DNA of 64,000 bases from contig NZ_JAMKFE010000002.1 in assembly GCF_023721835.1 (NCBI RefSeq), positions 124,001 to 188,000 on the forward strand, in the 5' to 3' direction. Made by a program: the position numbers and the translations under genes. Origin of the DNA: Caldimonas mangrovi. Its GTDB lineage: Bacteria > Pseudomonadota > Gammaproteobacteria > Burkholderiales > Burkholderiaceae_C. The notes beneath the pieces were generated by a model. The model saw nothing but the letters and a program-made list of their open reading frames with translations. It searched no databases and was not told the DNA's origin. Shown here piece after piece: positions 1-64,000 of this stretch. Position 1 is the stretch's first letter, and each line of letters begins with the position of its first letter.

Positions 1-542
1 CCGAAACGCCCGGCGCGGTCGACCACGTCGTTGTACTGCCGGGCCAACCCGACCTTGGCGGTGGCCCGGCCGACGACCGGCAGGAACTTCTCTGCCAACG
101 GATCGCGCGTCCTGTGCGAGAAGAACTCGGTGACCGAGGTGTCGCCGCCGCGCAGGATCTGCTTGGCGTCGGCCACGCTCATCGACTGCACGGCGCTCAC
201 CAGCAGCGCCCTGGCTTCCGGCACCGCCGCCTCGGCGGCCCGGTTCATCGCGGTTTCCAGCCGGTCCAGGCGCCTGGACAGCCCGAAGGTGCGCAAGATG
301 CCCGCGGCATCCTGCAGATAGCCGGGCAAGGGGATGCGAACTTTCGGGTTGCCGAGGAATCCATCCGTGCGTCCCAGCAGCTTGACGGCCGTCAGCGCGC
401 CGCGTTCCAGCGCGGTGCGCAGGCCGGCGCCGGCGTCAGCGTCGGTCAGGTCCGCCAGCGACAGCGCCCAGGCCGGCGAGCCGCTCGCGTAACCCCACCC
501 GATGCAGGCCACGGCCCTGCACGTAAACTTGCGTCGATCCAC
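1..542 (-). CDS. DUF4197 domain-containing exported protein (partial, C-terminus off the window)
   Basis: The reading frame on the minus strand encodes the DUF4197 pattern: a run around ADAGAGLRTALERGA, then DGFLGNPKVRIPLP, AMNRAAEAAVPEA, AVQSMSVADAKQIL and ATAKVGLARQYN. The function of the family is unknown; members are exported. I place the start at GTG 542 because it follows GGAG with 6 nt spacing and gives an N-terminus with twin arginines (VDRRKF), a hydrophobic stretch and an AWA cleavage-like site near residue 25, so Tat export is likely. An in-frame ATG at 554 lacks a ribosome binding site. The gene runs off the left edge. Its start is only 10 bp from the start of the divergent redoxin gene. 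Confidence 0.85.
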   Translation of the reverse strand, partial: MDRRKFTCRAVACIGWGYASGSPAWALSLADLTDADAGAGLRTALERGALTAVKLLGRTDGFLGNPKVRIPLPGYLQDAAGILRTFGLSRRLDRLETAMNRAAEAAVPEARALLVSAVQSMSVADAKQILRGGDTSVTEFFSHRTRDPLAEKFLPVVGRATAKVGLARQYNDVVDRAGRF

Positions 543-552
543 GGAGTGCTCC
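543..552. promoter_or_regulatory. Palindromic shared Shine-Dalgarno between two divergent starts
   Basis: The ten bases GGAGTGCTCC are an inverted repeat. Read on the plus strand, GGAG sits 6 nt before ATG 553 of the redoxin gene. Read on the minus strand, GGAG sits 6 nt before GTG 542 of the DUF4197 gene. No room is left for promoters between the genes, so each promoter must lie inside the coding region of the other. Confidence 0.6.
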
Positions 553-1056
553 ATGAAGAAAACCGCCTATCTTGCCGCTGCGGCGGTCGCCCTGGCAATC
601 GGCGTTGCCGGCTATTTCGCGCTCGGCCAGCGCGAGACCGCACCGGACGTGAACTACGTGCTGCTCGATGGCAGCCGGCAAAGCTTCAACGACCTGAAGG
701 GCAAGGTGGTGCTCGTCAACTTCTGGGCCACCAGCTGCACGACCTGCGTGAAGGAAATGCCGCACATGGTCGAGACCTACGAGAAATACCGCGAGCGCGG
801 GCTCGACTTCGTCGCGGTCGCGATGAGCTACGACCCGCCGGCATATGTCTCGAACTTCGCCGAATCGCGCAAGCTGCCGTTCAAGGTGGCGATCGACAAT
901 ACCGGCGAGGTGGCCCGGCAGTTCGGCGACGTCAAACTCACACCGACCACCTATCTGCTGAACAAGCGCGGTGAAGTCGTCAAGCGCTACATCGGCGAGC
1001 CCGATTTCGCGGCGCTTCACCGGTTGGTCGAGACGCTGCTGGCAGAGACGACCTGA
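553..1056 (+). CDS. TlpA-like membrane-anchored thioredoxin/redoxin
   Basis: The 167-residue protein has an N-terminal hydrophobic signal or anchor (residues 5-25) followed by one thioredoxin-fold domain of the AhpC-TSA/TlpA type. The active site is FWATSCTTC, with Cys62 and Cys65 as the CxxC pair, and a cis-proline loop is visible at KLTPTTYLL. Such proteins act in the periplasm as thiol reductants or in cytochrome c or metal-site maturation; the substrate here is unknown. The start at 553 is supported by GGAG 6 nt upstream and by the immediate MKKTAYL signal sequence. It is a single gene, divergent from DUF4197 and convergent with the EamA gene. Confidence 0.88.
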   Translation: MKKTAYLAAAAVALAIGVAGYFALGQRETAPDVNYVLLDGSRQSFNDLKGKVVLVNFWATSCTTCVKEMPHMVETYEKYRERGLDFVAVAMSYDPPAYVSNFAESRKLPFKVAIDNTGEVARQFGDVKLTPTTYLLNKRGEVVKRYIGEPDFAALHRLVETLLAETT

Positions 1057-1899
1057 TCATCCCCGGGCTCTCATCCCGATGACCGCTGCGCCGATGATCA
1101 GCGCCGCGGCCCCGGCGATCCACAGCGTGAAGCCGCGTCCGGTCGCGAGCACCAGCAGCACTGTCGAGGCCAGCGGCGTCAGGTAGCTCAGCACGCCGAT
1201 GCGGCGGGGGTCCCCCCGCTTCAACGCCATGTCCCACAGGAAGAAGGCTGCGCCGAGCGGCCCCAGCCCCATCACCACCACCAGCAGCCAGTCGCGGCTG
1301 CTCAGGGCAATCGCTGGCTCCAGCAGCGCGTGGCAGACGAGCGACATCACACCGGAGACCAGTCCGAACAGACCGATCGCGGCGGTCGGGAAGGCCGCGA
1401 CGCGCTTGGTCAGCAGTGAATAGCTGGCCCAGATGAAGGCCGAGCCGAGGGCCGGCAGGTAGCCCCACGCCCATGCGCCGGACAGCGGGCGCCCGCCGAC
1501 GATCGCCAGCGCTGCGCCGGTGAAACCTGCCGCCGCGGCCAGCACATGGACGGCACGCAGCCGCATCCCGGCGAGAAACAGCGGCGCCATGACGACGATC
1601 AGCAGCGGCCACAGGTAGTTGACGAGGTTGGCCTCGACCGGCGGTGCGTACCGCAGCGCGATGAACAGCAGGAAGTGGAAGCCGAACAGGCCATAGATGC
1701 CCAGCAAGAGCGTCGACGGCGGGACGCGCCACTCGCGCCAGCGAGGCCAGGCCGGCAGGCTGCCGATCAGCAGCGCGAGGCCGGTCAACAGGAACGGCGG
1801 CAGGTGCGCGAGTGCAACGCCGAGCGTGGCGAGCAGCGCCCATAGCGCGATCGCGCCGAGGGCGCACAGCGTGGAAACAGAGACGAGACGAGGCGACAT
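1057..1899 (-). CDS. EamA/DMT-family exporter, YddG-like
   Basis: The 280-residue protein is almost entirely hydrophobic, with about ten membrane segments in two EamA repeats. The segment PPVEANLVNYLWPLLIV strongly resembles the signature of the aromatic amino acid exporter YddG, so amino acid or metabolite efflux is the likely role; the substrate is inferred only from family resemblance. The stop abuts the redoxin stop (convergent, no gap). I prefer the Met at 1899 (MSPRLVSVS), because the upstream extension to 1944 is polar and untypical, but neither start has a clear ribosome binding site. The AraC-type gene lies 78 bp upstream on the same strand and could regulate it. Confidence 0.82.
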   Translation of the reverse strand: MSPRLVSVSTLCALGAIALWALLATLGVALAHLPPFLLTGLALLIGSLPAWPRWREWRVPPSTLLLGIYGLFGFHFLLFIALRYAPPVEANLVNYLWPLLIVVMAPLFLAGMRLRAVHVLAAAAGFTGAALAIVGGRPLSGAWAWGYLPALGSAFIWASYSLLTKRVAAFPTAAIGLFGLVSGVMSLVCHALLEPAIALSSRDWLLVVVMGLGPLGAAFFLWDMALKRGDPRRIGVLSYLTPLASTVLLVLATGRGFTLWIAGAAALIIGAAVIGMRARG

Positions 1900-1977
1900 G
1901 GGCCGCGAGCTTACGCGCTTGCGAGGCGGCACGCCGTCGTGCAACGACGGCGCTTCGTCGCGAGACGACGATGCCGC

Positions 1978-2655
1978 TCAGCTCCGGCGCAGGGCGGCGG
2001 TCAGCGCCGATGGCGAGCGGTAGCCGCAGCGTTCGGCGATGCGCTGCACGGGCCAGCCTTCGGCGCGCAGCCGGCGCGCCAGCTGCAGGCGCCGCTCGCG
2101 GACATAGGCGATCGGCGCGATGCCGGTTTCGTCGACGCAGCGCGCGGCGAACTGCGACGGGCTCAGGCAGGCCAGGGCGGCCAGTTGCGCCACCGCGATC
2201 GGCTCGGCGATGTGCACGTCGATCCACGCGTCGATGGCCGGCCAGTCGATGCGGCGCGCGAGGGAGCGGGTGCAGGGTTGCGCCGGCAGCGTGGACAGCA
2301 GCATCGCGACCGCCGGTGCCTGCAGCGCGTCGTCCAGCGTGTGCCTCGACGACAGGAAGCGCAGCAGATGCAAGGCAGCCGTGTCGGTATCGACCACCCG
2401 GCCGGCCAGCGCGGCGAGCACGGGGCTGGCGTCGAAGCTGTCGAGCACGAAACAGGCGCTGCCCGCGCTCGACCAGAAGTCGTGCCGGTCGCCGGGCGCG
2501 ATGACGGCTGCGCGGCCGCTGGTCATGCGCAGGCCGCGTCCTTGGATCTCGAGCTCGAGCGCGCCCTGCCAGCCCCACAGCACCTGGAAGTGCTCGTGCG
2601 CATGGCTGCCCTTGGAATCGCCGTAGCGGCGCAGGCTGAGAGCGGGGGTGTTCAC
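1978..2655 (-). CDS. AraC-family transcriptional regulator with cupin-like sensor domain
   Basis: The product is about 225 residues. The N-terminal half looks like an AraC-type cupin (HAHEHFQVLWGWQGALELEI, then GDRHDFWSS). The C-terminal half is the double helix-turn-helix (AVAQLAALACLSPSQFAARC and IAERCGYRSPSALTAALRRS). It should bind DNA and respond to a small ligand. The start is uncertain: GTG 2655 fits the beginning of the cupin but has no good ribosome binding site, and another GTG lies about 15 codons upstream. The adjacent EamA exporter gene downstream on the same strand is the natural candidate target. Confidence 0.8.
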   Translation of the reverse strand: MNTPALSLRRYGDSKGSHAHEHFQVLWGWQGALELEIQGRGLRMTSGRAAVIAPGDRHDFWSSAGSACFVLDSFDASPVLAALAGRVVDTDTAALHLLRFLSSRHTLDDALQAPAVAMLLSTLPAQPCTRSLARRIDWPAIDAWIDVHIAEPIAVAQLAALACLSPSQFAARCVDETGIAPIAYVRERRLQLARRLRAEGWPVQRIAERCGYRSPSALTAALRRS

Positions 2656-2839
2656 GGTGGCGGCCAGGTGCGAGGATGCCGCCACTGTATCGCGAAGCAC
2701 CTGCCTCAGCGGCCCACGGCACCCGCTTGCGGCGAGCAGGCGAGCGACACGTGCGGCAGCACGAGCGGCAGGTAGAAGTGCCTGCGAAACCTGAGTCTCC
2801 GCCCCGTTTGAAGCAACGTTTTCAGTGCCTCTTTTGGGC

Positions 2840-2866
2840 AAAATCAAAGGCGCCACTCGGGCGCCT
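2840..2866 (-). terminator. Rho-independent terminator after lipA
   Basis: On the minus strand AGGCGCC, a 5-nt loop and GGCGCCT form a perfect 7-bp stem, followed by TTGATTTTG. It lies 22 bp past the lipA stop. The remaining sequence between lipA and the AraC gene shows no further gene. Confidence 0.75.
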
Positions 2867-2887
2867 GGCCGCAAAGGGCTGCCGGAG

Positions 2888-3874
2888 TTACCGCCCCTGC
2901 AACACCCCGTGCGCCTGCTGGTCCGCGTGATAGCTCGAGCGCACCATGGCGCCGACCGCCGCATGCGTGAAGCCCATCTCGTAGGCCTTTTCCTCGAACA
3001 TCTTGAAGGTGTCCGGGTGCACGTAGCGCCGCACCGGCAGGTGGTGGCCGCTGGGGGCGAGGTACTGGCCGAGGGTCAGCATGTCGATGTCGTGCGCGCG
3101 CATGTCGCGCATCACGTCGAGGATCTCGTCGTCGGTCTCGCCGAGGCCCACCATCAGGCCGCTCTTGGTCGGCACCTCGGGCGCGAACGCCTTGAAGCGC
3201 TTGAGCAGGTTCAGCGAGAACTGGTAGTCCGAGCCCGGGCGGGCTTCCTTGTACAGCCGCGGCACCGTCTCCAGGTTGTGATTCATCACGTCCGGCGGTG
3301 CGGCTTTCAGGATGTCGAGCGCGCGGTCAATGCGGCCACGGAAGTCGGGCGTCAGGATCTCGATGCGGGTGGCCGGGGACAGCTCGCGCGTGGTGCGGAT
3401 GCACTCGACGAAGTGGCCGGCGCCGCCATCGCGCAGGTCGTCGCGGTCGACGCTGGTGATCACGACATAGCTGAGCTTCAGCGCGGCGATGGTCTTGGCG
3501 AGGTTGAGCGGCTCGTCGGCGTCCAGCGGGTCGGGCCGGCCGTGGCCGACGTCACAGAACGGGCAACGGCGGGTGCACTTGTCGCCCATGATCATGAAGG
3601 TCGCCGTGCCCTTGCCGAAACATTCGCCGATATTGGGGCACGAGGCTTCCTCGCAGACCGTGTGCAGCTTGTGCTCGCGCAGGATCTGCTTGATCTCGTA
3701 GAAGCGCGTGGTCGGCGAGCCGGCCTTGACGCGGATCCAGTCCGGCTTCTTCAGCTGCTCGGCGGGGACGACCTTGATCGGGATGCGCGCCGTCTTGGCC
3801 TGGGCCTTCTGCTTGGCGGTCGCATCGTAATCGGCCGCATCTTGGGCTTGGTGGACGACGTTGGGGGTGGACAT
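2888..3874 (-). CDS. lipA: Lipoyl synthase
   Basis: The 328-residue radical SAM enzyme inserts two sulfurs into protein-bound octanoyl groups to make lipoyl cofactors of the 2-oxoacid dehydrogenases and the glycine cleavage system. The auxiliary cluster cysteines are Cys74, Cys79 and Cys85 ([12 protein letters not shown]). The radical SAM cluster cysteines are Cys100, Cys104 and Cys107 (CTRRCPFC). The conserved RSSY near residue 312 supplies the serine ligand of the auxiliary cluster. The length is typical. It lies 42 bp downstream of lipB in the same direction, so the two are probably co-transcribed, and a terminator follows. Confidence 0.98.
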
Positions 3875-3916
3875 CTCGGGCGCTCTCCAGGCTCGCCCCG
3901 GCGGAGTGCCTGGGCG

Positions 3917-4579
3917 TCAGGGGCTCAAGTGTGTCGCCAAACGCTCACCCAGGCGAGTCGCGGCGGTGCCCCAGTCAGTAGAAACCCGAAGTGTATCCAA
4001 GTCGACGGTCTTCAACCCTGCGTAGCCACAAGGGTTGATGCCGTCGAAGGGGCTCAGGTCCATCTTCACGTTCAGCGCCACGCCGTGATAGGCCCGGTGG
4101 TTGGCGATCTTGATACCCAGCGCCGCGATCTTGCCGAGGCCGGCGAACGGGTCGGTGCGCGGGCCGGTCAGCCGGGCGTGGCCGGACGGATCGGCCAGAT
4201 GCACGTAAATGCCCGGTGCGCCGGCCACCCGGTGCCCGGTGACGCCGTAGCCCTCCAGCGTCTGGATCACCGCATGCTCGACGCGGTAGACGTATTCCTT
4301 CACATAGATGCCGAGCCGGCGCAGGTCGACCAGCGGGTAGGCGACGACCTGCCCTGGCCCGTGATAGGTGACCTGGCCGCCGCGGTTGGTCTGTACGACG
4401 GGGATGTCGCCGGGGTTCAGCAGGTGCTCGGCCTTGGCCGCCAGCCCGAGCGTGTAGACCGGCGGGTGCTCGCACAGCCACAACTCGTCGGGCGTGTCGT
4501 CGGCGCGCCCCTCGGTGAAGGCACGCATCGCTTCGAAGGTGGGCGCGTACTCGACGCGGCCCAGAACGCGGATCTGCAT
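3917..4579 (-). CDS. lipB: Octanoyl-[acyl carrier protein]:protein octanoyltransferase
   Basis: LipB transfers octanoate from acyl carrier protein to the lipoyl domains that LipA then sulfurates. The family motif [12 protein letters not shown] is at residues 67-78. The catalytic pair is Lys150 (GLGKIAALG) and Cys184 (NPCGY). The product is 220 residues. The start at 4579 (MQIRVLG) is where family alignment begins; the longer frame upstream has no family similarity. In related genomes lipB directly follows the ybeD/dat genes, but here a plus-strand Sel1 gene lies between. Confidence 0.97.
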
Positions 4580-4695
4580 CGGTGCTCGGTCTGGCAAACG
4601 CCGGCAGTCTACCCGGGCGCAGCGATGCCCCTGCCGGCGGCTGAACTCGCCGCCCAACTCACAATCGAAGCCAGATCGACTTGCGGGAGCAGTAC

Positions 4696-5424
4696 ATGGC
4701 GGCTTGTTCCTTCCTCCGGCGCAGCAGCGCCCTCATGCTGGCCGTTCTGCTGGGCACCGGCGCTGCCCAGGCCCAGCAGACCGCATCGCCCGGCGTGCTG
4801 ATCACGCCCGAGGCGCTGCAGCAATACCTGGCCGAGCGCCAGGAGATCGCCTCCGCGCTGGCGGTCTACGAGGCCGGGCGGCTGCTGGAAGCAGAGAAGC
4901 GCTTTCGCTCGTTGGCGCGCAACGGCAGCGCGGTCGGACGCTACAACCTGGCGATGATGCACGTGCTCGACGAAGCCGCGAAGCCCGACAAGCGGGCCGC
5001 CGTGCGGCTGCTGGAGCAGTCGGCCCGGCAGGGCTTCGTGCGGTCCGAATACGCGCTGGGGCAGGTGTACGAACTGGGCGTCGTCGACCGTCCCGACCAG
5101 CACCGCGCGGTCCAGTGGTACGAGCGCGCCGCACGCCACGGCCACCCGGACGCGCAGATGGCACTGGCGACCGCCTACTACCTGGGGCGCGGAACGCCGC
5201 AAGACCTGCCGCAGGCTGCGCACTGGTACCGGCTGGCCGCGCAGGGCGGCGACATCGGTGCGCAGTATTTGATCGGGTCGATGTACGAATCGGGCTACGG
5301 CGTCGAACAGGACCTGCGCATCGCGCGCTACTGGTACGACATCGCCGCGCAGAACGGCGACGAGGCCGCCCCGCACAAGGTCAAGGAACTCGACGAGCGG
5401 CTGAAGGCCGCGCCGGCCGAGTGA
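4696..5424 (+). CDS. Exported Sel1-like repeat protein
   Basis: The 242-residue protein starts with a signal peptide (arginines, then a hydrophobic core ending in AAQAQQ near residue 27). It then carries about four Sel1/TPR-like helical repeats, seen as [63 protein letters not shown] and [17 protein letters not shown]. Such repeats mediate protein contacts, often in the periplasm; no enzymatic activity is implied. The start at ATG 4696 is chosen for GGGAG 7 nt upstream. It runs opposite to its neighbours, in the gap between lipB and ybeD. Confidence 0.85.
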
Positions 5425-5436
5425 GGCTCTGGCGCC

Positions 5437-5715
5437 TTACAGCACCACCTTGACCATCGGGTGCGACGACAGTGCCCGGTACAGATCGTCCAGCTGCTCG
5501 CGGCTGGTCGCCGTCACGGTGATCGTGAGCCCCAGGTAGTTCGCGCCCTTGCTCGGGCGCATTTCGACGCTCGCCGGGTCGAAGCCGGGGTCGAAGCGCA
5601 TCGCCACCTCGACGACCGCCTGCGCGAAGCCGTCGACGTTGGCGCCCATCACCTTGATCGGGAAGGCGCTCGGGTACTCGATCAGGGACTGCTCGGGGGG
5701 GATGTCCGGGGTCAT
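5437..5715 (-). CDS. ybeD: DUF493 family protein, YbeD-like
   Basis: The 92-residue protein matches the DUF493/YbeD family (YPSAFPIKVMGANVDGFAQAV, then ANYLGLTITVTATSREQLDDLYRAL and HPMVKVVL). The fold is ACT-like and the family is widely found next to lipB; a regulatory role is suspected but not established. ATG 5715 overlaps the TGA of the aminotransferase gene as ATGA, so translation is likely coupled. The long upstream extension of the frame is an artefact of high GC. Confidence 0.92.
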   Translation of the reverse strand: MTPDIPPEQSLIEYPSAFPIKVMGANVDGFAQAVVEVAMRFDPGFDPASVEMRPSKGANYLGLTITVTATSREQLDDLYRALSSHPMVKVVL

Positions 5716-6599
5716 AGCGACTGCTCCGCCTTGGCCCGCTGGTAGGCCTCGTACAAGCGGGCATAGATGGGGCCGGGTTTGCCTTTGCCTGCCCCGTGGC
5801 CGACCGGCTCGCCGTCCAGCCGCGTCACCGGCAGCACTTCCTTGGTGGCCGACGACAGGAAGATCTCGTCGGCAGCGTTGACTTCGGGCTCCGAGATCGG
5901 CCGCAGGTTGAAGCCGATGCCGAGCTCCTCGCACAGTTCGGCGATCAGTTCGTAGCGTATGCCTTCAAGCACGTGCTCGCTCTTCGGCGGGCCGAGTACC
6001 GCGCCTTCGTGCACGATCCAGACGTTGCAGGCCGACGCCTCGGTCAGGAAGCCGTCGCGAAACATGACGGTCTCGGCGGCACCCTGGTCGGCCGAGATCT
6101 GGCGCGCCAGCACGTTGCCCAGCAGCGAGATCGACTTGATGTCGCCGCGCTCCCAGCGGAAGTCGCGCGCGGTGACGCAGGCCACGCCCTGGTGGCGCTG
6201 CTCGGGGCTGGCGGGCTTCAGCGTGCCGGTCGTCATGAAGACGGTGGGCGTCAGGCCCGCCGGCATCACGTGGTCGCGCAGCGCGACGCCGCGCGTGACC
6301 TGCAGGTACAGCAGCTGGTCGGGTGCGTCGTAACGCTCGGCGTAGTCGTCGACCACACGGCGCATCCGCTCCAGCCATTCGGTCTCGGTGTGCGGGTTGG
6401 GGATGCGCAGCTTCGACAGCGAGCGTTCCAGCCTGGCCATGTGCTCGTGGAAACGGAAAAACCGTTTCCCGTACACGGGCGCGACCTCGTAGACGCCGTC
6501 GCCGAAGATGAACCCGCGGTCCAGCACCGACACCTTGGCATCGCACAGACGCAGGTACTCGCCGTTCAGGTAGCACAGGCTGTCGGGCAGGGCTTGCAT
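5712..6599 (-). CDS. dat: D-amino acid aminotransferase (class IV PLP aminotransferase)
   Basis: The 295-residue class IV aminotransferase has the PLP lysine at Lys155 (GDIKSISLL) and the phosphate/pyridine-site glutamate at Glu187 (LTEASACNVW). VLDRGFIFGDGVYEV at residues 25-39 is typical of D-alanine aminotransferases and related enzymes. It probably interconverts D-alanine and D-glutamate with 2-oxo acids. Branched-chain or 4-amino-4-deoxychorismate activity cannot be excluded by sequence alone. It follows the carboxypeptidase gene by 38 bp and overlaps ybeD by 4 nt. Confidence 0.9.
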   Translation of the reverse strand: MQALPDSLCYLNGEYLRLCDAKVSVLDRGFIFGDGVYEVAPVYGKRFFRFHEHMARLERSLSKLRIPNPHTETEWLERMRRVVDDYAERYDAPDQLLYLQVTRGVALRDHVMPAGLTPTVFMTTGTLKPASPEQRHQGVACVTARDFRWERGDIKSISLLGNVLARQISADQGAAETVMFRDGFLTEASACNVWIVHEGAVLGPPKSEHVLEGIRYELIAELCEELGIGFNLRPISEPEVNAADEIFLSSATKEVLPVTRLDGEPVGHGAGKGKPGPIYARLYEAYQRAKAEQSL

Positions 6600-6637
6600 G
6601 GTCGCTTCCTCCAGCGGGGCGGGTCAGGGAGACGAGG

Positions 6638-7801
6638 TTACTTGATCCAGAGCCGGATGGCATCCCAGGCCCGGCCGAAGATGCCGCTTTCCGGCACCGG
6701 CTCGAGCACCACCAGCGGCACCTCGGCCAGCAGGTTGCTGCCGAACGTGACCTTCAGCTTGCCGACCGACTGGCCTTTGGCCAGCGGCGCGACCAGCGGG
6801 TCGACGCGCTCAATCTGGGTCTTGATCTTGTCGGCGTCGCCCTTCGGCACGGTGACGAACACCGGGCTCGGGCTGCCGAGCCTGGCTTCGGAGGCCGTGC
6901 CCTTCCAGACCTGCGGCGACACGATGGCCTGACCGGCATCGAACAGTTTCAGCGCGTCGAACGCCTGGTAGCCCCAGTTCAGCAGCTTCTGGCTCTCGCT
7001 GGCACGCGCTTCCATCGAGGTGGTGTTCAGCACCACGCTGAGCAGGCGGCGCTTGCCGTTCGGGTAGTCGCGCTGCGCGGCGGCGACCAGGCAGTAGCCG
7101 GCGGCCTCGGTGTAGCCGGTCTTCATGCCGTCGACCGACGGGTCACGGCGCAGCAGCAAATTGCGGTTGGGCTGGGTGATGTTGTTGAAGCGGAACTCCC
7201 GCATCGAATAGAGCGGGTAGAAGTCGGGGAACTCGACGATGATGCGCGACGCGATCGTCGCCAGGTCACGCGCCGTGCTGACGTGCCCCGGCTCGGTGAT
7301 GCCGGTCACGTTCTTGAACGCGGTGCCCTTCAGGCCCATGCGCTGCGCTTCGCGGTTCATCAGCTGCACGAAACCCTCGACGGAGCCGGCGACGCCTTCG
7401 GCCAGCGCCACCGAGGCGTCGTTGCCGGACTGCACGATCATGCCCTTGAGCAGGTCGTCGACCGACACCTGCATGCGCGGCTCGATGAACATCACCGACG
7501 CGCCGCCCTTGCGCTCGTCCCAGGCGCGCACCGACACCGGCAGCAGCTGGTCGCGCGCGACCTTCTTGTCGCGGATCGCACCGAACACCACGTAGGCGGT
7601 CATCAGCTTGGTGAGCGAGGCCGGGTCCGCCGGCGCGTCCGGGTCGCGTGCCGCGAGCACCTGCTGGCTCGTCATGTCGAGCAGGAAGTACGATCGCGCG
7701 GCGACCTCGGGCGGCTGCAGCTGAGCCTGCGCGTGGGCCGCGGCACCGAGCCCGACCGCAACGGCCAGGCAAAGGGAGAAGAGTCTTTTCATTCGTTTCA
7801 T
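6638..7801 (-). CDS. dacC: D-alanyl-D-alanine carboxypeptidase, PBP5/6 type
   Basis: This serine peptidase trims the terminal D-alanine from peptidoglycan pentapeptides in the periplasm. It has a signal peptide (residues 5-26), SLTK at 62-65 with the acylated serine, SGN at 125-127 and KTG at 227-229. A C-terminal PBP5-type beta domain ends in the amphipathic helix FGRAWDAIRLWIK that binds the membrane. The product is 387 residues from ATG 7801. A second Met three codons later is also possible, and neither has a strong ribosome binding site. It sits upstream of dat, which handles D-amino acids. The dacA/dacC name is by family. Confidence 0.95.
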   Translation of the reverse strand: MKRMKRLFSLCLAVAVGLGAAAHAQAQLQPPEVAARSYFLLDMTSQQVLAARDPDAPADPASLTKLMTAYVVFGAIRDKKVARDQLLPVSVRAWDERKGGASVMFIEPRMQVSVDDLLKGMIVQSGNDASVALAEGVAGSVEGFVQLMNREAQRMGLKGTAFKNVTGITEPGHVSTARDLATIASRIIVEFPDFYPLYSMREFRFNNITQPNRNLLLRRDPSVDGMKTGYTEAAGYCLVAAAQRDYPNGKRRLLSVVLNTTSMEARASESQKLLNWGYQAFDALKLFDAGQAIVSPQVWKGTASEARLGSPSPVFVTVPKGDADKIKTQIERVDPLVAPLAKGQSVGKLKVTFGSNLLAEVPLVVLEPVPESGIFGRAWDAIRLWIK

Positions 7802-7830
7802 CAAAAAAGGGAAGCGGAGGGACGTGCGGC

Positions 7831-8439
7831 TCACGCCAGGGCACGCACCACGAGGTTCTTCAGCAGCGGCAACTGCCCGTGGAAGAAGTGCCCGACGCCG
7901 GGCACGACCAGCACCGGCAGGCCTTGCGGGCGCGCCCAGTCGAAAGTTGCCGCCAGCGGCACCACGTCGTCCTGCTCGCCGTGGATCACCAGCGTGTGCG
8001 GCGGCACGGCGGCCACTTCGAAGTTGCGTGTCGCGGGACCGACGAGCACCAGCCGTTCCAGCTGCTCGTGCCCGACGCGCTGCGCCGCATGCGAAGCGAC
8101 ATAGGCCCCGAAAGAGAACCCTGCGAGCGCCAGAGGTTCCCCTTCGTTCCGGTGGTGCGCCATCACCGCCAGCATGTCGTCGATTTCGCCGCGGCCTTCG
8201 TCCCAGGCCCCGCCCGATGCGCCGATGCCACGGAAGTTGAAGCGCACCGTGCGCCAGCCTTGCTGCACGAACGCCCGTGCCAGGGTCTGCACCACCTTGT
8301 TGTCCATCGTGCCGCCGTGCAGCGGATGGGGGTGGGCGATCACGGCGACGCCGCGCGCAGCGCCGGCCGGGGCGTCCAGCGCGCATTCGAGGGGGCCGGC
8401 AGGGCCGGTGAAGCTCTCGCGCTCCGTCTGCGAATTCAT
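7831..8439 (-). CDS. Alpha/beta hydrolase, YghX/YsgA-like dienelactone-hydrolase class
   Basis: The 202-residue alpha/beta hydrolase has its nucleophile at Ser109 (GFSFGAY), a likely acid in HGEQDDVVP (157-158) and a likely histidine in GHFFHG (184-187). The N-terminal HPHPLHGGTMDNKVV is typical of a small bacterial family annotated as alpha/beta hydrolase or peptidase of unknown substrate. It begins 4 bp after the ferredoxin-like gene stop and precedes dacC by about 30 bp, so it is probably part of one minus-strand transcript. Confidence 0.85.
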   Translation of the reverse strand: MNSQTERESFTGPAGPLECALDAPAGAARGVAVIAHPHPLHGGTMDNKVVQTLARAFVQQGWRTVRFNFRGIGASGGAWDEGRGEIDDMLAVMAHHRNEGEPLALAGFSFGAYVASHAAQRVGHEQLERLVLVGPATRNFEVAAVPPHTLVIHGEQDDVVPLAATFDWARPQGLPVLVVPGVGHFFHGQLPLLKNLVVRALA

Positions 8440-8443
8440 CGCG

Positions 8444-8770
8444 TCAGCGGCCCAGGTGCGGTGGGGTCAGCAGCCGCTCGACCACCTTGCCGTTCTTGAG
8501 ATGCGAGTCGACGATCTCGTCGATGTCGTGCCGGTCGACATAGGTGTACCAGACCGCTTCCGGGTAGACGACGGCCACCGGGCCGGCCGCGCAACGGTCC
8601 AGGCAGCCGGCCTTGTTGACGCGCACCTTGCCCGGGCCGGCCAGGCCTTCGGCCTTGACGCGGGACTTGCAATGATCGAAGGCCTGCTGTGCGTCGTGAT
8701 CGGCGCAGCAGGACTCGCCGTTGTCGCGTTTGTTGAGGCAGAAGAAGATGTGGCGCTCGTAATAGCTCAT
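8444..8770 (-). CDS. Thioredoxin-like [2Fe-2S] ferredoxin
   Basis: The 108-residue protein has cysteines at 11, 21, 22, 34, 56 and 60. The spacing Cys11/Cys21-22 and Cys56-LDR-Cys60, with AAGPVAVVYPEAVWY following, is that of the thioredoxin-like 2Fe-2S ferredoxin family. It probably carries one [2Fe-2S] cluster in the cytoplasm; the electron partner is unknown. It is tightly linked to the hydrolase gene downstream. Confidence 0.85.
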   Translation of the reverse strand: MSYYERHIFFCLNKRDNGESCCADHDAQQAFDHCKSRVKAEGLAGPGKVRVNKAGCLDRCAAGPVAVVYPEAVWYTYVDRHDIDEIVDSHLKNGKVVERLLTPPHLGR

Positions 8771-8808
8771 TCGTGAATTCTAGGCCTCGACCCAGCAGGG
8801 CTCGGACA

Positions 8809-9921
8809 TCATGGCCTCTCGCCGCGTGCGACCACCCGGCCGAGCAGGTAGGCCAGCGCCGCATACGGCCACAGCCAGCCGACCCATTGCGCGATACCGT
8901 GGAAGCGGATGAAGCGCCCCTGTTCCCAGCCTTGCAGGCTGGAAGCGAAATACGGGTCGGCCGGAGCCTCGTTGACCAGCGCCATCATCGCCGTCAACAC
9001 CACCAGCCCGACCGCCGCGGCCGCACGCGCGGGCAGCGCTGCCAGCAGCAGTGCCGCCGCGATGCCGACCGCCCAGCCCAGCGGGGTCGCGAGCGTGACC
9101 CAGGCCAGTGCATGCTGCGGCCCGAAGCTCAAGGCGGCCGACAGCGTTGTCGCACCGAAGCCGAGCAGTGCCGCGCCGGCGACCAGCACCAGCCGGCGCC
9201 AGCTGCGCGGCGAGATCGCATCGGCGAGCAGGCAGGGCGCCAGCAGCCCGAGCGAGATCGCCACCAGTTCGATGCCCGGTGGCAACGGCGGCGCGATCAC
9301 CGGGTCGGGCGGGCCGATCCAGCCGTCCCACGGCGTGCCGGCGAGCGCCTGTCGCATCGCTTCCTTCAGCCGCTCGCCGACATGGCCGACGCCGAGCGGC
9401 ACCGGTGCGGGGAACAGCAGCGCCATCGGCCACGACACCAGCAGCGCCAGCCCGCCGGCGCTCTGCGGCACGAACCAGCGGTCGCGCAGGTTCTGCCAGC
9501 GGCCCGCCCAGCCCAGCGTCGCCATCAGCGCGGCCAGCAGCGCGCCGGCCAGCGTGCCTGCCACGTTGAGCCCCCAGTCCACGTTCGACGGCACCCGTGC
9601 CGGCAGGTAGTTCTGCAGCAGCTCCATCGCGCCCGACACCAGTGCGCCGCCCAGCAGCGCGAGCGCCACCGCCAGCAGCGGCGCACGGCCGGCGCGCAGC
9701 AGGGCGCCGCACGCCAGCGCGCCCAGCGGCAGATAGCCCAGCAGGTTGGAAACCAGGTCGAAGTGCGTCCACCAGCGCGGCCAGGGTTCGCTCACGAAGG
9801 CCCACGGGCTCAGCCCCGGGTCGCGCCAGCCGGTGAACGGATAGAGGCTGGCATAGACGATCAACGCCGCATACAGCCATGCCAGCGGGACCAGCGAGCT
9901 GCGGTGCCGTAGCGTCGCCAT
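8809..9921 (-). CDS. VanZ-family multi-spanning membrane protein
   Basis: The 370-residue membrane protein has about ten hydrophobic segments. The first third matches VanZ-like proteins (ALIVYASLYPFTGWRD, HFDLVSNLLGYLPLGALACG, ALVSGAMELLQNYLP, SNVDWGLNVAGT). The C-terminal two thirds are a Burkholderiales-type extension with no known function. A role in envelope or lipid handling is only inferred from the family. It begins 6 bp after hemJ stops, so the two are co-transcribed. Confidence 0.8.
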   Translation of the reverse strand: MATLRHRSSLVPLAWLYAALIVYASLYPFTGWRDPGLSPWAFVSEPWPRWWTHFDLVSNLLGYLPLGALACGALLRAGRAPLLAVALALLGGALVSGAMELLQNYLPARVPSNVDWGLNVAGTLAGALLAALMATLGWAGRWQNLRDRWFVPQSAGGLALLVSWPMALLFPAPVPLGVGHVGERLKEAMRQALAGTPWDGWIGPPDPVIAPPLPPGIELVAISLGLLAPCLLADAISPRSWRRLVLVAGAALLGFGATTLSAALSFGPQHALAWVTLATPLGWAVGIAAALLLAALPARAAAAVGLVVLTAMMALVNEAPADPYFASSLQGWEQGRFIRFHGIAQWVGWLWPYAALAYLLGRVVARGERP

Positions 9922-9927
9922 CCGGCC

Positions 9928-10356
9928 TCAGAACGGCTTGACGACCGCCAGCACGACGGCCAGCAGCAAGCCGATCACCGGCGCCTCGTTGAACCAGCGG
10001 TACCAGACGTGGCTGCGCCGGTTGTGCAACTGCTCGAACTCCCGCAGCAGCCGGCCGCAGTAGACGTGGTAGCCCACCAGCAACACCACGACCGCCAGCT
10101 TCGCATGCATCCACCCGTTGCCCGCGCCCCGCCCGATGCCGTAGCCCAGCCACAGCCAAAGCCCGAAACCGAGGGCGATCGCCATCAGCGGCGTCATGAA
10201 CCGGTACAGCTTGTGCGCCATCAGCAACAGCCGCTCACGCTCAGCATGGCTGTCCGCCGGCACCATCGCCAGATTGACGAAGATCCGCGGCAGGTAGAAC
10301 AAGCCGGCGAACCAGCTGGCGACGAACACGATGTGCAGCGCTTTGACCCAGAGCAT
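9928..10356 (-). CDS. hemJ: HemJ-like protoporphyrinogen IX oxidase (CopD/UPF0093 family)
   Basis: The 142-residue, four-helix membrane protein opens with MLWVKALHIVFVASWFAG, the HemJ signature with His8, and has the conserved lysine in WMHAKLAVV (Lys86). HemJ oxidises protoporphyrinogen IX to protoporphyrin IX in heme synthesis in bacteria lacking HemG and HemY. ATG 10356 starts exactly at the family N-terminus. hemB, an earlier heme step, lies on the other strand about 500 bp away. An alternative reading as a generic CopD-like protein is less likely given the length and motifs. Confidence 0.88.
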   Translation of the reverse strand: MLWVKALHIVFVASWFAGLFYLPRIFVNLAMVPADSHAERERLLLMAHKLYRFMTPLMAIALGFGLWLWLGYGIGRGAGNGWMHAKLAVVVLLVGYHVYCGRLLREFEQLHNRRSHVWYRWFNEAPVIGLLLAVVLAVVKPF

Positions 10357-10424
10357 CGCGCGATGATAGCGAGCCCCTACCATCCCATCGCCGCTGGTCG
10401 GCCAGTCGCGCCCTTTCAGTGTCC

Positions 10425-10598
10425 GAGAGGCCGTAGCGGCTGCAGGGGGGCGAGAAAGCACAGCCGCACACCCGTACTGCCAGACCATGCTTGTTGTGTT
10501 GCGCGAGCACGCGAGGCGCCCTTGGGTGGCTGAGAGGCCGTAGCGAGCGGTTCCGGATGGGGCCGAGGAGCACAGCCGTACTCCCGTACGGCGAGCAC
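10425..10598. repeat. Two diverged direct repeats upstream of hemJ
   Basis: Copy A (10425-10509) and copy B (10532-10598) both begin GAGAGGCCGTAGCG and share the order GAGxAxAGCACAGCCG, CCCGTAC and GCGAGCAC. Copy A has about 22 extra bases before its last block. Copy B contains a perfect inverted repeat, GCCGTAC-tccc-GTACGGC (10575-10592), which is degenerate in copy A. They occupy the non-coding region between hemJ and the small RNA candidate and look like old copies of a dispersed intergenic element. I see no gene in this part. Confidence 0.55.
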
Positions 10599-10642
10599 CG
10601 CAGGCCCCAGTCGGAGCCGCGCAGTAGGCCTATCAGCCGCCC

Positions 10643-10678
10643 AAAAAAGAAAGAGCCCCAGTCGCGGGGACTGGGGCT
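10643..10678 (-). terminator. Intrinsic terminator of the small RNA candidate
   Basis: A perfect 10-bp stem with a 5-nt loop (10654-10678) is followed on the minus strand by C-TTT-C-TTTTTT (10653-10643). It points away from hemB and lies about 290 bp upstream of hemJ, so it does not end any annotated coding gene. Confidence 0.85.
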
Positions 10679-10757
10679 GCAAAGCCTTAACGCTGTCATC
10701 ACGGTAAGGCACCTGCTCAGGGAGGAAAAGCAGGGAATGAACGCCTTGCGACGTATC
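10643..10757 (-). ncRNA. Candidate small RNA with anti-Shine-Dalgarno loop and intrinsic terminator
   Basis: Read on the minus strand this non-coding stretch gives, in order: a CGUC-GCAA-GGCG mini-hairpin (10742-10753); a hairpin CCUGCU/AGCAGG whose 11-nt loop is UUUCCUCCCUG (10712-10734); a hairpin GCCUUACCG/CGUUAAGGC with one mismatch (10684-10710); and a perfect 10-bp terminator stem AGCCCCAGUC/GACUGGGGCU (10654-10678) followed by CUUUCUUUUUU. No coding gene on that strand needs this terminator. A C-rich loop able to pair with ribosome binding sites is typical of regulatory RNAs. No good promoter match is visible, and the 5' end is a guess. Confidence 0.6.
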
Positions 10758-10800
10758 ATTCACATGTAACTTTACCAGAACACAGCTTTCATTTCACTGA

Positions 10801-11873
<1,073 letters not shown>

Positions 11874-11874
<1 letters not shown>

Positions 11875-12968
11875 TGCGGATCTTCCACGTCGCCGAGAGG
11901 TTCGTCAAACTGGGCGAACTGCCCTCGCACCTGCCGTCCCACGGCTACCTGTGGATCGGCACGTCGAGGCGGCAGTTCGAGGTCAACCTCGGCGTGATCC
12001 AGGGCCTGCTGCAGCAATGGACCGGCGGGCAGATCGTCGACCTGCACGTCTCCGACCTGCTGAACAACCAGCTGCCGTCGCACTTCGACTACACCTCGTG
12101 GTACGACATGATGGTGTTTCGCCGTCTTGCGGCCGGTGCCGGCACCAGCGAGCTGTTCCTCGACGATGAACGCGGCACGGTGTCGAGCGCCAAGCGGGCG
12201 CTGGAGGCGATCGACACCAGTCCGGTCGGCTTCGTGATCTTCGACCGGGTGCTGGTCACGGTGCACCCCACCGACTGTCAGGTGCGCGAGTTCTTCGCGA
12301 CGCGGCTGGCGCAGATGACGCCCGGCAGCGATGTGCGCGGTGCGTCGACCCGCCTGCCGACCAGCCCCGCCGACCAGATGCTGCGCATGGTCAACCACAT
12401 GGTGGACGGCTACCTCGAGCTGCGCCGGCTGCTGACACGCCAGCTTGGCTACCTGCAGCACGAGCTGCTGAGCCCACGCGGGCACTTTCGCAGCTGGCAG
12501 GTGCTGCTCGACTCGCGCAACACGCTGCACCTGCTCGAAGACATCTGCGAGGACCAGCGCAGCGCCGTGCAGGAATGGATGGACGCGCTGGAAGAATGGC
12601 CCGCCGGCGACCCGCTGGCCTCGCGCGAGCGCGAGCTGCTGCGCGTGCGTTCGCGCGACGTCCTCGAGCACATCGAGCGCGTCCTGACCCATGTGCGCCG
12701 GCTCGAATCTTCGGCCGAGACGGCCGTGCAGATGCACTTCTCGGCGCAGAGCAATCGCACCAACGACATCATGCGCACGCTGACGGTGCTGACGGCCATC
12801 TTCCTGCCGCTGAACCTGATCACCGGTTTTTTCGGCATGAACTTCGACACGCTGCCGCTGATCCACAGCACCACCGGGGTCTGGACGGCGGTGGGGGTGA
12901 TGGTCGCGATCGGCATCGGCCTGGGCCTGTTCTTCTGGCGCAAGCGCTATCTCGGCGACCGACATTGA
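11874..12968 (+). CDS. CorA/ZntB-family divalent metal ion transporter
   Basis: The 364-residue protein has a large soluble N-terminal domain with long helices. Two C-terminal membrane segments follow (about 297-318 and 335-355), the first ending in the family motif GFFGMN. CorA-family channels carry Mg, Co, Ni or Zn; the specificity here is not readable. The ATG overlaps the hemB stop, so it is probably co-translated with hemB. Metal supply to the Mg-type HemB is a possible but unproven link. It converges with the DUF1853 gene, 20 bp away. Confidence 0.88.
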
Positions 12969-12988
12969 AGCGCGGGCCGGTGCGGGGT

Positions 12989-13954
12989 TCAAGCGCCGGC
13001 CGGCGACCAGCCGTCCGGGACCACGAAGCAGCGTTGCAACTCGTGCCAGCCATCGGCGCGCGGCACCATGAGCGCGATAAGCTGCGCGCTCGGCCAGCGC
13101 CGGGCCCCGGCCGGGGGGGCCGCCTGCCACGCTTCAGAGATCTCCCGTCCGACGGCGTCCCGTGAGGTGAGCGCCGTCTCGTCGGTGGTGAAGGCCGGTG
13201 CCATCCAGCGCGATCGGGGCATGGCCAGATAGCGGCCGTCAGGCAGTTCTGCCAGACGGCCATGATCGACCCACAGCCCGTGCAGGTGTCCGGGGGCCAA
13301 GGCCTCGCAGACCGGGGCGGGGCGGTCGTGCCGGTAGAACATCCAGCCGCGCGTGTAGGCGGCCGGCCGCCAGGGGCGCTGGTTCCACGGCGCCGGCGGT
13401 TCGTGCGCGAGCTGCCGCTCGAACAGCTTGCCCAGCTTGCCGGGCAGCGTCTCGGCGCGGTCGGGGCCGACGAAATCCTCCGCCTGCGCGGACTCGCCGC
13501 GCGCGACACAGAGGAAAAACTTGACCGCCAGCTCCCAGTGCCAGCCCTGACCCTCGCGGTCTTCGAGCAGAAAGTCGATCTCGCCGCGCGTGGTGTGGTC
13601 CAACCCCGGCAGTTGCCCGGGCGGGTGGCGCAGCGGCAGGTTGGCGGCCAGCAGGCGGTGTGTCGGCCCGCAACGCAGGAAAAATTCCAGCAGACGCTCG
13701 GCATACCGGCCCAGTCGTAGCGGTGGCGCCGCGTGGGCGAGAAGAAAGTCGTGCAAGGGGCGGGCATCGCGCTCCAATGCATCGAGCCAGGCTTCGATCT
13801 CGCGTGCATCGCGCGCGGCGTAGCGCTGTATCGGGGCGGTGTAGCGGCCATCGGCCAGCAGCGGTGGCGACAGCAGCAGCCAGCGCAGGTCTTGCAGCGC
13901 CGCTGCCGCGGCGGCGGCGCTCAGCGGCCTTCCAGCGTCTGCAGCGCCAGGCAC
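12989..13954 (-). CDS. DUF1853 family protein
   Basis: The protein of about 321 residues matches DUF1853, a family of unknown function (LRWLLLSPPLL near the start, GRYAERLLEFFLRC, GEIDFLLEDREGQGWHWELAVKFFLC, FVGPDRAETLPGKLGKLFERQL). The GEIDFL..HWELAVKF pattern resembles a PD-(D/E)xK nuclease core, so a nucleic-acid role is possible but not shown. I place the start at GTG 13954 because GGGAAG lies 6 nt upstream; this makes the gene overlap the end of the glycosylase gene by 34 nt. Confidence 0.75.
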   Translation of the reverse strand: MPGAADAGRPLSAAAAAAALQDLRWLLLSPPLLADGRYTAPIQRYAARDAREIEAWLDALERDARPLHDFLLAHAAPPLRLGRYAERLLEFFLRCGPTHRLLAANLPLRHPPGQLPGLDHTTRGEIDFLLEDREGQGWHWELAVKFFLCVARGESAQAEDFVGPDRAETLPGKLGKLFERQLAHEPPAPWNQRPWRPAAYTRGWMFYRHDRPAPVCEALAPGHLHGLWVDHGRLAELPDGRYLAMPRSRWMAPAFTTDETALTSRDAVGREISEAWQAAPPAGARRWPSAQLIALMVPRADGWHELQRCFVVPDGWSPAGA

Positions 13955-14676
13955 AGGTCTTCCCAGCCCTTGGCCTTGTCGGGCAGGTTGCGCAGCAGGT
14001 AGGCGGGGTGATACGTCACGACGACCGGCACGCCGTGGTACTGATGCAGCCGCCCGCGCAACTTGCCGATGGCGTCGTTGGTCTGCAGCAGCGACTGCAC
14101 CGCGAAGCGGCCCATCGCCAGGATGATGCGCGGCCGCACCAGCTCGACCTGCCGCTTCAGAAAGGGCTCGCACTGAGCGACTTCCTCGGGCTCGGGATTG
14201 CGGTTGTGCGGCGGGCGGCACTTCAGCACGTTCGCAATGAAGACCTGGCGTTCGGGCGGGGCGTCGCCCCGCGTGAGGCCGACGGCACGCAGCATGTTGT
14301 CGAGCAGCTTGCCGGCCTGGCCGACGAAGGGCTCGCCCTTCAGGTCTTCCTGCTCGCCCGGCGCCTCGCCGACGATCATCCAGTCGGCGCGTTCGTTGCC
14401 GACGCCGAACACGGTGTTGCGCCGGCCGCTGCACAGCTTGCAGGCGGTGCAATGGGCGACCGCCTCGCGCAGCGCGGGCCAGTCCATCTGGTCGACTCCG
14501 CCGGGGCGACGCGCCAGCGCCGCCACCGGCACCGCGACGGGGGCCGCCAGCGGGGCAGTCGGCGCCTCGGCAGCCGGCTCTTGCGCAGGCGCCTCGCCAG
14601 GCGCGGCGTCGCGCGGCGCCCAGGCGGTCAGCCCCATCTCCTGCAGCATCGCAAGGCGGCGCGGGTCCCAGTTCAT
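13921..14676 (-). CDS. udg: Uracil-DNA glycosylase, iron-sulfur family 4/5
   Basis: The 251-residue protein removes uracil from DNA at the start of base excision repair. The core contains CTACKLCSGR (two of the Fe-S cysteines), the catalytic GEAPGEQED with GEPFVGQAGKLLD, FIANVLKCRPPHNRNP (another cluster cysteine) and VVTYHPAYLLR near the end. The first 75 residues are a low-complexity Ala/Pro linker. ATG 14676 overlaps the rimI stop as ATGA. The conserved order tsaB-rimI-udg occurs across betaproteobacteria. Confidence 0.93.
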   Translation of the reverse strand: MNWDPRRLAMLQEMGLTAWAPRDAAPGEAPAQEPAAEAPTAPLAAPVAVPVAALARRPGGVDQMDWPALREAVAHCTACKLCSGRRNTVFGVGNERADWMIVGEAPGEQEDLKGEPFVGQAGKLLDNMLRAVGLTRGDAPPERQVFIANVLKCRPPHNRNPEPEEVAQCEPFLKRQVELVRPRIILAMGRFAVQSLLQTNDAIGKLRGRLHQYHGVPVVVTYHPAYLLRNLPDKAKGWEDLCLALQTLEGR

Positions 14677-15152
14677 AAGCCCAAGCTCATCACGATGGCG
14701 TCCTCTCGCAGGCCCTGCGCGGCCGGGTAGTAGCTCTTGCGCAGCCCCACGTTGCGAAAGCCGTAGCGCTCGTAGATGCGCCGCGCGCGAGCATTGCTCA
14801 CACGCACCTCCAGCCACAGCTGTTCGGCATGCCGCTCACGTGCCAGCGCCTGCACTGCGTCAAGCATGAACAGCGCGTGTCCGCAGCCCTGGTGGGCCGG
14901 CGCCACGGTGATGTTCAGCAGATGCATCTCGTCGACCCCGGACATCGCGACGAAGTAACCGAGCAACTTCGCACCCGGTGCGCGCAGTACCTGCGCGGGA
15001 TAGCCGGCATGCAGCGAGTCGATGAAATTGCCGCGCGTCCACGGGAACTCGTACGCCGCCTGCTCCACCGGCAGCACCTCGGCAAGCGCGGCCACCGTCA
15101 TCGGCACCAGTGCGCGAGCATCGGGTTGCGGCCGGCGCACGGCGGCGTTCAT
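14673..15152 (-). CDS. rimI: Ribosomal protein bS18 alanine N-acetyltransferase
   Basis: The 159-residue GNAT acetyltransferase modifies the N-terminus of ribosomal protein S18. It shows the RimI pattern: VEQAAYEFPWTRGNFIDSL, LLNITVAPAHQGCGHALFMLD (acetyl-CoA loop), LEVRVSNARARRIYERYGF and YYPAAQGLREDAIVMSL. ATG 15152 overlaps the tsaB stop and its own stop overlaps the glycosylase start, both as ATGA. Confidence 0.94.
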   Translation of the reverse strand: MNAAVRRPQPDARALVPMTVAALAEVLPVEQAAYEFPWTRGNFIDSLHAGYPAQVLRAPGAKLLGYFVAMSGVDEMHLLNITVAPAHQGCGHALFMLDAVQALARERHAEQLWLEVRVSNARARRIYERYGFRNVGLRKSYYPAAQGLREDAIVMSLGL

Positions 15153-15910
15153 GCGGCTTCCTTCGCCAGCTTCAACGCGTCGCGCTCGGCCGTGGTGAGC
15201 GCGATCTTCTCGCGGATGTACAGCGGCAGCGCCAGCGCAGGGTCGAGGGCTTCGCCGCGGCGCCAGGCCGCGCGGCCCAGTTCGATCAGCGCGCCGGCGT
15301 GCGGGCCGGCGTGCGGCAGGGTGTTCATCGTGCCGACCTGCAGGCCATGCACCAGCAGGGCATTGCCGGCGACGCAGTCGCCGCCTTCGCACGCGAGCCG
15401 CTGTGACAACGCCTCGGCGCTGTACAGCGCGGGCGGGTGCACGGTGTGCCAGTCGAGGCCATCGAAGCGGTAGCGGGCCGCGTAGATCTCGTCCATGCGC
15501 GCATCGAGCGCCGCCCAGACCTCGTGCCCGGCGTCGGCGGCGCGCGCGGCCTCGGCGACCACCAGCAGCGTGTCGACCGGCAGCACCGGCCGGCCGGCGC
15601 CGAACGCCAGGCCCTGTGTCACCGAGCAGGCAGTGCGCAGGCCGGTGAACGCACCGGGCCCGCGGCCGAACGCGATGGCATCGAGATCCTGGACGCGCAA
15701 GCCACCCGCGGCCTCCAGCAGGTTCAGTACCACCGGCAGCAGGCGTGCCGAGGCCTGTGCGCCGCCCGCGCTTTCTTCGCTCAGCACGCGGTCGCCGACC
15801 GCGACACCGACGCTCATCGTCTCGGTGGCGGTTTCGATCGCGAGCAGGGTGGCGGGAGAGGTCACGAGCGCGTCAAGAGGTTCACAGGCAGTCAGTTTAG
15901 CTGCCGCCAT
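15149..15910 (-). CDS. tsaB: tRNA threonylcarbamoyladenosine synthesis protein TsaB
   Basis: TsaB is the ASKHA-fold partner of TsaD in making t6A37 of tRNA. LLAIETATETMSVGV near residue 22 is the phosphate-1 strand, and GRGPGAFTGLRTACSVTQGLAFG is the family signature. The annotated frame is 253 residues, but residues 1-15 precede the usual beginning. GTG at 15865 (VTSPATLLAIE) may be the real start; neither start has a clear ribosome binding site. TsaC, the other branch of the pathway, is encoded 3 kb away. Confidence 0.93.
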   Translation of the reverse strand: MAAAKLTACEPLDALVTSPATLLAIETATETMSVGVAVGDRVLSEESAGGAQASARLLPVVLNLLEAAGGLRVQDLDAIAFGRGPGAFTGLRTACSVTQGLAFGAGRPVLPVDTLLVVAEAARAADAGHEVWAALDARMDEIYAARYRFDGLDWHTVHPPALYSAEALSQRLACEGGDCVAGNALLVHGLQVGTMNTLPHAGPHAGALIELGRAAWRRGEALDPALALPLYIREKIALTTAERDALKLAKEAA

Positions 15911-15981
15911 TCCAACTGCGGCGCTTGGGGATGTGCATTCCGTACCCTCGCCGTTGCTCGGCGCCCCGGATAATCGCGGTC

Positions 15982-17412
15982 ATGCGTTCTCGTTCGATGG
16001 CGGCCTGGGTGGGGTGGGCGTTGTGGATGGCGGCCCTCCTGGGCGGCCCGGCAATGGCCGCACCGGCGCCGCTGTCGCTGCCCGCTGAGGTGCAGGCCGC
16101 GTTGGCGCGAGCAGGCTTGCCGAACGACGCGCTGTCGGCGCAGGTGATCGAGGTCGACGGCTCGATACCGCGCCTGGCGTACCGGGTCGATGCGAGCATC
16201 AACCCGGCGTCGATCATGAAGCTCATCACGACCTATGCCGCGCTCGAGCTGCTGGGCCCCACCTACACCTGGAACACGCCGGTATTTGCCGACGGCGCGG
16301 TTCGCGAGGGCGTGCTGGAGGGCAACCTCCACATCAAGGGTTCGGGTGATCCCCAGCTGGTGCTCGAGCGGCTGTGGTTGTTGCTGCGGCGGGTGCAGCA
16401 GATGGGCATCGTCGAAGTGCGTGGCGACATCGTGCTCGACCGCACTGCCTTCATCGTGCCCGCGGTCGACCCCGGCGCCTTCGACGGCGAACCGCTGCGG
16501 CCGTACAACGTGCAGCCGGAGGCGCTGCTGATCAACTACAAGACAGTGGCTCTGGGCTTCGTTCCCGATGCAGCCCGCGGCACTGCGCAGGTGCTCGTCG
16601 ATCCGCCGCTGGCGGGCGTGGTCGTGGACCCTTCGGTGCCGCTGGATCTGATGGCTCCATGTGCCGACTGGCGTGCCGCGCTGAAGGCCGAGCTGACCGA
16701 CCCCGGCCGCATCGCCTTCCATGGCGCCTACAGCCCCGCCTGCGGCGAGAAGACGTGGCAGCTCGCCTATGTCGATGCGCCGAACTATGCCGCCCGTGCG
16801 ATCGCCGGCCTGTGGGCGCAACTCGGCGGGCGCCTGCGTGGCACCGTGCGCGACGGCGTCGCGCCGCTCCACCTGTCGCCGCTGGCCGTCAGCACCTCGG
16901 CCCCGCTGGGCCAGGTCGTGCGCGACATCAACAAGTTCAGCAACAACGGCATGGCCCGGCAACTGTTCCTGACGCTGGGCCATGTGCTGCGCGGCGTCGG
17001 CACGCCGGCCACCGGGCGCGAAGTCGTCCGCCGCTGGATCGAGGCCAAATGGGGCCCGGCGCCGGAGGTCACGCTGGACAATGGTGCCGGCCTGTCGCGC
17101 GACGCGCGGGCCAGCGTGCGTTTCCTGAGCCGCCTGCTGCAGTCCGCCTGGGCGGCCCCGGTGATGCCGGATCTCGTCAGCTCGCTGCCCGTGACTGGGC
17201 AGGACGGCACGCTCAAGCGTTTCACCGCGAGCGCCGGCACCGCGCACCTGAAGACCGGAACCCTGCGCGACGTGCAGGGCGTGGCCGGCTACGTGCTCGC
17301 GGCGAGCGGCAAGCGCTACGTGCTGGTCGCCATCGTGAACCATCCCAACGCGCCCGCGGCACGAGCTGCCATCGAGACGCTGATCGACTGGACCGCCAAG
17401 GACGTCCCATGA
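15982..17412 (+). CDS. dacB: D-alanyl-D-alanine carboxypeptidase/endopeptidase, PBP4 type
   Basis: The 476-residue periplasmic class C penicillin-binding protein cleaves D-Ala-D-Ala and may cut peptide cross-links. It has a signal peptide to about residue 27, SIMK at 77-80 with the active serine, the SNN motif in NKFSNNGMARQL and KTG in HLKTGTLRD. The large insertion between SxxK and SxN is typical. The start at ATG 15982 places the signal peptide at the N-terminus; the longer frame adds an unlikely polar leader. It is divergent from tsaB (71 bp) and overlaps the SemiSWEET gene by 4 nt. Confidence 0.95.
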   Translation: MRSRSMAAWVGWALWMAALLGGPAMAAPAPLSLPAEVQAALARAGLPNDALSAQVIEVDGSIPRLAYRVDASINPASIMKLITTYAALELLGPTYTWNTPVFADGAVREGVLEGNLHIKGSGDPQLVLERLWLLLRRVQQMGIVEVRGDIVLDRTAFIVPAVDPGAFDGEPLRPYNVQPEALLINYKTVALGFVPDAARGTAQVLVDPPLAGVVVDPSVPLDLMAPCADWRAALKAELTDPGRIAFHGAYSPACGEKTWQLAYVDAPNYAARAIAGLWAQLGGRLRGTVRDGVAPLHLSPLAVSTSAPLGQVVRDINKFSNNGMARQLFLTLGHVLRGVGTPATGREVVRRWIEAKWGPAPEVTLDNGAGLSRDARASVRFLSRLLQSAWAAPVMPDLVSSLPVTGQDGTLKRFTASAGTAHLKTGTLRDVQGVAGYVLAASGKRYVLVAIVNHPNAPAARAAIETLIDWTAKDVP

Positions 17413-17681
17413 CATTCGCCTTCGCCGACGGCCTCGGCTTCACCGCCGCCGCACTGACAACGGCCTCGTTCGTGCCCCAGGCGTGGCTGACCTTTCGCAC
17501 GCGCGACGTCAGCGGCATCTCGCTCGGGATGTACAGCGCCTTCACGCTCGGCATCGCGCTGTGGCTGGCCTACGGCGTGATGATCGGCGAGTGGCCGATC
17601 ATCGCCGCCAACGTCGTCACGTTGAGTCTGGCGGGTGCGATCCTCGCGATGAAGCTGAGGTATACGCGCCGCCAGACGTGA
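17409..17681 (+). CDS. SemiSWEET-type sugar transporter
   Basis: The 90-residue protein has three membrane helices, which is one half of a SWEET/PQ-loop transporter and works as a dimer. The PQ motif is in TTASFVPQAWLTFRTRDVSGIS, followed by YSAFTLGIALWLAYGVMIGEWPIIAANVV. The substrate is probably a small sugar, by family. ATG 17409 overlaps the dacB stop (ATGA). It ends 2 bp from the convergent SGNH-like gene. Confidence 0.9.
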   Translation: MTFAFADGLGFTAAALTTASFVPQAWLTFRTRDVSGISLGMYSAFTLGIALWLAYGVMIGEWPIIAANVVTLSLAGAILAMKLRYTRRQT

Positions 17682-17683
17682 CG

Positions 17684-18628
17684 TCAGAACGGGAAATCGT
17701 CGACGAGATTGGCCGCGACCTCGCCGACGATCTGGTTCATCGAAGACGTCAGGTAGCGGTCGGCCGCGAAGATGTAGTCGCGCCGGTCGGGATCCGGGTC
17801 GAGGTCCGAGACCAGCGTGTTCTGCGTGCAGCTCGTGGCCGGCGACACGGTGCAGCCGGCCCCGCTGCGGTTGTCGTAGTTGTACAGGTCGTCGTCGACA
17901 GCGCTCTGCACGCGGTCGTTGGCGCGCATGAAGGCGATGCGTCGGTTGGCTGCATCCGCGATGCCGGTGCGCAGGCCATCGTTGAAGGCGTCGGTCAGGC
18001 TGCGCAGGCGAGAGCGTGCGTTGGCCACTGCGCTGGCGCCGGCTTCCGGCGTCGAGCCCTGGTTGATCACGTCGAGCACCAGCACGCGTGCCCCCTGTTC
18101 CGTCCAGTCGTCGATCCGCGTCGCGAGGTCGCTGCCGCGCGTGCGGGCTTCCTCTTCCAAGTCAGCCAGCGCTTCGCCGTTGGCGTAGCGATTGAACAGC
18201 TCCCAGACGTCGTTGGCGCCGACCTGCACCAGGATCAGATCTTCGGACCGGAAGCCGCCGAAGTCGTCGAGCTGCGCCTGGATGTCCGCGGCGAGCGCGC
18301 CGACGCGGGCCAGCGCCTGGCCGCTCGTGTCGGGATCGTCGTCCAAGGGCGTGCACTGCTCGAAGCGGATGCCGTACTCGGACGCGACGATCTGGTTCCA
18401 CAGCGGGTAGTCGATGCAGTTGAACGAGCCGTCGGAGCGGACGCGGTTGATCGAGTACTTCGCGCCGGTGCCTGGGTCGATGTAGCTGTATTCGTCGCCG
18501 ACCGACAGGATGCGGTTGGGGTTGAACTGGTCGTGGATCTCGCCGCCGCAGGCGGTGAGGGCGGCGGTGGTGCCGACCAGCAAAGCGAGCCTTGCACGCG
18601 ACAACCAGGATGGGGAACGCAGGAACAT
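17684..18628 (-). CDS. SGNH/GDSL-like lipoprotein with altered active-site block
   Basis: The 314-residue protein has a lipoprotein signal (LLVGTTAALTACGGE, lipobox LTAC), then an SGNH-like layout. Block I reads ILSVGDEYSYID, block III is LVQVGANDVWE and the final block is FAADRYLTSSMNQIVGEVA. Block I has GDE where GDSL enzymes have GDS with the catalytic serine, and the last block lacks a clear DxxH. It may be a non-canonical or inactive member of a Burkholderiales esterase-like family. ATG 18628 follows GGAG by 5 nt. It lies downstream of tsaC on the same strand. Confidence 0.75.
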   Translation of the reverse strand: MFLRSPSWLSRARLALLVGTTAALTACGGEIHDQFNPNRILSVGDEYSYIDPGTGAKYSINRVRSDGSFNCIDYPLWNQIVASEYGIRFEQCTPLDDDPDTSGQALARVGALAADIQAQLDDFGGFRSEDLILVQVGANDVWELFNRYANGEALADLEEEARTRGSDLATRIDDWTEQGARVLVLDVINQGSTPEAGASAVANARSRLRSLTDAFNDGLRTGIADAANRRIAFMRANDRVQSAVDDDLYNYDNRSGAGCTVSPATSCTQNTLVSDLDPDPDRRDYIFAADRYLTSSMNQIVGEVAANLVDDFPF

Positions 18629-18663
18629 GAACACTCCGTTAGAAATTTCTTGGCACGGTGGCC

Positions 18664-19644
18664 TCAGGCAGCCGCCGCTCGAACGAGCCGGTCGCGCACG
18701 CCGTCCCACTCGGGGGCGGACGGCGGGCTTTCGACCCAGATGAGCGAGACGCCCTGGGCGTCCAGCTCGCGCAACACGGCGAACAACTCGTGCGCGGCCT
18801 TGGCCGCGTCGTCGGGCATGCGCCGATGCAGCATGCCGCGTGGGGCACGCACGGTGCGTGAATACAGCGCCAGCTTCGGCAGGTTCTCGCCCAGCACCTG
18901 CAATGCGGTTTGCAGGATGTCGGCGCTCATCAGGCGCAGCTTGGCACGCGGCGCATAGTGCGCTTCCAGCGTGCCGGACGCGCGCGGAGCCTCGGCATCG
19001 CGCTCGAGCAGGGGCTCGTCGATCGCCGCCTCAATCTCGCCGCGCGTCAGCAGGCCGGGCCGCAGCAACACCGGGCGGTCGCGCGAGCAATCGACGATGG
19101 TCGATTCGATGCCGACCTCACAGGCGCCGCCATCGAGCACCAGCACATCGTCGCCGAACTCCTCCGCGACGTGCGCGGCGGTGGTCGGGCTGATGCGACC
19201 GAACAGGTTGGCGCTGGGCGCCGCCAGGCCGAGGATGCCCCGCTGCGCGCAGGCTTCGAGCAGCGACGTCGCGACCGGGTGTGCGGGGCAGCGCAGGCCG
19301 ATCGTGTCCTGCCCACCGGCGGCCGCGCCGGCCACGCCGGGCCTGCGCGGCACGATCACGGTCAACGGCCCGGGCCAGAAGGCCTCTATCAGCTTCTGAG
19401 CCACCGGCGGCAGCGCGCTGGCGAGTTCGTAGGCGCACTCGACATTGGGCACGTGCACGATCAACGGGTGGTCCGCCGGCCGGCCCTTGGCCTCGAAGAC
19501 GCGGCCCACCGCAACGTCGCTGCCGGCGTCGGCGCCCAGCCCGTAGACCGTCTCGGTCGGGAAGGCGACGAGCCGGCCGTCGGCGAGCGCGTCCACCGCC
19601 TGCTGCAGGTGCTGCGGGTTGTGTGCGTCGAGTAAGCGTGCCAC
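18664..19644 (-). CDS. tsaC: L-threonylcarbamoyladenylate synthase (Sua5/YwlC type)
   Basis: The enzyme makes threonylcarbamoyl-AMP from threonine, bicarbonate and ATP for t6A tRNA modification. The 326-residue length indicates the long Sua5 form: a YrdC domain (PTETVYGLGADA, FEAKGRPADHPLIVHV, FWPGPLTVIVPR, LAAPSANLFGRISPTTAAHV, STIVDCS) plus a C-terminal Sua5 domain beginning after SGTLEAHYAPRA. The start is GTG 19644 with no obvious ribosome binding site. It follows purK by 19 bp, so it is probably in the purEK transcript. Confidence 0.95.
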   Translation of the reverse strand: MARLLDAHNPQHLQQAVDALADGRLVAFPTETVYGLGADAGSDVAVGRVFEAKGRPADHPLIVHVPNVECAYELASALPPVAQKLIEAFWPGPLTVIVPRRPGVAGAAAGGQDTIGLRCPAHPVATSLLEACAQRGILGLAAPSANLFGRISPTTAAHVAEEFGDDVLVLDGGACEVGIESTIVDCSRDRPVLLRPGLLTRGEIEAAIDEPLLERDAEAPRASGTLEAHYAPRAKLRLMSADILQTALQVLGENLPKLALYSRTVRAPRGMLHRRMPDDAAKAAHELFAVLRELDAQGVSLIWVESPPSAPEWDGVRDRLVRAAAA

Positions 19645-19663
19645 GTATCGGTCGTTCGTCAGG

Positions 19664-20893
19664 TCAGAAGGCGGCGAGCCCGAGCAGCTCGCAGCATCGC
19701 AATGCGACTTCGCGCACCTGCGTCGCGCTGGCGCCGGTGATGTTCAGGTGGCCCATCTTGCGGCCCGGTCGCGCCGAGAGCTTGCCGTACAGGTGCAGGT
19801 GTGTGCCGGGCAGCGTCAGCACCCGCTCCCACGGCGGCGTCGCCGCATCGGTGGAGCCGTCGCGGAACCACAGGTCGCCGAGCAGGTTCAGCATGATCGC
19901 GGACGAATGCAGCCGGGGAGCCGGCAGCGGCAGGCCGGTCATGGCACGTACCTGCAGGTCGAACTGCGACACGTCGCAGGCATCGAGGGTGTAGTGGCCG
20001 GAGTTGTGCGGGCGGGGCGCCATTTCGTTGGCGACCAGCGTGCCGTCGGCCAGCACGAAAAACTCGACGCAGAGCACGCCGACATAGCCCATCGACGCAG
20101 CGATCGTCTCGGCGGCACGCACGGCCTGCGCCTGCAACTCGGGGGTCACGTCGGGGGCGGGCACGGTGGTCACCGCCAGGATGCCGCCTCGGTGCAGGTT
20201 CTGCTGCAACGGGAAATGCACCAGCTCGCCCTGGGCGTTGCGCGCGACGATCACGCTGACCTCGAACGCCAGCTCGAGCCGCTTTTCGAGCACGCAGGGT
20301 ACGCGCTTCAGCTCGTTCCACGCGGCCGCGAGCGCTTCGACGCTGTGCACGGTCGCCTGGCCCTTGCCGTCGTAGCCCATGCTCGCGGTCTTCAGGATGC
20401 CGGGCAGCAGGGCCGGGTCGATCGCCTGCAGCTGCGCCTCGTCGGCGATCAGCGCGTGCGGCGCACAGGGCACGCCGCAGCCCGTGAAATGAGCCTTCTC
20501 GCGCACACGGTCCTGGCAGACGGCGACGGCGTCGGCCCCTGGCGCCACCGGCAGCCGGGCGGCGAGCGTCGCCAGCGCACGGGCCGGCACATTCTCGAAT
20601 TCGGTGGTCACCGCATGGCAGCGCTGGGCGAGGTCGGCCAGGCCTTGCGCGTCGAGGTAGTCGCACTGCACGTGGTGGTGTGCGATCTGGCCGGCCGGGC
20701 TGGTCGGATCCGGGTCGAGCACGACCGTGTGGTAGCCGAGCTCCTGAGCGGCGTGCACGAACATGCGGCCCAGCTGGCCGCCGCCCAGCACGCCCAGGGT
20801 CGCGCCGCCCGGCAGTATGGGGCTGCCCGGGGCGCTTCGCACGTGTTCCTCCGGCAGGGAGTTCGCCCCTGCGGGCGGCAGGGCGAGGCTCAT
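19664..20893 (-). CDS. purK: 5-(carboxyamino)imidazole ribonucleotide synthase
   Basis: PurK is the ATP-grasp enzyme that carboxylates AIR to N5-CAIR, which PurE then converts to CAIR in purine synthesis. The 409-residue protein has [13 protein letters not shown] at about 33-45, ATP-grasp strands ([42 protein letters not shown]) and the family ending HLNITG. ATG 20893 overlaps the purE stop as ATGA. The first 30 residues are an extension relative to many homologues, so a later start is possible. Confidence 0.95.
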
Positions 20894-21396
20894 GGCCGTC
20901 CAGGCAGCGGCTCGAGCGTCATCGCCCGGGCTGCGTCGGTCTGGCGTGCACGAAAAGCGTCGAGCTGCGCGCGCAATGCCGGGTTCTCGTTGGCGAGCAT
21001 GGCCACGGCGAACAGCGCGGCGTTGGCCGCACCCGCCACGCCGATCGCGAAAGTCGCCACCGGGATGCCCTTGGGCATCTGCACGATCGAGTGCAGCGAA
21101 TCGACACCTTGCAAGTGCTTGCTCGGCACCGGCACGCCGAGCACCGGCACGGCGGTCTTGGCGGCGAGCATGCCCGGCAGGTGGGCGGCTCCGCCGGCCC
21201 CGGCGATGATCGCCTTCAGGCCGCGCTGGGCCGCGCTTTCGGCGTAGCGGAACATGTCGTCGGGCATGCGATGTGCCGAGACCACCTGCGCCTCATAGGG
21301 GACGCCGAACTCGGCGAGAATCTGGGCGGCGTTGCGCATGACGTCCCAATCGCTGTTGGAACCCATGACGACGCCGACGAGGGGCGACTGACTCAA
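20890..21396 (-). CDS. purE: N5-carboxyaminoimidazole ribonucleotide mutase
   Basis: PurE isomerises N5-CAIR to CAIR. Conserved elements are [26 protein letters not shown] with the catalytic histidine, [15 protein letters not shown] and [27 protein letters not shown] choose TTG 21396 because GGAG lies 7 nt upstream and the product is then 168 residues, the usual size; the long frame upstream is spurious. It is the first gene of purE-purK-tsaC. Confidence 0.95.
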
Positions 21397-21486
21397 GTGA
21401 GCGCTCCGGTGCGGGAAAAGCGTGATTTTAGGCGGGCTTGCGCCCCGGGCTTGGCGGCCCCATCTGACGCCCGAAGGATTTGCTAC

Positions 21487-22431
21487 ATGATCGATATCAC
21501 CCTCCAGAATTTCGAAGCCGAGGTCTTGCAGGCCTCGATGACGCAGCCGGTGCTGCTGGACATCTGGGCGCCGTGGTGCGGGCCCTGCCGCACCCTGGGG
21601 CCGATGCTCGAGACGCTGGAAGCCGATTACGAAGGCCGCTTCGTGCTCGGCAAGCTCAACGCCGACGAGCAGCCGGAGATCGCTGGGCAGCTGTCGTCGA
21701 TGTTCGGCGTGCGCAGCATCCCGTTTTGCGTGATGTTTCGAGACGGCCAGCCGGTCGACGGTTTCGTCGGCGCGCTGCCTCAGGATCAGATCCAGCAGTT
21801 CCTCGACAAGCACGTGCCGGCCGAGGCCCAGATGGTCGCCGACGAAGCCGCCGACGAAGCCGAGCTGCTGGCGGACGAGGGCGACGTCGACGGCGCGCTG
21901 GAGCGGCTGCAGGAGGCGATCGCGATCGACCCGGCGAACGACGCGGCGCGGCTCGACTACGTGAAGCTGCTGCTGCAGGCCGGGCGCACGGCGGACGCGC
22001 GCGTGGCCTATGAGCCGGTGGCGAGCAAGGCGTTGATCGACGGCCGCATTGCTGCCTTCGGCCAGTGGGTCGACGCTTGCGAGAAGGCTGCCGTCGGGCG
22101 GCCGGCAGAGGCGCTGCAGGTGGCCATTGCGGCCAACAAGCGCGACTTCGACGCCCGCTTCGAGCTGGCGCAGCGCCACTTCGCCGCGCAGGCGTGGACG
22201 GCCGCGATGGACGAGCTGCTCGAGATCATCATGCGCGACAAGAAGTGGAACGACGAGGCTGCGCGCAAGGCCTACGTGGCCGTTCTTGAACTGATGGCCA
22301 AGCCGGCGGCCAAAGCGGCGGAAGCCGCGCCGCAGAAGGGCGCGCTGGAAGTGACCGGCAAGACGGTGGCCGCCCCGGCCGATCCGGTGATTGACCAGTA
22401 CCGGCGCAAGCTCAGCATGGCGTTGTTTTAG
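21487..22431 (+). CDS. Thioredoxin-domain co-chaperone, YbbN (CnoX)-like
   Basis: The 314-residue protein joins an N-terminal thioredoxin domain (APWCGPC, Cys31 and Cys34) to a C-terminal TPR-like helical domain ([47 protein letters not shown]). This is the YbbN/CnoX architecture, in which the protein protects clients from oxidation and passes them to GroEL/DnaK. An intact CxxC is kept here, unlike E. coli YbbN. A low-complexity Ala/Lys tail follows. It is divergent from purE and ends next to a dispersed repeat. Confidence 0.92.
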
Positions 22432-22435
22432 ACCA

Positions 22436-22492
22436 CCCCTACGGCCTTCGGCCGCCCCTCAAGGGGCGACGCTGGCGGACCGGCGGAGCCGG
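22436..22492 (+). repeat. Dispersed intergenic repeat, copy 1
   Basis: This element (CCCCTACGGCCTTCGGCCGC, then CCCTCAAGGGGCGACGCTGG and CGGACCGGCGGAGCCGG) recurs in reverse orientation at 31526-31585 with only a few changes. It contains a small hairpin GCCCCT-ca-AGGGGC. It sits 5 bp after the ybbN-like stop, between convergent genes, and may act as a transcription end. The remaining bases up to purC hold no recognisable feature. Confidence 0.7.
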
Positions 22493-22586
22493 AACCGCGG
22501 CGTCACTCGGGCCTGGCGGCCACGCGGAGGCTCGACGCCAGTGGGAAACGCCTCGGACTGCGGGCGCCATGCGCCCGCCGGGAGTA

Positions 22587-23486
22587 TCAGCCGGCGGTGA
22601 GCCGGGTCAGCGCCTCGCGGTACTTGGCAGCGGTTTTCTCGACCACCTCGGCAGGTAGCGCGGGGGCGGGTGCCTGCTTGTTCCACGGTTGGCCGTTCAC
22701 GGTCGCCTGCTCCAGCCAGTCACGCACGAACTGCTTGTCGTAGCTGGGCGGGTTGATGCCTTCCCGGTAGCCTTCGACCGGCCAGAAGCGCGACGAATCG
22801 GGCGTCAGCACCTCGTCCATCAACGTGAGTCGACCGTCGGAGTCGAGGCCGAACTCGAACTTCGTGTCGGCAATGATGATGCCCTTCGTCAGCGCGAAGT
22901 CGGCGGCCGTGCGGTACAGGCGGATCGACACCTCGCGCACCTGCTCGGCCAGCTCGCGGCCGATGATCTGCACCATGCGGTCGAACGAGATGTTCTCGTC
23001 GTGCTCGCCGATCTCGGCCTTGGTGGCCGGCGTGAAGATCGGCTCCAGCAGCTTGCTGGCGTTTTTCAGGCCCCCGGGCAGCTTGACGCCGCACACTTCA
23101 CCCGACTCCTGGTATTCCTTCCAGCCGCTGCCCGCCAGATAGCCGCGCACGACGGCCTCGACGGGCAGTGGCTTGAGCCGCCGGACCAGCATCGAGCGAC
23201 CCAGCACCTGCCCCGCTTCGTCCGCCGTGACGACACTTTCGGGGGCATCGCCGGTCAGGTGGTTCGGCACGATGCCGTCGAGCCGGTCGAACCAGAACAA
23301 GGCCATGCGCGTCAGCAGCTCACCCTTGCCGGGGATCGGCTCGCCCATCACGACGTCGAAGGCGCTGAGCCGGTCGCTCGCGATCATCAGGATGCGGTCG
23401 TCGCCGACCGCGTAGTTGTCGCGGACCTTGCCGCGGGCCAGCAGGGGCAGGGAACGGATGGAGGAGTTGAGCAGGGCGGCAGTCAC
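22587..23486 (-). CDS. purC: Phosphoribosylaminoimidazole-succinocarboxamide synthase
   Basis: PurC joins CAIR with aspartate using ATP to make SAICAR. The 299-residue protein is the longer, yeast-ADE1-like form. Family motifs are [11 protein letters not shown] at 15-25, [51 protein letters not shown] and [15 protein letters not shown]. The start is ATG 23486. It stands apart from purEK and is separated from fba by a terminator. Confidence 0.97.
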
Positions 23487-23506
23487 GGGCGTGGGTCTTT
23501 CGCAAA

Positions 23507-23534
23507 TGAAAAAGCCCGCTGCAAGCAGCGGGCT
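23507..23534 (-). terminator. Rho-independent terminator after fba
   Basis: On the minus strand AGCCCGCTGC and GCAGCGGGCT form a perfect 10-bp stem around a 2-nt gap (in practice an 8-bp stem with a larger loop), followed by TTTTT. It is 36 bp past the fba stop and ahead of purC. Confidence 0.88.
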
Positions 23535-23569
23535 GGCGGGGCCGGCGCGGGCAGCGGGGCCCGGGGTCG

Positions 23570-24649
23570 TCAGGCCACCTGGCGGTACTGGACCACCTGA
23601 GCCAGCTCGCCCGAGGCGTAGCGCTTGGCCACGTCGGCCAGCGCGATCGCCTTGATTTTACCGGCCTGGCCTTCGCAGCCGAACTCCATGTAGCGCTGCT
23701 TGCAGATCAGCTTGGCGGCTTCGCGCGCCGGCTTCAGGTATTCGCGCGGGTCGAACTTGCTCGGATTCTCCACGAAGAACTTGCGGATCGCAGCCGTCAT
23801 CGCCAGCCGGATGTCGGTGTCGATGTTGATCTTGCGCACGCCGTACTTGATGGCTTCCTGGATCTCCTCGACCGGCACGCCATAAGTTTCCTTCATGTCG
23901 CCGCCGTACTTGCGGATTTCGGCCAGCAAGTCCTGCGGCACGCTGGACGAGCCATGCATCACCAGGTGGGTGTTGGGAATGCGGGCGTGGATCTCCTTGA
24001 TGCGGTTGATCGCCAGGATGTCGCCGGTGGGCTTGCGGGTGAACTTGTAGGCGCCGTGGCTGGTGCCGATCGCGATCGCCAGTGCGTCGAGCTGGGTCTG
24101 CTTGACGAAATCGGCGGCCTGCTCCGGGTCGGTCAGCAACTGGTCCATCGTCATCGTCGCTTCGGTGCCGTGGCCGTCTTCCTTGTCGCCCTTCATCGTC
24201 TCGAGCGAGCCGAGGCAGCCGAGTTCGCCTTCGACGGTGACGCCCAGGGCGTGCGCCATCTCGACCACCTTGCGGGTGACTTCGACGTTGTACTCGTAGC
24301 TGGCGATGGTCTTGCCGTCGGCCTGCAGCGAGCCGTCCATCATCACGGAACTGAAGCCCAGGTCGATCGCGCCCTTGCAGACGTCGGGGCTCTGCCCGTG
24401 GTCCTGGTGCATCACGACCGGGATGTGCGGGTACGACTCGACGGCGGCCTGGATCAGGTGCTTCAGGAAGCCCTCGCCGGCGTACTTACGCGCACCGGCC
24501 GAGGCCTGCATGATGACCGGCGCACCGACTTCGTCGGCGGCGCTCATGATGGCCTGGACCTGTTCGAGATTGTTGACGTTGAACGCCGGGATGCCATAGC
24601 CGTTTTCGGCGGCATGGTCCAGCAGTTGGCGCATCGAGACGAGTGGCAT
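23570..24649 (-). CDS. fba: Class II fructose-bisphosphate aldolase
   Basis: The Zn-dependent aldolase splits fructose-1,6-bisphosphate in glycolysis and the reverse in gluconeogenesis or the Calvin cycle. The 359-residue protein begins [19 protein letters not shown], and has Zn histidines in [10 protein letters not shown] and in GTSHGAYKF and [21 protein letters not shown] and [14 protein letters not shown] mark it as the CbbA-like class IIB. The frame before 24649 has no family similarity. pyk and pgk lie nearby in the same direction. Confidence 0.97.
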
Positions 24650-25002
24650 GGCGAGCCTCTGGGAAGTGGGACAACCGGTGTTCCGCGGTGTGATGGGAAG
24701 CTGAAACCGCGAAGTAATTGGCGGCAATTCTACCGGTCGACCCCAACGGGTTCGTGACTGTTGGCATCCGAGCGTCGGCGCGGGCCGGCGCCGAATTTGT
24801 TGTCCTGATGCACATACCGGCGCAGATGGTGCCTGCCGTAACTGCACGTACCTTGTGGGGAGCAGGGCCGCGTTTCGCGCGCGTTCGCTTGCATTCGAAA
24901 ACACAAGCGAAAAGAAGGGAAAAACGAATCGCTACACGGGCCGGCGCAAGTGCCGCCTAGAGTCAGCGCCGAGTTTCTTCAACTGTGTCCAGCCGTCCGA
25001 CC
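24650..25002. other. Divergent intergenic region between fba and the DUF481 gene
   Basis: No gene is visible in these about 350 bases. On the minus strand a TAGAAT hexamer at 24732-24727, about 80 nt before the fba start, is a possible -10 box without a convincing -35. An inverted repeat CGCTTG/CAAGCG flanks 24886-24909, followed by a purine-rich stretch to about 24928. Confidence 0.5.
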
Positions 25003-25764
25003 ATGCCATTTGCCCCGCGCCTGCCCGCTCTGATCCTGGCCGCCACACTGCCCTGCGCCGCGTGGGCGCAGGTCACTGTCAAGCCCGACGGCCAGTGGCG
25101 ACACCTGTTCGGCGCCGGCGCCAGTCTGTCGAGCGGCAACAGCGACGCGTCGAGCTTCAACCTGACGGCCGACAGCGTGCGCGCCACCGACCACGACAAG
25201 TGGAGCCTCACCGGCCGGGCTCAGTATGCAAAGGTCGAGGACGAAACCTCGGCCGAGCGGTTCGGTGCCGGCACCCAGTACGACCGCGACTTTTCCCCTC
25301 AGTGGTTCGGCTTCGGCAGGCTGGAATTCCTGCGCGACCGGCCGGCTAACCTGTCGCTGCGGTCCTTTGCGGCGTCCGGCGTGGGCTACCACATCTTCCG
25401 TGACGACACCGGCTTCTGGGACCTTTCCGTCGGTCTGGGCTACACCCAGGACCGCTTCACCGACCCGGCCGAGGTCGACGGCCAAATGCGCCGCAGCTAC
25501 GGCCGTGCCGAATTGCTGCTGGCCGAGGAATCGAGTCACCAGTTCACCGAGACGACGAAGTTCAGGCAGAAACTGAGCCTGTTGCCGGTGCTCAACGAAC
25601 CGGGCACCTATCGGGCCGAGTTCGACACCGGCGTGTCGGTGGCCATCAACGAGAAGCTGAGCCTCACGGCCGCGTTGACCTATCGCTACAACAGCGACCC
25701 GGGCGAGGGCCTGAAGCGCGGCGACGCCCTGTTCGTGACCGGCGTGTCGCTGCGTATCGACTAG
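25003..25764 (+). CDS. DUF481 family outer-membrane protein (YdiY-like)
   Basis: The 253-residue protein has a signal peptide (residues 1-22, cleavage after AAWA) and alternating aromatic beta-strands typical of a small outer-membrane barrel. It matches the DUF481/salt-induced outer membrane protein family (GAGASLSSGNSDASSFNLTAD, ending GDALFVTGVSLRID). The function is unknown. The start is ATG 25003 or GTG 24985; the ATG puts the signal peptide first. It converges with pyk, 3 bp away. Confidence 0.85.
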   Translation: MPFAPRLPALILAATLPCAAWAQVTVKPDGQWRHLFGAGASLSSGNSDASSFNLTADSVRATDHDKWSLTGRAQYAKVEDETSAERFGAGTQYDRDFSPQWFGFGRLEFLRDRPANLSLRSFAASGVGYHIFRDDTGFWDLSVGLGYTQDRFTDPAEVDGQMRRSYGRAELLLAEESSHQFTETTKFRQKLSLLPVLNEPGTYRAEFDTGVSVAINEKLSLTAALTYRYNSDPGEGLKRGDALFVTGVSLRID

Positions 25765-25767
25765 GCC

Positions 25768-27198
25768 CTAGCCGACCCGGCACACCTTCAGCATGTTGGT
25801 GCCGCCCGGGTAGCCCATCGGCTCGCCGCAGGTGATCGCATAGGTGTCGCCGGGGCGCAGCACGCCTTGTTCGACCAGCAGGGACTCGGCCTTCGCGAGC
25901 GCCACATCGCGGTCGGTGTAACTCGGCATCAGGATCGGCCGCACGTTGCGGTACAAGGCCATCTTGCGTTGCGACAGCGACTGCGACGTGAGGCCGTAGA
26001 TCGGCACGTGGATCTTGTGCCGGCTCATCCACAAGGCCGTCGAGCCGGACTCGGTCAACGCGACGATGGCCTTGCAGCCCAGGTGGTGCGCCGTGAACAG
26101 CGCACCCATCGCGATCGACTGGTCGATGCGGCCGAAGTGCTTGTTCGTGAAATCGGCGTCGAGCGAGACGTCCTCGGCGCGCTCGGCTTCCAGCGCAATC
26201 AGCGCCATGTGCTCGACCGTCTCGACCGGGTACTTGCCGGCGGCTGTCTCGGCACTCAGCATCACTGCGTCGGTGCCGTCGAGCACGGCGTTCGCGACGT
26301 CGCTGACCTCCGCACGCGTCGGCACCGGGTTGACGATCATCGACTCCATCATCTGCGTTGCGGTGATGACGACCTTGTCCATCTCGCGCGCCATGCGGAT
26401 CATGCGCTTTTGCAACGCCGGCACGGCGGCGTTGCCGACTTCGATCGCCAGGTCGCCGCGCGCGACCATGATGCCGTCGCTGGCCTTGAGGATGCTCTCC
26501 AGCACCGGGATCGCTTCGCTGCGCTCGATCTTCGCGATCAGCCCCGGCTTGTGGCGCCACGGCTCGCCCGCCACGTTGGCGAGCTGGCGCGCCATTTCCA
26601 TGTCGGTCGCGTTCTTCGGGAAGGACACGGCGAGGTATTCGCACTGGAAGCTCATCGCGGTCTTGATGTCCTCCATGTCCTTGGCCGTCAGCGCCGGGGC
26701 GGTCAGGCCGCCGCCCTGCTTGTTGATGCCCTTGTTGTTGGACAGCTCGCCGCCGATCTTGACCAGCGTGTACACCTGCTCGCCGACGATGCGGTCGACC
26801 GTCAGCACGATCAAGCCGTCGTTCAGCAGCAGCGTGTCGCCGGGCTTCACGTCGCGTGGCAGCTCCTTGTAGTCCAGGCCGACGCGTTCGTTGTTGCCGA
26901 GTTCGGTGTGGGACGCGTCCAGGATGAAAAGCTGCCCCTGCTCCAGCAGGGTCTTGTTGCCTTCGAACTTGCCGACGCGGATCTTCGGGCCCTGCAGGTC
27001 GGCCATGATTGCGACCTGCCGGCCGGCGCGCTGCGCGGTCTCGCGCACCAGGTTGGCGCGGTCGATGTGGTCCTGCGCCTTGCCGTGCGAAAAGTTCAGG
27101 CGCACGACATCGACGCCCGCGACGATCATGCGTTCCAGGACTTCGGGGGACGACGAGGCAGGGCCGAGGGTGGCGACGATCTTGGTGGCGCGCGACAT
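25768..27198 (-). CDS. pyk: Pyruvate kinase
   Basis: The enzyme converts phosphoenolpyruvate and ADP to pyruvate and ATP. The 476-residue protein starts MSRATKIVATLGPASSS and has VVRLNFSHG, ADLQGPKIRVG, the active-site KIERSEAIPVLESIL, MVARGDLAIEVG and TATQMMESMI. The C-terminal regulatory domain is complete (HHLGCKAIVALTESGSTA). The start at 27198 gives the standard N-terminus. A good -10 box lies about 40 nt upstream. Confidence 0.98.
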   Translation of the reverse strand: MSRATKIVATLGPASSSPEVLERMIVAGVDVVRLNFSHGKAQDHIDRANLVRETAQRAGRQVAIMADLQGPKIRVGKFEGNKTLLEQGQLFILDASHTELGNNERVGLDYKELPRDVKPGDTLLLNDGLIVLTVDRIVGEQVYTLVKIGGELSNNKGINKQGGGLTAPALTAKDMEDIKTAMSFQCEYLAVSFPKNATDMEMARQLANVAGEPWRHKPGLIAKIERSEAIPVLESILKASDGIMVARGDLAIEVGNAAVPALQKRMIRMAREMDKVVITATQMMESMIVNPVPTRAEVSDVANAVLDGTDAVMLSAETAAGKYPVETVEHMALIALEAERAEDVSLDADFTNKHFGRIDQSIAMGALFTAHHLGCKAIVALTESGSTALWMSRHKIHVPIYGLTSQSLSQRKMALYRNVRPILMPSYTDRDVALAKAESLLVEQGVLRPGDTYAITCGEPMGYPGGTNMLKVCRVG

Positions 27199-27237
27199 GA
27201 GGGGGTGTCTCCGAACGGGTTCGTAACTTTGTTCCGG

Positions 27238-27243
27238 ATTATC
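27238..27243 (-). promoter_or_regulatory. Candidate -10 box for pyk
   Basis: GATAAT, preceded by T (TGATAAT), lies on the minus strand 39 nt before the pyk ATG. No clear -35 hexamer is seen at 16-18 bp. The rest of the gap to pgk (27199-27390) has no gene. Confidence 0.4.
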
Positions 27244-27344
27244 AGCCGTAATCGAGTTGCAGAGTTACGAATCCGGGGGTGGCGAGACATTCGTGGCAAA
27301 GCGGTCGCCCGATGTTGCCGACGAACGACGGCGCCGAAAAGACA

Positions 27345-27377
27345 AAGGCCCGCGGTGCCCCAAGGCGAGCCGGGGCA
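27345..27377 (-). terminator. Weak terminator-like hairpin after pgk
   Basis: On the minus strand TGCCCC and GGGGCA pair around a 10-nt loop (27377-27356), followed after CCGCGGGCC by TTTGTCTTTT. The distance between stem and T-tract makes it a weak candidate. Confidence 0.35.
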
Positions 27378-27390
27378 GGTGTGCGGCGCG

Positions 27391-28584
27391 TCAGCCAGCT
27401 GCGCGTTTCTGGAGGATCTCGAAAGCCGGCAGCGTCTTGCCTTCCAGCACTTCGAGGAAGGCGCCACCGCCGGTCGAGATGTAGCCGACATCCTTGTCGA
27501 TGCCGTACTTTGCGATGGCCGCCAGCGTGTCGCCGCCGCCAGCGATCGAGAAGGCGCTTGAATCGGCAATCGCGCGGGCGATGGTTTTCGTGCCGTTCTC
27601 GAAGGCTTCGAACTCGAACACGCCGACCGGGCCGTTCCACACCACGGTGCCGGCGGCCTTGAGCTGGTCGGCCAGCATCTGCGCGGTCTTGGGGCCGATG
27701 TCGAGGATCATCTCGTCGGCGCCCACGTCGGCCGCCGCCTTCACCGTGGCTGCTGCGTCCGCCTTGAATTCCTTGGCCACCACCACGTCGACCGGAATGG
27801 GCACGTCAGCACCGCGCGCCTTCATCGCGTCGATGACGGCCTTGGCCTCGCCGACCAGGTCGGCTTCGGCCAGCGACTTGCCGATGTTCAGACCGGCCGC
27901 CAGCATGAAGGTGTTGGCGATGCCGCCGCCGACGATCAACTGGTCGACGTTCTTCGCCAGCGACTGCAGGATGGTCAGTTTGGTGGATACCTTGGAGCCG
28001 GCCACGATGGCGACCAGTGGGCGCTTCGGTTGGTTCAGCGCCTTGGTGATCGCGTCGATCTCCGCGGCGAGCAGCGGGCCGGCGCAGGCCGTTTTCGCGA
28101 ACTGCGCAATGCCGTAGGTGGAGGCTTCCGCCCGGTGAGCGGTGCCGAACGCGTCGTGCACGAAGACGTCGCACAGCGCCGCCATCTTCTTCGCCAGTTC
28201 TTCGTTGTTCTTCTTTTCACCCTTGTTCAGGCGGCAGTTCTCGAGCAGCACCAGCTGGCCAGGCCTCACGTCGACGCCATCCACCCAGTGGGCGGCCACC
28301 GGCACTTCGCGGCCGAGCAGTTCGCCCATGCGGGCGGCGACGGGCGCCAGCGAGTCTTCCGGCTTGAACTCCCCTTCGGTCGGCCGGCCCAGGTGCGACG
28401 TGACCATCACCGCGGCGCCGGCGTCCAGCGCCATCCGGATGCAGGGGATCGAGGCCCGGATGCGCGTGTCTTCGGTGATGCGGCCCTCGTCGTCCTGCGG
28501 GACGTTGAGGTCGGCGCGGATGAACACGCGTTGGCCCTGGACCTTGCCTTCGGCGATGAGATCGGAAAAGCGCAGTACGTTCAT
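27391..28584 (-). CDS. pgk: Phosphoglycerate kinase
   Basis: The enzyme interconverts 1,3-bisphosphoglycerate and 3-phosphoglycerate with ATP. The 397-residue protein has [14 protein letters not shown] at about 19-32, [55 protein letters not shown] and the C-terminal WNGPVGVFE with [16 protein letters not shown] 28584 is the canonical start. It lies in line with pyk and fba but has its own upstream gap of 115 bp to azlD. Confidence 0.98.
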
Positions 28585-28699
28585 GCTGGTTCTTCTGCTC
28601 GAGAGTTGGAATGGCGTGGCCGGCCTTGCACCGACGAATCCCGGATTGTGCCGCGAGCCGTCAGCCGGCCTGGCACAGATCGGTTACCAAACTCTCCGG

Positions 28700-29032
28700 C
28701 TACCAGCCGAGCGCGAGACGCAGCGGCAGGAACACCACCATGCCGGTGACGATGGTGCCGAGAATGCCGCGGCGCCAGAAGTAGTAGGCACAGGCCGCGG
28801 CCAATGCGGGCAGGCGGGCGTCCTGCCAAGTGGAGATCAACTGCCCCTGGGTCATCAGGACTTCGGGCGCGATCACTGCGGCCAGCGCCGCGAGCGGGGC
28901 GTAGCGCAACCCGCGCTTGACCCACCCGGGCATCGGCAGCTCGCGCTCTGGCAGCAGGAAGAAGCTGCGTGTGACGACGGTGATGATCGCCAGCCCGATG
29001 ACCGTGACGATGATTTCCCAGGTGGACATCAT
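28700..29032 (-). CDS. azlD: AzlD-family branched-chain amino acid exporter small subunit
   Basis: The 110-residue protein has four hydrophobic segments and the AzlD pattern (VTVIGLAIITVVTRSFFLL, LRYAPLAALAAVIAPEVL, LPALAAACAYYFWRRGILGTIVTGM). With AzlC it forms a branched-chain amino acid exporter. ATG 29032 overlaps the azlC stop as ATGA. Confidence 0.9.
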   Translation of the reverse strand: MMSTWEIIVTVIGLAIITVVTRSFFLLPERELPMPGWVKRGLRYAPLAALAAVIAPEVLMTQGQLISTWQDARLPALAAACAYYFWRRGILGTIVTGMVVFLPLRLALGW

Positions 29033-29823
29033 GCGCGCCGCCCCTCGGCCTCGCGGCGCACCTGCCGCTGCATCTGTTCAGCAGCCTCGATGGCCAGGCC
29101 GACGGCCACTGCGGCCGCGATTGCGACCAGGATGTTCAGCCGCAGCGGCAGCGCGAAGGCGGCAACGGCCGCAGCGGCCGCCGTGCCGGCCGCGACCCAG
29201 GTGGCCTTGCCCTGCAAGAGCGAGCACGTGATGCCGACCAGCGCCAGCACGCCCGCGAAACCGAGACCCCAATGCACCGGGATCACGTTGGCCAGCGCAA
29301 TGCCGATCATCGACGAGGTCTGCCAGCCGATCCAGTTGGTTGCCACGCCGCCCCAGTAGTAGGGCAGGTTGTCGGGCTGCGGTTCGCCTTGCGGGAATCG
29401 CTTCAGGAACATCACATAGTTCAAGTCGCCGCTGAAATAGCCCAGCACCGCGCGTTGCCCGCGGGAGTAGGGCGCGAAGTAGGGCCGCCACATCGCGCTG
29501 AAGATCACGAAACGCAGGTTGACGCAGGCGGCGGTGGCCCAGACGACCCACATCGGCGCACCGGAGGCGATCAGCGGCAGCGCCGTCAGTTGTGCGCTGC
29601 CGGCGAACACGGACAGCGACATGAACACCGCCAGCGGCACCGACAGCCCGCTCTTGACCATCGCGACTCCGGTGACGAGGCCCCAGGCCGCGATGCCGAG
29701 CGCAACGTGCACCATGTCCTGCGCGCCTTGCCGGAATTCCGGATGGCGCAGCGTGGTGCGAACGGAGCTGAGGAGGGGAGAGGACATGGAGGCAGGCAAG
29801 CCTGCATTGTCGCCAACTCGCAT
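29029..29823 (-). CDS. azlC: AzlC-family branched-chain amino acid exporter large subunit
   Basis: The membrane protein of up to 264 residues matches AzlC (MVHVALGIAAWGLVTGVAM, LSVFAGSAQLTALPLI, ATAACVNLRFVIFSAMWRPYF, YFSGDLNYVMFLKRFP, TNWIGWQTSSMIG). It is the main subunit of the AzlCD exporter. Two starts are possible, 29823 and ATG 29787 (MSSPLLSS); the ribosome binding site does not decide. It lies 34 bp after metF, so it may be co-transcribed with the methyl-cycle genes. Confidence 0.9.
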   Translation of the reverse strand: MRVGDNAGLPASMSSPLLSSVRTTLRHPEFRQGAQDMVHVALGIAAWGLVTGVAMVKSGLSVPLAVFMSLSVFAGSAQLTALPLIASGAPMWVVWATAACVNLRFVIFSAMWRPYFAPYSRGQRAVLGYFSGDLNYVMFLKRFPQGEPQPDNLPYYWGGVATNWIGWQTSSMIGIALANVIPVHWGLGFAGVLALVGITCSLLQGKATWVAAGTAAAAAVAAFALPLRLNILVAIAAAVAVGLAIEAAEQMQRQVRREAEGRRA

Positions 29824-29857
29824 GCCCCTCGCCGGCGCTTGCGCTTTCAGCCGTCTG

Positions 29858-30706
29858 TCAGCTTGCCAGCCTCAAGCGCCGGCAGATCTCCAGCGTCGCA
29901 GTGGCCTGGTTCATCGTATAGAAGTGCATGCCCGGCACGCCGGCGGCGCGCAGGCGCTCGCACAGGTCGGCCACCACGTCGAGTCCGAAGGCCTGGATCG
30001 AGGTCTTGTCGTCCCCGAAACTCTGCAGGCGCGTGCGGATCCAGCGAGGGATCTCGGCGCCGCAGGTGTCGGAGAAGCGCATCAGCTGCGACGAGTTGGT
30101 GATCGGCATGATGCCCGGGATGACGGGGATCTCGATGCCCTGCTTGCGCACGTCGTCGACGAAGCGGAAGTAGGCATCGCAGTTGAAGAAATACTGCGTG
30201 ATCGCGGCATTCGCACCGGCCTTCACCTTCGCGACGAAAGCCTGCAGGTCGGCTTCCGGCGAGCGGGCCTGCGGATGCACTTCGGGATAGGCCGCGACCT
30301 CGATGTGAAAGCGCTCGCCGGTTTCCTCGCGAATGAAGGCCACCAGGTCGCTGGCATAGCGAAATTCGCCGAAACCGCCGTAGCCCGAAGGCAGGTCGCC
30401 GCGCAAGGCGACCAGTCGCTTGATGCCGGCCGCCTGAAACTGCTTCAGTTTTTCCCGGATGACCGCCTTGTCGGCGCCGATGCAAGAAAAGTGCGGCGCC
30501 GCGTCATAACCCTCGCCGAGGATGGACTGCACCGCCTGCATGGTGCCGTCCTGGGTCGAGCCACCGGCACCGTAGGTGACAGAGCAGTACTGCGGCTTCA
30601 ATGCATAGAGCTTCTGACGCACGGCGGTCAGCTTGTCGACGCCCTCCGGCGTTTTTGGCGGGAAGAACTCGAGGCTGATCGGCAGCCGGTTGTCGGTTGT
30701 TGTCAT
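29858..30706 (-). CDS. metF: Methylenetetrahydrofolate reductase
   Basis: The flavoenzyme reduces 5,10-methylene-THF to 5-methyl-THF, the methyl donor for methionine synthesis. The 282-residue protein has ISLEFFPPKTPEG at about 10-22, YCSVTYGAGGSTQDGT, LVALRGDLPSGYGG, the FAD-site AAYPEVHPQARSPEADL, ITQYFFNCDAYFRFV and GIMPITN. ATG 30706 follows GAGG by 6 nt. It begins 8 bp after tlyA ends. Its product feeds the cycle that ahcY and metK complete. Confidence 0.97.
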   Translation of the reverse strand: MTTTDNRLPISLEFFPPKTPEGVDKLTAVRQKLYALKPQYCSVTYGAGGSTQDGTMQAVQSILGEGYDAAPHFSCIGADKAVIREKLKQFQAAGIKRLVALRGDLPSGYGGFGEFRYASDLVAFIREETGERFHIEVAAYPEVHPQARSPEADLQAFVAKVKAGANAAITQYFFNCDAYFRFVDDVRKQGIEIPVIPGIMPITNSSQLMRFSDTCGAEIPRWIRTRLQSFGDDKTSIQAFGLDVVADLCERLRAAGVPGMHFYTMNQATATLEICRRLRLAS

Positions 30707-30714
30707 CTTGGTCC

Positions 30715-31476
30715 TCACGCGTCGGGCGGCTGTGCCCAGACGAAAAATTCCCGGTTGCCATCGCCGCCGGTGATCGGGCTGTCGAAATAGTCGCGCACGG
30801 CCCATCCGATTGCCGTGCACGCTTCGCACAACCGTTGCTCGACCAGCGCGTACTGCGATGTGTCCTTCACCAGCCCGCCCTTGCCGACATGCTCGGGTCC
30901 CACCTCGAATTGCGGCTTGACCAGCAGTACGGCATGCCCGCCGGCCTTCAGCCACGGCGCGAGCGAAGGCAGCACGCGGCCCAGCGAAATGAACGACAGG
31001 TCACCGACGATCAGGTCGAAGCTGTGCTTGTTCGTCGAGCGCCCGAACGCCGAGTCGTCCAACGCCTTGGCATTCACGCCTTCATAGGCCGTGACCCGCG
31101 CATCACCCCGCAGCCGCTCATGCAACTGCCCATGCCCCACGTCCACGCCCACCACCCGGGCCGCGCCGCGCTGCAGCAGCACGTCGGTGAAGCCCCCGGT
31201 GCTCTGCCCCACATCGAGGCAGACCCAGCCCTTCACATCCAGCCCTGCCTGCGTGAGCGCCCCTTCCAGCTTCAGCCCGCCGCGCGACACATAGCGCAGC
31301 TCTGCAAGGTCCGTCACGCGCAGCGGCGTCGCCTCGGCCAGGTCTTCCCCCGCCTTGCGCAACACCGCCCACCCGCGCGGCCCCTGCCACTGCACCGCGC
31401 CTCGCTCGATCAGCCGCTGCGCCGCCGACCGACTCGGCGCCAGTCCTCTCTGCACCAACAACAGATCCACACGCAT
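30715..31476 (-). CDS. tlyA: TlyA-family rRNA 2'-O-methyltransferase
   Basis: The 253-residue protein has an N-terminal S4 RNA-binding domain (MRVDLLLVQRGLAPSRSAAQRLIERGAV) and an FtsJ/RrmJ-type methyltransferase domain (VCLDVGQSTGGFTDVLLQRGA, VGDLSFISLGRVLP, VLLVKPQFEVG). TlyA 2'-O-methylates rRNA with SAM, at 16S and/or 23S sites depending on the type; the family was long called hemolysin A. ATG 31476 fits the S4 domain start. It sits between ahcY and metF. Confidence 0.93.
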   Translation of the reverse strand: MRVDLLLVQRGLAPSRSAAQRLIERGAVQWQGPRGWAVLRKAGEDLAEATPLRVTDLAELRYVSRGGLKLEGALTQAGLDVKGWVCLDVGQSTGGFTDVLLQRGAARVVGVDVGHGQLHERLRGDARVTAYEGVNAKALDDSAFGRSTNKHSFDLIVGDLSFISLGRVLPSLAPWLKAGGHAVLLVKPQFEVGPEHVGKGGLVKDTSQYALVEQRLCEACTAIGWAVRDYFDSPITGGDGNREFFVWAQPPDA

Positions 31477-31525
31477 CACCGTGTCCAGACAAGCCACCGC
31501 CTCTTTTTCAAGTGACACCGCGGAT

Positions 31526-31585
31526 CCGGCTCCGCCGGTCCGCCAGTGTCGCCCCCTCGGGGGGCGGCCGAAGGCCGTAGGGGGG
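31526..31585 (-). repeat. Dispersed intergenic repeat, copy 2
   Basis: The reverse complement of this stretch matches the element at 22436-22492 (TACGGCCTTCGGCCGCCCCC, then GGGCGACACTGGCGGACCGG and CGGAGCCGG). Its central hairpin has the compensating form CCCCC-ga-GGGGG. It lies between the ahcY stop and the tlyA start, within 2 bp of the ahcY stop, just as copy 1 lies at a gene end. Confidence 0.7.
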
Positions 31586-31586
31586 A

Positions 31587-33023
<1,437 letters not shown>

Positions 33024-33076
33024 GTGTTTCTCCAGGTGGAAAAACCGCCGTGCTCTGGGGGATTTCTTGGAAAAAA

Positions 33077-33166
33077 CTCACCCGGCAGGACACATGCGGG
33101 TGAGCGCCGTTGCGATGGAAAGATTCCGAGCCTGGGGCCTGCTGGCCTTGCAACGCTCCTCGGAAG
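33077..33166 (-). promoter_or_regulatory. SAH riboswitch with overlapping intrinsic terminator, controlling ahcY
   Basis: On the minus strand the leader contains the SAH-aptamer core CCGAGGAGCGUUGC (from 33163), then CAGGCUCGG and CAACGGCGCUCAC. The 3' strand GCGCUCACCCG overlaps an 8-bp stem CTCACCCG/CGGGTGAG (33104-33077) followed by six Ts. This fits an ON switch: SAH binding captures GCGCUCAC, the terminator cannot form and ahcY is transcribed. The motif is known from beta- and gammaproteobacterial ahcY leaders. Confidence 0.92.
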
Positions 33167-33172
33167 TCGGCA

Positions 33173-33202
33173 ATTGTAGTCGGGCCGCGGCCCGGCCGCC
33201 AA
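33173..33202 (-). promoter_or_regulatory. Sigma-70 type promoter of ahcY
   Basis: TTGGCG (33202-33197) and TACAAT (33178-33173) are separated by 18 bp. Transcription would begin near 33166, immediately before the riboswitch aptamer. Confidence 0.7.
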
Positions 33203-33289
33203 CCGACGGGCGGCAAACCCGGTAGCATTTCGCCTTTGCGCGTCGCCCCTCGACGCGCGCCGAGGCCGCCCGGCCCGCTGGAGCTTTTC

Positions 33290-34891
33290 GTGTCCTTCAC
33301 CCCTGAAACGCGGCGCCGCCGCACCTTCGCGATCATTTCCCACCCCGACGCGGGCAAGACCACACTGACGGAAAAGCTGCTGCTGTTCTCCGGCGCCATC
33401 CACATTGCCGGCAGCGTGAAGGCGCGCAAGGCCTCGCGGCACGCCACGTCCGACTGGATGGAGATCGAGAAGCAGCGCGGCATCTCGGTCGCGAGCTCGG
33501 TGATGCAGATGCTGTACCGCGAGCACGTGATCAACCTGCTCGACACACCGGGCCACAAGGACTTCTCGGAAGACACTTATCGTGTGCTGACGGCGGTCGA
33601 CTCGGCGCTGATGGTGATCGACGCGGCCAACGGCGTCGAAGCGCAGACCAAACGCCTGATCGAAGTGTGCCGCCAGCGCGACACGCCCATCCTCACCTTC
33701 GTCAACAAGATGGACCGCGAAGGCCGCGACCCGATCTCGCTGCTGGATGAGATCGAGGCCGAACTCGGCATGCCCTGCGTGCCGATGACCTGGCCGGTGG
33801 GGCAGGGCAAGGCGTTTGCAGGCATCGTCAACCTGCGCCAGCAGAACATGCGGCTGTTCAAGGCCGGCGCCGACCGCGTCACCGAGGACGAAGTCGTGCC
33901 GCTGTCGCAGGCCGACGCGCTGCGACAACGGTTCGGGCACGACTACGAACTGGCGGAGCAGAACATCGAGCTGTTGACCGAAGCCGCGCCGGCTTTCGAC
34001 ATGGAGGCCTTCCTGTCGGCCAAGCAGACACCGGTGTTCTTCGGCTCGGCGGTCAACAATTTCGGCGTGCAGGAAGTGCTCGATGCGTTGGTCGATCTGG
34101 CCCCGCCACCCGCGCCGCGCCAGACGACCACCCGCCTGGTGCAGCCGGACGAAGAGCAGTTCTCCGGCGTGGTGTTCAAGGTGCAGGCCAACATGGATCC
34201 GTCGCACCGAGATCGCATCGCGTTCGTGCGCGTCTACTCCGGCCGTTACACCCAGGGCATGAAGCTCAAGGTGCAGCGGACCTCCAAGGAGTTGCGTCCG
34301 ACCAGCGTCGTCACCTTCCTGTCGCAGCGGCGCGAAGCGGTCGACGAAGCCTTTGCCGGCGACATCATCGGCTTCACGACGCACGGAGGCGTGCAGCTCG
34401 GCGACACCATCACCGAAGGCGAGTCCCTGCAGTACACCGGGCTGCCGTTCTTCGCGCCCGAGCTCTTCCAGGCCGTCGAGCTGGCCAACCCGATGAAAAG
34501 CAAGCAGTTGCAAGCCGGGTTGATGCAGCTCGGCGAGGAGGGCGCGATCCAGGTGTTCCGCCCACAGGAAGGCGGGGCGATGCTGCTGGGTGCCGTCGGC
34601 CAGTTGCAGTTCGAGGTGGTCCAGCACCGGCTGAAGGCCGAGTACAGCGTCGACGTGCGGCTGATGCCGTCGCGCTTCGTCGGCGCACGGTGGATCACCG
34701 CCGACACACCGGAGGAGTTGAAAAAATTCACCGACGCCAACGCCAGCAAGCTGGCGCTGGACGCTGCCGACACGCTGGCCTACCTGATGACCTCGCCCTA
34801 CGACCTGCGCCTGACACAGGAGCGCTTCCCCAAGATCCACTTCCACCCGCTGCGCGAGCATGCGGGGCTGGTGCTGCAGAAGGCAGCCTGA
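33290..34891 (+). CDS. prfC: Peptide chain release factor 3
   Basis: RF3 is the GTPase that removes RF1/RF2 from ribosomes after termination. The 533-residue protein has the P-loop SHPDAGKTTL near residue 18, RGISVASSVMQM (switch I), LLDTPGHKDFSEDTYR (switch II), FVNKMDRE (NKxD) and the EF-Tu-like domain II beginning FKVQANMDP. I choose GTG 33290 because GGAG is 7 nt upstream and the family begins at this point. The upstream part of the frame overlaps the ahcY promoter and leader on the other strand. Confidence 0.96.
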   Translation: MSFTPETRRRRTFAIISHPDAGKTTLTEKLLLFSGAIHIAGSVKARKASRHATSDWMEIEKQRGISVASSVMQMLYREHVINLLDTPGHKDFSEDTYRVLTAVDSALMVIDAANGVEAQTKRLIEVCRQRDTPILTFVNKMDREGRDPISLLDEIEAELGMPCVPMTWPVGQGKAFAGIVNLRQQNMRLFKAGADRVTEDEVVPLSQADALRQRFGHDYELAEQNIELLTEAAPAFDMEAFLSAKQTPVFFGSAVNNFGVQEVLDALVDLAPPPAPRQTTTRLVQPDEEQFSGVVFKVQANMDPSHRDRIAFVRVYSGRYTQGMKLKVQRTSKELRPTSVVTFLSQRREAVDEAFAGDIIGFTTHGGVQLGDTITEGESLQYTGLPFFAPELFQAVELANPMKSKQLQAGLMQLGEEGAIQVFRPQEGGAMLLGAVGQLQFEVVQHRLKAEYSVDVRLMPSRFVGARWITADTPEELKKFTDANASKLALDAADTLAYLMTSPYDLRLTQERFPKIHFHPLREHAGLVLQKAA

Positions 34892-34892
34892 C

Positions 34893-35672
34893 ATGTTGCC
34901 GCTGGCCGAGTGGCCGCTCGAGGCGCGCCGGGCCATCCGCGGCGTGTTCACCGACATCGACGACACGCTGACGACCGAGGGCGCGATCACCGAGGACGCG
35001 GTGCACGCCCTGGCCACCTTGCGCGACCTGGGCGTGATCGTCGTCCCGATCACCGGCCGGCCGATGGGGTGGTCCCAGCCCTTTGCGCGCAGCTGGCCGG
35101 TCGCCGCGATCGTTCCGGAGAACGGCGCGATGGCGCTGCTGCCCGACGGGCGTACCCTTTACATGCAGGACCAGGCGACGCGCAGCCGCAATGCCGCGAG
35201 ACTCGCGCAGGTGGCGCAACGGGTGCTGGACGAGGTGCCCGGTGCGACACTGGCGCGCGACAGCGCCGGCCGCGTGACCGACATCGCGGTCGACCACAGC
35301 GAGTTCGCACACCTGCCGCCGCAGCGCATCGAACAGATCGTCGCGTTGATGCGCTCAGAGGGCATGGTCGCGACGGTCAGTTCCATCCACATCAACGGCT
35401 GGTTCGGCGAGCACGACAAGCTGAGCGGCGCGCGCTGGGTGGTGCGCGAACTCTATGGCCGCGACCTCGACGCCGAGATCGAGCAGTGGGTCTATGTAGG
35501 AGATTCCACCAACGACCAGCTGATGTTCGATCACTTCGCGAACAGCATCGGCGTCGCGAACATCGAGCGGTTCCTGCCGCAGTTGCGCCACCGGCCGCGC
35601 TATGTCACCCGCGGCGAACGCGGCGCCGGCTTTGCCGAGGTGGCACGCGCACTGAGGGACGCCAAGAAATGA
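34893..35672 (+). CDS. HAD-superfamily phosphatase, Cof/MPGP (IIB) type
   Basis: The 259-residue HAD hydrolase has motif I FTDIDDTLTTEG (nucleophile Asp21, acid Asp23), motif II ITGRP, a cap domain and motif III/IV YVGDSTNDQLMFDHF. The pattern is closest to mannosyl-3-phosphoglycerate or sucrose phosphate phosphatase-like members, but the substrate cannot be assigned. It starts 1 bp after the prfC stop and is clearly co-transcribed with it. Its stop codon touches the T-tract side of the metK terminator on the opposite strand. Confidence 0.88.
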   Translation: MLPLAEWPLEARRAIRGVFTDIDDTLTTEGAITEDAVHALATLRDLGVIVVPITGRPMGWSQPFARSWPVAAIVPENGAMALLPDGRTLYMQDQATRSRNAARLAQVAQRVLDEVPGATLARDSAGRVTDIAVDHSEFAHLPPQRIEQIVALMRSEGMVATVSSIHINGWFGEHDKLSGARWVVRELYGRDLDAEIEQWVYVGDSTNDQLMFDHFANSIGVANIERFLPQLRHRPRYVTRGERGAGFAEVARALRDAKK

Positions 35673-35704
35673 AAAAGCCGCCGCGGCCTGGCGTCGCGGC
35701 GGCT
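35671..35704 (-). terminator. Rho-independent terminator after metK
   Basis: On the minus strand AGCCGCCGCG, a 9-nt loop and CGCGGCGGCT form a perfect 10-bp stem (35704-35676) followed by TTTTTCATTTC. The tract overlaps the stop codon of the convergent HAD gene. Confidence 0.9.
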
Positions 35705-35726
35705 CTGGTGGCCGGCCTGGCCGGGC

Positions 35727-36905
35727 TCAGCGTCCTGCAGCGGCCCGCAGCGCAGCCGCCTTGTCGGTCTTTTCCCAGGAAAACTCGGGCTCCTCGCGCC
35801 CGAAGTGCCCGTACGCCGCCGTCTTGCAATAGATCGGGCGCAGCAGGTCGAGCATCTGGATGATGCCCTTGGGCCGCAGGTCGAAGTACTCCTGCACCAG
35901 TTCGGCAATCTTGGCGTCAGGAATGACGCCGGTGCCTTCGGTGTACACGGTCACGTTCATCGGGCGGGCCACGCCGATGGCATAGGCGACCTGGATCTGG
36001 CACTGACGCGCCAGGCCGGCCGCGACCACGTTCTTCGCCACGTAGCGCGCGGCGTAGGCTGCCGAGCGGTCGACCTTCGTCGGGTCCTTGCCCGAGAACG
36101 CGCCGCCCCCGTGCGGGCAGGCACCGCCATAGGTGTCGACGATGATCTTGCGGCCGGTCAGGCCGCAATCGCCCTGCGGGCCGCCGATGACGAAGCGCCC
36201 GGTGGGGTTGATCAGGTACTTCGTTTCCTTCAGCCACTCCTTGGGCAGCACCGGCTTGATGATTTCCTCGATCACCGCCTCGATGAACTCCGGCTTCATC
36301 TTCGCGCCGTCGCTCATCTCGGGCGAGTGTTGGCTCGACAGCACGACGGTGTCGATGCTGTGCGGGCGGCCGTCGACGTAACGCATCGTGACCTGGCTTT
36401 TCGCGTCGGGGCGCAGGAAGGGCAGCCGACCGTCCTTGCGCAACTGCGCCTGGCGCTCGACCAGCCGGTGTGCGTAATAGATCGGCGCGGGCATCAGCTC
36501 CGGTGTTTCGTCGCAGGCGTAGCCGAACATCAGGCCCTGGTCGCCGGCGCCGGTGTTCAGGTGGTCGTCCGAGGCGTGGTCGACGCCCTGGGCGATGTCA
36601 TTGCTCTGCTTGTCGTAGGCGACCAGCACCGCGCAGCCCTTGTAGTCGATGCCGTACTCGGTGTTGTCGTAGCCGATACGCTTGATGGTGTCGCGCGCGA
36701 CCTGGATGTAGTCGACGTGCGCGTTGGTCGTGATTTCGCCGGCCAACACCACGAGCCCGGTGTTGCACAGCGTTTCAGCGGCCACCCGCGAGCGGGGGTC
36801 CTGCTCGAAGATGGCATCGAGGATGGCGTCGGAAATCTGGTCGGCCACCTTGTCGGGGTGGCCCTCCGAGACCGATTCGGAAGTGAAGAGAAAGTCGTTC
36901 GCCAC
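35727..36905 (-). CDS. metK: S-adenosylmethionine synthetase
   Basis: MetK makes SAM from methionine and ATP. The 392-residue protein has [17 protein letters not shown] with His16, [16 protein letters not shown] (active-site loop), [20 protein letters not shown] and [19 protein letters not shown]. The start is GTG 36905 (VANDFLFTS), with TTGGAG 8 nt upstream; the much longer frame is an artefact. The ribosome binding site is part of a hairpin at the end of a long structured leader. A terminator lies 22 bp after the stop. Confidence 0.97.
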
Positions 36906-36913
36906 AGTGGTGA

Positions 36914-37068
36914 CTCCAAACAATAAGACCCTGACCTGCGTTTGCCGGCCCGGGTCCTTTGGAGGTGCGGCGAACGCTTTAGCGGCATTTGTCGGACTCA
37001 CGTCCTGCAGGGGCTCGCTATGCTTCGCACCTGCGTCGCCCCGCAAGTTGTTCCTTAAACCGGCGACC
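36914..37068 (-). promoter_or_regulatory. Structured metK leader RNA, candidate SAM-sensing riboswitch
   Basis: From a start near 37068 the minus-strand RNA forms P1 GUCGCC/GGCGAC (37067-37062 with 37040-37035). Its loop ends in CUUGCGG (37047-37041), which pairs with CCGC-ua-AAG (36985-36977) to make an H-type pseudoknot. Between them lie hairpins GCAGG/CCUGC (37034-37007) and GGAC-GUGA-GUCC (37005-36994). The tail GACAAAUGCCGCUAAAGCG resembles the 3' tail of SAM-II aptamers as I remember it. A final hairpin CUCCAAA/UUUGGAG (36964-36958 with 36920-36914), with an inner GACCC/GGGUC stem, buries the metK ribosome binding site. Confidence 0.62.
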
Positions 37069-37073
37069 ACGCG

Positions 37074-37079
37074 ATTATA
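37074..37079 (-). promoter_or_regulatory. Perfect -10 box of the metK leader transcript
   Basis: TATAAT at 37079-37074 on the minus strand places transcription start at about 37068-37067, exactly at the first pair of the leader's P1 stem. No good -35 hexamer is visible. The box lies 7 bp from the start of the divergent acyltransferase gene. Confidence 0.7.
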
Positions 37080-37085
37080 GAAAAG

Positions 37086-37967
37086 ATGCTTACGCTGTTT
37101 CGCCTGTTGTCTTGGTGGCCCTTGTGGCTTCTGCACGCCCTGGGGGCGGCGTTGGGGTGGCTGACCTGGGCGCTGTCGCCCAGCTATCGCCGCCGGCTGC
37201 GCGATAACGCTGCCCAGGCAGGCGTGAGCCGGCGTGACGCGCGCGCGTCCGTGGCGGCCGCCGGCCGCATGGCGATGGAGCTGCCCTGGCTGTGGATGCG
37301 CCCCGAACAGTGCCCGCTGGGCGACAAGGTGCGCTGGCAGGGCGGGGAGTGCGTCGACGAGGCGCACCGTCGCGGCAAGGGGATCCTGTTCCTCACGCCG
37401 CACCTGGGCTGCTTCGAGGTTGCCGCACAGGGCTATGTCGAGCGCTACGCTGCCGAGCGCAGGCCGGTCACGGTGCTTTACCGGCCGCCGCGCAAGGCCG
37501 CGATCCGGCCTCTCGTCGAGACGGCACGCCGGCGGCCGGGGCTGGCGACCGCGCCGGCCTCGCTGGCAGGGGTGCGGCAGATGATCCGCGCGCTGCGCCA
37601 GGGGGAAGCCGTCGGCCTGCTGCCCGACCAAGTGCCGCCGCAGGGCATGGGCGTGTGGGCACCGTTCTTCGGCCGGCCGGCCTACACGATGACGCTCGCG
37701 GCGCGGCTGGCGCAGCAAACCGGTGCCAGCATCGTGCTCGTGTGGGGCGAGCGCCTGCGCCATGGTGCGGGCTACGTGGTGCATGCAGCCCCTTTTGACC
37801 AGCCGCTGCCCGATATGTCGGCCGATCAAGGACAATCGGCCGCCGCTGCCATCAACCGAGCCATGGAACGATTGATCCTGCAATGCCCCGGGCAGTACCT
37901 GTGGGGCTATCACCGCTACAAGCAACCGCGCCGCGAACGGGCGCCGGCCGCCGGGGAGCCAGGCTGA
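37086..37967 (+). CDS. LpxL/HtrB-family lipid A acyltransferase (first copy)
   Basis: The 293-residue protein of the lysophospholipid/lipid A acyltransferase family has an N-terminal membrane helix ([21 protein letters not shown]) and the catalytic block [12 protein letters not shown], with His106 and Glu111 as the HX4(D/E) pair. [21 protein letters not shown] is the second conserved region. It should acylate lipid A at the inner membrane; which position is not readable. It stops 2 bp before the second, related acyltransferase gene. Confidence 0.9.
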
Positions 37968-37969
37968 GC

Positions 37970-38863
37970 ATGGGGTCCCGGCTGGCTGTTGCGCTGTTGT
38001 GGGTGCTGCACTGGCTGCCGTTGCCGGCGCTGGCCGCGCTCGGCCGTGTCGTCGGCCGCGTGCTCTACCGGCTGGCGCGCTCGCGCCGGCGCATCGCTGC
38101 GCGCAACCTGGAACTGTGCTTTCCGCAGATGCCTGCACCAGAGCGCGAGGCGCTGGCGCGCGAGCACTTCCAGTGGTTGGCGCGCAGCCTGCTCGAGCGG
38201 TCGCTGCTGTGGTATGCCAGCGAGAACCGTTTGCGCCGGCTGATCCACGTGGAGGGTGACGTGAGCTTCGCCGATCGCAGTGATCGTCCGGTGATGTTTC
38301 TCGTGCCCCATTTCATGGCGCTGGACGTGGCGGGCGTGGCCGAGCAGCTGCACGTGCAACGCATGGTCGCCTCCATCTACCAGACCCAGAGCGACAAGGT
38401 GTTCGACGGCGTGGTGCGCCGCGGGCGCATGCGTTTCGGCCGCGCCGAGCTGTTTTCGCGCAAGGAGTCGGCCAGGCCGCTGATGCGTTGCATCAAGCAG
38501 GGCCACGCCTTCTTCAACCTGCCTGACATGGACTTCGGCCGCAAGGATTCGGCCTTCGTCCCGTTCTTTGGTGTGTCGGCGTCGACATTGCTGGCGCCGT
38601 CGCGCATGGCCCGTGCGCTCGGCATGGTGGTGCAGCCCATCGTCGGCGAGATCCTGCCCGGCGGGCAGGGCTACCGCGTGCGCTTTCTCGAGCCGTGGCA
38701 ACACTTCCCGACCGACAACGCCGAGGCCGACGCGTTGGCAATGAACCAGTGGATCGAGTCCGAGATCCGGCGCAACCCGGCTCAGTACCTGTGGGTGCAC
38801 AAGCGCTTCAAGACGCGGCCGGCCGGAGAGCGCTCTGTCTACGCGCGAGCGGCGGCGCGATAA
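37970..38863 (+). CDS. LpxL/LpxM-family lipid A acyltransferase (second copy)
   Basis: The 297-residue paralogue of the preceding gene has an N-terminal hydrophobic helix, the catalytic [13 protein letters not shown] with His114 and Asp119, and [20 protein letters not shown]. Two tandem acyltransferases suggest sequential secondary acylation of lipid A. ATG 37970 is the family start; the longer frame overlaps the previous gene. dapF follows 8 bp later. Confidence 0.91.
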
Positions 38864-38871
38864 TCGCGGCC

Positions 38872-39726
38872 ATGAAGCTGCGCTTTACCAAGATGCAAGG
38901 GGCGGGCAACGACTTCGTCGTGCTCGACGCCACGCGCAAGTCGCTGGCGCTGTCGCCTGAGCAGTACCGCGCGCTGGCCGACCGCCGCTTCGGTGTCGGC
39001 GCCGATCAAATCCTGATCGTCGGGCCGGCACCCGCGCCGGGCGTGGACTTCAGCTACCGCATCGTCAACGCCGATGGCGGCGAGGTCGAGCAGTGCGGCA
39101 ACGGCGCGCGCTGCTTCGCGAAGTTCGTGCGCGACCACGGCCTGAGCGACAAGGACGCGATACGCGTGCAGACACTGTCCGGCGTCATCGAGCCGCGCCT
39201 GCAGCCCGATGGCCGTGTGACGGTCGATATGGGCGAGCCGGTGTTCGAGCCGGCGCGCATCCCTTTCGACCCCCACGGGTTGCAGGCCCGGCCGGCCGGC
39301 GGTCACGAGCAGTGGCCGCTCGAGCTGGGCGGCACCACCACGGTGATGGTGGCTGTCGCGTCGATGGGCAACCCCCACGCCGTGCAGCGGGTCGACAACG
39401 TCGACACGGCGCCGGTGGCCGAGCAAGGTCCGCTGATCGAAGCGCACCCGCGTTTCCCACGCCGGGTGAATGCCGGCTTCATGCAGGTGTTGTCGCGTGA
39501 TCACATTCGCCTGCGGGTGTACGAGCGCGGGGCAGGCGAAACGCTGGCCTGCGGCACCGGAGCCTGCGCGGCGGTCGTCATCGGCATCCGGCAGGGCTGG
39601 CTCGATGCTCGCGTCGACGTCGACACCCGCGGCGGGCGGCTGAGCATCGAATGGAACGGCGCCGGCACACCGGTGCTGATGACCGGCCCGGCCGTCAGCG
39701 TCTTCGAAGGCGAGATCGAGGTATGA
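38872..39726 (+). CDS. dapF: Diaminopimelate epimerase
   Basis: DapF interconverts LL- and meso-diaminopimelate for lysine and peptidoglycan synthesis. The 284-residue protein begins [19 protein letters not shown]. It has the two catalytic cysteines in [13 protein letters not shown] (Cys75) and [16 protein letters not shown] 38872 is the canonical start. lysA, which uses the product, lies about 3 kb away on the other strand. Confidence 0.98.
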
Positions 39727-39742
39727 CAACAGACTCCACACC

Positions 39743-40423
39743 ATGACCATCCAAGGCATCACCGAAGACGACATCGCGAACTTTCTCGCACAGACGCCGG
39801 GCTTTTTCGAGCGCCACGCCGAGCTGCTGGCGACCATCCAGCTCACCAGCCCGCACGGTCAGCGTGCCGTCTCGCTGCAGGAGCGGCAGATGGAAATGCT
39901 GCGCGAGAAGATCAAGGGGCTGGAGCTGAAGATCATCGAGATGATCCGCTACGGCCAGGAGAACGTAGCGATCGCCGACAAGCTGCACCGCTGGACACGT
40001 GCCGTCATGCTCACCGCCGACCCGGCGCAGGTGCCTGCCCTGATGGCCGACGAACTGAAGAACCAGTTCCTGATCCCGCAGGCCTGCGTGCGTGTCTGGG
40101 GCGTCAAGCCCGAGTACGCCGAGCAGTCCTTCGCGCAGGGCGTGAAGGACGACACCAAGTCCTTCGCGACCAGCCTGACGATGCCGTACTGCGGCGTCAA
40201 TTCCGGGTTCGAGCCGGTCAGTTGGCTGGACGACCCTGCGACCGTGATGTCGCTTGCGCTGATTCCGCTGCGTCATGGTGTCTCGTCGCCGGCCTTCGGC
40301 CTGCTGGTGCTCGGCTCGCCCGATCCGACGCGCTACACCGCCGACATGGGCACCGAGTTCCTGATGCGTGTCGGCGAGCTGGCGAGTGCCGGCCTCGCAC
40401 GGCTGGTGCCTGCCGCAGGTTGA
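39743..40423 (+). CDS. DUF484 family (GAF-like) protein
   Basis: The 226-residue protein matches DUF484 (ITEDDIANFLAQTPGFFERHAELLATI, then VSLQERQMEMLREKIKGLELKI coiled coil, then a GAF-like domain). It is a conserved neighbour between dapF and xerC in many proteobacteria; its function is unknown. The start is ATG 39743, 16 bp after dapF. Confidence 0.92.
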   Translation: MTIQGITEDDIANFLAQTPGFFERHAELLATIQLTSPHGQRAVSLQERQMEMLREKIKGLELKIIEMIRYGQENVAIADKLHRWTRAVMLTADPAQVPALMADELKNQFLIPQACVRVWGVKPEYAEQSFAQGVKDDTKSFATSLTMPYCGVNSGFEPVSWLDDPATVMSLALIPLRHGVSSPAFGLLVLGSPDPTRYTADMGTEFLMRVGELASAGLARLVPAAG

Positions 40424-40434
40424 ACGGGACCGGC

Positions 40435-41352
40435 GTGCACGCGCAGATCGAGCGGTACCTGGAGCATCTGCGCGTCGAGCGGCGCATGGCCGAGCTGACG
40501 CTCGACACCTACGCTCGCGACCTGCGCACCCTGCAGGACCTGGTCGACGAGGCCCGGCTCGCCCTCGAGGCGGTGCAGATGCACCACGTGCGCCGCTGGT
40601 CGGCCACGTTGCACGGGCGCGGTCGCTCGGGTCGAACGCTGGCGCGCACCCTCAGTGCGTGGCGCGGGCTGTACCGCTGGCTCGGCCGCCAGGGCGTGGT
40701 GAAGCTGAACCCGGTCGAGGGCGTGCGCGCGCCGAAGGCGCCCCAGGCTTTGCCCAAGGCCTTGTCGGTCGAACAATCGATGCAGCTCGCTGATCTCCAG
40801 CATGGCGACGCCGACCCGGCGCTCGAGGCGCGCGACCAATGCATCGTCGAACTGCTCTATGGCTGCGGTTTGCGCATCAGCGAGCTGGTCGGGCTCGACG
40901 CGATCGCCGGTGCCACGGCGCGCGGCTGGGTCGATCTGGCGGCCGGCGAAGCGCAGGTGCTGGGCAAGGGCGGCAAGCGTCGCAGCGTGCCGATCGGCAC
41001 CGCCGCGGCGCAGGCTCTGCGGGTGTGGCTGGAGCGGCGATCGCAATTCGTCAAGCTCGATGCGGCGCCGCTGTTCCTCAGCGCGCGTGGCACGCGCCTG
41101 ACGCCGCAGCAGATTCGCCTTCGATTGAAGCAACGCGCGCTGCTGGCCGGTGTGCCGACGCACGTGCATCCCCACATGCTGCGGCACTCGTTCGCCTCGC
41201 ACCTGCTGCAGTCGAGCGGCGACCTGAGGGCAGTGCAGGAGCTGCTCGGCCACGCCAACATCTCGACCACGCAGGTGTACACCAAGCTCGACTTCCAGCA
41301 CCTCGCGAAGGTCTACGACGCGGCCCACCCGCGCGCCAAGCGCAACACCTGA
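40435..41352 (+). CDS. xerC: Tyrosine recombinase XerC
   Basis: XerC with XerD resolves chromosome dimers at dif near the cell division septum. The protein of about 305 residues has the SAM-like N-terminal core-binding domain (IERYLEHLRVERRMAELTLDTYARDL) and catalytic residues in YGCGLRISELVGL (Arg), GKGGKRRSVP (Lys), HPHMLRHSFASHLL (His, Arg), LGHANISTTQVYT (His, Tyr). GTG 40435 is preferred, with GGGA about 5 nt upstream; TTG 40420 would overlap the DUF484 stop. Confidence 0.95.
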   Translation: MHAQIERYLEHLRVERRMAELTLDTYARDLRTLQDLVDEARLALEAVQMHHVRRWSATLHGRGRSGRTLARTLSAWRGLYRWLGRQGVVKLNPVEGVRAPKAPQALPKALSVEQSMQLADLQHGDADPALEARDQCIVELLYGCGLRISELVGLDAIAGATARGWVDLAAGEAQVLGKGGKRRSVPIGTAAAQALRVWLERRSQFVKLDAAPLFLSARGTRLTPQQIRLRLKQRALLAGVPTHVHPHMLRHSFASHLLQSSGDLRAVQELLGHANISTTQVYTKLDFQHLAKVYDAAHPRAKRNT

Positions 41353-41368
41353 TCCCTCTGTTCCCTGT

Positions 41369-42556
41369 ATGAAAGTCATCACACTGCGCGAAGGCAAGGA
41401 GCGGTCGCTGCTGCGCCACCACCCCTGGGTGTTCCAGGGCAGCATCGCCAACGGCAAGGCCGACGCCGGCGAAACAGTGCGCGTGCAAGCCGACGACGGG
41501 CGGTTCCTCGCATGGGCGTCGTTCAGCCCGACCTCGATGATCCGTGTGCGGGCATGGAGTTTCGACGAGTCCGAGCGCATCGACGCGAGCTTCTTCGAGC
41601 GCCGCATCGCGCAGGCGCTCGCGATGCGTGCGCGGCTGCCGGTGGCGAGCGACGCGGTGCGGCTGATCCATGGCGAGGCCGACGGCCTGCCGGGCCTCAT
41701 CGTCGACCGCTACGGCGAGACCTTGAGTGCGCAATTCCTGTCTGCCGGCACCGAGCGCTGGAAGGCAACGATCGCCGACCTGCTGCTGGCGGCCACCGGC
41801 TTGTCCCGGCTGTACGAGCGCTCCGACTCCGGCGTGCGCTCGCTCGAAGGCCTGCCGGCCGCCACGGGCTGGCTGCGCGGCGGCGGCAGCACCGCGGTGA
41901 CGATCCGCGAGCACGAGTGGCAGCTCACGCTGGACGTGGCCGAGGGGCACAAGACCGGCTTCTATCTCGACCAGCGCGACAACCGCAAGCTGTTCGCCGA
42001 CACCGTGCGGCACTTCGGCTTTCAGCGTGTGCTCAACTGCTACTGCTATACCGGCGGTTTCAGCATCGCCGCGCTGTCGGGCGGCGCGCGGCAGGTCGTC
42101 AGCGTCGATTCGTCCGCCCCCGCGTTGGTGCGCGCATCGGCGCATGTCGCGCTGAACGGCTTCGATGCCGGCCGGCACGAGGCGCTCGATGCCGACGTGA
42201 ACGACAGCCTGCGGCGCTATCTGAAGGAAGGGCGCAGCTTCGACGCGATCGTGCTCGACCCGCCGAAGTTCGCGCCGACGGCCGCCCATGCCGAGCGGGC
42301 TGCGCGTGCCTACAAGGACATCAACCGGCTCGCCTTCAAGCTGCTGGAGCCGGGCGGCGTGTTGTTCACGTTCTCGTGCTCGGGCGGTATCGGCGCCGAG
42401 CTGTTCCACAAGATCGTCGCGGGCGCCGGGCTGGATGCCGGAGTCGACGGCTTCATCTACTCGCGGCTGGGCGCTGCGCCGGACCACCCGATGACCATCA
42501 CCTTCCCCGAAGGCGAATACCTGAAAGGGCTGGTGGTGCTGAAGCGCGCCGCCTGA
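41369..42556 (+). CDS. rlmI: 23S rRNA (cytosine1962-C5)-methyltransferase, RlmI family
   Basis: The 395-residue protein has an N-terminal PUA domain (RSLLRHHPWVFQGSIA), a central EEHEE-like region (EADGLPGLIVDRYG), and a Rossmann methyltransferase domain with VLNCYCYTGGFSIAAL (SAM site) and IVLDPPKFAP (DPPxF). It should methylate a cytosine of 23S rRNA; the exact position is by homology. Its stop and the lysA stop are adjacent. Confidence 0.92.
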   Translation: MKVITLREGKERSLLRHHPWVFQGSIANGKADAGETVRVQADDGRFLAWASFSPTSMIRVRAWSFDESERIDASFFERRIAQALAMRARLPVASDAVRLIHGEADGLPGLIVDRYGETLSAQFLSAGTERWKATIADLLLAATGLSRLYERSDSGVRSLEGLPAATGWLRGGGSTAVTIREHEWQLTLDVAEGHKTGFYLDQRDNRKLFADTVRHFGFQRVLNCYCYTGGFSIAALSGGARQVVSVDSSAPALVRASAHVALNGFDAGRHEALDADVNDSLRRYLKEGRSFDAIVLDPPKFAPTAAHAERAARAYKDINRLAFKLLEPGGVLFTFSCSGGIGAELFHKIVAGAGLDAGVDGFIYSRLGAAPDHPMTITFPEGEYLKGLVVLKRAA

Positions 42557-42570
42557 TCAATCGATCAGGC
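42551..42570. other. Palindrome across the convergent rlmI and lysA stops
   Basis: GCCTGATC-aatc-GATCAGGC is a perfect 8-bp inverted repeat that includes both stop codons (rlmI TGA 42554-42556, lysA TGA 42559-42557). It has no T-tract, so termination activity is uncertain. Confidence 0.6.
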
Positions 42571-43825
42571 GCTCGCCGCGGAACAGCTCCGACGGCTGTT
42601 CGCGATCGCGGACCAGGTGGGCCTGGCCGCCGACCACCATCACCTCGGCGGCACGGCCACGGGTGTTGTAGTTGCTGGCCATGCTCATGCAGTAGGCGCC
42701 GGCCGACAGCACGGCCACGCGATCACCGGGTTCGACGGCGAGCGCGCGGTCGCGTCCGAGCCAGTCGCCCGACTCGCACACCGGGCCGACGACGTCGTAG
42801 ACCGTCGCACCGTGCCCGCGCAGCCGGCAGGCTTCAATGCGCATGAAGGCTTCGTACATCGCCGGGCGCATCAGGTCGTTCATCGCGGCATCGACGATGC
42901 AGAAATTCTTCGCCTCGCCGGGTTTCAGGTACAGCACCTCCGATACCAGCACGCCGGCGTTGCCCACCAGCGAACGCCCAGGCTCGACCATCAGCATGCG
43001 GTGGCCGTGCCCGCGAGCATCGATACGCTGCAGCAGTTGCGCGAGCAGAGCGTCGGCCGCTGGCGGTTGCTCGTCGGTATAGACGATGCCCAGTCCCCCG
43101 CCGAGGTCCAGATGGTGCAGCGCGATCCCGGCGGCTTCGATCGACTCGACCAGATCGAGTACCCGGTCGAGCGCATCGAGATAAGGCCCGGAAGTGGTGA
43201 TCTGCGAGCCGATATGGCAATCGATGCCGGCCACTTCGAGACCCGGCAACTCGGTCGCGCGCCGATAGGCCGCAAGCGCCTGGTCGTGCGCGATGCCGAA
43301 CTTGTTGCCCTTCAGCCCGGTCGAGATATAGGCGTGTGTCTGCGCGTCGACGTCCGGGTTCACGCGCAAGCTGATGCGCGCGGTACGTCGGGCGTCCACT
43401 GCCGCCTGCGACAACACCTCGAGCTCGGCTTCGCTCTCCACGTTGAAGCACAGCACGCCGGCGTCGAGCGCCCGGTGCATCTCGGCGCGCGTCTTGCCGA
43501 CGCCCGAGAAGACGACCTTGTCCGCGTCGGCGCCAGCAGCGAGTACGCGCTCCAGTTCGCCGCCGGAGACGATGTCGAACCCGCACCCGGCGCGCGCGAA
43601 CGTCTGCAGCACCGCCAGATTGGAGTTGGCCTTCATCGCGTAGCAGACGAGATGCGGCCGGCCGGCGAGCCCCCGCTGGTAAGGCGCCAGTGCAGCCAGC
43701 ATCGCGGCCTGCGAATAGACGTACAAGGGCGTGCCGAAACGCTGCGCAAGCTCGTCGAGCGAGCAGTCTTCGAGGAACAGCTCCTTGCCCCGGTAGGCAA
43801 GGAAGGGAGAACCGGGCAAGCTCAT
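42557..43825 (-). CDS. lysA: Diaminopimelate decarboxylase
   Basis: LysA decarboxylates meso-diaminopimelate to L-lysine with PLP. The 422-residue protein has the PLP lysine Lys65 (LVCYAMKANSNLAVL), GCGFDIVSGGELER, GIDCHIGSQI, HHLDLGGGLGIVY, EPGRSLVGNAG and the catalytic cysteine region VVGPVCESGDWLGRD. ATG 43825 overlaps the lptM stop as ATGA. lptM-lysA divergent from cyaY is a conserved arrangement. Confidence 0.97.
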   Translation of the reverse strand: MSLPGSPFLAYRGKELFLEDCSLDELAQRFGTPLYVYSQAAMLAALAPYQRGLAGRPHLVCYAMKANSNLAVLQTFARAGCGFDIVSGGELERVLAAGADADKVVFSGVGKTRAEMHRALDAGVLCFNVESEAELEVLSQAAVDARRTARISLRVNPDVDAQTHAYISTGLKGNKFGIAHDQALAAYRRATELPGLEVAGIDCHIGSQITTSGPYLDALDRVLDLVESIEAAGIALHHLDLGGGLGIVYTDEQPPAADALLAQLLQRIDARGHGHRMLMVEPGRSLVGNAGVLVSEVLYLKPGEAKNFCIVDAAMNDLMRPAMYEAFMRIEACRLRGHGATVYDVVGPVCESGDWLGRDRALAVEPGDRVAVLSAGAYCMSMASNYNTRGRAAEVMVVGGQAHLVRDREQPSELFRGERLID

Positions 43826-43992
43826 CGGGGCGTGGCAGTGGAGGGTTGGGAGGCGGCAGGTTCCTGCGGCGGCGCACGCTTGGCGGGTGCGTTTCCAGGC
43901 AGGTAGAGCGGGCCCTTTTGCCCGCACGCCGATAGGCCTACCAGCAAGGCCATGCCGACGCCGGTGGCTAGAATCAAGGCCCGTTTTGACAT
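43822..43992 (-). CDS. lptM: Small lipoprotein LptM (YifL family)
   Basis: The 56-residue protein begins MSKRALILATGVGMALLVGL and has the lipobox LSAC at 20-23, followed by the family signature GQKGPLYLPG and a Pro/Ala-rich tail. LptM assists oxidative maturation of the LPS translocon LptD in gammaproteobacteria; the same role is inferred here. It is translationally coupled to lysA (ATGA overlap) and its start is 47 bp from the divergent cyaY start. Its size makes it easy to miss. Confidence 0.9.
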   Translation of the reverse strand: MSKRALILATGVGMALLVGLSACGQKGPLYLPGNAPAKRAPPQEPAASQPSTATPR

Positions 43993-44039
43993 TCCGCGAT
44001 TCTAGGGTCTGCCGCGCAGGCCCCGACCAGGACCACGCC

Positions 44040-44393
44040 ATGATGCTCGATCCGACGCCGCTTTCCGACAGCGAATACCACGCGAAAGCCGGCGCGGTGC
44101 TCGCCTCGATCGAAGCGCGTATCGATGAACTGTTGCAAGATGACGTCGTCGACATCGATGGCAGCCGTACCGGCGGTTTGCTGGAACTGACGCTGCCCAA
44201 TGGCAGCAAGATCGTCATCAACACGCAACCGCCGCTGCACGAGATCTGGCTGGCGGCGCGTTCCGGCGGCTATCACTACAAGTACGTCGATGGTCGCTGG
44301 CTGGACACCAAGTCCGGCCGCGACTTCTTCGAAGTGTTGTCCGAATGTGCGAGCGAGCAGGCCGGGCGGCTGGTGAATTTCCCAGCGCCCTGA
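44040..44393 (+). CDS. cyaY: Frataxin-like iron donor CyaY
   Basis: The 117-residue protein matches bacterial frataxin, which binds iron and modulates Fe-S cluster assembly. An acidic first helix (DSEYHAKAGAVLASIEARIDEL), a beta-sheet (LLELTLPNGSKIVINTQPPLHEIWLAARSGGYHYKY) and a C-terminal helix are present. The start is the first of two Met codons at 44040, after CAGGA. It ends 9 bp from the convergent mrcA stop. Confidence 0.95.
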   Translation: MMLDPTPLSDSEYHAKAGAVLASIEARIDELLQDDVVDIDGSRTGGLLELTLPNGSKIVINTQPPLHEIWLAARSGGYHYKYVDGRWLDTKSGRDFFEVLSECASEQAGRLVNFPAP

Positions 44394-44402
44394 GCTGCCG
44401 CG

Positions 44403-46766
44403 TCAGTTCTTGAACAGGTCCAGGATACTGCGGCGCTCGTCCTCGGTGGGCATCGTCGGCAGTTGATCTTCCAGCCCGAGGCTCGCGACGCCGGCGCCCT
44501 GGGTGAATTCCTCGTAGAACCACTCGCCGCCGATGTTCGCAAGACCCGGCGGCGGCGACGGCTGCTGCACCGGGACACCCTTCAGCGCGTAGGCCATGTA
44601 GTCGATCCAGATCGGCAGCGCGAGGCCACCGCCCGTTTCGCGCGAGCCGAGCTTGCGCGGGTTGTCGTAGCCGATCCAGACGACGCTGACCAGACTGGGC
44701 TGGTAGCCGGCGAACCATGCATCGAGGGCGTCGTTGGTGGTGCCGGTCTTGCCGTAAAGGTCGGGCCGCTTGAGCGTCGCCTGGGCCTTGGCCGCGGTGC
44801 CGGAGCGCGTCACCTCCTGCAGGAGGCTGCTCATCACGAAGGCGTTGCGCGGGTCGATCGCGCGCGCCGATTCGTCGACGGGCGTCGGCGAGCGGTCGAC
44901 CAGCACGGTGCCCTTGGTATCGGTCACGCGGGTCACGAGATGGGGGCTGACGCGATAGCCGCCATTGGCGAACACCGCGTAGGCCGAAGCCATCTGCAGC
45001 GGCGTGACCGAGCCGGAGCCGAGCGCCATCGTGAGGTAGGCCGGGTGCTTGTCGGCGTCGAAGCCGAAGTTGCGCGCCCATTCCTGGCCGTACGACGGGC
45101 CGATCGCCTGCAGCAGGCGGATCGACACCATGTTCTTGGACTTGGCCAACGCCCGCCGCATCGACATCGGCCCATCGAAGGTGCCATCGTAGTTCTTGGG
45201 TTCCCACGGCTGGCTGCCGGTGGTGCCGGCATCGAAGAACAGCGGTGCATCGTTGATCACTGTGGCGGGCGTGAAGCCTTTCTCCAGCGATGCCGAATAG
45301 ATGAAGGGCTTGAAGCTCGAGCCAGGCTGCCGCCAGGCCTGCGTGACGTGGTTGAACTTGCTCTTTGCATAGTCGAAGCCACCGACCATCGCACGCACCG
45401 CGCCGGTGCGGGGGTCGAGCGATACCAAGGCGCCTTCGACCTCCGGCAGCTGTGTGATCGACCAGTTGCCCTTCGCGTCGCTGACCAGCCGGATCACGGC
45501 GCCCGGGCGGATCTTCACCTTCGGATTGGCGTTCTCCGACAACCCCGATTGGGCCGGACGCAAGCCGGTCCCGGTGATCGTGACGTCCTCGCCGTTCTGC
45601 AGCACGGCGAGGACCTTCTTCGGACTCACCTCGATGGCCACGGCCGCCCGGATCTCATCGTTGTCCGGATGGTCGACCAGCGCCTCCGCGATGCGCGCGT
45701 CGAGTTCGGCCGGATTCTTCGGCAGATCGACATAACCTTCGGGGCCGCGGTAGTGCTGGCGTCGCTCGTAGTCGATGATTCCGCTGCGCAGTGCCCGGTA
45801 AGCAGCGGTCTGGTCGCCGGTCTCGATCGTCGTGTAGACGTTCAGTCCGCGCGTATAGGCTTCCTCGCCATACTGGTTGTAGATCAGCTGCCGCGCCGTT
45901 TCAGCCACGTACTCTGCATGCACGGGCGGCGCGACGTTCTGGTGGTACTTCAGTTGCTCGGACAGCGCCGCGTCGTGCTGGGCCTGCGTGATGAAGCCGT
46001 TCTCGAGCATGCGCGAAATGATGTAGCGCTGCCGTACACCGGCCCGTTTGGGATTGACAACCGGGTTGTAGGCCGAAGGCGCCTTCGGCAGTCCTGCAAG
46101 CATGGCTGCTTCGGCGATCGTGATGTCTTTCAGCGGTTTACCGAAATAGGTTTCACTGGCGGCGGCGAACCCGTATGCCCGCTGGCCCAGATAGATCTGG
46201 TTCATGTAGAGCTCAAGGATCTGGTCCTTGCTGAGCAGGCTCTCGATCTTCAGTGCCAGCAACACCTCATAGATCTTGCGGGTGAAGGTGCGCTCGGTCG
46301 ACAGGTAGAAGTTGCGCGCCACCTGCATCGTGATCGTCGACGCGCCCTGGCTGCGCGTTTCACCGAAGTTCCTCAGGCCCGCACGCACCACACCGAGGTA
46401 GTCGACCCCACTGTGTTCGTAGAAGCGGGCGTCCTCGATCGCGAGCACGGCCTGCTGCATGACCTTCGGGATGTTGCGGATCGGCACGAACTTGCGCCTC
46501 TCCTCGCCGTACTCACCGATCAGCACGCTGTCAGCCGAGTAGACCCGCATCGGCAGTTTCGGCCGGTAGTCCATCAGCCCACTGATCTCGGGCAGGTTCG
46601 GGTAGGCCACCGCGAGCGAGATCGCCGCGACCATCAAGACGCCGAAAGCGCCGGCAAGAGCCACGCCGAAGACCCAGGAGAGTCCTTTGAGCAGCCAGCG
46701 TGCCGAGGAGGGCAGGGAGTGGCCGGCACCGCCGCCTTTCGAGCGCGGGCGCGCAGAGTCTGTCAT
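44403..46766 (-). CDS. mrcA: Penicillin-binding protein 1A
   Basis: The 787-residue bifunctional enzyme has an N-terminal membrane anchor (about 25-55), a GT51 glycosyltransferase domain (AVLAIEDARFYEHSGVDYLG, QGASTITMQVARNFYLS) and a transpeptidase domain with SSFKP, SKNMVSIRL (SxN-like) and YGKTGTTND. An OB-like insert lies between them. It polymerises and cross-links peptidoglycan. ATG 46766 is chosen because AGGAACG precedes it. It is divergent from pilM, a conserved pairing. Confidence 0.97.
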   Translation of the reverse strand: MTDSARPRSKGGGAGHSLPSSARWLLKGLSWVFGVALAGAFGVLMVAAISLAVAYPNLPEISGLMDYRPKLPMRVYSADSVLIGEYGEERRKFVPIRNIPKVMQQAVLAIEDARFYEHSGVDYLGVVRAGLRNFGETRSQGASTITMQVARNFYLSTERTFTRKIYEVLLALKIESLLSKDQILELYMNQIYLGQRAYGFAAASETYFGKPLKDITIAEAAMLAGLPKAPSAYNPVVNPKRAGVRQRYIISRMLENGFITQAQHDAALSEQLKYHQNVAPPVHAEYVAETARQLIYNQYGEEAYTRGLNVYTTIETGDQTAAYRALRSGIIDYERRQHYRGPEGYVDLPKNPAELDARIAEALVDHPDNDEIRAAVAIEVSPKKVLAVLQNGEDVTITGTGLRPAQSGLSENANPKVKIRPGAVIRLVSDAKGNWSITQLPEVEGALVSLDPRTGAVRAMVGGFDYAKSKFNHVTQAWRQPGSSFKPFIYSASLEKGFTPATVINDAPLFFDAGTTGSQPWEPKNYDGTFDGPMSMRRALAKSKNMVSIRLLQAIGPSYGQEWARNFGFDADKHPAYLTMALGSGSVTPLQMASAYAVFANGGYRVSPHLVTRVTDTKGTVLVDRSPTPVDESARAIDPRNAFVMSSLLQEVTRSGTAAKAQATLKRPDLYGKTGTTNDALDAWFAGYQPSLVSVVWIGYDNPRKLGSRETGGGLALPIWIDYMAYALKGVPVQQPSPPPGLANIGGEWFYEEFTQGAGVASLGLEDQLPTMPTEDERRSILDLFKN

Positions 46767-46789
46767 GTCGTTCCTATGAGGCACCACTC

Positions 46790-46795
46790 ATTATA
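46790..46795 (-). promoter_or_regulatory. Candidate -10 box for mrcA
   Basis: A perfect TATAAT lies on the minus strand 24 nt before the mrcA ATG. The -35 region has no good match. Confidence 0.5.
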
Positions 46796-46956
46796 GAAAT
46801 CGACTCATGGGGCAGTTTGGTTAAATCCCGTCGCATTTGGCAAGGTTTGACACGCCCAGTTTCAAAGCAACGGCGTGTCTCAGGGTTCACCCGAAATCGC
46901 GGTTTGAGGAGCCCTTTTTATGACTCGAAAGAAACGGCCAAACCGTGAAAAAATCT

Positions 46957-46985
46957 TTGTTGCACAAGGGGTTTACTGCTAGCAT
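46957..46985 (+). promoter_or_regulatory. Candidate sigma-70 promoter for pilMNOPQ
   Basis: TTGTTG (46957-46962) and TAGCAT (46980-46985) are separated by 17 bp and lie about 50 nt before the pilM GTG. The rest of the mrcA-pilM intergenic region (46796-46956) holds nothing I can assign. Confidence 0.5.
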
Positions 46986-47035
46986 TGAAGTAACTTATTA
47001 ACAATCCGGCGCACCTCTTGCGCGTTGGGGGACCC

Positions 47036-48115
47036 GTGAGTTTTCTTGACGTTTTGCTAGGCCGCAAGCACGCGCCGCTTGTCGGGCTCGACATCAGTTC
47101 GTCGAGTGTCAAGCTGGTCGAGTTGGCCCAAAGTACTTCGGGCGAGTACGTTGTCGAACGTTTCGCAACGGAAAGTTTCGAAAAGGGCTGGATCGCCGAT
47201 GGGCAGATCGAGAAGTTCGACGAGGTGGCCGACGCCGTGCGGCGCGTGGTCGTCAAAAGCGGCACGCGTACCAAGCATGTCGCGATGGCCATGCCGCAGT
47301 CGGCCGTGATCACGAAGAAGATCATGCTGCCGGCCGGCTTGCGCGAGGAAGAACTGGAGATGCAGGTCGAATCCGAGGCCAACCAGTACATCCCCTTCTC
47401 GCTCGACGAAGTGAGCCTCGATTTCTGCGTGGTCGGGCCCAGCCCCACCTCCGTGGGCGACGTCGAAGTGCTGATCGCGGCGTCTCGCAAGGATCGGGTG
47501 CAGGATCGGCAGGGTCTGGCCGAGGCGGCCGGATTGAAGCCGGTGGTGCTGGACATCGAGTCTCATGCATCGCGCCTGGCGATGGGTCGGCTGGTGACCA
47601 CGTTGCCGAACGAAGGCAAGGACTCGCTGGTTGCGCTGTTCGAGATCGGCGCCGAGACGACCAGCTTGAAGGTGCTGCGCGACGACGAACTCCTCTATGA
47701 CCGCGACCAGGCCTTCGGCGGCTCGCAGTTGACGCAACTGATCTCTCGCCAGTACGGGTTCTCGTTCGAAGAGGCCGAACAGAAGAAGCTTGCCGGCGAC
47801 CTGCCGGAAGACTACGAGCAGTCCATCTTGACGCCTTTCGTCGACAGCCTGTCTCAGGAGATCGGCCGCGCACTGCAGTACTTCTTCACGAGCACGCCTC
47901 ACCACAAGGTGCACTACGTGATGCTCGCCGGCGGCAGCGCCGCGCTGCCCGGTCTGAAGGAACGCGTGACGGAGCAAACCGGTTTCGCGTCGATGGTCGT
48001 CAATCCCTTCGACGGCATGAAGCTCGGTTCCAGCGTGCGTGAGAGCAAGCTGCGCCGGGAGGCGCCGTCCTACCTGACGGCCTGTGGCCTCGCGATGCGG
48101 AGATTCCTCCAATGA
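47036..48115 (+). CDS. pilM: Type IV pilus assembly ATPase-like protein PilM
   Basis: PilM is the cytoplasmic actin-like component of the type IV pilus alignment subcomplex and binds the N-terminus of PilN. The 359-residue protein has APLVGLDISSSSVKLVEL at about 14-31, LFEIGAETTSLKVLRDDELLYDRD and VMLAGGSAALPGLKERV. GTG 47036 follows GGGGGA; the TTG 18 bp upstream is less likely. pilMNOPQ are contiguous and mostly overlapping. Confidence 0.96.
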   Translation: MSFLDVLLGRKHAPLVGLDISSSSVKLVELAQSTSGEYVVERFATESFEKGWIADGQIEKFDEVADAVRRVVVKSGTRTKHVAMAMPQSAVITKKIMLPAGLREEELEMQVESEANQYIPFSLDEVSLDFCVVGPSPTSVGDVEVLIAASRKDRVQDRQGLAEAAGLKPVVLDIESHASRLAMGRLVTTLPNEGKDSLVALFEIGAETTSLKVLRDDELLYDRDQAFGGSQLTQLISRQYGFSFEEAEQKKLAGDLPEDYEQSILTPFVDSLSQEIGRALQYFFTSTPHHKVHYVMLAGGSAALPGLKERVTEQTGFASMVVNPFDGMKLGSSVRESKLRREAPSYLTACGLAMRRFLQ

Positions 48116-48768
48116 TTCTGATCAACCTGCTTCCCCACCGGGAAGAGAAGCGGCGACGCCGCAAGCAGGCGTTTTTTGCTGCGCTGGGCCTTTCGGCCGT
48201 TGCTGGCGCGCTGGTGGTCGGCGGCTGGTACACGGTGCTGCAGCAACTGATCTCCAACCAGCAGGAGCGCAACGCCTATCTGACCGCCGAGATCAAAAAA
48301 CTCGACGAGCAGATCAAGGACATCGCGACGTTGCGCGCCGAGATCGACGCACTGAAGGCGCGTCAGCGCGCCGTGGAAGATCTGCAGACCGACCGCAACA
48401 TGCCGGTGCATCTGTTGAACGAACTCGTCAAGCAGACCCCCGAGGGCGTGTACCTGAGCAACATCAAGCAGACCGGGCAGACCGTCACGGTCACCGGGGT
48501 TGCGCAGACGAACGAGCGTGTGTCTGAACTGCTGCGCAACACCGCGTACAACTCGCCGTGGCTGGAGCGCCCGGAGTTGGTGGAGATCAAGGCTGCCAAT
48601 GTGCAAGCTGCGGACAAGCGCGGGCGTGAAGCCGAGCAGAGACGTCTGTTCGAATTCTCGATGCGCGTATCGCTGAAGCGCCCGCAGGACGCGGTCGCCA
48701 AGGACGGGGACGTTCCCGTCGCTCCGCCGGGAACGGGCGCCCGCGCTGTTCCCGCCAAGCAGTCTTGA
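48112..48768 (+). CDS. pilN: Type IV pilus assembly protein PilN
   Basis: The 218-residue inner-membrane protein begins MILINLLPHREEKRRRRK, the PilM-binding motif. One membrane helix follows (about 22-45), then a periplasmic coiled coil (KLDEQIKDIATLRAEIDALKAR) and a ferredoxin-like fold. It forms a heterodimer with PilO. ATG overlaps the pilM stop (ATGA). Confidence 0.96.
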   Translation: MILINLLPHREEKRRRRKQAFFAALGLSAVAGALVVGGWYTVLQQLISNQQERNAYLTAEIKKLDEQIKDIATLRAEIDALKARQRAVEDLQTDRNMPVHLLNELVKQTPEGVYLSNIKQTGQTVTVTGVAQTNERVSELLRNTAYNSPWLERPELVEIKAANVQAADKRGREAEQRRLFEFSMRVSLKRPQDAVAKDGDVPVAPPGTGARAVPAKQS

Positions 48769-48782
48769 ACCGGAGCGCAGCC

Positions 48783-49484
48783 ATGGCAAAAGCGGCCGTC
48801 AATATCAATCTGAGCGAGCTATCCGACGAGATCGCCTCGCAATTCCGTGGGCTCGACGCGAACGAGCCCGGCCAATGGCCTGTCCTGCCCAAAGCGCTCG
48901 CGTGGCTGGCGGCAGCGGTCGGCGTGGTGGTCCTCGGTTGGTTTCTCCTGCTTTCGGGTGAAGCCGACACTCTCGAGGCCGAGCGCAACAAGGAGCCCCA
49001 ACTCAAGTCCAGCTATCGCAGCAAGTTGGCGCAGGCCGTCAACCTCGGCGAATTGCGCAAACAGCGCCTGCAGGTGCAAGAGTACGTCACGCAACTGGAG
49101 AAGCAGCTGCCTGGCAAGGCCGAGATGGATGCGTTGCTGTCCGACATCAACCAGGCAGGCCTGGGCCGTGGTCTGCAGTTCGAGCTGTTCAAGCCTGGGC
49201 AGGTCGTCGTGAAGGACTACTACGCCGAGCTGCCGATCTCGGTGAAGATTTCCGGCCGGTATCACGACATGGGAGCGTTCGCGGCTGACGTCGCCAACCT
49301 CTCACGCATCGTGACGCTGCACGAACTGAACATCGGGCGTCCCAAAGACAAGGATGCCGCTGTTGGGGCGCTGAGCCTCGAGGCAACGGCCCGCACCTAT
49401 CGATATCTTGACCAGTCCGAGCTGGAGGCGCAGCGCGCGGCGAAGGCCGCTGCCGCCTCGAAGAAGGGGGGCAAGAACAAATGA
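48783..49484 (+). CDS. pilO: Type IV pilus assembly protein PilO
   Basis: The 233-residue inner-membrane protein has a short cytoplasmic tail, one membrane helix (about 40-60), a coiled coil (NKEPQLKSSYRSKLAQAVNL) and a periplasmic ferredoxin-like domain (AELPISVKISGRYHDMGAF). It pairs with PilN. ATG 48783 has GGAG 8 nt upstream; the earlier in-frame TTG at 48765 is less likely. Confidence 0.95.
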   Translation: MAKAAVNINLSELSDEIASQFRGLDANEPGQWPVLPKALAWLAAAVGVVVLGWFLLLSGEADTLEAERNKEPQLKSSYRSKLAQAVNLGELRKQRLQVQEYVTQLEKQLPGKAEMDALLSDINQAGLGRGLQFELFKPGQVVVKDYYAELPISVKISGRYHDMGAFAADVANLSRIVTLHELNIGRPKDKDAAVGALSLEATARTYRYLDQSELEAQRAAKAAAASKKGGKNK

Positions 49485-50026
49485 TCTCTATTCTGCACCG
49501 CAAGAGGGGGGCGCTGCTGACTGCTGCGTGCATGCTGCTGCTGGCTGGTTGCGAGAGCAACCAGCAGGAGCTGCAGGCATGGATGGAGCAGCAAAAGCGA
49601 GAGGTTCGTCCGAGCGTCACGCCGCTCGAACCGCCGAAGAAATTCGATCCTGAGGCGTACTCGGCGGCAGACGCCGTCGAGCCGTTCAGCGCGCAGAAAC
49701 TGACGGTTGCGTTGAAGCAGGAAGCCCGGCAGCCGAGCTCGCTGCTGGCAAGCGAGTTGAACCGCCGTCGCGAGCCGCTCGAAGCCTATCCGCTCGACAG
49801 CATGTCGATGGTGGGAAGCGTCTCGCGCGAAGGGAGGCAGTTCGCACTGCTGAAGGTCGATCAGTTGTTGTACCAGGTCAAGGTGGGCGACTACCTGGGC
49901 CAGAACTACGGTCGTATCACCAAGATTACCGAGACGGAGGTCGCTCTCCGGGAGATCGTTCAGGACGCTGCGGGCGAGTGGATCGAGCGCACCAGCAGCC
50001 TCCAGCTTCAGGAGAACGCGCGATGA
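49481..50026 (+). CDS. pilP: Type IV pilus lipoprotein PilP
   Basis: The 181-residue lipoprotein (lipobox LLAGC, lipidated Cys24) links the PilNO complex to the PilQ secretin. The C-terminal PilP domain reads PLDSMSMVGSVSREGRQFALLKVDQLLYQVKVGDYLGQNYGRI in segments, followed by EVALREIVQDAAGEWIERTSSLQL. ATG overlaps the pilO stop and its own stop overlaps the pilQ start. Confidence 0.95.
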   Translation: MISILHRKRGALLTAACMLLLAGCESNQQELQAWMEQQKREVRPSVTPLEPPKKFDPEAYSAADAVEPFSAQKLTVALKQEARQPSSLLASELNRRREPLEAYPLDSMSMVGSVSREGRQFALLKVDQLLYQVKVGDYLGQNYGRITKITETEVALREIVQDAAGEWIERTSSLQLQENAR

Positions 50027-52176
50027 ATGGCAAACAAGAGAACCGAACGATGAACTTCCTACGGGCCGTGACACTGGGGGTGTCTCTCCTCGCTATGCCG
50101 ATGTGGGCGCAAGCGCAAAACGCCATTCAATCGATCAACAGTGCGCAGCAATCCGGTGCGCAAGTGGTGCGCATCGAACTTGCGCAGCCTCTGGCCGAGG
50201 TGCCGTCGGGATTCACCATCCAGGCGCCTCCACGCATTGCGATCGATCTGCCCGGCGTCGGCAACGCGATGGGGCGGTCGGCAATCGAGTTGAACCAGGG
50301 CAACCTGCGTTCGATCAACGTCGCGCAAGCCGGTGAGCGTACCCGGCTGGTGCTGAACCTGAAGCAGGCAGCCAATTACACCGCACAGTTGCAGGGCAAG
50401 ACGCTGTTGCTGGTGATCGAGTCGCAAGGGCAGGTCGCTGCGGCGCCTCAGTCGAGCGAGCCGGTCCATTTCGCGGAAAGCGGCAACCAGACGCAGCAGG
50501 CATTGAAAGATATCGACTTCCGGCGGGGCCAGGACAGTGCCGGCCGAGTGGTCGTCGAACTCCCCAGCAATCAGGTGGGTGTCGACATTCGCCAACAAGG
50601 GCAGAGCCTGGTGGTCGAGTTCCTGCGGTCGACACTGCCGGAGAACCTGCGTCGCCGGCTCGATGTGACCGACTTCGGTACGCCGGTGCAATCGGTGTCG
50701 ACGTCGCAAGTGGGCGACCGGGTTCGCATGGTCGTCGAGCCGCGAGGCAACTGGGAACACAGCGCCTACCAGAGCGATACTCAGTTCGTGCTCGAAGTCC
50801 GGCCAGTGAAGGAAGACCCGAACAAGCTCGTGCAGGGCCCAGGCTATCAGGGCGAAAAGCTGTCGCTGAACTTCCAGAACATCGAAGTGCGGGCGCTGCT
50901 GCAGGTCATCGCCGACTTCACGAACTTCAACGTTGTCACCAGCGACACCGTGACGGGCAACGTGACGCTGCGGCTCAAGGACGTTCCTTGGGATCAGGCA
51001 CTCGACGTCATCTTGCAGGCCAAGGGCCTGGGAATGCGCAAGTCGGGCAACGTCTTGTGGATTGCGCCGAAGGACGAGATCACGGCCAAGGAGAAGCTCG
51101 ACCTGGAAGCGAAGGCGCAGGTGGCCCAGCTCGAGCCCGTGCGCACCCAGTCGTTCCAGTTGAACTACACCAAGGCGGAAGAGGTGGCCAAGGGGTTGCT
51201 GGGCGAAGGGACGGGGTCGTCCAGCAAGGCCAAGCCCATCCTCACGCCGCGTGGCAGTGTGATTTTCGAAACGCGTACGAACCAGGTTTTCGTGACCGAC
51301 ATTCCGTCGAAGCTCGAAGAGATCCAGCAACTGATCGCGAAGATCGACATTCCTGTCCGGCAGGTGATGATCGAAGCGCGCATCGTCGAGGCAGACGACA
51401 AGTTCGGACGCCAGCTGGGCGTGAAGCTCGGCGCGGCGGACTTGCGCGGCATTCGAGGCGGCACGCCGGGCTGGGGTGTGGGCGGGAACAACCGGGTCTC
51501 CGTTACCGGTAACTACTTGGGCGTTGGCGAACAGACCGGGCAGGCCGAAATCACGGAAGAGAGCTACATCCCGAATACGCAGTTCATCAACCTGCCGGCT
51601 GGAGAGATCAATGGCCAGAATCCGGCGACGTTCGCCTTGTCATTGTTCAGCGCCACCGCGAACCGCTTCCTGAACCTTGAGTTGTCAGCCCTTGAAGCCG
51701 ATGGCCGCGGCAAGATCGTGTCGAGCCCGCGCGTGATCACGGCCGACCAAGTCAAAGCCCTGATTGAACAAGGTACGGAATTGCCCTACCAGTCCGCGAC
51801 TTCCAGTGGTGCAACGGCCATCCAGTTTCGCAAGGCCAACCTGAAGCTCGAGGTGACACCGCAGATCACCCCGGAAGGCAACATCATTCTCGACGTCGAT
51901 GTCAATAAGGACAGCGTCGGCATCTCGACCCCCGCCGGCCTGGCCATCGACACGAAACACGTGAAGACGCAGGTACTGATCGAGAACGGCGGCACGGTGG
52001 TCATTGGCGGCATCTTCACGCAGGTCGAGCGCGACGAGACCTCCAAGGTGCCTTTCCTCGGCGATGTGCCGGTGCTCGGCTACCTGTTCAAGACCAAGGG
52101 CCGGACGGCGGACAAGAGCGAACTGCTCATCTTCCTGACGCCGCGGGTGATCTCTGACCGAAGTGCGGTCCGCTGA
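50023..52176 (+). CDS. pilQ: Type IV pilus outer-membrane secretin PilQ
   Basis: The 717-residue secretin forms the outer-membrane channel for the pilus. It has a signal peptide (to about MWAQAQ), two AMIN domains (about 35-140 and 155-255) for peptidoglycan contact, a STN/N0 domain (LSLNFQNIEVRALLQVIADF), an N1/KH domain and the secretin core ending GTVVIGGIFTQVERDETSKVPFLGDVPVLGYLFK. The start is ATG 50023 (ATGA with pilP); a Met 9 codons later is also possible and gives a tidier signal peptide. Confidence 0.96.
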   Translation: MNGKQENRTMNFLRAVTLGVSLLAMPMWAQAQNAIQSINSAQQSGAQVVRIELAQPLAEVPSGFTIQAPPRIAIDLPGVGNAMGRSAIELNQGNLRSINVAQAGERTRLVLNLKQAANYTAQLQGKTLLLVIESQGQVAAAPQSSEPVHFAESGNQTQQALKDIDFRRGQDSAGRVVVELPSNQVGVDIRQQGQSLVVEFLRSTLPENLRRRLDVTDFGTPVQSVSTSQVGDRVRMVVEPRGNWEHSAYQSDTQFVLEVRPVKEDPNKLVQGPGYQGEKLSLNFQNIEVRALLQVIADFTNFNVVTSDTVTGNVTLRLKDVPWDQALDVILQAKGLGMRKSGNVLWIAPKDEITAKEKLDLEAKAQVAQLEPVRTQSFQLNYTKAEEVAKGLLGEGTGSSSKAKPILTPRGSVIFETRTNQVFVTDIPSKLEEIQQLIAKIDIPVRQVMIEARIVEADDKFGRQLGVKLGAADLRGIRGGTPGWGVGGNNRVSVTGNYLGVGEQTGQAEITEESYIPNTQFINLPAGEINGQNPATFALSLFSATANRFLNLELSALEADGRGKIVSSPRVITADQVKALIEQGTELPYQSATSSGATAIQFRKANLKLEVTPQITPEGNIILDVDVNKDSVGISTPAGLAIDTKHVKTQVLIENGGTVVIGGIFTQVERDETSKVPFLGDVPVLGYLFKTKGRTADKSELLIFLTPRVISDRSAVR

Positions 52177-52200
52177 TCGCTTGACCTCGGCGGATGGGTC

Positions 52201-52755
52201 GTGAAGTTGGCGCTCGTCGGCTTGCCTGGTTGCGGAAAGAGCACCATCGGCCGTCAGCTGTCGCATAGGCTCGCTTTGTCGTATGTTGACACTGACAACG
52301 AAATTGAAGCCGAAATCGGCATGCCGATTCGGGCTTACTTCGACCAGCATGGGGAGGAGGCTTTCCGTGACGTGGAGCAGTTTGTTCTCCAGCGCTTGTG
52401 CGAGCGCGGCGATATGGTCCTGGCCACCGGCGGAGGCGCGGTGTTGAGGGCCGCCAACCGAGCGGCTTTGAAGCGTGATTGCACGGTGGTCTACCTGCGC
52501 GCCAGTGCCGACGATCTATGGCGCCGTCTGCGGCACGACACCAAGCGGCCTCTGCTTCAGGTTTCGGATGGCCTGTCGCGACTGCGTCAGTTGGCGGAAG
52601 AGCGCGAGCCGCTCTATCGGCAGATCGCCGACATCGTCGTTGACACGGGTAAACCGTCCGTACGCACCATCATGAACATCATCGCGATGCAGGTGGAATT
52701 GGCGAACCCCAAGGCCGTTCCACCGCACCTCGGGATGGACGACAGCCCACCGTAG
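52201..52755 (+). CDS. aroK: Shikimate kinase
   Basis: AroK phosphorylates shikimate. The 184-residue protein has the P-loop GLPGCGKSTIGRQL at 7-20, YVDTDNEIEAEIGMPI (shikimate and Mg site), FRDVEQFVLQRL, LATGGGAVLR and the lid RPLLQ. The start is GTG 52201. aroB normally follows directly, but here a lipoprotein gene intervenes. Confidence 0.96.
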   Translation: MKLALVGLPGCGKSTIGRQLSHRLALSYVDTDNEIEAEIGMPIRAYFDQHGEEAFRDVEQFVLQRLCERGDMVLATGGGAVLRAANRAALKRDCTVVYLRASADDLWRRLRHDTKRPLLQVSDGLSRLRQLAEEREPLYRQIADIVVDTGKPSVRTIMNIIAMQVELANPKAVPPHLGMDDSPP

Positions 52756-52826
52756 CGCAGCGGCGGGTCCACAAACGCATCACTCGGTGATGCCAACAAC
52801 AAACGTGCAATCGAGGGAAACAGATC

Positions 52827-54476
52827 ATGCGTGAAGTTCTTGTGCGTTCCAGCCAGGCCCTGATCTTGGTCATGGCGGGTGTTCTTGCAGCGTCCTGCGG
52901 CGGGGGCGGCGGTAGCGCCGGATCCCCTCCGTTCGCAAGCCCCGGAGCGGGCGATCCTGATTTCGGAGGCGGCAACGGGGGCAACGGCGGGGGGACGGGC
53001 CAGACAGGCGATGGGACGCGGCCCGAGCCGGATGCCACCGTCGTGCCTTCCAACGACGAAGTCCAGGGCACGGTGCTCAGTGCCTCGACCGGTGAACCGG
53101 TGTCTTCGGCGCAGGTTGCGTTCGGTGGCGTGAACGACACGACGAATGCCCAAGGCCGCTTCTCGGTGGCCGACCATCCCGCGACCAATCGGTTGATCAT
53201 GGAGGTCGCCGCAAGCAACTACGAAACGACCTATCGCGTGACACGTGTGGTGAATGCGGTGCCTTCGCTGACGGTGTTCAAGCTCATCCCCTACGGAACG
53301 ACGCAGACGATCGATGCTGCAGCCGGCGGAACAACGCAGGATCCTGCCTCGCCTTTGCGGGCCGTCGTCCCGGCGGGGGCTCTGGAGGACGGCGACGGAG
53401 TGGGTGCCACGGGCGACGTCGACCTGCGCGTGACGCGGATTGCGTTGGGGTCGGACAGCTATCTGCTGTCCGGTGACTACACGGACGGCAGCGCCAATGC
53501 TCTGGAGAGCTTTGGGGGAGCCGTTGTTTCGGTCGATCAGGATATCCAAGCCGTTGCCGGTGCGCAGATCGAGCTGCGCATCCCCGTCAGCACTCGCAGC
53601 AGTGCGAGCCCGGCGACGGCCAACCTGTATTACTTCGACCCTGCCACTGCTCGCTGGGTGCAGGAGGGTCAGGCCACGCTGACCGCGGGATCCCCCGCTT
53701 ACTACACCGCAATCGTCGGCAGGTTTGGTCAATGGATGGTCGGGCAGCCGCTGACCGGTTCGGTGACCATCACCGGCTGTGTGGAGGACGATACCGGCGC
53801 TCCGGCGGCCAACGTCAGCCTTGCCGCAGAAGGTATCTCCTACAGCGGCGTCAATTACACGATGACCGACGCCCAGGGGCAGTTTTCCCTGACAGTGCGC
53901 CCCAACAGCGACCTCATCGTCTCGGGCAACCGCGGTGCGCATCAAACGAACGCCAGATCGGTGACGACCGCTTCTCAGAACATGAGTCTGACCGGCTGTC
54001 TTACGCTGCCGTCGACGGATGGAGCGACCGTGCGCCTGACGTGGGGCGAGAACCCCCGAGACATCGACTCGCACCTTCACGTCCCGGGCGGTGCCCACGT
54101 CTACTACGTGAACAAGGGGTCGCTCACGGCCGAACCTTTCGCCAGCCTGGACGTCGACGACACCAGCGGCTTTGGCCCTGAAGTGACCACCGTTCGCCGT
54201 CCCAAGGTGGGCATCTACCGCTTCTATCTGCACAACTACTCCGGAACTTTCAGCCCCGGCATGACCGGCTCCCCAACGCGGGTCGAACTGAACTACCTCG
54301 GTCGGGTGGTGGCTTTCAGCCCACCCTCGGGTGAGGGCTCGGCGCGCTACTGGCATCTCTTCGATCTTCGGATCGGCGAGAATTGCGAGATGACCTTGTA
54401 TCGATACAACCGGTGGCGTGCAGATATTCCGGCCAATCCGAACACCGGAACGACAGCGCAGGCGTGCACTCCCTGA
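52827..54476 (+). CDS. Large lipoprotein with carboxypeptidase-regulatory-like and DUF2135-like (YfaP) domains
   Basis: The 549-residue protein has a lipobox (VLAASC, Cys24), then a Gly/Ser/Pro-rich linker (25-70). Two regulatory-like beta-sandwich domains start near [21 protein letters not shown] and [20 protein letters not shown], each with a D/N-AQGxFS turn. The C-terminal region (about 400-540) resembles DUF2135/Yfa[54 protein letters not shown]. It is probably an outer-membrane surface or periplasmic lipoprotein of unknown function. It lies between aroK and aroB, and its TGA is 1 nt before the aroB ATG. Confidence 0.75.
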
Positions 54477-54477
54477 G

Positions 54478-55581
54478 ATGGAAGAAGCGTCGGCGACTTG
54501 TGAAGTCCGGGTCCAGCTTGGCGACCGCGACTACCCGATACGCATCGGCTCGGGCCTGCTGAGCAGGCCCGAGAGCTACGACGCCGTTCCTCGGGGCGGC
54601 GTTGCTGTGGTCGTGACCAACACGAGCGTCGCGCCGTTGTATGCATCGAGTGTCGCGCGCGCGGTGTCCGCTCGGCATGTTCGGGTCCTGCGTGTCGAAC
54701 TGCCGGACGGCGAAGAGCACAAGAACTGGCTGACGCTCAACACGATCTTCGATGCACTGCTCACCAACGGGTGCGATCGAAAGACCGTCCTCTACGCCCT
54801 CGGCGGCGGCGTCGTCGGCGATATGACGGGATTCGCTGCCGCCTGCTACATGCGCGGCGTGCCTTTCGTGCAGGTTCCGACCACGCTGCTGGCGCAGGTC
54901 GACTCGTCGGTCGGCGGCAAGACCGCGATCAACCACCCGCTCGGCAAGAACATGATCGGGGCGTTCTACCAGCCCCAACTGGTCGTCGCCGATCTCGACG
55001 TGCTGGACACGCTGCCGGAGCGCGAGCTGTCGGCCGGTCTGGCCGAGGTGATCAAGTACGGGCCGATCGCCGATGCCGCGTTCCTGGCGTGGATCGAGGA
55101 CAACCTCGATGCACTGCTGGCACGCGACAAGGCGGCATTGGCGCATGCCGTGAAGCGGTCCTGCGAGATCAAGGCCTGGGTGGTGGGGCAGGACGAACGG
55201 GAAAGCGGTCTGCGCGCGATCCTCAACTTTGGCCACACCTTCGGGCACGCCATCGAGGCCGGGCTGGGCTATGGCGCTTGGCTGCATGGCGAGGCGGTCG
55301 GCTGCGGCATGGTGATGGCCAGCGAGCTTTCGGCACAACTCGGCCTGATGCCGGCAAGTTTTGTCGACCGTATGCACCGAGTGATCGAGCGCGCAAAGCT
55401 GCCTGTGCAAGGGCCGGCGACGCTGAGCGGCGACCGCTACCTCGAACTGATGCGGGTGGACAAGAAGGCCGAGGATGGCGAGATTCGATTTGTCGTCATC
55501 GAGAGCCTGGGGCAGGCCGGCATGCGGCCGGCGTCAGACGAACTGGTGGCCCGTGTGATCGAGGCTCACTCCGCGCGCTGA
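54478..55581 (+). CDS. aroB: 3-dehydroquinate synthase
   Basis: AroB makes 3-dehydroquinate from DAHP with NAD and a divalent metal. The 367-residue protein has [70 protein letters not shown] and the metal histidines in [12 protein letters not shown] and [12 protein letters not shown] 54478 directly follows the lipoprotein stop with only a weak ribosome binding site, so translation is probably coupled. Confidence 0.97.
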
Positions 55582-55594
55582 CGCGTTGTTCGCC

Positions 55595-56704
55595 ATGCTC
55601 GCGCCCTACGCCTGCAGGCCGGAGCATTCCAGGGGGCGCAGCTACCCCGAAGCGGAAGCACCGACTCGCAACGCCTTCCAGCGGGATCGCGACCGCATCG
55701 TGCACAGCACGGCTTTTCGCCGGCTGGTGTACAAGACCCAGGTGTTCCTGAATCATGAAGGCGACCTGTTCCGTACCCGACTGACCCACTCGCTCGAGGT
55801 GGCCCAGCTTGGCCGGTCGATCGCCCGAACGCTGGGCCTGCACGAAGACCTGGTCGAGGCAATCGCCCTCGCGCACGACCTGGGCCACACGCCTTTCGGG
55901 CATGCCGGGCAGGACGCACTGCATGAATGCATGCGTGAGCATGGTGGCTTCGAGCACAACCTGCAGAGCCTGAGGGTGATCGACCGCCTCGAGGAGCGTT
56001 ATCCGTCCTTCGACGGCTTGAACCTCAGCTTCGAGACGCGTGAAGGCATCCTCAAACACTGCTCGCTGGACAATGCGCGCCGATTGGGTGACGTCGGGCA
56101 GCGCTTTATCGAGCGCACGCAACCCAGCCTTGAAGCCCAACTGTGCAACCTGGCTGACGAGATTGCCTACAGCGCGCACGACATCGACGATGGCGTACGC
56201 TCGGGCCTGTTGACGCTGGAGCAGCTCGACGGCGTCGGGCTGTTTGCTCGCTACCGCGCGCATGTGTGTGTCGAGCATCCGGCGCTCGCGGGGCGGCGCG
56301 TGCTGTTCGAGGCAATACGACGCATGCTGTCCGACCAGGTCTACGACGTGATTGCAGCCACCCGGCACGAGCTCGAGAAGCACCGTCCGCAGACCGCGGA
56401 CGAGGCGCGTCTGATGCCGCCACTGGTGCGCTTCACGGAGACGATGCGTGCGGAGGTGGCCGAGCTCAAGCGATTCCTGCGTCAGCATCTGTACCGCCAC
56501 CCGCAAGTCGTCGAAACCACGGATCGCGGCAAGCAGGTCGTGCGCGAGCTGTTCGCGGCGTATGTCGAGCGCCCAGCCGAGATGCCGCAAGACTACGCCG
56601 CCGCGGGTGACCGACACCGGGCCGTCGCTGACTACATCGCGGGGATGACCGATCGCTTTGCCATTCGTGAACACGCTCGGCTGACCGGGCGAGCGCTTTT
56701 CTGA
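55595..56704 (+). CDS. dgt: Deoxyguanosinetriphosphate triphosphohydrolase-like protein
   Basis: The 369-residue HD-domain protein of the dGTPase family hydrolyses dNTPs to nucleoside and triphosphate. It has RDRIVHSTAFRRLVYKTQVF, the metal site HSLEVAQLGRSIAR and AHDLGHTPFGHAGQ, and NLADEIAYSAHDIDDGVRSG. The length matches the short, type 2 dGTPase-like class. ATG 55595 or TTG 55586 may be used; both lack a strong ribosome binding site. It follows aroB in a conserved order. Confidence 0.93.
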   Translation: MLAPYACRPEHSRGRSYPEAEAPTRNAFQRDRDRIVHSTAFRRLVYKTQVFLNHEGDLFRTRLTHSLEVAQLGRSIARTLGLHEDLVEAIALAHDLGHTPFGHAGQDALHECMREHGGFEHNLQSLRVIDRLEERYPSFDGLNLSFETREGILKHCSLDNARRLGDVGQRFIERTQPSLEAQLCNLADEIAYSAHDIDDGVRSGLLTLEQLDGVGLFARYRAHVCVEHPALAGRRVLFEAIRRMLSDQVYDVIAATRHELEKHRPQTADEARLMPPLVRFTETMRAEVAELKRFLRQHLYRHPQVVETTDRGKQVVRELFAAYVERPAEMPQDYAAAGDRHRAVADYIAGMTDRFAIREHARLTGRALF

Positions 56705-56717
56705 GCCGTCGGCAGCT

Positions 56718-56748
56718 AAAATGGGGTCAGAGTAATTCCGCCCTGACC
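56718..56748 (+). repeat. Left flank repeat of the RAYT locus
   Basis: AAAATGGGGTCAG followed by a short hairpin GGTCAG/CTGACC lies just before the transposase ATG. The core ATGGGGTC recurs inverted as GACCCCAT at 57495-57502, the usual REP-like flank of REP-associated transposases. Confidence 0.6.
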
Positions 56749-56752
56749 ATAC

Positions 56753-57457
56753 ATGGCACGCCTGCCCCGTCTGACAGTTCCTGGCCATCCCCATCTGATC
56801 GTCCAACGCGGACACAACCGCCAGACCGTCTTCGAGACGGAGGCTGATTACCGGACCTTCCTGGACACCCTGCGCGAATATGCGGTGACGTATGGCCTCT
56901 CCGTCCATGCCTACGCGTTGCTTCCGGCCGAGGTGCTTCTGCTGGCCACACCCCTCGACAACCAGGCCTTGAGCCGGACGATGCAGTCGCTCGGGCGCCG
57001 CTATGTCGCCTGGTACAACCGCCGACACGGCAGGACCGGTGCGCTGTGGGAAGGGCGGTTCCGTGCCGGGCTCATCGAGGCCAGGTCCGCGTGGCTGGCG
57101 TGCACCGTGTTCGTCGAAGCCGCGCCCCAACGGCGGGGTCATGCGGCGCACGCCGAGCACTGGCATTGGTCGAGTTTCCCGCACCACAGCGGCCGGCGGG
57201 TCGATCCGGTCGTCGTCGAGCATGCACTCTGGTGGGAGCTCGGCAACACGCCCTTCGACCGGGAGGCGGCTTACCGGCAGCGCTTCGAGCAGGGGCTGAG
57301 CGCTGCTGAAACCCAACGTATCGAAGACGCCGCCACGAGGGGGTGGGCGCTGGGTTCCGGCGCCTTCCTTGCCGGGTTGAGTCGGCAGATCGCTCGGCCA
57401 CTGACGCCCCGGCCAAGGGGGCGTCCCCGGAAAACCAAGGAATCCGTCCCCATTTAA
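56753..57457 (+). CDS. REP-associated tyrosine transposase (RAYT) with a degenerate HUH motif
   Basis: The 234-residue Y1_Tnp/IS200-like protein has the RAYT layout MARLPRLTVPGHPHLIVQRGHNRQ, YRTFLDTLREYAV, YVAWYNRRHGRTGALWEGRF with the candidate tyrosines at 84 and 88, and EHWHWSSFPHH. The metal-binding HUH motif, normally PNHVHLL after the HAY(x)LM strand, reads LPAEVLLLATP here (residues 57-67), so both histidines are gone. The C-terminal GNTPFDREAAYRQRFEQ is longer than in active elements. It may be a domesticated protein rather than a mobile element. It sits between dgt and gltB. Confidence 0.82.
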   Translation: MARLPRLTVPGHPHLIVQRGHNRQTVFETEADYRTFLDTLREYAVTYGLSVHAYALLPAEVLLLATPLDNQALSRTMQSLGRRYVAWYNRRHGRTGALWEGRFRAGLIEARSAWLACTVFVEAAPQRRGHAAHAEHWHWSSFPHHSGRRVDPVVVEHALWWELGNTPFDREAAYRQRFEQGLSAAETQRIEDAATRGWALGSGAFLAGLSRQIARPLTPRPRGRPRKTKESVPI

Positions 57458-57494
57458 TATGCATCACAATGGTGCATCGATTTAGATTAGTTCC

Positions 57495-57510
57495 GACCCC
57501 ATTTATTCCG
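57495..57510 (-). repeat. Right flank repeat of the RAYT locus
   Basis: GACCCCATTTATTCCG is the inverted counterpart of the left flank; a partial third copy (GTCCCCATTTAATA) overlaps the end of the transposase gene near 57446-57459. The stretch between, TTAATATGCATCACAATGG, includes a small inverted repeat around GCATCA/TGGTGC. Confidence 0.55.
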
Positions 57511-57512
57511 GC

Positions 57513-57540
57513 TTGACATGACCTGATGCATAAGTATCCT
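57513..57540 (+). promoter_or_regulatory. Candidate sigma-70 promoter of gltBD
   Basis: A perfect -35 TTGACA (57513-57518) is followed after 16 bp by TATCCT (57535-57540), about 35 nt before the gltB ATG. It begins 2 bp after the RAYT right flank, so gltBD can be transcribed independently of the aro/dgt genes. Confidence 0.6.
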
Positions 57541-57574
57541 CCGCGTTATCCCTAACGATGACACGGAGTGCGCC

Positions 57575-62335
<4,761 letters not shown>

Positions 62336-62359
62336 GCGGCCGGACTTTAGGAGTAAGAA

Positions 62360-63838
62360 ATGGGAAAAGTCACTGGCTTCATGGAATACGAGCGGGTCGA
62401 AGAGGCGTATGAGCCCGCTCCCACCCGGCTGAAGCACTACAAAGAGTTCGTCATCGGCCTGAAGGAAGACGAGGCGCGCGTGCAGGGGGCGCGCTGCATG
62501 GATTGCGGCATTCCGTTCTGCAACAGCGGCTGCCCGGTCAACAACGTCATTCCCGACTTCAACGACCTCGTGTATCGCAACGAATGGCAGCGCGCGATCG
62601 ACGTGCTGCACTCGACCAACAACTTCCCCGAGTTCACCGGGCGCATCTGCCCCGCGCCGTGCGAAGCGGCTTGCACGCTGAATTTCAACGACGAGGCGGT
62701 CGGTATCAAGTCGGTCGAGCGCGCGATCATCGATCGCGCCTGGGCCGAGGGCTGGGTGGCGCCGCAGCCGTCGAAGATCAAGACGGGCAGGAAGGTCGCC
62801 GTGATCGGCTCGGGCCCCGCCGGGCTGGCTGCGGCGCAGCAGCTTGCGCGCGTCGGCCATGACGTGACGGTGTTCGAGAAGAACGACCGCATCGGTGGCC
62901 TGCTGCGCTACGGTATCCCCGACTTCAAGATGGAGAAGTCGCTGATCGACCGCCGCGTCCAGCAGATGGAGGCCGAGGGCGTGAGCTTCCGCACCGGGGT
63001 GCTGGTCGGCAAGATGCCCGAGGGCTCGAAGGTGACCAACCTTGCCAAGCAGACGGTGTCGCCCGAGCAATTGGCGAAAGAGTTCGACGCTGTGCTGCTG
63101 GCCGGCGGCGCCGAGCAGCCGCGCGATCTGCCGGCGCCCGGTCGCGACCTGGCCGGCGTGCACTTCGCGATGGAGTTCCTGCCGCAGCAGAACCGCGTCA
63201 ATGCCGGCGACCAGGTCAAGGACCAGATCATGGCGACCGGCAAGCACGTGATCGTGATCGGCGGCGGCGACACCGGCTCGGATTGCGTCGGTACCTCCAA
63301 CCGTCATGGCGCGGCGAGCGTGACGCAGTTCGAACTGATGCCGATGCCGCCTGAGCACGAGAACAAGGCGCTGACCTGGCCGTACTGGCCGTACAAGCTG
63401 CGCACGTCGTCGAGCCATGAAGAAGGCTGCGAGCGCGAATTCGCGATCGCGACCAAGGAGTTCATGGGCGGGGAAGGAAAGGACAGCGGCAAGCTTGCCG
63501 CGATCAAGACCGTCCGCGTCGAGTGGAAGGACGGCAAGATGGTCGAGGTGCCGGGTTCGGAGCAGGTGCTCAAGGCCGACCTCGTATTGCTGGCCATGGG
63601 CTTCGTCAGCCCGGTGGCGAGCGTGCTCGAATCCTTCGGCGTCGAGAAGGACGCGCGCGGCAACGCAAGAGCGAGCACCGACTTCATGGGCGGCTACCAG
63701 ACCAGCGTCGACAAGGTTTTTGCGGCGGGTGACATTCGCCGCGGCCAATCGCTCGTGGTGTGGGCGATTCGCGAGGGTCGGCAGGCTGCGCGCGCGGTCG
63801 ACGAGTTCCTGATGGGCGCCAGCGAGCTGCCGCGCTGA
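62360..63838 (+). CDS. gltD: Glutamate synthase (NADPH) small chain
   Basis: GltD takes electrons from NADPH through FAD and two 4Fe-4S clusters to GltB. The 492-residue protein has cluster cysteines in [17 protein letters not shown] and [12 protein letters not shown], the FAD-site [33 protein letters not shown], the NADPH-site [19 protein letters not shown] and the C-terminal [16 protein letters not shown]. It follows gltB by 24 bp with TAGGAG as ribosome binding site. Confidence 0.98.
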
Positions 63839-63905
63839 CGCCGGGCCAGGCGCCACAAAGGGCGGGCCGCAGTCGCTTTGCCGCAAGGCGCCGACAGCCC
63901 GGCCG

Positions 63906-63926
63906 CCGGCCTGCGGTGCAGGCCGG
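63906..63926 (+). terminator. GC-rich hairpin downstream of gltD
   Basis: CCGGCCTGC-ggt-GCAGGCCGG is a perfect 9-bp stem 68 bp after the gltD stop. It lacks a T-tract, so it may be a weak or Rho-assisted end. The rest of 63839-64000 shows no gene. Confidence 0.45.
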
Positions 63927-64000
63927 TTAACGCCGTCTTAAACCGCGCCGCGAAGAATGAGCGGCGCGAGCGGCCGTTGGATTGCCGCAACAATGCCTGC

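Follow-up and report, generated by a model that had tools for sequence, protein, structure and literature searches.

A putative SAM riboswitch related to SAM-II and SAM-V in the metK leader of Caldimonas mangrovi and other Burkholderiales

Judged from its sequence, the leader of metK in Caldimonas mangrovi is a conserved pseudoknot RNA belonging to the SAM-II/SAM-V superfamily, of which it forms a divergent branch not listed in Rfam. With a probability of roughly 0.8, it functions as a SAM-sensing riboswitch of this superfamily, from a branch not modelled in Rfam and common at metK of Burkholderiales, in which SAM-bound helix P2a would weaken the competing helix P4 and the tail would mask the ribosome-binding site (RBS), turning expression off. 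Comparison of related leaders shows that the predicted fold is conserved and linked to metK, and that P2a and the pairings of the tail with the RBS and in P4 covary. According to the accessible text of a 2014 survey (PMC4239095), metK in beta-proteobacteria lies outside the known regulators and attempts to find one failed; furthermore, no description of an element at beta-proteobacterial metK was found in the open-access literature, as far as its accessible text extends. If true, the element would fill this gap in metK regulation with a concrete, testable RNA, and would carry SAM-II-type sensing beyond methionine synthesis to that of SAM itself.

The metK locus and the pseudoknot core of its leader

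The window, i.e. the whole stretch of 64,000 nucleotides of C. mangrovi DNA that was analysed, carries metK for methionine adenosyltransferase at 35727..36905 on the minus strand, as assigned from its translation and a TIGR01034 equivalog match of 587 bits. The gene starts with GTG (36905-36903), and the Shine-Dalgarno (SD) sequence GGAG (36914..36917) is found 8 nt upstream. The leader spans 36896-37079, and all its features given below are on the minus strand. As stated in the preliminary description, a perfect -10 box TATAAT (37074..37079) precedes a 6-bp stem, P1, in which GUCGCC (37062..37067) pairs with GGCGAC (37035..37040); the predicted 5' end of the RNA is the first nucleotide of P1. 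A match to TATAAT in at least five of six positions is present upstream of P1 in 142 of the 163 leaders compared below versus about 20.7 in shuffles, and 117 of 158 best hexamers are located 6 or 7 nt before P1; no -35 partner passed the consensus scan. Both hairpins said to follow were likewise found, namely P3 (37007..37034), part of the insert that separates P1 from the A-rich loop, and P3b (GGAC-GUGA-GUCC, 36994..37005), as was the last hairpin, in which the anti-SD sequence CUCCAAA (36958..36964) pairs with UUUGGAG (36914-36920), which holds the SD, as seen in both sequence and fold. This last helix extends over the GTG start, since the tail CGUUCGCCGCA (36966..36976) pairs with the start-codon arm UGUGGCGAACG (36896..36906) in the MFE and centroid folds.

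The proposed pseudoknot was confirmed, with one refinement. The sequence CUUGCGG (37041-37047) faces CCGCUAAAG (36977..36985; SAM-II positions 40, 41, G42, C43, U44, A45, A46, A47 and G48); instead of a UA bulge, the SAM-II alignment gives the pairs U21-A45 and U20-A46, with U44 (36981) alone bulged. The 5' strand of this helix, P2, consists of U20, U21, G22, C23, G24 and G24a (37041..37046) and pairs with 36979-36985; P2 is two base pairs longer than in the SAM-II metX structure. A helix absent from the preliminary description is P2a, formed by GAAC (37050..37053) with GUUC (36972..36975), the latter also being the first nucleotides of the RBS-masking tail. The suspicion that the leader is not of the standard SAM-II form was borne out, since a search of it against Rfam 15 gave no match, either at gathering score or at E<=10, and the gathering score of 36 bits for RF00521 was not reached. 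Folding of 36893-36976 gave -43.7 kcal/mol (z -5.72), equalled by none of 200 shuffles, the entire leader being only moderately above shuffles (z -2.37), 4 of 200 of which folded as well.

The comparison was based on 163 distinct leaders obtained from 198 metK leaders after 26 unparsed ones, 8 duplicates and another whose P1 was cut had been removed; as the leaders share ancestry, the shuffle and swap figures given here and below are not probabilities, and the tail classes track lineages. P1, the pseudoknot P2, and P2a in SAM-II register covary in these leaders. Pairs 1-6 of P1 are kept in 158, 161, 163, 162, 160 and 139 leaders, respectively, with pairs 1-4 varying little and pairs 5 and 6 being compensated (160 vs 128.8 and 139 vs 95.2 in shuffles). 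A P1 longer than 6 bp was rejected, pairs 7 and 8 being no better than shuffles in the same set. The core of P2 (U20-A46, U21-A45, G22-C43 and C23-G42) is invariant, as imposed by the parser anchors, and two extra P2 pairs covary (152/163 vs 121.9 and 161/163 vs 150.9 in shuffles). P2a forms between a loop sequence GAAC, GAC, CGAC or AAGAC and a tail sequence GUUC, GUC, GUCG or GUCUU, respectively; its pairs 1-4 are kept in 161, 162, 159 and 120 leaders, pairs 1 and 2 being almost invariant and pairs 3 and 4 above shuffles (126.7 and 84.5), while a fifth pair found no support (73/163 vs 76.2 shuffled). By eye, with the SAM_alpha consensus as reference, the register of P2a matches that of SAM-II, with two-nucleotide spacers to CUUGC and from GCUAAA.

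A separate alignment of 26 cores was compared with 500 shuffles and with slid controls. In this alignment 96.9% of cells are paired (90.1% in shuffles and 35.6-47.0% in slid controls), the covariation score is 0.275 (0.160 in shuffles) and 34 cells are changed on both sides (12.2 in shuffles), none of the 500 shuffles being as high in any of these respects; two of the five measures used, both-side-changed pairs (211/500) and further pair types (494/500), are not above shuffles. The insert was aligned for six of nine genus members, three being omitted for differing inserts. Among the six, P3 has compensatory changes at four pairs, although two members lack one of these and two lack an inner pair; P3b is retained in all six, with changed loops, one A-U pair turned into U-A and one pair broken once. 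In relatives the insert reaches up to 101 nt. The insert motif GCGAAGCATAGCGAG was considered as a genomic repeat and rejected, as the genome holds a single exact copy.

Distribution and ligand pocket

When metK leaders were chosen by protein, blind to the RNA (80 named loci, 20 unnamed relatives and the window), the core was found in 99 of 101, and the two others (L041 and L073), the only ones of this set that did not parse, are both cut by contig ends. Among 40 further leaders hand-picked to span the order, the core was present in 19 and 21 were unparsed; one of the latter (L108) resembles a degenerate version of the element, the family's other four leaders examined being intact. Outside these 40, the unparsed leaders L202, L206 and L219 deviate by a long loop insert or a single substitution. 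Model R1, built from 26 cores with four P1 pairs and without the pseudoknot, gave matches at E<=1e-3 in 145 of the 250 genomes from the order, metK and other loci together; matches were also obtained in 45 of 274 genomes sampled over the class (three from the window's family) and in 17 of 249 over the phylum (twelve from the window's order), again with non-metK loci included. The gene metK lies directly downstream at 26 of the best 30 R1 loci in the order, and as some loci were selected through their R1 match, their numbers are no measure of frequency. Two leaders outside the order (L254 and L258) precede ORFs reading as metK. The element is accordingly judged to be real and conserved, an unlisted variant of the SAM-II superfamily, and most likely controls metK.

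The accessible part of PMC3764141 gives U10-U12, U20-C23 and G42-A47 as the fully conserved SAM-II residues around SAM, and all thirteen are present in the window's leader, where the L1 pocket strand GGUUUA (37056..37061) corresponds to G8, 9, U10, U11, U12 and 13, and the A-rich loop AAAU (36987..36990) to A35-A37 and 38, both assigned from the 163-leader comparison. Across the 163 leaders, G42-A47 is identical in all, as imposed by the search anchor, and A35, A36 and A37 are A in 104, 134 and 133, respectively. Position 10 is G in 145 leaders and U in 18, i.e. the window and 17 others. SAM as the ligand is suggested indirectly by the pocket nucleotides, the linkage to metK and the bridge to the SAM-II model provided by metZ-type loci, described below.

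It is quite improbable that the variant with G10 senses another ligand, such as a different SAM-related or a polyamine-related compound. Such a change would fit the fact that G10 stands in place of a nucleotide reported as fully conserved in SAM-II (PMC3764141, accessible part), and the available text of PMC10853860 describes SAM-I variants that bind spermidine, including one located at a metK gene. Against it, the window and the 17 other leaders retain U10 at the same gene, and the remaining twelve conserved positions are unchanged in the wider set, including the SAM-touching U11, U21, U44 and A47, although the parser anchors impose most of them. In the accessible description of SAM-V (PMC6061858), the third-strand U8 is bonded to the uridine with which the SAM adenine pairs; U8 is taken here as the counterpart of SAM-II position 10, so that G10 would be a second-shell change. 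The U10/G10 split provides a natural experiment on how much change the SAM-II pocket tolerates.

Several further observations concern related or neighbouring RNAs. Extra sequence is found within the L1 pocket loop of metK elements at L123, L199, L200, L201 and L202, by eye in some cases with a hairpin. Locus L003 is on a contig labelled Akkermansia, whose metK resembles beta-proteobacterial ones and which is probably misbinned. Aptamers in tandem, with what by eye is a terminator-like hairpin after the first, occur at L172, L173, L175, L177, L180, L182, L188, L191 and L260, where they precede a small ORF starting with MYDC or MFDC and a MATE-like transporter, and at L176, where only the small ORF was seen; the MATE-like family was tested at L172 only, and the small ORF there matched no family. 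Five tandem aptamer pairs, several nearly identical, are present in a single genome (G616, L243-L247), with an HD-domain protein downstream of one (L243). Aptamers also precede metF-like genes at L253 (MTHFR in Pfam) and L256 (by eye), and ORFs for MoxR-like AAA ATPases at L156 and L251 (Pfam) and at L158, L159 and L252 (by eye). In the window itself, an SAH riboswitch (RF01057, 66.8 bits) lies at 33095-33167 on the minus strand before the ORF 31587-33023, which we take to be ahcY; two genes of the SAM cycle about 4 kb apart would then have different RNA sensors. An anti-hemB small RNA (RF02837, 59.6 bits) was found at 10648-10736 on the minus strand.

Tail pairing and proposed mode of action

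The tail pairs with the SD and start codon and also forms the competing helix P4, each with cognate specificity. Tail and RBS sequences change together, being GUUCGCC/GGCGAAC in Comamonadaceae-type leaders, GUCGCAGG/CCUGCGAU in Undibacterium and GCCUGCUCC/GGAGCAGGC in L203. In the 163 leaders the mean energy of the tail with its cognate RBS is -17.8 kcal/mol compared with -13.7 kcal/mol for swapped partners; 75.5% of 9677 swaps between species are weaker (two controls, 46.6% and 52.9%), and in two draws 84.0% and 84.6% of 6520 swaps between tail classes. The first test of the anti-SD gave 0.724, with controls at 0.532, 0.630 and 0.540. Since the number of leaders in which the tail covers both the SD and the start codon barely separates cognate from swapped partners (94 vs 78.2 of 163), the evidence for tail-RBS pairing is taken from the energies. 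Covariation in related metK leaders, to which the preliminary description had looked, was seen for the RBS-masking helix as well as for P1 and the pseudoknot, and its proposal that metK is controlled by a translational switch, either SAM-II-like or of a new SAM-responsive type, is supported by the comparative data.

The candidate P4 partner of the tail in the window is GGCAAACGC (36938..36946), which would form a competing hairpin and was assigned through covariation in relatives, many of which carry GGCAACGC pairing with GCGUUCGCC of the tail. Matching changes give GCGUUCGCC/GGCAACGC, GUCGCAG/CUGCGGC and GCGUCACC/GGUAACGC, and 66.7% of 5646 swaps are weaker, or 79.4% of 4051 between tail classes, four between-class controls giving 45.7%, 53.8%, 54.5% and 56.1%. 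With an 18-nt tail the first test of P4 reached only 0.550, and 0.667 was obtained with a narrower tail window; this window was chosen after the earlier result was known, and P4 is therefore exploratory. In the window's own stopped transcript P4 was not predicted. Pairing of the tail with the 3' strand of P1 was rejected as the SAM-free alternative, being strong (mean -10.3) but without cognate excess (0.525), and no such excess was found for the tail with L1 (0.487) or with the insert (0.531), or for the RBS with L1 or P1 (0.489 and 0.495).

As P2a and P4 share tail nucleotides and P2a weakens P4, a route exists by which SAM could free the remainder of the tail for masking of the RBS. When P2a was imposed on the folded aptamer, the P4 pairing of tail nucleotides outside P2a fell from 0.586 to 0.345, with a decrease in 89 and an increase in 11 of the 163 leaders. 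In stopped transcripts P2a dropped the pairing of the middle of the tail from 0.632 to 0.201 (0.414 unconstrained), but partly by construction, and the former pair of values is the fair comparison. The RNA would accordingly be organised as follows. Transcription would begin at P1, and P1, P2 with its bulged U44, and P2a would enclose the pocket used for SAM in SAM-II. With SAM bound, P2a would lock the first tail nucleotides and P4, formed by the tail and the segment just downstream, would be weakened; the rest of the tail could then pair with the metK SD and start region, and less SAM synthetase would be translated. At low SAM, P4 or open forms would keep the ribosome site accessible. For SAM-II-type sensing, an expression platform whose tail can pair with any of three partners would be unusual.

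The OFF direction of this switch is suggested by the precedent of SAM-II and SAM-V, the role of MetK, and P4. Equilibrium folding fails as proof of it, since the SD is masked either way and the start codon opens: the SD is unpaired at 0.185 both with and without the aptamer (lower with it in 20 and higher in 12 of 163 leaders), and imposing P2a raises the unpaired fraction of the start codon from 0.336 to 0.465 (higher in 70 and lower in 23 of 163), the reverse of what a simple OFF switch would give, though partly by construction because P2a takes tail nucleotides. Switching would presumably be co-transcriptional (kinetic) rather than at equilibrium. It is unlikely that an aptamer of the SAM-II superfamily turns translation on with SAM here, the formation of P2a pulling the tail off the start codon, although the same tail nucleotides are used by P2a and by that part of the masking helix which covers the start codon, and imposed P2a did open the start codon in those 70 leaders. 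The SD stays paired in both states, P4 offers a route to OFF, the accessible text of PMC6061858 presents both SAM-V and the translational form of SAM-II as OFF switches, and activation of a SAM synthetase gene by SAM would amount to positive feedback. The masking of the RBS in both equilibrium states would also be expected of a structured leader without a ligand, acting as a protein-bound or constitutive translational brake. This is the least probable explanation considered, since the invariant positions coincide with the ligand pocket of SAM-II, and matches of R1 or RF00521 also precede metX, metZ and metF in relatives.

Relation to SAM-II, SAM-V and other known elements

Among known systems, the metK element is close to SAM-II (RF00521, SAM_alpha), with which it shares the H-type pseudoknot, P1, P2 and P2a, the bulged U44, the pocket nucleotides and, by eye, the P2a spacers. 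Canonical SAM-II is also present in the same order, with RF00521 matches in 115 of 250 genomes at E<=1e-3, 43 of them above the cut-off. The window's genome has one of 39.2 bits before metX (NF047916; L232, C23:288950-290950), where a G+C hairpin followed by a T run is seen by eye that the terminator scan did not call. In contrast, the metK element is unmatched by the SAM-II model, has mostly G at position 10 and carries the long inserts mentioned above, and its tail masks the SD and start codon before metK, with no terminator. None of the listed R1 metK elements appeared, by eye, among the RF00521 matches listed, and no Rfam SAM model matched at 28 other metK loci (8 searched at E<=1 and 20 at E<=10). 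Five metZ-type loci were recognised by both R1 and RF00521 (24.8-32.8 bits with the latter) and thereby link the metK branch to SAM-II; metZ was identified by family search at one of the five and by eye at the others, and the terminator scan calls a terminator at one of these loci. A 2007 paper (PMC2258182, accessible part) noted SAM-II in beta-proteobacteria, in most cases together with a terminator.

According to the available text of PMC6061858, SAM-V has the same pocket fold, and it also shares with the metK element translational control and a P3 hairpin as in the window. Its P2a has 2 bp and includes part of the SD, whereas that of the metK element has 3-4 bp; the distance from G42 to the start codon is 59-129 nt (median 74), so the SD is not within or directly after P2a. 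The SAM-V model gave no match in the window's leader or at 20 other metK loci at E<=10. As described in the accessible part of PMC2704228, SAM-V was separated from SAM-II because searches sort them apart, and judged in the same way the metK branch stands apart to a comparable degree.

The metXZ RNA element of Leyn et al. 2014 is likewise a beta-proteobacterial pseudoknot before methionine genes. In the accessible text of PMC4239095 it is described only for metX and metZ, with six conserved regions followed by a terminator; the metX and metZ loci found here fit that description and match RF00521, and are probably the same element as far as the two can be compared by description. Unlike the metXZ element, the window's leader has no terminator-like site in the scan and lies before metK.

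A more far-reaching view, held tentatively and at somewhat under even odds, is that the metK element represents a distinct riboswitch class within the SAM-II superfamily, its pocket being altered on the adenine side (G10 for U10), and would control SAM synthetase across much of Burkholderiales through its three-partner tail switch. In relatives a like aptamer may, on this view, act at the level of translation as the second member of two-level tandems that begin with a terminator-type SAM-II. Such an arrangement is similar to the Pelagibacter tandem of SAM-II and SAM-V, in that some relatives have an aptamer with a terminator-like hairpin and then a second aptamer near the start codon. In contrast to that tandem, the window has a single aptamer, and the tandems of its relatives precede genes for a MATE transporter, an HD-domain protein and metF.
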